IMG/VR virus record: IMGVR_UViG_3300031758_000638
Coordinates: 1 to 22,185 of that record
Length of the DNA stretch: 22,185 nt
Reading direction: 5' to 3' (one strand)
Source: a virus
Part shown: positions 1-22,185 of the stretch, piece by piece
How the letters are laid out: every line of letters starts with the position of its first letter
Position numbering within the stretch: position 1 is the stretch's first letter
The notes under the pieces: generated by a model
The model's database searches: none
What the model was told of the DNA's origin: nothing
The model's input: the letters and a program-made list of their open reading frames with translations, nothing else
Program-made: the position numbers and the translations under genes

Positions 1-94
1 TGTGGAAAACTCTAATGATAGGTTAAGGTGTGAGTGGATAAAGATAAGTAATTTGACCACAGGTAACTTTACTGTACCAGCTCCTCCTCGTTAA
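1..94 (+). CDS. C-terminal fragment of an unidentified protein (5' truncated)
   Basis: The frame starting at base 2 is open from the window edge to a TAA at 92-94. It encodes about 30 residues ending in TTGNFTVPAPPR. The stop overlaps by 3 bases the stop of the convergent DUF6165 gene, the tight tail-to-tail packing seen elsewhere in this window. A short polar, Pro-rich end of this kind would suit a virion or fibre protein, but the fragment is too short to identify. That it is coding is inferred only from the open frame and the fit with its neighbour. Confidence 0.4.
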   Translation, partial: VENSNDRLRCEWIKISNLTTGNFTVPAPPR

Positions 95-462
95 TATTTT
101 TGATAAGACTTCTCTTCTACAAATAAAGATCCATATTTTATATTAATTTCTTTTTTAATTTCAGCTCTTTGATCATTTGTGAAATAAACTAATCTTGCGA
201 GTTCTATAAAATTTTCGTCAAATTCTTTATTTCTTTCCTTATCTCTGATATCATCTTCTATTATCCAAAGTTTTTTATTTATAGAAACTAATTTTTGATA
301 GTCAATTTCTTCGATTTTTAATTGATTAAAAACTATATTATTCAGATAAATAAATTCTTTTTCAATATTTTTCAATTTTTCATTATTTGTGATATTTTTC
401 ATTTTTATATCTAATATTGATAGTTTATCAACTATTTCACCAATTGAAACTTCTATTTCCAT
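91..462 (-). CDS. DUF6165 family protein
   Basis: A 123-residue protein with the pattern I associate with DUF6165: an N-terminal EIEVSIGEIVDKLSIL, a central LWxIEDDIRDKE, then FIELARLVYFTNDQRAEIKKEIN. The family has no known enzymatic role; in phages and bacteria it tends to lie beside glycosyltransferases, as here. The protein is predicted to be mostly helical and soluble, with no signal peptide or membrane segment. It is the last gene of a minus-strand operon, starting 5 bases after the stop of the heptosyltransferase-methyltransferase gene, so it is probably co-transcribed with the two sugar-modification genes. An accessory or structural role in that pathway is inference. Confidence 0.7.
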   Translation of the reverse strand: MEIEVSIGEIVDKLSILDIKMKNITNNEKLKNIEKEFIYLNNIVFNQLKIEEIDYQKLVSINKKLWIIEDDIRDKERNKEFDENFIELARLVYFTNDQRAEIKKEINIKYGSLFVEEKSYQKY

Positions 463-467
463 TTTTA

Positions 468-2270
468 TTAATAATTTTTTATGTGTATAATTACTTCTGT
501 AAAGTATTCTAAAAAGTGATCATTGAATAAGTCCCATTTTACATTGTATCCATCTAAAGAATAAACCTCGTAGTTTGGAAATTGAACTAATATTTCATCT
601 CTAAACTTTCTAAATTTTTCCTTTAAATTATTTCCCAAGTGCCATTCTCCAGAAATCTTACTCACATTACTTTTAATCCATTCAATATTTTTTGAATTAA
701 AGATGTCATATTCACCACCTTCGCAGTCCGTTTTTAAGAAGTCAATTTTATTAATATTATATTTTTCAATCAGGTCACTGAATGAAATACATTCCATTTT
801 TTGTTGTCCTCCGTAAATATAATCACCATCGGTTATTCCTGTTTCATCGGATATTCCCAGCTTCAAACAGGTGGATGAAATATCTTTCATATTTTCCAAT
901 AAAGTATCAAATTCCACATCGCTTGGTTCTAAACAATACACGTGTTTAATTTTTTCACCAGCTGAGTAAGGAAATGGACCTACTGAACTTCCAATATCCA
1001 TAACAACATCACCTTTTTCAATTTGAAAAAATCTTTCATAAATTTTGTCTTCAAATATTTCTTTGATAAGTATTTCTTTTTGATTCAAATTATCTTTCAT
1101 CCATCCCCATTCGAAGTTATTTAATTTATCAATACTTTTGATTCTATTGATTACCATTTGACCGGTAATCTTTTTGTGACATTCAAATTGTCTGTCGGTT
1201 CCTTTATGGACAGGACACCAATTCCAGTCGCCTTTATCAAATCTAAACTCACTTTTATTCCAACATCCAGAACAAACACTTCTATCAATAATTCTACTAC
1301 AGTTTGATTGAAATTCGTGGTCTGATGTTGTAAAATTAGAAATCATGACAACATGTTTTCCTAATGCCCATGACAACCATGAAAGTCCACTCGATAAACC
1401 AATCATAAACTCACTGTGGTGAATCACATTCATTGTATATTCTATGCTAGTATCTAATAAATTTTCAACTCCGTAGTATTCTACCGAATCTTTTGATATA
1501 TTTACGACTTTGTATCCAGATCCGTTTAGATAGTTTATAACTTCTTGCCATCCAGTTAGATTATTCCAGTATTTAAGACCAGATGTTGAGTGTGGTGCAA
1601 TAACTACATATTTTTCTTTATATGGATTTTGACCAGGCACGAAGTCAATTTCAGGTTTAATTTCTTTAAATTCTAATCCTAATATATTAGAGGCCGCTTT
1701 TTGTAAAGGTATTGTATTTGGTTCTTCCGGCTCTTTGTCTTTATTCCAGAACCATCCTAAAACATACATAGCATAAAGGTTATGAACTACAACTCCTGGA
1801 TCTATAAACTCTATTTCAGGATAAGAATTCCTAAATAATTTATTCCAAAATGTTGATGTGATTACATGACAATTCCATTTTTTTCTAAATTCATCAATAT
1901 AAGGCATCCAAGCGATAGTGTCTCCTAATGAAGATGAATCCATGCTTATATAGACTCTTTTTCCTGTGCAGTCATAATTAAATTCTATTAACTTACCTGA
2001 GTCATCAACGACAATTCTCCATTTCTCAAAATAGGTTTTACTTGGAGATGCCCACATTCCTGAACTTAAATCAGTTTTATAAACTAAATTATTTTCTCCA
2101 TCAAAGAAAAAGACTGGATACTTTTTCTTTGAATTACCAACAACTTCAAAGAATGCCTTTTGAACAAAGTGTAGATTAAATGAAACGTTGTCTTCAATTG
2201 TTTGTTTTTTTATTAACTCAGTTGAGTTAAACTCATCAATATATCTTTGTTTAGTTTCTTTTGAATTCAT
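468..2270 (-). CDS. Autotransporter-type heptosyltransferase fused to FkbM-family methyltransferase
   Basis: A 600-residue two-domain protein. Residues about 105-380 resemble bacterial autotransporter O-heptosyltransferases (TibC/AAH type): SMDSSSLGDTIAWMPY near 109-124, a nucleotide-sugar half with VVIAPHSTSGLKYWN near 222-236, and MIGLSSGLSWLSWALGKHVVMI near 289-310. Cys333, Cys336, Cys352 and Cys364 form a C-x2-C-x15-C-x11-C set that matches the four-cysteine iron finger described for TibC. Residues about 405-600 look like a FkbM methyltransferase: SAM-binding VVMDIGSSVG (422-430), acidic E448 after the next strand, and FLKTDCEGGEYDIF (511-524). The start overlaps the stop of the upstream glycosyltransferase gene as ATGA, so translation is probably coupled. 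A plausible job is adding and O-methylating a sugar on a phage or host surface protein. The substrate is unknown, and the fusion of both activities is unusual. Confidence 0.82.
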   Translation of the reverse strand: MNSKETKQRYIDEFNSTELIKKQTIEDNVSFNLHFVQKAFFEVVGNSKKKYPVFFFDGENNLVYKTDLSSGMWASPSKTYFEKWRIVVDDSGKLIEFNYDCTGKRVYISMDSSSLGDTIAWMPYIDEFRKKWNCHVITSTFWNKLFRNSYPEIEFIDPGVVVHNLYAMYVLGWFWNKDKEPEEPNTIPLQKAASNILGLEFKEIKPEIDFVPGQNPYKEKYVVIAPHSTSGLKYWNNLTGWQEVINYLNGSGYKVVNISKDSVEYYGVENLLDTSIEYTMNVIHHSEFMIGLSSGLSWLSWALGKHVVMISNFTTSDHEFQSNCSRIIDRSVCSGCWNKSEFRFDKGDWNWCPVHKGTDRQFECHKKITGQMVINRIKSIDKLNNFEWGWMKDNLNQKEILIKEIFEDKIYERFFQIEKGDVVMDIGSSVGPFPYSAGEKIKHVYCLEPSDVEFDTLLENMKDISSTCLKLGISDETGITDGDYIYGGQQKMECISFSDLIEKYNINKIDFLKTDCEGGEYDIFNSKNIEWIKSNVSKISGEWHLGNNLKEKFRKFRDEILVQFPNYEVYSLDGYNVKWDLFNDHFLEYFTEVIIHIKNY

Positions 2271-4102
2271 ATTTCTTCTAATTTTTTTATCATTTTATTT
2301 AGTATTGGTAAGTTTTTTTCGCCGTGTATGAATAGTAAGTTTTCTTTTTTTGATGGAATTCGTAACCATGAATCTACTATTACATCTTTGTCAGAAAAAC
2401 CAATTTCTGAATATACTCTATCAATCGTATCTAAAGTTCCATTTACATAAATACAAGGTAATCCGTCTAATATTTTCTTTTTATATAAAAGACAATTTAA
2501 AATAGTTTCTTCGTTATAAGGAGCAAACCATTCGTTATTTTCTAATATTATTGGATTTTCACACATATCGGACCACTCTTGTAAAAAATCTAAAGTATTT
2601 TTACCAGCGATAAAATAACCTGTTTGTCTATATCTTTCTCTAATTTTCTGATCTATATCATACAATTCACAAACTGGATGCTCTAGTGTATTTGTTAAGT
2701 CTTCTTTAGTTTCAGCTCCTCCTCTCCCGTTGTAAAAAAGATAGTCATATACTCCTTCTACAAAGTATGGATATTCTAAATATTTAGGATACATTGAAAA
2801 GATGTTATCAACATATTTAGTAGCAATTGAATCGCTATCTACATATGCGACTGTTTCTACATATTTTTCTAAAACATCTTTGACTACTTTTGGTCTTTGT
2901 ATTAACATTTTATAAATGTTAGAGTTTCCTCTATTTATGTAAAAGTTATCACCAATAGTGTTATACATTTCGGAATCCACTTCTAAATCACATATCCAAT
3001 TTATTGTATGGCAGTTTTCTATATCTAAAACTCTATCTGAATTCATCAGATAGACATAAATTGGGTGATTACTTGATTTTCTTATTGATTCAGCACATAA
3101 TTTCGATATTTCAAAGTATTTTTCATTTGAATAAAGAACATATCCAAATTTATGTTTAGAATTTTCCTTTATTATATTTTCTAATAATTTTGAGTCTTTA
3201 TTAGTATCCCCTTTCAAGAAATGGCAATTTTGTTCATTATTATAGATTCCACAATATGTCTGTAAGTTGAACATTAGTATCGGTATATCATAACAGAGAG
3301 TTTCTTTTATGACGAGTGGATTTAATTCAAATCGTGAAGTAAAAAGAAACACATCACATGCTTCAATAAAGTTTTTGACATCTGATCTTTCTCCCCAAAT
3401 TCTACAATTATCTGGTTTATTTTCAATTACTGGACCCCAATAATCTTGAAAATTACCCGCTAAGTTACCTACAAAATGAAATTCGTAATTTTTGTCTAAA
3501 AAATGTTTAGCAATTTCAAATGCGTATCCTTGATTTTTTCCGGAAGTAAATAACCCAACATTTAAGACGTGTATTTTATTAGGGTCAAGTCCTAATTCGA
3601 CTTGAGATTTATATTTGTTTCGACTTTTTTTATCAATTGGATATTCGATGACCGTCGAATCCACTCCTAAATGTTTGTACATTTCTAATGACCACTGAGA
3701 TACAAATGTAAATTTATCTGGAAGATATCTTTTAAGTCCGGAATTGTTATGAGAACTATGAGTTGTCTCTATTATTTTCCAATTTCTTTCACTGCAATAA
3801 ATCTTTTTAAGTATCTCTTCTTTAATGAATGTTTCGGATATCTCTTCAATTAAAATTAATTCTGGTGATAATTCATCAATAATTGAAATTATTTTTTCTT
3901 TATTTTCATAAAGTGGAATAAAGTTATCGCCAAGTATTTCGATAACAGCATTTCTTTGAACAACAAAATCTGATGATAAAAAATCATATTCTATACACCA
4001 AATATCATAGGTGTCTTTTAAAATTTGTATTTTATTTAGAGTGAATTGTGGAGCTCCTCCTGTTGAAAAGTGAGAAGAAATTATTAAAAGTCTCTGTTTC
4101 AT
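2267..4102 (-). CDS. Double glycosyltransferase (GT4-like GT-B domain plus GT-A domain)
   Basis: About 611 residues from the ATG at 4102; a TTG one codon upstream is possible but less likely. The first ~310 residues look like a GT-B enzyme: an N-terminal RLLIISSHFSTGGAPQFTLN, a mid-protein INVGLFTSGKNQGYA-like strand-turn, and FELNPLVIKE near residue 260, which fits the E-x7-E donor-binding motif of GT4 enzymes. The remaining ~290 residues look like a separate GT-A domain: GYVLYSNEKYFEISKLCAESIRK at its start and a DxD-type AYVDSDS near residue 420, expected to bind metal and nucleotide-sugar. It is the first gene of the minus operon, reading away from the nucleotidyltransferase gene across a 52-bp promoter gap. 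Two linkages may be made by one polypeptide. Acceptor and donor sugars cannot be read from the sequence. Confidence 0.78.
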   Translation of the reverse strand: MKQRLLIISSHFSTGGAPQFTLNKIQILKDTYDIWCIEYDFLSSDFVVQRNAVIEILGDNFIPLYENKEKIISIIDELSPELILIEEISETFIKEEILKKIYCSERNWKIIETTHSSHNNSGLKRYLPDKFTFVSQWSLEMYKHLGVDSTVIEYPIDKKSRNKYKSQVELGLDPNKIHVLNVGLFTSGKNQGYAFEIAKHFLDKNYEFHFVGNLAGNFQDYWGPVIENKPDNCRIWGERSDVKNFIEACDVFLFTSRFELNPLVIKETLCYDIPILMFNLQTYCGIYNNEQNCHFLKGDTNKDSKLLENIIKENSKHKFGYVLYSNEKYFEISKLCAESIRKSSNHPIYVYLMNSDRVLDIENCHTINWICDLEVDSEMYNTIGDNFYINRGNSNIYKMLIQRPKVVKDVLEKYVETVAYVDSDSIATKYVDNIFSMYPKYLEYPYFVEGVYDYLFYNGRGGAETKEDLTNTLEHPVCELYDIDQKIRERYRQTGYFIAGKNTLDFLQEWSDMCENPIILENNEWFAPYNEETILNCLLYKKKILDGLPCIYVNGTLDTIDRVYSEIGFSDKDVIVDSWLRIPSKKENLLFIHGEKNLPILNKMIKKLEEI

Positions 4103-4154
4103 CAATAAATTATATTGTCAATAAAATAAAAGTTTCTTTTTTAATATATACTCT
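4103..4154. promoter_or_regulatory. Divergent promoter gap with late-promoter-like motif
   Basis: This 52-bp gap separates the minus glycosylation operon from the plus nucleotidyltransferase operon and must hold both promoters. On the + strand, AATATATAC lies at 4143-4151, only 3 bases before the ATG at 4155. It matches motifs before several other units and resembles the T4 late element TATAAATA. On the minus strand there is an A/T-rich run with TTGACAATATAAT close to the start of the glycosyltransferase, but the spacing does not fit a classical promoter. Assignment rests on position and motif recurrence only. Confidence 0.5.
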
Positions 4155-4919
4155 ATGAAATTGACAAAATTCTTTGAGTTTAAAAGAGGAGCTTTTACTC
4201 CAATTAAGTCATTTAGGATTCAAAATGAATTACCTTCAAAGTTGTGGGATAATTTTGAATTGGACGGTGATATTAAAAAACAGTTATTACAAATTGCTCA
4301 GGATTTCTTTGAAGGAACTGAAATAAAAACGGATGTTGTTGATATAGTTTTATGTGGATCTCTGTGTAATTATAATTGGTCTGAAAAATATTCAGACTAT
4401 GATTTACATATAACTATAGATTATAAAAATGTTGATGAAGACTATGATTTAGTTGAAAAACTATGTGATTATGCTAAGAAAATTTGGAACCAACAACATG
4501 ATATTAAAATAAAGGGTTATGAGGTTGAGGTTTGTATTCAGGATGATGCAATTATGCGTGATGAGTTAAAAACCGGAAAAATGGGAGGAGTCTACTCATT
4601 GATGAATGATAAATGGGTTAAAAAACCAGAAAAAGTTGATTTTAAACCAAATGAGAGAATGATTAAAGAAAAATCTAAGACTATTATAATGTCTATAGAT
4701 GATATTGAATCCGATTCTAAAGAAAAGGACTTTGATGAACTAGAACCAAAGATAAAAAAGGTTTGGAAAAAGATAAAAAGTTATCGACAAAGTGGATTAG
4801 ATTCCGAAAGTGGTGAATTTTCATTGGGTAACTTAGTATTTAAGTTACTAAGAAGAAATGGATATATCGGAAAAATCATGGAAATGAAAAGAAAATTATA
4901 CGACAAACAATTTAAATAA
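4155..4919 (+). CDS. Nucleotidyltransferase-fold (pol beta type) protein with possible capsid-targeting N terminus
   Basis: A 254-residue protein. Residues 65-130 carry a nucleotidyltransferase signature: LCGS (67-69 region), then SDYDLHITID with Asp81 and Asp83 as the metal-binding pair, and Glu125 in VEVCI as a likely third carboxylate. The family transfers NMP groups to nucleic acids, proteins or small molecules; the substrate here is unknown. The C-terminal half is charged and helical with a basic end. The N terminus MKLTKFFEFKRG resembles the T4 capsid-targeting sequence, though its FFE is a weak match to the cleavage consensus. It leads a three-gene + strand run (stop and next start separated by 1 base) placed just before the portal. 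An AATATATAC motif lies 3 bases upstream of the ATG, so if that is the promoter the mRNA would be nearly leaderless. Confidence 0.65.
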   Translation: MKLTKFFEFKRGAFTPIKSFRIQNELPSKLWDNFELDGDIKKQLLQIAQDFFEGTEIKTDVVDIVLCGSLCNYNWSEKYSDYDLHITIDYKNVDEDYDLVEKLCDYAKKIWNQQHDIKIKGYEVEVCIQDDAIMRDELKTGKMGGVYSLMNDKWVKKPEKVDFKPNERMIKEKSKTIIMSIDDIESDSKEKDFDELEPKIKKVWKKIKSYRQSGLDSESGEFSLGNLVFKLLRRNGYIGKIMEMKRKLYDKQFK

Positions 4920-4920
4920 T

Positions 4921-5616
4921 ATGGATATTAAAATTTCAGAAATACAAGAACTATTTAAAGAGATATTCGAGGAAGAAGAGGGAATTGCTTCTTCCGTAGA
5001 GATAGTTTATGAGATGTCACCAGATGAAAAGTTTTATAAGATGGTGATATCTATTCAGGGTTTAGAAACTGAAGATGTTTCTATTATACATACAAAGTAC
5101 ATATTCAAAGTTGATTTAAATAAAAAAAATCTAATTGAGAATTCTTTTATTTACTTATATGATATAAATTGTGTTTATCACAAAATTGAGTTTGAAAATG
5201 TATTAGATGTTAAGAAGAAAATTGAAGATATCATAGACTCAAATGATTTTGGTCAAGATTTACAAATTCTTTCAGACTTTATTGAAGCACCCGCTATGTT
5301 TTTAAATTACTACATGCGTAGAGCAAAAATCACTGACTATTCGGTCTTTGATGTTGAGTATCAACCAAAGTTTAAAACAACTCCTTGTGATGAAACCACA
5401 TTTGACTTTAAAATCAACATAAATAATAACTATAATATGGAGTTGTCAATTTCTAAGGTTGATAAAACAAGTGAGGATGAAATAGACATATATAAATACC
5501 AATTTCGTTTTATGGATGAGATAGAGACGTTTGAAACAGACACTCTTAAAAACCTGCACTTCTTTATTGGTGACCATGTCGCTAAAATATTAGATAAAAA
5601 ACTTAAAAATAAATAA
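4921..5616 (+). CDS. Hypothetical protein, acidic
   Basis: 231 residues that I do not recognise. The N terminus is rich in Glu (an IFEEEEG stretch near residue 16). The rest alternates strand-like segments with charged turns, and there is no signal peptide, membrane segment or cysteine cluster. It starts one base after the stop of the nucleotidyltransferase gene, and its own stop overlaps the next start as TAATG, so the three genes form one translationally coupled unit. The position before the portal and the late-promoter-like motif at the head of the unit suggest late expression. A role in the virion is only an inference from location. Confidence 0.7.
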   Translation: MDIKISEIQELFKEIFEEEEGIASSVEIVYEMSPDEKFYKMVISIQGLETEDVSIIHTKYIFKVDLNKKNLIENSFIYLYDINCVYHKIEFENVLDVKKKIEDIIDSNDFGQDLQILSDFIEAPAMFLNYYMRRAKITDYSVFDVEYQPKFKTTPCDETTFDFKININNNYNMELSISKVDKTSEDEIDIYKYQFRFMDEIETFETDTLKNLHFFIGDHVAKILDKKLKNK

Positions 5617-6263
5617 TGAAATATTTACATAAGTTTTTACAACATTTAAATGAATCTCAGGATATAACAGATCTTTCTAAAGAAGAGTTAGATGAGATGT
5701 TACTTCCTATAAAGGATTTGGATATTGAATATTCTTTTCAGCCACCAAGAACAATCACAGAAGGTGAATATGAGGGATATACTTCAATGAATATCATATT
5801 CAGAAATTCATTTAAAACTGGACCTATGGGTGGTTACACCGAAATGATAATTGATGATAAGTTTTGGGAGTTTTTAGATGAACTTATATCTTTTAAAAAT
5901 CGTTTAGAAAGTGTCCAGGTGTCAATTAATACTAGTTGGAAATGGGGTATTGTCGTTTGTTTTATTCAAAATGCAAAAGTAGAAGGCGATTTATTCAAAG
6001 TTCAAAAATTGTACAATGAAATGTCCAAAAGGACAAGTGCTGCAAAAAGTGATTTTGTAAATGGTATTGTGAAAAGATTAAATAAAGAAGAATTTAAAAT
6101 TACTGTAAATTGTAATGGTTTTGGACCTGGTAGTTATACTGATAGAAAGTGGAATGGTCTTTTTAGGGGAATAGATTTCTCTGATTTCGATGTTGAGAAA
6201 AATATAACAGAGGACCGATACGGTGATAAACAGGCAGAGATTACAATAACTATTAAAAAGTAA
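5616..6263 (+). CDS. Hypothetical protein with capsid-targeting-like N terminus
   Basis: 215 residues of unknown function. It begins MKYLHKFLQHLNESQD. This resembles the T4 internal-protein leader (MK, aromatic/aliphatic positions, then a Glu), and LNE followed by Ser fits the [LI]-x-E cleavage rule of the T4 prohead protease. The body is a mixed alpha/beta polar domain; residues 45-105 carry Gly-rich turns (GPMGGY) and residues 155-190 another (NGFGPGSY). It overlaps the upstream gene by one base (TAATG) and is the last gene before the portal promoter gap. If the leader is real, the protein is packaged in the head. That is a hypothesis from the N-terminal pattern only. Confidence 0.68.
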   Translation: MKYLHKFLQHLNESQDITDLSKEELDEMLLPIKDLDIEYSFQPPRTITEGEYEGYTSMNIIFRNSFKTGPMGGYTEMIIDDKFWEFLDELISFKNRLESVQVSINTSWKWGIVVCFIQNAKVEGDLFKVQKLYNEMSKRTSAAKSDFVNGIVKRLNKEEFKITVNCNGFGPGSYTDRKWNGLFRGIDFSDFDVEKNITEDRYGDKQAEITITIKK

Positions 6264-6287
6264 TTTCTGGAGGAATATCAAAAATTT

Positions 6288-6297
6288 AATATATATC
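6288..6297 (+). promoter_or_regulatory. Putative late promoter of the portal gene
   Basis: The motif TTTAATATATATC lies in the 55-bp gap before the portal, 21 bases upstream of its ATG. It matches the motif seen before the nucleotidyltransferase, protease, capsid, peptidase and tmRNA units. The leader that would follow has no Shine-Dalgarno sequence. Confidence 0.5.
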
Positions 6298-6318
6298 ACA
6301 AAATTTTAGCATTTTTAA

Positions 6319-8046
6319 ATGGCTACTTATAACAATTTTAATACATCAGGATTTGGTCAGAATTTCATAGGAAATAACTCAGCAATAGAAAATAAAGGAT
6401 TATTTAGTAGAATCTTAAGAACACTTTCTAATTATGGTATGAACTATGATGACATGATTATAAAAAATCAAGTCGGTATTGGAATCAATGAAGATCCTTA
6501 CTCAGCAAAGGGTAATTCTATGTATGATTTCTTTTCACAAAGAGCTGTTGCTTCAGTTTTAAATAGAAAATCAATTCCTTATTTAGATAAGTCATATGCT
6601 GATAAAAGAAGAATTTTAAGAGAGTATTCAATTAAAGATGAAATTAGAGATTTTGTTTCTGCTATATCAGATGAGACAGTAGTTTATAACGAGGATAAAG
6701 ACTTTTGTTCACCAAGACCGCTGCCTACTGATTATTCACAAGAAATAACAGATAAGTATCAAGAATTTTTTGAGAGATTATACACAAAATTTGGATTCTC
6801 GGATAATATCACCGCTTGGAATATGTTGAGAGATTTCTTAATTGATGGATATATTGCAATTGAAATAATTTATGATGATAAAAAGAAAAATGTTATCGGA
6901 TTCAACAGATTGAGACCCGAGACATTAGTTCCGGCTTATGAGCCAAATGTTGGCCACCTTTGGATTCAGTTTTCAGAAGATCCTCAACTTAGGAGAATTT
7001 TCTTAGATTCTCAGATTATTTATATATCATATTCCACTCAAAATGATTATTCGGAAACTTCTTATGTGGAAGGATTAATCAAGCCTTATAACCAATTAAA
7101 AATTCTTGAACAAACAAGAATTATGTGGAACGTAACAAATGCAATGATTTGGCAAAAATTTACAATTCCAATTAAAGGTTTATCTCGTCAAAGAGCAGAA
7201 GAACAGATAGGTCAATTAATTCATGACTATTCGGAGGAAGTTGAATGGGATGATACCTTAGGAACTTTATCAATAAATGGGTCTAAGCACTTACACTATA
7301 ACAAACAAATCTGGTTTCCAGAAGGAGATGCCGGAACACCGGGATTTGAAATCGTTAAACAAGAGGGACATGACTTAAATGATGAAACAATGTTAAAGTG
7401 GTTTCACCAAGGACTTAAAAGAGCTTCAAAAATTCCACTTACTCGTTTTGAGGGTGACTCGGGTGGTGGTAACTTAATAACAGATGCCGCTGAGATGACA
7501 AGAGATGAAATTAAGTTTCATAATTTTATTAGTAGATTGAGAGCAAATTTTAAAGAGATTATTGTTAAGCCTCTTAAATTACAAATGCTAATCGAGTTTC
7601 CTGAGTTAAAGGATGATGAAGTTTTTGTTAATAGCGTTGATATCATTTTCTATACTAATCAGATTTTTGAAGAATGGAAAAAAATAAATAATTTAGCTAA
7701 AAGAGCTGAGGCTGTTACTACATTAACCGGAATTATGAATGGAGAACAACCATATTTTCACATTGAGTGGATTATGGATAATGTCTTTAAATTAACACCT
7801 GAAGAAAAAACTGAAAACCAAAGATATTGGGCTAAAGATGCCGCTAATAAAGCGGCTGCTGGTGCGGCTGGTGCTGCTCCTGGTGCTGAAGGTGGTGCTC
7901 CAGTTGAAGGAGAAATGCCGGCTGAAGGTGGAGAAGCTCCTGTTGAGGGTGGTGGTGAAGCTCAAGCAGGAGCTCAAGATGCTCCAGAGGCACCTGCTGA
8001 AGGAGGAGGAGAAGCGCCCGCTGAAGGAGGAGAATTTGAGTTTTAA
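6319..8046 (+). CDS. Portal vertex protein (T4 gp20-like)
   Basis: 575 residues, close to T4 gp20 (524) once the extra tail is discounted. The portal forms the 12-fold ring at one head vertex through which DNA is packaged and ejected. Supporting stretches include LREYSIKDEIRDFVSAISDE (about 96-117), FLIDGYIAIEIIYD, a long stem-like helix with LKWFHQGLKRASKIPLTRF, and a T4-like TRDEIKFHNFISRLRANFKEIIVKPLKLQ. The last ~60 residues (after about 512) are a low-complexity Ala/Gly/Glu/Pro tail such as APAEGGGEAPAEGG, which is not part of the usual gp20. The stop overlaps the stop of a convergent minus-strand gene and no terminator is visible there. Neighbours downstream (protease-scaffold, capsid) match the T4 head order, although an antisense cassette interrupts it. 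Confidence 0.9.
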   Translation: MATYNNFNTSGFGQNFIGNNSAIENKGLFSRILRTLSNYGMNYDDMIIKNQVGIGINEDPYSAKGNSMYDFFSQRAVASVLNRKSIPYLDKSYADKRRILREYSIKDEIRDFVSAISDETVVYNEDKDFCSPRPLPTDYSQEITDKYQEFFERLYTKFGFSDNITAWNMLRDFLIDGYIAIEIIYDDKKKNVIGFNRLRPETLVPAYEPNVGHLWIQFSEDPQLRRIFLDSQIIYISYSTQNDYSETSYVEGLIKPYNQLKILEQTRIMWNVTNAMIWQKFTIPIKGLSRQRAEEQIGQLIHDYSEEVEWDDTLGTLSINGSKHLHYNKQIWFPEGDAGTPGFEIVKQEGHDLNDETMLKWFHQGLKRASKIPLTRFEGDSGGGNLITDAAEMTRDEIKFHNFISRLRANFKEIIVKPLKLQMLIEFPELKDDEVFVNSVDIIFYTNQIFEEWKKINNLAKRAEAVTTLTGIMNGEQPYFHIEWIMDNVFKLTPEEKTENQRYWAKDAANKAAAGAAGAAPGAEGGAPVEGEMPAEGGEAPVEGGGEAQAGAQDAPEAPAEGGGEAPAEGGEFEF

Positions 8047-8477
8047 GAGTTAAGAATGTCTAAGTCAAAGTCGGTAAGAGAATCAATTCCTTTATCTAAA
8101 ATTTTATCTAAGATATCATCTTTTGAAATCCATTCTTTTTTATATTTTTTTATCAAATATAAAATTTCTTCCTCGACATTCCTTTGATAATTGTTGTAGT
8201 ATTTTGTTTTTATAAAATCGTCATTGATTATTTGTCTTGTTAAATCAATCAATTTAAATTTTAAATTATAACTATTGTAGAGGATATCTAGCTTTTTTAG
8301 CAAATAATCATTTAGAATTGCAAACATACATTCAAAGTTATTCTCGTCTGTATATTCTACTATAGATATTTTACTGTATAGACTTTGAATATACTCTACC
8401 TCTGTAGAGCTCATTTTTTTCAATAATTTATCCAACTCATACTGAGTGTGTTGAGTTACAACTTTATAAAATTTCAT
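8043..8477 (-). CDS. Hypothetical protein with DUF6576-like C-terminal motif
   Basis: 144 residues, helical and rich in Lys, Asp, Ile and Tyr. The last 30 residues (SKDDILDKILDKGIDSL and the following acidic end) resemble the short motif, with the pattern ILDKIxxxGxxSLT, found at the C terminus of many Bacteroidota proteins (DUF6576), including some rhomboid-family ones. Its function there is unknown to me. The rest is unrecognised. The start overlaps the upstream stop as ATGA, making it the last gene of the RNase R operon. It converges on the portal gene with overlapping stop codons. The motif supports a Bacteroidota host; the identification is tentative. Confidence 0.65.
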   Translation of the reverse strand: MKFYKVVTQHTQYELDKLLKKMSSTEVEYIQSLYSKISIVEYTDENNFECMFAILNDYLLKKLDILYNSYNLKFKLIDLTRQIINDDFIKTKYYNNYQRNVEEEILYLIKKYKKEWISKDDILDKILDKGIDSLTDFDLDILNS

Positions 8478-8908
8478 GCCGCCATTTTTGGTAATTCAAA
8501 ATAAAAATTATCTATTTGACCTTCTATATTTATATGTTGAAATAGTTTTAAATCTATGTCGGATTCAAGTATATTTTTAACTTTTTTACCCCAGTTCGTG
8601 TCTAAAAAGGTAACATCAATTTTTAAGTTAATGATTTGGTTGTTTAGGATAATAAAAACAAATTTATTTATAACAGAACAAACATTTACCAAAGCGGTTG
8701 TGTATTTAAAATCATCCGAAACACTAACATAAAAGACACTTTGATTATTTGGTATTTCAACATCAAATTGAATTTTTTTACCTTCTTCTAATAAAATATT
8801 TAGGTTTATTTCTCTTTTGTATTTTTTCCAATTACTAAATCGTGATAGAATGTCTTCATAATCCTCTATTTTGGAATTATTTAATTCTATTTCAAATGTC
8901 CTTTTCAT
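8474..8908 (-). CDS. Hypothetical protein
   Basis: 144 residues, not recognised. The sequence alternates beta-strand-like hydrophobic stretches (FYVSVSD, FVFIILNNQIINLKIDVTFL) with charged loops, suggesting a small soluble alpha/beta or beta domain. There is no signal peptide, zinc site or membrane helix. It is coupled on both sides: its start shares one base with the RNase R stop (TAATG) and its stop overlaps the next start (ATGA). Co-expression with RNase R makes it a candidate cofactor or independent accessory protein, but nothing in the sequence shows which. Confidence 0.68.
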   Translation of the reverse strand: MKRTFEIELNNSKIEDYEDILSRFSNWKKYKREINLNILLEEGKKIQFDVEIPNNQSVFYVSVSDDFKYTTALVNVCSVINKFVFIILNNQIINLKIDVTFLDTNWGKKVKNILESDIDLKLFQHINIEGQIDNFYFELPKMAA

Positions 8909-10785
8909 TAGAATAATTTAAAGTCAATTTGCTTTTTTTCTAAATCAACTGTTGATACTATAACTTTTAAAGGATCCCCTAGTCTAATTTTATTACCCAT
9001 TTCATCTGAAATAGTATAATGTTCTAAATCTACTTTTACTTTACCTATTGTATTATATCTTATCATTCCCTCGCATTTGGATTCGGTTAATTCTACATAA
9101 ATTCCCCAATCTGTTACACCTGATACAATTCCGTCAAAAACTTGACCAATTTTATCTTGTAAAAACTCAGCTTGTTTGTATTTTATAGAGTCTCTTTGTG
9201 CTTTTGCTGCTATTAATTCTCTACTAGAACACCAACTAGCATTTTCTTCAATTTTAGCAGGATTTCCTTGTTTTCCTTTATTTAAAAAATCAAATAAAAT
9301 TCTATGTGTGATTAAATCCGGATATCTTCTAATTGGAGATGTAAAGTGAGAATAGTGACTGAAACCTAATCCATAGTGACCAATGTTCTTGATAGTATAT
9401 TTAGCCTTAGACATACATCTGGTAACTAAAGTCTCTATCATGTTTTCTTCAGGAGTTCCTTTTATTTCTTTTAGTAGTTGATTAATTGATTTTTTTAAAT
9501 CATCTCCTTCTCCTTCTATTTTAACATTGTGTCCAAAATTCTCACAAACTCCTACTAGTTGTTGTAATTTTTCCATATTTGGTGTATCGTGTATTCTATA
9601 AACATTAAACCATTGATTTTCTGAAAGTATTTTAGCAACTGATTTGTTAGCTAGTAACATAAATTCTTCAATAAGTTTGTTAGCTTCTTTTTGTTCTTTG
9701 AAATAAACTCCAATAGGTTTTTTATTATCTTCTGCTAATTTAAAACGAACTTCAATTCCTCCCATTTCGATTGAACCATCTTTTATTCTTTTCTTTCTAA
9801 TTTTCTGAGCTAATGTATTAAGAACTCTTATTTCATTGTGAAAGTCTCCGTCAGATCCTTCGATTATTTCTTGAGCTTCTTCGTAAGTAAATCTTCTATC
9901 TGAGTGTATAACCGTTTTTCCGTGCCACTCTTTAATAATTTTCCCATCTTTATCTATATTGAATATTACAGAAAAGGCCAAACGATCTTCATGTGGCTTT
10001 AGTGAGCAAATTCCGTTACTTAGTCTCTCAGGTAACATCGGAACGCATCTATCAACTAAATATACCGATGTTGCTCTTTTGTAAGCTTCTTCATCTAGTT
10101 TAGTTCCTGGTTTTACATAGTGACCAACGTCTGCTATATGAACTCCTACTTCAATATTATTTTCGTTGATTATTTGTATTGAAAGAGCGTCATCAAAATC
10201 TCTAGCATCGACCGGATCTATTGTTAGTGTTGTTACACTTCTTAAATCTTTTCTTTTTAGTATTTCATTTTCAAATATTACTTCAGGTACTAATTCTGAC
10301 TCATTTAAAACTTCTTGTGGAAAATCAACCGGTAGATTATACTCATACATTATTGAGTTCATTTCCGCGTTGTTATCACCTGCGTCTCCGAGTATTTTAG
10401 TTATTTTACCCTGTGGTGACTTAGAATCTTCCCATTTTGTTAGTTCTACAATAACTTTTTGTCCGTCTTTTGCAACTAATCCACCTTTGATATAAAAATC
10501 TACTGATAATTTATCACTGTCTGGTATTACAAATGTCGACTTTTTTCCTATTTGAACTCTACCAACAAAATCTGTTCTAAATCTTGAAACTGTTTCAATT
10601 ACTTTCCCCTCTAATTTCTTTTCACCTTTAAATATTTCTACTTTTACTTTATCTAAGTGTAGTGAGTTATGAGTATTTTTTCTGTGTATAAAAATTGACT
10701 TTTCTCCAATTGTTATGTTTGCATTTCCACTATTTGAGAACTCTATTTGACCTTCATATCGATCACCTTCTATTATGTTTATCAT
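8908..10785 (-). CDS. rnr: RNase R / RNase II-family 3'-5' exoribonuclease
   Basis: 625 residues. This is a processive 3'-5' exoribonuclease that degrades structured RNA. The order is an N-terminal cold-shock-like OB region (about 1-130), the RNB catalytic domain and a C-terminal S1 domain (about 548-625). The catalytic acids are in TIDPVDARDFDD: Asp190, Asp196, Asp198 and Asp199. The RNB signature continues with RCVPMLPERLSNGICSL and HYSHFTSPIRRYPDL. The S1 domain shows VFDGIVSGVTDWGIYVEL. It is shorter than E. coli RNase R (813): the N-terminal helix-turn-helix region and the Lys-rich C-terminal tail are missing, and it ends at DFKLF. In E. coli that tail helps recruit the enzyme to tmRNA-rescued ribosomes. 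It lies in an antisense operon within the head genes. Likely roles are phage or host mRNA turnover and, with the phage tmRNA, nonstop-mRNA decay (inference). Confidence 0.93.
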   Translation of the reverse strand: MINIIEGDRYEGQIEFSNSGNANITIGEKSIFIHRKNTHNSLHLDKVKVEIFKGEKKLEGKVIETVSRFRTDFVGRVQIGKKSTFVIPDSDKLSVDFYIKGGLVAKDGQKVIVELTKWEDSKSPQGKITKILGDAGDNNAEMNSIMYEYNLPVDFPQEVLNESELVPEVIFENEILKRKDLRSVTTLTIDPVDARDFDDALSIQIINENNIEVGVHIADVGHYVKPGTKLDEEAYKRATSVYLVDRCVPMLPERLSNGICSLKPHEDRLAFSVIFNIDKDGKIIKEWHGKTVIHSDRRFTYEEAQEIIEGSDGDFHNEIRVLNTLAQKIRKKRIKDGSIEMGGIEVRFKLAEDNKKPIGVYFKEQKEANKLIEEFMLLANKSVAKILSENQWFNVYRIHDTPNMEKLQQLVGVCENFGHNVKIEGEGDDLKKSINQLLKEIKGTPEENMIETLVTRCMSKAKYTIKNIGHYGLGFSHYSHFTSPIRRYPDLITHRILFDFLNKGKQGNPAKIEENASWCSSRELIAAKAQRDSIKYKQAEFLQDKIGQVFDGIVSGVTDWGIYVELTESKCEGMIRYNTIGKVKVDLEHYTISDEMGNKIRLGDPLKVIVSTVDLEKKQIDFKLF

Positions 10786-10795
10786 AGAAGTTGTA

Positions 10796-11194
10796 TTATT
10801 CAGAATCTTTTTGTTTAGTTTCTTTCTTTGAAATGTTTTCTACTCCGTATTTTTTTAGGAGAGTTTTTTTCATTTTTCCCATTAATTTTTTATTCTGTAT
10901 AGGGTAATCCACTCCGTAGTTTTTTTGTAAAGTCTCTTTTCTTTTCTTTTCTGAGCATTTTCTACAATTATATTCTCCCCAGTTGTTATCATATTTGACG
11001 TAGTTTTTAAAAATAACTTCTTTTTCTAAACCACACATATCACATTTGCATTTAATCTTGTAATGAGATCCTTTAGACATTAGTTCAACGGGTATTAAAA
11101 GATTTTCTCCAATTAATACTTCGTAACCAAGATCCTCATAGTATTGATAATTGGATTCAGTAATCTTAATCTTTATTTCTCTGGTAAGAATCAT
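10796..11194 (-). CDS. Zinc-ribbon protein with YGV repeats, homing-endonuclease-associated type
   Basis: 132 residues. Four or five cysteines form a probable zinc ribbon: CKCDMC near residues 49-54 and CRKC near 77-80. The C-terminal third has two copies of a K-[KN]-Y-G-V-[DE]-x motif (KNYGVDYPIQN and KKYGVENISKK). These repeats are common in phage proteins that carry, or have lost, a homing-endonuclease domain, where they probably contact DNA. No nuclease motif is visible here, so this may be a DNA-binding remnant or a stand-alone regulator. It is the first gene of the minus operon and ends 10 bases before RNase R starts. The ATG at 11194 is preceded by an A/T-rich gap without a Shine-Dalgarno sequence. 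Confidence 0.6.
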   Translation of the reverse strand: MILTREIKIKITESNYQYYEDLGYEVLIGENLLIPVELMSKGSHYKIKCKCDMCGLEKEVIFKNYVKYDNNWGEYNCRKCSEKKRKETLQKNYGVDYPIQNKKLMGKMKKTLLKKYGVENISKKETKQKDSE

Positions 11195-11292
11195 AAAAAA
11201 CCGTTTAAAATTTAAAGTTATTTATTAAATAGTTTCTTCTTCCTACTAATGTTTTACATGTCTTTTTATTTTCAGTAGTTCTCGAGGACTAT

Positions 11293-11326
11293 AAAAAATC
11301 CACCTTTTAAAATAGGTGGTTTTTTA
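11293..11326 (+). terminator. Rho-independent-type terminator upstream of the protease-scaffold gene
   Basis: An A-run is followed by CCACCT, a short A/T loop, AGGTGG and a run of six T. The stem is CCACCT (11300-11305) with AGGTGG (11314-11319). The flanking A and T runs make it usable in either direction, but no gene on the minus strand points into it. On the + strand it would stop transcripts running through the antisense cassette from the portal gene. Confidence 0.65.
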
Positions 11327-11331
11327 TTAGG

Positions 11332-11340
11332 AATATATAC
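11332..11340 (+). promoter_or_regulatory. Putative late promoter of the protease-scaffold gene
   Basis: AATATATAC is identical to the 9-mers at 4143 and 15719 and lies immediately after the terminator. It leaves a leader of about 30 nt before the ATG at 11377. Confidence 0.55.
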
Positions 11341-11376
11341 AACAACTTTAAAAGGGTAAAAAATAATTATTTTTGA

Positions 11377-13470
11377 ATGAAACCAGTATTAATCGTAGAA
11401 AACTCTACTAGTTCGTTGATACGAGAAAATGCTTCCGGTAAAAAAGATTACGTTTTAGGTGGAACCTTCACAGAATTTGGTGTGAAGAACCGTAATGAAC
11501 GTATTTACACGGCAGACAGATTCTTACCAGCGTTAGATGAGTTAAATGAAAGAATGAGCAGTTTAGGTGCTGTTTACGGTGAATTTGATCACCCAGATGT
11601 TTTTGACACTTCGTTAGCAAGAGCATCACACGTAATCACCAAGGCACAATATGTTAAAGAACAAAATATTGTATCAGGTGAAATTAGACTTCTAAGTACT
11701 TATTGGGGTAAAGAGGCAAAAGCATTAGTAGATGATGGTTGTCCAGTTTTCGTTTCTTCTAGAGCGGCTGGTATCACTGAATCGGATGGTTCTGTTTCTT
11801 TGAAGAAGTTATTTACATATGACATCGTTGCTGATCCAGGATTTGCTTCGGCTAAAATGTCTGTAAAGGTACTAAATGAATCTTTAGGTTATACTAACCC
11901 AAAATCTAACTTTAGGATATATGAAATGTCCGACGAGTCAAAAATAAATGAATTATTCAACATGAACAAGAACGAATTTGTTACAAAAAAACAGTTGACT
12001 GATTATTCAAAGTATCTAGTAAATGAGATTGCTTCTACTAAAAAAGAAGTTAAATCTGCTATTTCTAAAGGTGATATGGCTCCTAAGAAATTAGAGCAAT
12101 TGCTTGAATACTATGAAGAATTAAACACAACTAATGAGAAAGTAGTTAAGTATTTAGATTACTTAGCAGAGAAAATTCAGGTAGTGGTTAATGAGAACAA
12201 ATCTCTTAAATCTACAACTGAGAAATTAGCTAAACACAATGACTATTTAGCTGAAAATCTTGAAAAGGCTATTAATTACACTGAGTATGTAGCTGAGAAT
12301 CTTGATAAAAACATTGAGTATTCTGAGTATGTAGCAGAAAACTTAGATAAAAACATTTCTTATTCTGAGTATATCGCTGAGAATCTTGATAAGAATATTT
12401 CTTATTCTGAGTATTTAGCAGAAAACTTAGATAAAAACATTGCTTACTCTGAATACATCGCAGAAAACTTAGACAAAAACATTGCTTACTCTGAATACAT
12501 CGCAGAAAACTTAGACAAAAACATTGCTTACTCTGAATATATCGCAGAACATGTTGATAATTCAATTGCTTACTCTGAGTATTTAGCAGAACATGTTGAA
12601 GGTAACATCGCTTACTCTGAGTACATTGCTGAGCATTTAGATGATAATATCGCTTATTCAGAATATATCGCAGAAAATTTAGATAAATCAATTTCTTATC
12701 AAGGAATGATTGTTGAGAAATTAAACTCTAAAGGTGGTAAATTATTTGAAAATAATGAAGAAGAGAATTTTCCTTCACTTTCAGCTGCAGGTTTTGAAGC
12801 AGTAGAAGACGAGGATGAGAATGAAAACAATTATGATTATAAAGGTGTTCCTTCTCATGAAGAGGAAGAATCCTATTCTTATGAAAATGAAGATGAAAAC
12901 GAAGATGATGAAGAATGTGGTCCAAATTCTTATGAAGTAAGTGGTCACGAAGATTCTGAATTGTCTGAGTCAATTAATAAACTTATTGAAGAAGCTAAAA
13001 AACGTAAAGTTTCTGAAACAACTGACTTGAATTTCTTAAAATTCTTAAACAAGTCACAAGTTGACAGCTTTTATGCACTTTCTGATGAAGAACAAGAAAC
13101 TGTTAAACTACACATAAACGAAAGTAGTTATTTTACACAGAAGGAAGTTCTATCATTAATCGCTGAAGCTCTATCTACAAAGAATGAAACTCTAGAAGAA
13201 AGAGTAATCAGATTAATGCCTGAAAACACTAAGGCAATCTGGAGTCAAATGAACGAATCAGCTAAAAAATCTATCTTATCACAAGCTAGACTTTATCCAT
13301 CTGAAGTTTTAATGACTGAATCACAAGTTGAGCATTTCTGGTTAACTAGAAACCTCAAAAAGAATGAATCTGTAACTAAAAAATTAGTTGCTCACGAGAC
13401 TTTGATACAAGAAGATAAACTTTCTGATAATGAAGCTCAAGCTATTTTAGAAAGATTCAAAAAGATTTAA
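11377..13470 (+). CDS. Prohead protease (gp21-like) fused to scaffold/core protein (gp22-like)
   Basis: 697 residues. The first ~170 match a T4 gp21-type prohead serine protease: the KNRNERIYTADRF region, His72 in GEFDHPD as catalytic His, and Ser127/Ser128 in FVSSRAAG as nucleophile, followed by YDIVADPGFA. The enzyme matures the head by cutting after [LI]-x-E. Residues ~190-285 are helical. Residues 287-440 are eleven tandem 14-residue units (consensus YSEYIAENLDKNIA). After this come a Glu/Asp-rich linker (about 455-530) and a helical C-terminal region (about 535-697) suited to a scaffold core. In T4 the protease (gene 21) and scaffold (gene 22) are separate adjacent genes; here they are one frame. 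Each repeat contains [ILV]-A-E, resembling the protease's own target. The MCP gene follows after 79 bases, as in T4. Confidence 0.88.
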   Translation: MKPVLIVENSTSSLIRENASGKKDYVLGGTFTEFGVKNRNERIYTADRFLPALDELNERMSSLGAVYGEFDHPDVFDTSLARASHVITKAQYVKEQNIVSGEIRLLSTYWGKEAKALVDDGCPVFVSSRAAGITESDGSVSLKKLFTYDIVADPGFASAKMSVKVLNESLGYTNPKSNFRIYEMSDESKINELFNMNKNEFVTKKQLTDYSKYLVNEIASTKKEVKSAISKGDMAPKKLEQLLEYYEELNTTNEKVVKYLDYLAEKIQVVVNENKSLKSTTEKLAKHNDYLAENLEKAINYTEYVAENLDKNIEYSEYVAENLDKNISYSEYIAENLDKNISYSEYLAENLDKNIAYSEYIAENLDKNIAYSEYIAENLDKNIAYSEYIAEHVDNSIAYSEYLAEHVEGNIAYSEYIAEHLDDNIAYSEYIAENLDKSISYQGMIVEKLNSKGGKLFENNEEENFPSLSAAGFEAVEDEDENENNYDYKGVPSHEEEESYSYENEDENEDDEECGPNSYEVSGHEDSELSESINKLIEEAKKRKVSETTDLNFLKFLNKSQVDSFYALSDEEQETVKLHINESSYFTQKEVLSLIAEALSTKNETLEERVIRLMPENTKAIWSQMNESAKKSILSQARLYPSEVLMTESQVEHFWLTRNLKKNESVTKKLVAHETLIQEDKLSDNEAQAILERFKKI
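12235..12696 (+). repeat. Eleven tandem 42-bp coding repeats in the scaffold region
   Basis: Eleven in-frame units of 42 bp (14 codons) run without gaps. The units at 12445-12486 and 12487-12528 are identical at DNA level; the others differ mainly at third positions and at a few residues (NLDK, HVDN, HVEG, HLDD variants). The outer units are the most diverged. This pattern suggests growth by tandem duplication under selection for the peptide. The period of 14 equals two helical heptads, with Tyr, Ile/Leu/Val and Ile at regular positions, consistent with a coiled-coil rod. Confidence 0.95.
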
Positions 13471-13513
13471 TCTATAAAAAATCCACACCTTCAAAAATTA
13501 GGGAAATAAAGGG

Positions 13514-13523
13514 TTATATATAG
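13514..13523 (+). promoter_or_regulatory. Putative late promoter of the major capsid gene
   Basis: TTATATATAG lies in the 79-bp gap before the capsid gene, 26 bases upstream of its ATG, and is followed by an A-rich leader of about 20 bases with no Shine-Dalgarno sequence. The context GTTATATATAGATAAC has partial dyad symmetry. It is a variant of the AATATATAC motif found before other units. Confidence 0.5.
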
Positions 13524-13549
13524 ATAACAAAAAAAAATAAATTTAAACT

Positions 13550-15256
13550 ATGTCACACATTAGAATAGACAAATCAAAAGCTCTTAAGAAGTGGTCTCCA
13601 GTTCTTGAGAACATGGGTGTAGCAGGTGAAGACAGACTTGATTGGATGTCAGAATATGCTGAGTATCACTCAATTAATGAGAACGCGTATGTAAACGCTT
13701 CTAACGTAGCTGGTATGGGTGCAGTATTGAACCCAGTAATTGGTGGTCCTGCTGGAACAACAGTAGGTGCTAACTACACAGGAACTCCTGGTTCTGGTGA
13801 TGTTGGTCAAAACCTATTACCTGTAGCTATGAAAATCGCAGCTCAAACAATCGGTCTTGACCTTGTTGCTGTTAAACCTTCTCCAGGTCCAAAAATCGAC
13901 TTACTTTACATTGACTTCCAATATGATGATACAAGATTGGGACAACAAGATGAAAGACCACAAGTTTTCAAATTAAACGTTGATGATGCTGCTCAGAAAG
14001 CTGCTGTAAATGCTACTTTGACAGCTAACGCTGGTGCTCAAACACAAGGTGGTCTTCAAGGAAGATGGTTCACAAACATCTACGGTTCAACTGTAAATGC
14101 TGCTGCTGATCCAGGTGGTTCTAGAGCGGGTGTTGTTGAATTCTTAGGATTCTCTCGTATTGATGGTTATCCAATGTTTAGAGCTTTCAGACAATTTAAT
14201 ACATCTCATACAGCTGTTAATAGTGGTGCTGGTGCTCTTTGGTCATTTGATGAAACAAGAAACACTTTCAATGCAACTATGTCAATGGTTGATCAAATCG
14301 CTACAGTAGGTACTGTATCTGTTACTCCAGGTGCTGCTAACTTAACAGTTGAATTAGTATCAGCTCTTGAAGATCATATCCCTGGATTCTCTTCAAACTG
14401 GACATCAGGAGCTTCTGGATTTACTGGAAACTACCCAATGTCTCGTCAGGATGATGATGATACTTACTCAGGTGTTATCGGTCCAAAAATCTCTTCTAAA
14501 ACTATCGCAGTTGGTACTATCGAAGTATCTTCAGCTCTTAGAAGAACTGAAATTGAAGATATCAAAGCTAACACAGGTATGGATATCGTTCAAAAAATGG
14601 AATCTATTCTTGTTAATGAATTATCTCAAACAATCTCTAAGCAAATCGTTGCTAAGATTTTTGAATTAGGTGATCTTAACAGAACTTCAGCTCCAGCAGC
14701 AGGTGCAGCATTAACTGGTGACCCAGCTGGTAAGACTATCTTCGACTTAAACACAGCTTATGTTGGTACAGGTGGTCCTGGTGGTGAAACTACTCACGCT
14801 GTTCAAAGAAAGCTTGTCACTAAGATTGCTCACGCTTCTAACTATATCGCAACTGAAGGTCGTGTAGGTCCTGCTCAGTACGTTATTACAAACGGAGGTC
14901 TTGCTGCAGCTCTATCTGATATCGCTGGTTATACAATTAACCCGTTGAAGTCTAAAATGAATGCTTCTGGACAACTTTACCCTGTAGGTTCAATTGGTGA
15001 TATTTCAATCTATGTTGATCCATATATGAAATATAACGACAACAGAATCGTTCTTGGTAGAAAGAACAATCCTGACCAACCAGGTATCATTTTCGTACCT
15101 TACTTAATGGCTCAGTCAATCTCTATCATTTCTGAAGCTACATTCGCTCCAAGAATGTTACTAAGAAGTAGATATGCAGTTGCTGAAGTTGGTTGGTTCC
15201 CACAAAAGCAATTTATGACTATCAAAGTTGTAGATGCAGCTGGTTTCCTTAACTAA
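13550..15256 (+). CDS. Major capsid protein (T4 gp23-like)
   Basis: 568 residues, compared with 521 for T4 gp23. It forms the head shell. The stretch LLPVAMKIAAQTIGLDLVAV then KPSPGPKIDLLYIDFQY (about 87-125) parallels the gp23 region where the mature shell fold begins. The C terminus has PRMLLRSRYAVAEVGWFPQ, also typical. Residues 1-44 should be a cleavable propeptide: SINE-N at 41-45 fits the [LI]-x-E rule, giving a mature start at Asn45. The region ~155-265 is Gly/Ala/Thr-rich and may be an inserted surface domain. Codon use favours GTT, GGT, GCT and CTT, consistent with very high expression. It follows the protease-scaffold gene and is closed by a strong terminator. Confidence 0.92.
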   Translation: MSHIRIDKSKALKKWSPVLENMGVAGEDRLDWMSEYAEYHSINENAYVNASNVAGMGAVLNPVIGGPAGTTVGANYTGTPGSGDVGQNLLPVAMKIAAQTIGLDLVAVKPSPGPKIDLLYIDFQYDDTRLGQQDERPQVFKLNVDDAAQKAAVNATLTANAGAQTQGGLQGRWFTNIYGSTVNAAADPGGSRAGVVEFLGFSRIDGYPMFRAFRQFNTSHTAVNSGAGALWSFDETRNTFNATMSMVDQIATVGTVSVTPGAANLTVELVSALEDHIPGFSSNWTSGASGFTGNYPMSRQDDDDTYSGVIGPKISSKTIAVGTIEVSSALRRTEIEDIKANTGMDIVQKMESILVNELSQTISKQIVAKIFELGDLNRTSAPAAGAALTGDPAGKTIFDLNTAYVGTGGPGGETTHAVQRKLVTKIAHASNYIATEGRVGPAQYVITNGGLAAALSDIAGYTINPLKSKMNASGQLYPVGSIGDISIYVDPYMKYNDNRIVLGRKNNPDQPGIIFVPYLMAQSISIISEATFAPRMLLRSRYAVAEVGWFPQKQFMTIKVVDAAGFLN

Positions 15257-15276
15257 TATTAAGTTACCAAATATTC

Positions 15277-15306
15277 AAAAAAGACCTCTAAATGAGGTCT
15301 TTTTTG
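15277..15306 (+). terminator. Terminator of the major capsid gene
   Basis: The hairpin arms AAAAAAGACCTC (15277-15288) and GAGGTCTTTTTT (15294-15305) flank the loop TAAAT, with a perfect 12-bp stem including the A/T pairs. It lies 20 bases after the capsid stop. The symmetric A/T flanks could also work on the minus strand. Confidence 0.9.
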
Positions 15307-15318
15307 TTTTATATAAAT

Positions 15319-15328
15319 AATATATATG
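15319..15328 (+). promoter_or_regulatory. Putative late promoter of the NFACT-R gene
   Basis: AATATATATG lies right after the capsid terminator and ends 2 bases before the ATG at 15331. If it is a -10 element, transcription would start at or inside the first codons, giving a leaderless mRNA. Confidence 0.42.
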
Positions 15329-15330
15329 TA

Positions 15331-15714
15331 ATGAAATATTTGAAATATTTTGAAAGTAAAAAGCCTAAATTCCCAGATATCAAAAAGATTGAAGTTGATG
15401 GTTTTTTTCTACAATATGGAAGAGATGCTAAATCAAATGACTATTTAACTTTTAATGTTGCTGAGGATGAAGATATTTGGATGCACGTTAAAGGTGTTCC
15501 TGGTTCTCATGTTGTTATAAGAGTTAGAGAAAACTTACCTACACCTGAAATATTAAAATATGCCGCTGAAATTGCTAAAAAGAATTCAAAAGCAGCTAAA
15601 GAACCTTCTGTCAAAGTGGTTTATTGTCAAAGAAAGTTTGTCAAAAAAGAACCTGGTATGAATGATGGTCAAGTTAAAGTTGATTATATAAATGCGGAAG
15701 AAATCACTATTTAA
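15331..15714 (+). CDS. Stand-alone NFACT-R (DUF814) RNA-binding domain protein
   Basis: 127 residues from the ATG at 15331. A longer in-frame start at 15292 is rejected because it lies inside the capsid terminator. Residues 22-112 closely follow the NFACT-R domain of RqcH/NEMF-type proteins: VDGFFLQYGRDAKSNDYLTF, DIWMHVKGVPGSHVVIR, a helix with YAAEIAKKNSKAAK, and a VKKEPGM end. In RqcH this domain binds RNA on obstructed large ribosomal subunits during C-terminal alanine tailing. Here the NFACT-N, HhH and coiled-coil parts are absent, so alanine tailing by itself is unlikely. The protein may bind tRNA or stalled subunits, or interfere with host RqcH (inference). The first residues MKYLKYFES resemble a capsid-targeting leader. 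It sits between the capsid gene and a peptidase, 2.2 kb from the tmRNA. Confidence 0.85.
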   Translation: MKYLKYFESKKPKFPDIKKIEVDGFFLQYGRDAKSNDYLTFNVAEDEDIWMHVKGVPGSHVVIRVRENLPTPEILKYAAEIAKKNSKAAKEPSVKVVYCQRKFVKKEPGMNDGQVKVDYINAEEITI

Positions 15715-15718
15715 ATTT

Positions 15719-15727
15719 AATATATAC
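15719..15727 (+). promoter_or_regulatory. Putative late promoter of the peptidase gene
   Basis: AATATATAC (in TTTAATATATACTGAT) begins 5 bases after the NFACT-R stop and ends 4 bases before the peptidase ATG. It is the same 9-mer as at 4143 and 11332. As at 4155, the spacing implies a nearly leaderless transcript. Confidence 0.5.
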
Positions 15728-15731
15728 TGAT

Positions 15732-17273
15732 ATGAATTTATTTAAATTTAATCAAATATTTGAGGCTGGAACACAGTCTATAACTGATCCAAATAGAAAT
15801 ATACCAACTGGTGCATATAAATCTAAAGAAGATGTTTTCAAAAAAGAAGCACCAAAAGACGTAGATAGGAGTGCTAGAATTAAAATTTCTAGTGAATTAG
15901 AAAAAGTTCTTAAGAAAATGGAAGATAATGATAGTTATCTTGCATTTGAAATGCTTTGGTTGGGTGAGCCTGGATCTAAGTATCAAAATGGTTTAGGAAT
16001 TACAGATGTTACAATTTCAAATAAGGCTTATTGTTTTGAGGTAACTATTGGTGGTAAAAAATTTGATATGAAGATTGGTAAGTTCTTTAGATATTATTGG
16101 CCTGGTCTTCTTACTGAAGATGAAATAAAGTCTTTTATTTATCAATACAATGATATGGTTTCTGATAATATCGGAGATGAATCTACGACTTCCGCTCAAA
16201 GAATACAAGTGCCTTCTTTTACTTATAATCCAAAGGATGTTAAGGCAACTTTTCTGTCTTTGACTACTAAAACTTATCCTCATTTTGATGATTGTAGACA
16301 TGAAAAAGAAGTATTACAGTTTTTACCAAAAGACTTAAAAAGAGACGAAGTTGGTAATTATTATAAAATAATAGGAAGTGATAAACCAACAATAATGTTT
16401 ACTTGTCACTTAGATACCGCCGATAGAGAGCAAAAAACTACTAAACTTTTTCAAGCAAATGGTAGAGTATCGGAAGAGGGATATTCTTTTAGACTAATTA
16501 AAACTGGATCTGGTGATGAGCATATCTACACTGATGGATCTTCAATTTTAGGAGCCGATGATAAAGCAGGAACTGCTGTTATGTTATATATGATGACTAA
16601 CAATGTGCCGGGAATTTACTATTTCTTTATTGGTGAGGAAAGAGGTGGAATTGGTTCAAATGCACTCTCTTCAATATATGATAGATGTGAATATCTTACT
16701 GATGTTAAAGCTTGTGTATCATTTGATAGAAGAAGAACTACATCTGTGATTACTCATCAGTTGGGAAGACAATGTTGTTCAAATGAGTTTGGACAAGCAC
16801 TTTGTGACGAATATAACAAAAGCGGTTTAAATCTTTCATTAGATACAACTGGTGTTTATACTGATTCGGCTTCTCTAATGGAGGATATTGCTGAATGTAC
16901 TAATATATCTGTTGGTTATTATAACGAACACAGAGGAACAGAAATGCAAAATATGACTTACCTCATTAAGTTAGCAGAGGCTTCTGTTAAAGTTGATTGG
17001 AATAAACTTCCGATTAAAAGAAAGGTTGGTTATAATGAAGAATTATTTGCAAAACATAAGAATCTTATAAACGAGATTAAAAAGAATGTATTTGGGATTG
17101 ATGTAAAGGTCATTGGTAAAGATGATAGAATATTTGTTAGTTTAGATTTAGAAGAGACTGATATGGGTGAAATTTATGATTCACTTATAAGAATACAGAC
17201 AATACTTAACAAGTACAAAATAGAGGATTTAGGAATCTTTGATGAAACATATTTTAAAATAGAGCTAAAGTAA
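15732..17273 (+). CDS. M20-family (peptidase T-like) zinc metallopeptidase
   Basis: 513 residues. The catalytic part (about 190-430) has the full M20 metal and catalytic set: His226 in TCHLDTAD, bridging Asp276 in LGADDKAG (as in peptidase T), Glu302/Glu303 in GEERGG, Asp332 in SFDRRR and His400 in NEHRGTE. Such enzymes use two zinc ions to remove residues from peptides. The ~185-residue N-terminal extension (WLGEPGSKYQNGLGITDV and following) is not part of peptidase T and is unrecognised; the C-terminal ~80 residues are also extra. The leader MNLFKFNQIFEAGTQ resembles a capsid-targeting sequence, with IFE-A fitting the prohead-protease rule. The gene is followed after one base by the acidic protein. 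Possible roles are processing of head peptides or degradation of host or tagged peptides; none is shown by the sequence. Confidence 0.82.
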   Translation: MNLFKFNQIFEAGTQSITDPNRNIPTGAYKSKEDVFKKEAPKDVDRSARIKISSELEKVLKKMEDNDSYLAFEMLWLGEPGSKYQNGLGITDVTISNKAYCFEVTIGGKKFDMKIGKFFRYYWPGLLTEDEIKSFIYQYNDMVSDNIGDESTTSAQRIQVPSFTYNPKDVKATFLSLTTKTYPHFDDCRHEKEVLQFLPKDLKRDEVGNYYKIIGSDKPTIMFTCHLDTADREQKTTKLFQANGRVSEEGYSFRLIKTGSGDEHIYTDGSSILGADDKAGTAVMLYMMTNNVPGIYYFFIGEERGGIGSNALSSIYDRCEYLTDVKACVSFDRRRTTSVITHQLGRQCCSNEFGQALCDEYNKSGLNLSLDTTGVYTDSASLMEDIAECTNISVGYYNEHRGTEMQNMTYLIKLAEASVKVDWNKLPIKRKVGYNEELFAKHKNLINEIKKNVFGIDVKVIGKDDRIFVSLDLEETDMGEIYDSLIRIQTILNKYKIEDLGIFDETYFKIELK

Positions 17274-17274
17274 T

Positions 17275-17844
17275 ATGAAAATAAAAACATTTATAAAATA
17301 TTTAGAAAATATCAGAGAAGACGAATTTAGTCATCTTAATAACGAACTTTCTGCTAATAAGAAAAATGAAGCTCGTTGGCCAGAAGATGATTATGGATAT
17401 GATGATGATTCTACTAAAGATTATGGAGATTATGATGATTGGTATGACGATGAAAGTACGCGTGATAACTCGAGAAAATCATCAAATCCTAAATTCGATG
17501 ATGAAGATGATGACTATGGATATGAATCAGATGATGATGATGATGATGATGACGTGCAACATTTAACTTATTTGCTTCGTCAAATGTTTAGAAACTCGGG
17601 TGTTGATAATGTTCAGATTACGGCAAAAAGAAATGAGGATATTGTCATTGAAGTTAATATGGCAAAAAAAGAGACACTTAGAAGTATTATTAAAGTTTTT
17701 GAAGTAGCTAACAAACTTAAAAGAGATATATTAGCTCAATATGATGCTGAATTTGACATTTGGCAATCGAAATCCGGTGGTGGAATACTTTCGTTTGGTT
17801 TTACATTAGATGAAGGTTTAGAAGATGATAATATGCCATTTTAA
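17275..17844 (+). CDS. Acidic Asp-rich protein with SSB-like C-terminal tip
   Basis: 189 residues in three parts. Residues 1-15, MKIKTFIKYLENIRE, look like a capsid-targeting leader. Residues ~32-95 are a disordered Asp/Tyr/Ser-rich segment ending in a run of eight Asp, strongly negative and DNA-mimic-like. Residues ~96-175 form a small alpha/beta domain (LTYLLRQMFRNSGVDNVQI, then EVANKLKRDIL). The last residues are LEDDNMPF, close to the conserved C-terminal peptide of bacterial SSB proteins (DDDIPF/DDDLPF), which docks RecQ, RecO, PriA, exonuclease I and others. No OB fold is evident, so it is not an ordinary SSB. It begins one base after the peptidase stop. The function is unknown; binding SSB-partner proteins is a testable inference. 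Confidence 0.75.
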   Translation: MKIKTFIKYLENIREDEFSHLNNELSANKKNEARWPEDDYGYDDDSTKDYGDYDDWYDDESTRDNSRKSSNPKFDDEDDDYGYESDDDDDDDDVQHLTYLLRQMFRNSGVDNVQITAKRNEDIVIEVNMAKKETLRSIIKVFEVANKLKRDILAQYDAEFDIWQSKSGGGILSFGFTLDEGLEDDNMPF

Positions 17845-17870
17845 TTAAACTTTTTCTTATTTTCAAATAT

Positions 17871-17879
17871 TATATATAC
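17871..17879 (+). promoter_or_regulatory. Putative late promoter of the tmRNA
   Basis: TATATATAC in ATTATATATACATTTG lies 26 bases before the first base of the tmRNA acceptor stem. A transcript starting a few bases downstream would have a short 5' extension for RNase P removal. Confidence 0.5.
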
Positions 17880-17905
17880 ATTTGTAAAATAATTACAATG
17901 ACTAT

Positions 17906-18282
17906 GGGGATGTCATAGAATAGATTCATAGAGTAGTGGTAGTTATGCAGGTGTCGGGTGGTTAAATGACCGACTAATAAATTAGGTAACAAAAGTCGTA
18001 AATGGCAAAACAAATGAAGTAGCATCCCGTGAAGATTTAGTAGCGGCGTTACAAAACAACATGCTTAAGGCAGAAGAGCTAGCAGTAGTTTAAGCTTTTA
18101 AGCTAATCGCAAAAATTCTCCAGCTGAATCACACAGTTTAAAATGTGAAACCAGAATTGTTAGAGTGATGGGTTAGTTCAACTAAATATTTTGTGAGTTT
18201 AGAAAAATTTCACTAAGCCTGTAAATGAATAATTATTGTTAGCTAGGGAAGACACCGGAGGCAGAGCCGGTCATCTCCACTA
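17906..18282 (+). ncRNA. ssrA: tmRNA (transfer-messenger RNA)
   Basis: A one-piece tmRNA of about 374-377 nt. The acceptor stem pairs GGGGATG (17906-17912) with CATCTCC (18272-18278), followed by A and CTA, so CCA is not encoded exactly. The D-loop region keeps GATTC. CACTAAGCCTGTA near the 3' end matches the conserved CTAAGCATGTA of bacterial tmRNA and pairs with TATGCAGG near the 5' end (P2). PK1 is GTCGG/CCGAC (about 17963-17982) with GTTA/TAAC as the second helix. A tag reading frame follows AAAAGTC and ends in TAA at 18091-18093. Downstream, GAC-ACCGG ... CCGGT forms the T stem, but the loop AGGCAGAG lacks the canonical TTC. tmRNA with SmpB frees ribosomes stalled on broken mRNA and tags the product for proteolysis. 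No smpB is present in the window. Confidence 0.92.
17998..18093 (+). other. tmRNA tag-peptide reading frame
   Basis: The tag frame starts at GTA (17998), right after AAAAGTC as in E. coli (TAGTC-GCA), or at the in-frame GGC (18004). The latter would give a tag beginning GKTNE, similar to Bacteroidota tags that begin GE(T/N)N. Either way the frame ends AEELAVV and TAA, for 31 or 29 residues, against 8-15 in most bacteria. The pairing GCTTAA (18063-18068) with TTAAGC (18090-18095) makes a P5-like hairpin over the end of the tag, where the stop codon usually lies. The end AVV is hydrophobic but differs from the usual LAA recognised by ClpXP. Confidence 0.75.
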
Positions 18283-18289
18283 AAATTAA

Positions 18290-18312
18290 GTCCGCCTAAG
18301 GTGGACTTTTTT
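18290..18312 (+). terminator. Terminator of the tmRNA
   Basis: The stem GTCCGCC (18290-18296) with GGTGGAC (18300-18306), one G-U pair and the loop TAA is followed by six T. It begins 8 bases after the tmRNA 3' end. Confidence 0.88.
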
Positions 18313-18333
18313 AATTTATAACATATAAGAATT

Positions 18334-18852
18334 ATGAGTTATATCAATTCTTTTAGAGGTCGTTATTATTTCCTTTCAAACTTTTATCCCTGTAAAATTG
18401 AACATAAAGGAATTACATATCCTTCTGTAGAACACTATTATGTTGCTCTAAAAGTTACTCAAATGCAATTCATTGATGGTGTTTATTATACTGCTCCTGA
18501 TTTTAGAGAGTTAATTGCTAGAATACCAGATGCTGGTGATGTAAAAAAATTAGGAAGTCGAGTAAAAGTTAGACAAGATTGGGAAGAAAAAAAATTAGAC
18601 TTTATGAATTGGGGAATTCGTGAAAAATTCAAAGATCCTAAATTATGCGAGATGTTATTGGATACTGGTAAATTAGAACTTATAGAGGGTAACTTTTGGC
18701 ACGATGTCTTTTGGGGTCAGTGTTCTTGTCCAAAATGTAATAGTATTGGTGAAAATCATTTAGGTAAAATTTTAATGAAGATTAGAGAAGAATTAAGACA
18801 ACAAAATGAAAGACCTTCACTAGAAGAACAAATTAAAAATCAAAATAAATAA
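18334..18852 (+). CDS. NADAR domain protein (YbiA-like)
   Basis: 172 residues, essentially one NADAR domain. The hallmarks are F-x-G-x-YYFLSNFYPC (7-20), YPSVEHYYVALK with Glu33 and Lys40, DVKKLGSRVKVRQDWEEKK (69-87), LLDTGKLELIEGN (108-120), FWHDVFWG (121-128) and GENHLGKILMKIR (139-151). NADAR proteins act on ADP-ribose-type N-glycosidic bonds; some remove ADP-ribose from guanine in DNA as the antidote to DarT-like toxins, others act in riboflavin-intermediate damage control. An extra CSCPKC (130-135) sits before the GENHLG motif. It is followed after 1 base by a DNA adenine methyltransferase, which suits a role on phage DNA or against a host ADP-ribosylation defence (inference). The weak upstream A/T sequence after the tmRNA terminator may hold its promoter. 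Confidence 0.9.
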   Translation: MSYINSFRGRYYFLSNFYPCKIEHKGITYPSVEHYYVALKVTQMQFIDGVYYTAPDFRELIARIPDAGDVKKLGSRVKVRQDWEEKKLDFMNWGIREKFKDPKLCEMLLDTGKLELIEGNFWHDVFWGQCSCPKCNSIGENHLGKILMKIREELRQQNERPSLEEQIKNQNK

Positions 18853-18853
18853 A

Positions 18854-19795
18854 ATGGCGGTAATAAGTTATTTCGGAGGTAAGAGTTCCTCAGCATTTCA
18901 AGAATTAATCAATACAAAAATCCCAAAAACTGGAATTAAAACGTATTTAGAACCTTTTTCTGGTTCAATGGGAACGTATATGGATGACGATCAACTTAAA
19001 TTCGATGTAGTTGTCTATAATGATAAAAATCGTCATCAGGTGAACTTATACAAGTGTTCATCACAACCTGAGGAGTTCCTACCTTATTTAGAGAATTTAA
19101 AAAATACTCTTCTTTTCACAGAAGAAACAGATCCATTAAAGAAATGGGATTTCTATAAAAAGATTTATAAAGAATATCAAAAAAATGATTTCTTAGATGA
19201 TATGAATTTTGAAATTGGTGATTTTGAGAAAGCCGCTATTTATGCTTTTCTTATCACTTCTGCTCATAACTCTGTTTATCCTCGAGGTGCTGGTTTCAAT
19301 GGTTATAAAAAAGATAAAGACCGTTTGAAATTAGAAGTTCTTATTGATAAATTGAAAAAAAATAAATATACTCCTAAATTACAATCAATTACTGATTTCT
19401 TAAATATTGATTTTGAAGAACTTATTACAAAATATGATTCAGAAGATACTTATCTTTATTTGGATCCACCATACTTCAGACCAGATGAAAATGGTGAAGA
19501 TGACGCTAAAAGATTGTTTTGGTATGGTGCTGACAAAGAAGGAATGTTTGGACCAGCTTCTCATAGAAGACTATTGGAGTTAATCAAAAAGACTAAGTGT
19601 CGTTGGTCACTTTCTTATTATTATTTTCCTCTTTTAGAAGAGTTATTACCTAAAGATAAATACGTTTGGACAGAGAAAGAAGTATTTAGAAGTTCGGCTC
19701 AAGGTGGAAACAACTCTGATTTAAAATCCGAACAAGCTAAAGGTATTGAGTTGTTAATTATGAATTACGATCCCAAAACCGGTATTAAACTATAA
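18854..19795 (+). CDS. dam: DNA adenine-N6 methyltransferase, Dam/D12 class
   Basis: 313 residues, near the usual size of D12-class enzymes. It transfers a methyl group from SAM to adenine N6 in DNA. Motif X is SYFGGK (5-10), motif I is LEPFSGSMG (32-40) and the catalytic motif IV is YLDPPYF (202-208). The helical target-recognition region lies between I and IV, and the C-terminal part (SLSYYYFPLLEELL) completes the fold. Recognition of GATC is typical of the family but is not proven by the sequence. It is packed between NADAR (1-base gap) and a small unknown gene (TAATG overlap), so the four genes up to 20350 read as one operon. Likely uses are protection from host restriction or marking of phage DNA. 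Confidence 0.9.
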   Translation: MAVISYFGGKSSSAFQELINTKIPKTGIKTYLEPFSGSMGTYMDDDQLKFDVVVYNDKNRHQVNLYKCSSQPEEFLPYLENLKNTLLFTEETDPLKKWDFYKKIYKEYQKNDFLDDMNFEIGDFEKAAIYAFLITSAHNSVYPRGAGFNGYKKDKDRLKLEVLIDKLKKNKYTPKLQSITDFLNIDFEELITKYDSEDTYLYLDPPYFRPDENGEDDAKRLFWYGADKEGMFGPASHRRLLELIKKTKCRWSLSYYYFPLLEELLPKDKYVWTEKEVFRSSAQGGNNSDLKSEQAKGIELLIMNYDPKTGIKL

Positions 19796-20025
19796 TGACT
19801 GTTAAACTTCAACCTAATATATTTAATGTGAATAGTTCAACTGGTGATTCTGTTCTTAGAATAGAACCAGATGGTTATTGTGTTATAAAAAAATTAGCTC
19901 TACTTGATGATGTCACTGGTAACAAATGGGAAATTAGAATATCAAACGGTGAGATAATAGTAGAACCAATTGAAATAGAAGATAAAAGAGAGAATAAACT
20001 TAGTAAAATATTAAAAAATGTTTGA
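19795..20025 (+). CDS. Small hypothetical protein
   Basis: 76 residues, not recognised. The first 58 look all-beta, with short strands (SVLRIEPDGYCVIKKLALLD, KWEIRISNGEIIVEPIEI); the end is a charged helix (EDKRENKLSKILKNV). The start overlaps the methyltransferase stop as TAATG, and its end overlaps the next gene by 8 bases, so it is translated as part of the NADAR-Dam operon. The repeated strand-turn pattern would suit a small virion or adaptor domain, but this is only an impression. Confidence 0.62.
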   Translation: MTVKLQPNIFNVNSSTGDSVLRIEPDGYCVIKKLALLDDVTGNKWEIRISNGEIIVEPIEIEDKRENKLSKILKNV

Positions 20026-20350
20026 TCATTTAGATAGAATTGAAAAATTAGGATTTACTATAAACTTAAATTGGAATAAATCAATTGATATTATCTATGA
20101 CACTGAACAGCCATTAGATGTTAGAATTTTATTTTGTGCTTATGATTCAGTTTCGGAACCTTCTTATGAAGATATAGTTGAGACTGCATGTGATTTCTTT
20201 TATATGTGGTATAATAAAAATTTAGAAACACTTAAAGATTATGAGATTGACTCAACAGATTCAAATTTTGATAAATTACTTGATACTGGTTTAGGTGATA
20301 TAACAAAACAAGTTTATAGAGACTTTAATATTGACAATCTATTAGATTAG
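20018..20350 (+). CDS. Small acidic hypothetical protein
   Basis: 110 residues, strongly acidic, with many Asp and Glu and few Lys. Not recognised. A beta segment (GFTINLNWNKSIDIIYD) is followed by helices (YEDIVETACDFFYMWYNKNLETL) and an acidic end (DFNIDNLLD). It overlaps the previous gene by 8 bases and converges with the minus-strand gene whose stop overlaps its last 4 bases. Acidic proteins of this size in phage accessory operons are often inhibitors or DNA mimics, but nothing specific supports that here. Confidence 0.6.
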   Translation: MFDHLDRIEKLGFTINLNWNKSIDIIYDTEQPLDVRILFCAYDSVSEPSYEDIVETACDFFYMWYNKNLETLKDYEIDSTDSNFDKLLDTGLGDITKQVYRDFNIDNLLD

Positions 20351-21060
20351 CCTTTTCCATATTTTTGAGCACTTGCTCTAATCCTTTTGATGTGTCCTTC
20401 TAAAACTTTAAATTTTGTTGTAAAATCCTTATCAAAGTTATATAGATCATCAATAGCTAGTTGTGACATTTCAGAGTCTCTTTCTACAGAAGTTTCTGCT
20501 TTCTTTTTCCAAATTTGAATAAGTTTTTTAGGGTCATATTTATTCTTTGGATGTTGAGAATAAAGAAATTCGGGTAGTAATGTAAAATGAATTCTGTGTG
20601 CTTGAGCAATTTGAATAGCATTATATTCCATTAAACAATACTCTAGTTTCAATCTTTTTAACTCATTATACATTGGCTCAAATTTAACTTTTATAAAGTG
20701 TCTGCCTTTTAGTCTTTCACACTTTTCAAAATCAGCTTCTGTAAGATACTTATCAAAAATAGCCACTCTTACCTCTAAAGGTAGAAAATTAAAATTTACA
20801 CATAGTAAAATAATTTTATTACTATAAACTTTTACATCAACTACAAAAACAGGAGACCATTTGACCCAGTTAGAGTCATCTTTATAGTGAAAAAAATAAA
20901 ATTGACCTTTTATAATATTTGTGACAGGAGTTGATTTGACATAATCATCTGACTTTAAATATCTTTGATAGAAGTCGAGAGAATTTTGCTTAAAAAAACT
21001 TGGAACGTCATTGCTTTTTACAAACTTATTTAGTTTTAGTCTTTCATATAGTTCTCCCAT
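20347..21060 (-). CDS. Hypothetical phage protein
   Basis: 237 residues. I do not recognise it with confidence. Residues ~45-110 have PVTNIIKGQFYFFHYKD followed by a strand-rich stretch (VFVVDVKVYSNKIILLCVNFNFLPLEVRVAIFDKYL). This resembles a conserved pattern (G-x-Y-x-F-x-Y ... LNxxYLPxxxR) that I have seen in T4-like phage proteins of unclear role. The C-terminal half is helical and basic (KKLIQIWKKKAE, HIKRIRASAQKYGKG). It is transcribed divergently from the gp4-like gene across a 48-bp gap containing a perfect palindrome. A structural or DNA-binding role is possible. Confidence 0.68.
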   Translation of the reverse strand: MGELYERLKLNKFVKSNDVPSFFKQNSLDFYQRYLKSDDYVKSTPVTNIIKGQFYFFHYKDDSNWVKWSPVFVVDVKVYSNKIILLCVNFNFLPLEVRVAIFDKYLTEADFEKCERLKGRHFIKVKFEPMYNELKRLKLEYCLMEYNAIQIAQAHRIHFTLLPEFLYSQHPKNKYDPKKLIQIWKKKAETSVERDSEMSQLAIDDLYNFDKDFTTKFKVLEGHIKRIRASAQKYGKG

Positions 21061-21071
21061 AGGGTTTAAAG

Positions 21072-21093
21072 TTTATTTTATATATAAAATAAA
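21072..21093. promoter_or_regulatory. 22-bp perfect palindrome in a divergent promoter gap
   Basis: The half-site TTTATTTTATA is followed by its exact reverse complement, centred between bases 21082 and 21083. It contains TATATATA on both strands. It lies in the 48-bp gap between two divergent genes, 15 bases before the gp4 ATG. It could be a two-way late promoter or an operator; being all A/T, it is a weak hairpin. Confidence 0.5.
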
Positions 21094-21108
21094 TAGAATC
21101 CTTTATTT

Positions 21109-21636
21109 ATGTTAAATTCTAAACCAAGTAATAAGAACTATAATCAGGGTAATTATATACCTAAGTTTAAAGATAAAGTCATAAAGTTAAATACTTATGG
21201 TGGTGTCTATTTTAGAAGTTCTTGGGAAAAGAAGATAATGACTTGGTTAGACCACAATACTAAAATTACAAAGTGGGGGGCTGAATGTATGAGAATACCT
21301 TATCAAATGACCCATTTTGAAAACGGAGATACAAAAATTAAAGAGCATTGTTACTATCCTGATTTTTACTATGAAATGAGACTGGAAGATGGATCTTTAA
21401 AACAAGTAGTGGTTGAAGTTAAGCCAATGAAAGAGTATAAAATGGTTCAAGACTTAAATGAAGGTCGGTTAGTTGTTCCTCAGTCTGGTGCAAAAAAGTT
21501 AAAAAACTTTGAATACGATTTAAAAATGGCTTATAAGAATAAGAATAAGTGGGAAACTATGATATCATATTGTAATAAGAAGGGATATGAATTTATTATA
21601 ATAACTGAAGATCACTTAAAAAAGTTTAATGTTTAA
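21109..21636 (+). CDS. Head-completion nuclease (T4 gp4-like)
   Basis: 175 residues against 150 in T4 gp4. The T4 protein is needed to finish heads after packaging so that tails can join, and has a nuclease-like fold. The signature is YNQGNYIPK (11-19), then VYFRSSWEKKIMTWLDHN (33-50), KWGAECMRIPY (55-65), YYPDFYYEM (82-90) and VVVEVKPMKEY (100-110). Glu40, Asp85 and the Glu103-x-Lys105 pair match the PD-(D/E)xK type catalytic set. The C-terminal 65 residues are a longer helical end than in T4. Its 3' end overlaps a convergent membrane-protein gene by 21 bases. Its presence links this end of the window to the phage head and neck assembly region. Confidence 0.87.
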   Translation: MLNSKPSNKNYNQGNYIPKFKDKVIKLNTYGGVYFRSSWEKKIMTWLDHNTKITKWGAECMRIPYQMTHFENGDTKIKEHCYYPDFYYEMRLEDGSLKQVVVEVKPMKEYKMVQDLNEGRLVVPQSGAKKLKNFEYDLKMAYKNKNKWETMISYCNKKGYEFIIITEDHLKKFNV

Positions 21637-21969
21637 AAAATAAGTTAAAACTATCAAAGTCATTAACACTATTGAGATTATAGGTGTTATTAAGTTAGAT
21701 ATTTTGTATAATTTAGTTGAAAAACGATATGACAAAAACTTTACTATAGTCAGTGAGATAAGTATCAACACTGGGGTGTATAATTTCAAATAAATTCCAA
21801 AAATTATCCACATCCAGTATAAAATTTTAGTAATATAAAATAAAATTAAAGTCTTATTACTTTTTGACAAATCTATTTGATGAAACCTAATATCAATTTT
21901 AGTAATATTGGAAAGATAAAAAAGATTCATCCAAATAAAGAGAGGAATAAGTGATAAGTAAGATATCAT
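21616..21969 (-). CDS. Small integral membrane protein
   Basis: 117 residues with about four hydrophobic segments (roughly 4-19, 39-62, 65-82 and 91-113), separated by short basic loops (KIDIRFHQIDLSKSNK, SYRFSTKLYK). The family is unrecognised. It should lie in the host inner membrane. It overlaps the upstream truncated gene by ATGA, so it is translated with it, and it overlaps the 3' end of the gp4-like gene by 21 bases tail to tail. Small multi-span phage proteins can be holins or superinfection-exclusion proteins; the sequence does not decide between these or something else. Confidence 0.6.
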   Translation of the reverse strand: MISYLSLIPLFIWMNLFYLSNITKIDIRFHQIDLSKSNKTLILFYITKILYWMWIIFGIYLKLYTPVLILISLTIVKFLSYRFSTKLYKISNLITPIISIVLMTLIVLTYFLNIKLF

Positions 21970-22185
21970 GCTTGTTTTATTTTTTTAAAACCAATTAGGT
22001 TATTGAATTCAACTTCTGTTATTCTTATATTTTTGTTTATTGAGAGTATATCCCATAATTCTTCTGATATTTTAACAAATGATTCTCTACCTACTATCCT
22101 TTCGTAAGTATCTGGTACTTCTTCTGTTCTGTTGTTATAAAAATTTTCAACATATCTATTTCTATATTCTTTATCAATATGTAAA
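21966..22185 (-). CDS. C-terminal part of an unidentified protein (5' truncated)
   Basis: On the minus strand an open frame enters from the window edge and runs about 72 codons to TGA (21966-21968). The readable part includes HIDKEYRNRYVENFYNN, DTYERIVGRESFV, ISEELWDILS and ends NNLIGFKKIKQA. It is polar, helical and unrecognised. The stop overlaps the start of the membrane-protein gene as ATGA, which supports both being real and co-transcribed. Confidence 0.6.
   Translation of the reverse strand, partial: LHIDKEYRNRYVENFYNNRTEEVPDTYERIVGRESFVKISEELWDILSINKNIRITEVEFNNLIGFKKIKQA

Follow-up and report, generated by a model that had tools for sequence, protein, structure and literature searches.

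Introduction

Huge phages with predicted Bacteroidetes hosts have already been reported to encode tmRNA and SmpB (PMC7162821, Al-Shayeb et al. 2020, in the part of the article available), and they belong to the same Mahaphage clade as the DNA studied here and its relatives. The tmRNAs of that article were called with ARAGORN, which finds only one of 11 tested loci of the present tmRNA (L271) and misses the other ten, and a term search of the article's available text gave no mention of NFACT. Excerpts of other sources describe tmRNA tags whose commonest length is 10 residues (PMC11915505), a general link between tmRNA and RNase R (PMC8012679), and an RNA of phage DS6A that consists of the tRNA-like domain only and represents an inhibitor or decoy case (PMC4131195, PMC11915505). 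The DS6A RNA is also phage-encoded but lacks a tag frame, whereas the present tmRNA has one.

On the protein side, the closest described systems are RqcH of the NEMF family, CCDC25, and the T4 internal proteins IPI, IPII, IPIII and Alt. The stretch of DNA analysed here (the window) is 22,185 nucleotides long. We consider that two systems may stand side by side in a Mahaphage head module, namely phage trans-translation and an injected ribosome-binding NFACT-R protein, and we put the probability of this reading at about 0.45.

Results

Genes of the window

The source of the window is a giant virus of Bacteroidetes bacteria. With its portal, protease and major capsid protein (MCP), it is the head-gene module of a huge phage of the Mahaphage clade. 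The phage origin assumed in an earlier note is thus supported. The RNase R, NFACT-R and tmRNA genes named in that note are all real. The protein genes are as follows.

6319..8046, + strand: portal, gp20-type (Pfam Portal_T4, E 2.8e-56)
8908..10785, - strand: RNase R, RNB motif DARDFDD intact
11377..13470, + strand: prohead protease, gp21-type (phrog_207, E 1.9e-30)
13550..15256, + strand: MCP, gp23-type (Gp23, E 6.9e-27)
15331..15714, + strand: stand-alone NFACT-R protein of 127 aa whose domain derives from RqcH (PF05670, RqcH match, fold)
15331..15354, + strand: NFACT-R leader MKYLKYFE^ (^, junction), like the T4 CTS, disordered in the structure model
15732..17273, + strand: peptidase T-like (M20-type) protein (phrog_4191, PepT matches)
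17275..17844, + strand: acidic protein o189, leader MKIKTFIKYLE^, small C-terminal domain
18334..18852, + strand: NADAR protein, directly 3' of the tmRNA

The RNase R matched Pfam RNB (E 3.1e-113) and scored 657 bits against the RNase_R equivalog of NCBIfam, whose cut-off is 598. It opens with cold-shock domains and closes with S1, and the N-terminal helix-turn-helix domain was not detected in the window protein. A homing-endonuclease-like gene adjoins it. The peptidase T-like gene beside NFACT-R, also pointed out earlier, is real: its PepT similarity is weak and under the curated cut-offs, and H226, D276/D277, E302/E303, D332 and H400, which we take to be the PepT metal ligands, are invariant in three orthologues. 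The o189 proteins have a median pI of 4.2. The NADAR gene travels with the tmRNA, on the same strand in 40 of 40 cases and at most 900 nt away in 34 of 40.

The NFACT-R protein

NFACT-R scored 55 bits against PF05670 (cut-off 29.8). Its start at 15331 is the conserved one in the alignment, and the mechanical reading frame begins at 15292. The protein matched RqcH chains at E 1.1e-19 and, by fold, RqcH on the 50S subunit, with an rmsd of 1.4 Å and 38% identity across 110 columns; the RqcH-type core residues D-W-H...PGSH, SKA and VKK are retained in the phage rows. It resembles RqcH in domain sequence and fold. Unlike RqcH, it lacks NFACT-N (with the DR motif), HhH, coiled coil and M domain, and has an extra N-terminal leader. 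All 39 cellular NFACT-R matches from one pattern-based scan lie in stop-to-stop frames of at least 379 codons, and the best match in the same scan (48%) is in Balneolaceae. NFACT-N (PF05833) was found in 0 of 10 related records, six of them partial. Since NFACT-R stands without NFACT-N, and none was found in these ten records, alanine tailing in the manner of RqcH would be impossible for this protein. What is new is that the phage protein is, to judge from its domains, a piece of RqcH that has lost the half which selects tRNA, and that it shares a T4-like leader with its acidic neighbour o189, which goes undetected in the same clusters as NFACT-R.

The N-terminal leader

Residues 1-9 of NFACT-R are disordered in the structure model, and the protein begins with a short leader, as in T4 IPII/IPIII (MKTYQEFIAE). 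The pattern that we used for such leaders was modelled on IPII after the leaders had been seen, was widened to fit them and is permissive: it matched 33 of 44 NFACT-R proteins and 113 of 3345 pseudo-N-termini in this post hoc form, and among seven T4 N-termini it matches only IPII, missing IPI and five core or shell proteins. It also matched o189 (38/41; 20/41 with an earlier version, which gave 9/18 for nt254) and o215 (10/14). Matches were fewer in the peptidase T-like protein (10/58; MNLFKFNQIFE^A in the window copy, most orthologues without it), portal (6/57), o132 (7/63) and unlabelled reading frames (27/344). RNase R (0/49), MCP (0/64), protease (0/57), NADAR (0/41) and the head closure proteins gave no match.

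In T4, the gp21 protease, gp23 capsid and internal proteins form a comparable setting, and here a gp21-type protease and a gp23-type capsid share the module with NFACT-R. The head-targeting-like leader on NFACT-R points to a possible delivery with the virion. On the other hand, the cargo, if packaged, would differ from the T4 internal proteins in being a host translation-factor domain, the spacing to E is usually one residue shorter than in T4, and leaders of this kind are common throughout the genome: ten 20-kb samples of LR745206 contain them in 27 of 250 reading frames (control starts, 16/742), and some carriers resemble enzymes, such as NUDIX and a poly(A) polymerase head. The leader could accordingly be another phage sorting or expression signal, on an NFACT-R that is an ordinary RNA-binding protein made in the cell. 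At about one in nine of the sampled frames, carriers outnumber the handful of internal proteins described for T4, and carriers resembling nucleic-acid enzymes fit such a signal. However, the 98 distinct leaders end in hydrophobic-x-E before a small residue, like gp21 sites in T4 sequences (the hydrophobic-x-E^(S/G/K) junction is missing from 4 of 31 aligned NFACT-R rows), and the leader is absent from MCP, protease, RNase R, NADAR and head closure proteins, with the low count in portal. We regard this explanation as unlikely.

A packaged NFACT-R might instead bind phage DNA in the head, without any ribosome role. CCDC25, another solo NFACT-R protein, has been solved with DNA, so DNA binding of the phage protein fits too; the phage fold also matches the CCDC25-DNA structures 7eof and 8woh, the mature protein is basic (median pI 9.1), and the leader suits head packaging. 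Both proteins have the NFACT-R fold without NFACT-N, but their identity is only 25-27%, and the phage protein has no room for the coiled coil of CCDC25 and carries the phage leader. Considering that RqcH is its nearest match in both sequence and fold and that the RqcH-type core is kept, we consider DNA binding without a ribosome role unlikely. Ribosome binding after injection is the reading that we prefer.

Gene co-occurrence

Co-occurrence was counted over 39 clusters with both flanks, anchored on the MCP, which was picked independently of NFACT-R and tmRNA. The earlier note proposed a ribosome-rescue set of tmRNA, NFACT-R and RNase R. In this view, the three, with SmpB, would be made late in infection as a single coordinated set for rescue and clean-up. 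On the one hand, the three genes lie within 9.4 kb in the window and occur together in 24 of the 39 clusters, so that the co-occurrence which the note proposed to look for in relatives is common, and the general tmRNA-RNase R link (PMC8012679, in part) is in line with a set. On the other hand, RNase R is only loosely linked: it is on the opposite strand, next to the homing-endonuclease-like gene, is absent from the module in 9/39 clusters, was not found in 7 of the 31 clusters having NFACT-R and tmRNA, has been relocated elsewhere in LR756502 and LR756504, and was not found in the 735-kb LR756501. NFACT-R was likewise not found in six clusters that retain tmRNA, peptidase and RNase R. In these six, o189 was undetected as well and the peptidase, elsewhere encoded between the two, stays; these absences were scored by similarity searches among divergent genomes, which seem to fall into only two groups.

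Thus, of the proposed rescue set, the real tmRNA, the co-occurrence and an SmpB in relatives stand, and one coordinated set is not supported. Lack of the tRNA-selecting half together with a T4-like leader suggests a packaged, injected NFACT-R rather than a member of one rescue set. We hold such a set to be quite unlikely. The claim that no described phage has the combination is uncontradicted by literature text searches as to NFACT-R, but tmRNA with SmpB had been published (PMC7162821, available part).

The tmRNA and SmpB in relatives

The RNA features are as follows, with the tag-hairpin coordinates counted from sequence A6.

17877..17884, + strand: TAnnTTTG box upstream of the tmRNA, promoter-like
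17906..18282, + strand: tmRNA gene, one-piece, divergent (full-length RF00023 match, 26.8 bits; 62-sequence covariation)
17953..17990, + strand: pseudoknot PK1 (stem 1, 17953-17957/17970-17974; stem 2, 17961-17964/17987-17990)
18004..18093, + strand: frame that encodes the tag, behind the resume site UAAAU^GGC: (A)GKTNEVASREDLVAALQNNMLKAEELAVV, with UAA as stop
18021..18050, + strand: RNA hairpin within the tag frame, covarying stem, conserved loop UGAAGAUUUAGUA
18254..18271, + strand: T-arm with non-canonical loop, AGGCAGAG in the window
18290..18313, + strand: intrinsic terminator 3' of the tmRNA, read from sequence

ARAGORN called no tmRNA in the window, and the Rfam scan at the gathering threshold (47 bits) found none. 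At a relaxed threshold, RF00023 matched over positions 1-374 and ended exactly at 17906-18282, below the gathering score (E 7e-9 for 751 bases). An HMM built on three syntenic copies gave 151 matches in 279 sequences, 17 of these matches in loci fetched by a tmRNA pattern, and the covariation set comprised 62 distinct full-length sequences. In acceptor, helix 2, PK1 and T-stem, standard pairs fill 97.6% of 1593 cells, and two-sided changes occur in 16 of 26 named pairs. None of 500 shuffles, which ignore relatedness of the sequences, reached the pairing level or the two-sided count, and slid partners, which allow for relatedness, were 30-45% paired. The tRNA-like domain is paired to 97.7% in helix 1 and 97.5% in helix 5, with all six T-stem pairs two-sided; PK1 reaches 100% in stem 1 and 92.2% in stem 2, both with two-sided changes; PK2 and the tag hairpin reach 92.9%, two-sided in 11 of 13 (slid controls 29-44%). 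The match at the same ends and the covarying relatives confirm the tmRNA.

This RNA shares with the standard one-piece RF00023 tmRNA the G3.U70 acceptor, helix 2, PK1, resume site, tag and T-arm. The G3.U70 alanine identity pair is G-U in 59 of 62, and the other three rows are misaligned by two columns at the 5' end. A canonical elbow joins the T-loop UUCRA with G18-G19, usually as UUC and GG. The phage RNA instead has T-loop xGC together with D-loop AG in 54/62; the T-loop is GGCAGUA in 31/62 aligned rows and has the canonical UUC in rows L188, L193, L194 and L271. At its 3' end the gene reads ACTA and thus does not itself specify CCA; by eye, the third base of this end is C in 4/62. All 62 sequences have the resume site UAA(A/G)Y^G with a stop behind it (the script called the tag start five codons too early in L144 and L151). 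Tags span 27-30 residues across the clade, compared with the commonest 10 (PMC11915505, in part), and have a hairpin inside the frame. Internal gaps are multiples of 3 in homologues of A6 (by eye), and protein-level constraint on the frame is weak (pN/pS 0.61). The TAnnTTTG box, presumably the Bacteroidota-type -7 box, lies within 100 nt of the tmRNA in 39 of 61 relatives (background 6.2%), and a terminator-like structure follows the tmRNA in 58 of 61, a count without background control. New, as far as the alignment tells, is that a tmRNA found across the clade has D-loop and T-loop altered in step at the elbow and that its 27-30-residue tags hold an RNA hairpin.

The earlier suggestion to look for smpB elsewhere was fruitful in related genomes: all 4 complete genomes that were tested encode SmpB, as do all 6 tested records of at least 385 kb. 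It was found in 0 of 17 shorter records. The five records from the population to which the window belongs, each at most 122 kb, yielded none. The DKR tail motif is present in all five SmpB proteins read, of six. That the RNA is an inhibitor or decoy titrating host SmpB, as the DS6A precedent (PMC4131195, PMC11915505, in part) and the altered elbow might suggest, is improbable, because features dispensable for a decoy (tag frame, resume site, PK1 and stop) are preserved across 62 sequences, and because the genomes of relatives encode an SmpB of their own.

Discussion

The sequences show the RNA anatomy, the SmpB of relatives, the gene order, the domain loss and the leader. From these we propose how, in the reading of two systems side by side, the tmRNA might be transcribed and charged, and how NFACT-R might be cleaved, packaged and act by binding the 50S subunit. 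The tmRNA would be transcribed from its own promoter, end at its own terminator, receive CCA and then be charged with alanine, for which G3.U70 is kept. Together with an SmpB from another part of the phage genome, it would release ribosomes that stall on broken mRNAs during infection and add the 27-30-residue tag. NFACT-R would be the 50S-side domain of a host-type RqcH, freed from the tRNA-selecting and stalk-binding parts, that gained a T4-like capsid-targeting leader. The gp21-type prohead protease may trim this leader, and the trimmed protein may be packaged in the head and enter the cell with the DNA. There it could sit on host 50S subunits where RqcH would bind, and host quality control would then be unable to tail and destroy nascent chains before phage tmRNA-SmpB is made. 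RNase R would be a separate RNA-turnover gene.

A further-reaching form of this proposal is that Mahaphages pack a pared-down RqcH domain in the capsid and inject it together with the DNA to disable or seize host ribosome quality control immediately, and that a tmRNA-SmpB pair of their own afterwards takes over from host trans-translation, its elbow re-coded (A18/G55 for G18/U55) and its long structured tag marking proteins in a way peculiar to the phage. We regard this as possible but doubtful. A packaged quality-control domain, if true, would to our knowledge be the first phage case of a ribosome quality-control factor delivered with the genome.

In summary, ARAGORN misses the tmRNA of this clade, which includes some of the largest phages known, at most of the tested loci, and counts of ribosome rescue in phages are therefore probably too low. 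The joint alteration of D-loop and T-loop offers a natural experiment on the elbow needs of SmpB, AlaRS and EF-Tu, and the leader may help to predict which proteins uncultured giant phages inject. If our reading is true, a virus may carry ribosome-controlling parts into the cell along with its DNA.

Linkage of the three genes

The window carries head genes of the T4 type, for the portal, the prohead protease, the major capsid protein and the head-closure protein. Among phage records, its capsid protein is nearest to that of LR745206, with 77% identity, followed by 76% to LR756502, 53% to LR756504 and 52% to LR756501 and LR756503; identity falls to 38% for LR756500 and 30% for the Lak phages. 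Judged by length, LR745206, LR756502, LR756504 and LR756501 are the 634-, 642-, 636- and 735-kb genomes that Al-Shayeb et al. (2020) placed in the Mahaphage clade, with Bacteroidetes as the predicted hosts of all four (PMC7162821). The earlier note had claimed that the tmRNA, the NFACT-R protein and RNase R form one phage ribosome-rescue set. All three features are borne out, the two proteins being clear by profile and the tmRNA being matched end to end by RF00023. The features considered here are as follows.

8908-10785 (-), RNase R
11377-13470, gp21-type prohead protease
15331-15714 (+), NFACT-R protein
15732-17273 (+), peptidase T-like protein
17275-17844 (+), o189, an acidic protein
17906-18282 (+), tmRNA
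18334-18852 (+), NADAR protein

We scanned IMG/VR with NFACT-R, which gave 79 loci, and, independently of NFACT-R, with the capsid protein; because the best 80 of 201 capsid relatives were kept, this second sample is biased toward close relatives. It formed 56 clusters, 41 with 6 kb downstream and 39 with both flanks. Among these 39, drawn from the best 80 of 201, the tmRNA occurred in 37, NFACT-R in 31, RNase R in 30 and all three in 24; two clusters had none of the three. In six clusters of the same sample, NFACT-R and o189 were both undetected and the tmRNA, peptidase and RNase R were kept, the peptidase being retained although it lies between NFACT-R and o189 elsewhere. RNase R lies on the opposite strand, and in several large genomes it has moved or was not detected, which, with the cluster counts, rules it out as part of a fixed unit; we take it to be a bystander or a loosely associated partner. 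The claim of one rescue set has partial support: it holds for the tmRNA together with SmpB, and NFACT-R is better explained as a putative packaged fragment of RqcH.

The NADAR gene lies directly downstream of the tmRNA in the window and follows it even in inverted blocks, on the same strand in 40/40; its product scores below the cut-off against a NADAR anti-phage family and is perhaps a counter-defence enzyme. A homing-endonuclease-like N-terminal fragment (10796-11194) has a match in all 56 capsid clusters (best 80 of 201), in most of them directly upstream of the protease, whether RNase R is present or not. At 468-2270, an autotransporter-heptosyltransferase-like domain is fused to an FkbM methyltransferase domain and adjoins another glycosyltransferase.

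The tmRNA and its probable partner SmpB

In the window, the tmRNA gave no ARAGORN call and no Rfam match at Rfam's own threshold; at a relaxed threshold RF00023 matched it with E 7e-9, with exactly the ends given in the earlier note. The gene occupies the same position in LR745206 and LR756502, where ARAGORN again found nothing, and of 11 tested loci carrying this tmRNA ARAGORN detected one, the divergent L271. An HMM built from three copies gave 151 matches in 279 sequences, 141 of them full length, and 62 distinct sequences were kept. A 15-base tmRNA pattern hit 101 stretches in IMG/VR, 17 of which hold or overlap a tmRNA, and those 17 loci were among the HMM-searched sequences.

Across the 62 sequences, pairing reached 97.6% in the acceptor, helix 2, the T-stem and the two stems of PK1, and 16 of the 26 pairs had changed on both sides; slid-partner controls were 30-45% paired. 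For the second pseudoknot, behind the tag, the value was 88%, and for a hairpin inside the tag frame 96-100%; jointly these reached 92.9%, and 11 of the 13 pairs had changed on both sides, whereas slid controls paired at 29-44%. Free folding of the alignment gave 47 pairs, 32 of them with compensatory change. All 62 rows have a resume site of the form UAA(A/G)Y|G followed by a stop, although our script began two rows five codons too early; a tag beginning at GUA was dropped because this site fits all rows. By eye, gaps inside the tag come in multiples of three. Upstream, within 100 nt, TAnnTTTG, which we take to be the Bacteroidota -7 box, occurs in 39/61 relatives vs 6.2% of random stretches, and a terminator-like structure follows the 3' end in 58/61, a count made without a background control. 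Since the promoter-like box and the terminator-like structure accompany a kept RNA anatomy, the locus looks like a complete transcription unit, and we regard the tmRNA of the window as real with near certainty. At 17850-17890 and in homologues, a recurrent AAACTTTTT and, some 14 bases further on, a TATAATATATA-like box were seen by eye upstream of the tmRNA, also in rows without TAnnTTTG; this pair may be a phage promoter class.

The RNA is unusual in four respects. Bacterial tmRNAs have a canonical elbow in which G18-G19 meets U54-U55-C56; here 54/62 rows have AG at the first place and xGC at the second, three have GG together with GUC, and L188, L193, L194 and L271 have a UUC loop, the GG of L271 being out of register and read by eye. 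The D-loop and T-loop therefore change together, as would be expected if the loops still touch. The tag is 27-30 residues long, against a commonest length of 10 in bacteria (PMC11915505). The RNA hairpin, whose loop is conserved, takes up part of the tag frame, and the conservation of the E-D-L-V core therefore reflects RNA constraint at least in part. The invariant GAAGAUUUAGUA stretch forms the loop of this covarying hairpin, and tag pN/pS is 0.61 over 48 unique codon sequences (the two early-called rows included); thus RNA structure explains much of the core conservation, and protein-level purifying selection was rejected as its main cause. Finally, CCA is not encoded in most rows; by eye, the third base after A-C is C in 4/62.

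In the 735-kb phage, a tmRNA candidate (L009 1200-1900; LR756501, about 718.4-718.7 kb) scores 21 bits, adjoins a group I intron in its T-arm and, by eye, has a long tag. Bacterial tmRNAs with introns of this kind have been described (PMC11915505).

The earlier note had suggested a search for smpB elsewhere in the genome, and SmpB was looked for in related records. It was found by Pfam in 4/4 complete relatives tested and in both IMG/VR records of 476 and 385 kb; there was none in 12 records of 249 kb or less, nor in five of 122 kb or less that included the window's own population. The DKR tail motif is kept in the five proteins read of the six, the sixth being that of LR756504. A phage-owned trans-translation pair of tmRNA and SmpB is the simplest reading of these sequences, and the tmRNA probably works with the phage SmpB. 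Both have been published for huge phages, with the tmRNAs found by ARAGORN (PMC7162821).

An RF-1-domain protein also occurs in the 4/4 complete relatives tested (L329, LR756501; L330, LR756502; L331, LR745206; L332, LR756504) and in 0/2 partial records. The three read (L329, L331, L332) are proteins of 134-142 aa in which GGQ is retained. Their similarity to release factor 1 is confined to its C-terminal half, at about positions 192-340, and the codon-reading part is thus absent; they may be peptidyl-tRNA hydrolases that act on stalled ribosomes independently of the codon.

The NFACT-R protein and its leader

RqcH is the best match of NFACT-R both by sequence (E 1.1e-19) and by fold, as RqcH on the 50S (rmsd 1.4 A over 110 columns). 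The structure alignment used 31 rows of 46 reduced sequences, with in-frame-stop, alternative-start and divergent rows left out. In one pattern-based scan, which other forms can escape, 39/39 cellular relatives were RqcH-like frames of at least 379 codons, the best being a Balneolaceae protein (48%). NFACT-N, the tRNA-selecting part (PMC8373112), was not found in the 10 phage records searched, six of them partial. From the RqcH match and the absence of NFACT-N, the phage protein is predicted to be the 50S-side domain of RqcH alone. Structures of RqcH on the 50S resolve NFACT-R poorly and place it close to the A-site finger (PMC8012679).

The statement that no described phage has this combination was not contradicted as to NFACT-R: the papers listed in literature searches, partly judged by title, included no phage case, and 50,697 phage records gave a close solo homologue in LR745206 and LR756502 only, with 11 weaker matches of 51% identity or less. 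No NFACT-R family was found in PHROGs, and PADLOC has no family that covers RNase R, NFACT-R, the peptidase or o189.

NFACT-R and the unrelated o189 begin alike, with M-(I/K)-x-K-(Y/F)-x-x-(F/L)-x-E, most often followed by S, N, G or A. T4 IPII and IPIII begin with MKTYQEFIAE. In T4, a stretch of ten N-terminal residues directs proteins into the head and is cut off by gp21, residues 4 and 7 serving targeting and 8 and 10 processing (PMC9026906).

Matches to the leader patterns (widened; earlier, differently tuned). The widened pattern was modelled on T4, widened to fit and formed after the leaders were seen; o215 is a third family, and nt254, o132 and o144b are further labelled ORFs
NFACT-R: 33/44; 33/44
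o189: 38/41; 20/41
o215: 10/14; 12/14
Peptidase: 10/58; 12/58
nt254: 1/18; 9/18
o132: 7/63
o144b: 2/13
Portal: 6/57
Unlabelled ORFs: 27/344
RNase R: 0/49
Protease: 0/57
Major capsid protein: 0/64
NADAR: 0/41
Head closure: 0/46
Pseudo-starts (widened): 113/3345
Controls (earlier): 55/2234

Several NFACT-R misses are mechanical: in the window, the called ORF begins 13 codons upstream of the NFACT-R start, which leaves the peptidase and o189 as the only carriers counted there (2/22 ORFs). Of seven T4 N-termini, the widened pattern matched IPII only, IPI being unmatched. The leader is present in some peptidase orthologues and absent in most, as for a putative detachable module. Residues 1-9 of NFACT-R are disordered in the predicted model. 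Mature NFACT-R is basic (median pI 9.1) and o189 very acidic (4.2); T4 internal proteins have been described as basic (PMC9026906), and T4 gp67 has an acidic stretch. o189 was aligned on 34 rows of 57, and a known fold was rejected for it (model pLDDT 63.6, PDB match at E <=0.001 absent).

In LR756502 (L002 17254-17943), the NFACT-R frame extends about 100 residues upstream with no ATG at the leader, and in L271 it also runs on upstream, to an LNE|SKK junction; such extended forms are possibly precursors cut by the prohead protease. L236, L210 and L078 have a second, divergent form at the same position (33-38% identity, 185-191 aa) with a similar leader.

In ten 20-kb samples of LR745206, the leader was found in 27/250 ORFs vs 16/742 control starts; therefore, the leader cohort is large. 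Among 20 of these 27 scanned with Pfam, most had no family, and three leader-bearing proteins were assigned.

L333:18783-19247 (LR745206), NUDIX protein
L339:8260-9573 (LR745206), protein with 2'-5' RNA ligase-like and exonuclease parts; its Acb1 match falls under the cut-off
L340:16201-17370 (LR745206), poly(A)-polymerase-head (CCA-adding-like) protein

For NFACT-R, we lean slightly toward packaging into the head, and the odds of an action on the 50S are about even. The composite of tmRNA/SmpB rescue and a packaged NFACT-R acting on the 50S has, in our estimate, a probability of roughly 0.45. A large cohort also fits another sorting role of the leader. On the reading by packaging, the leader-bearing proteins may constitute the injected proteome of this phage.
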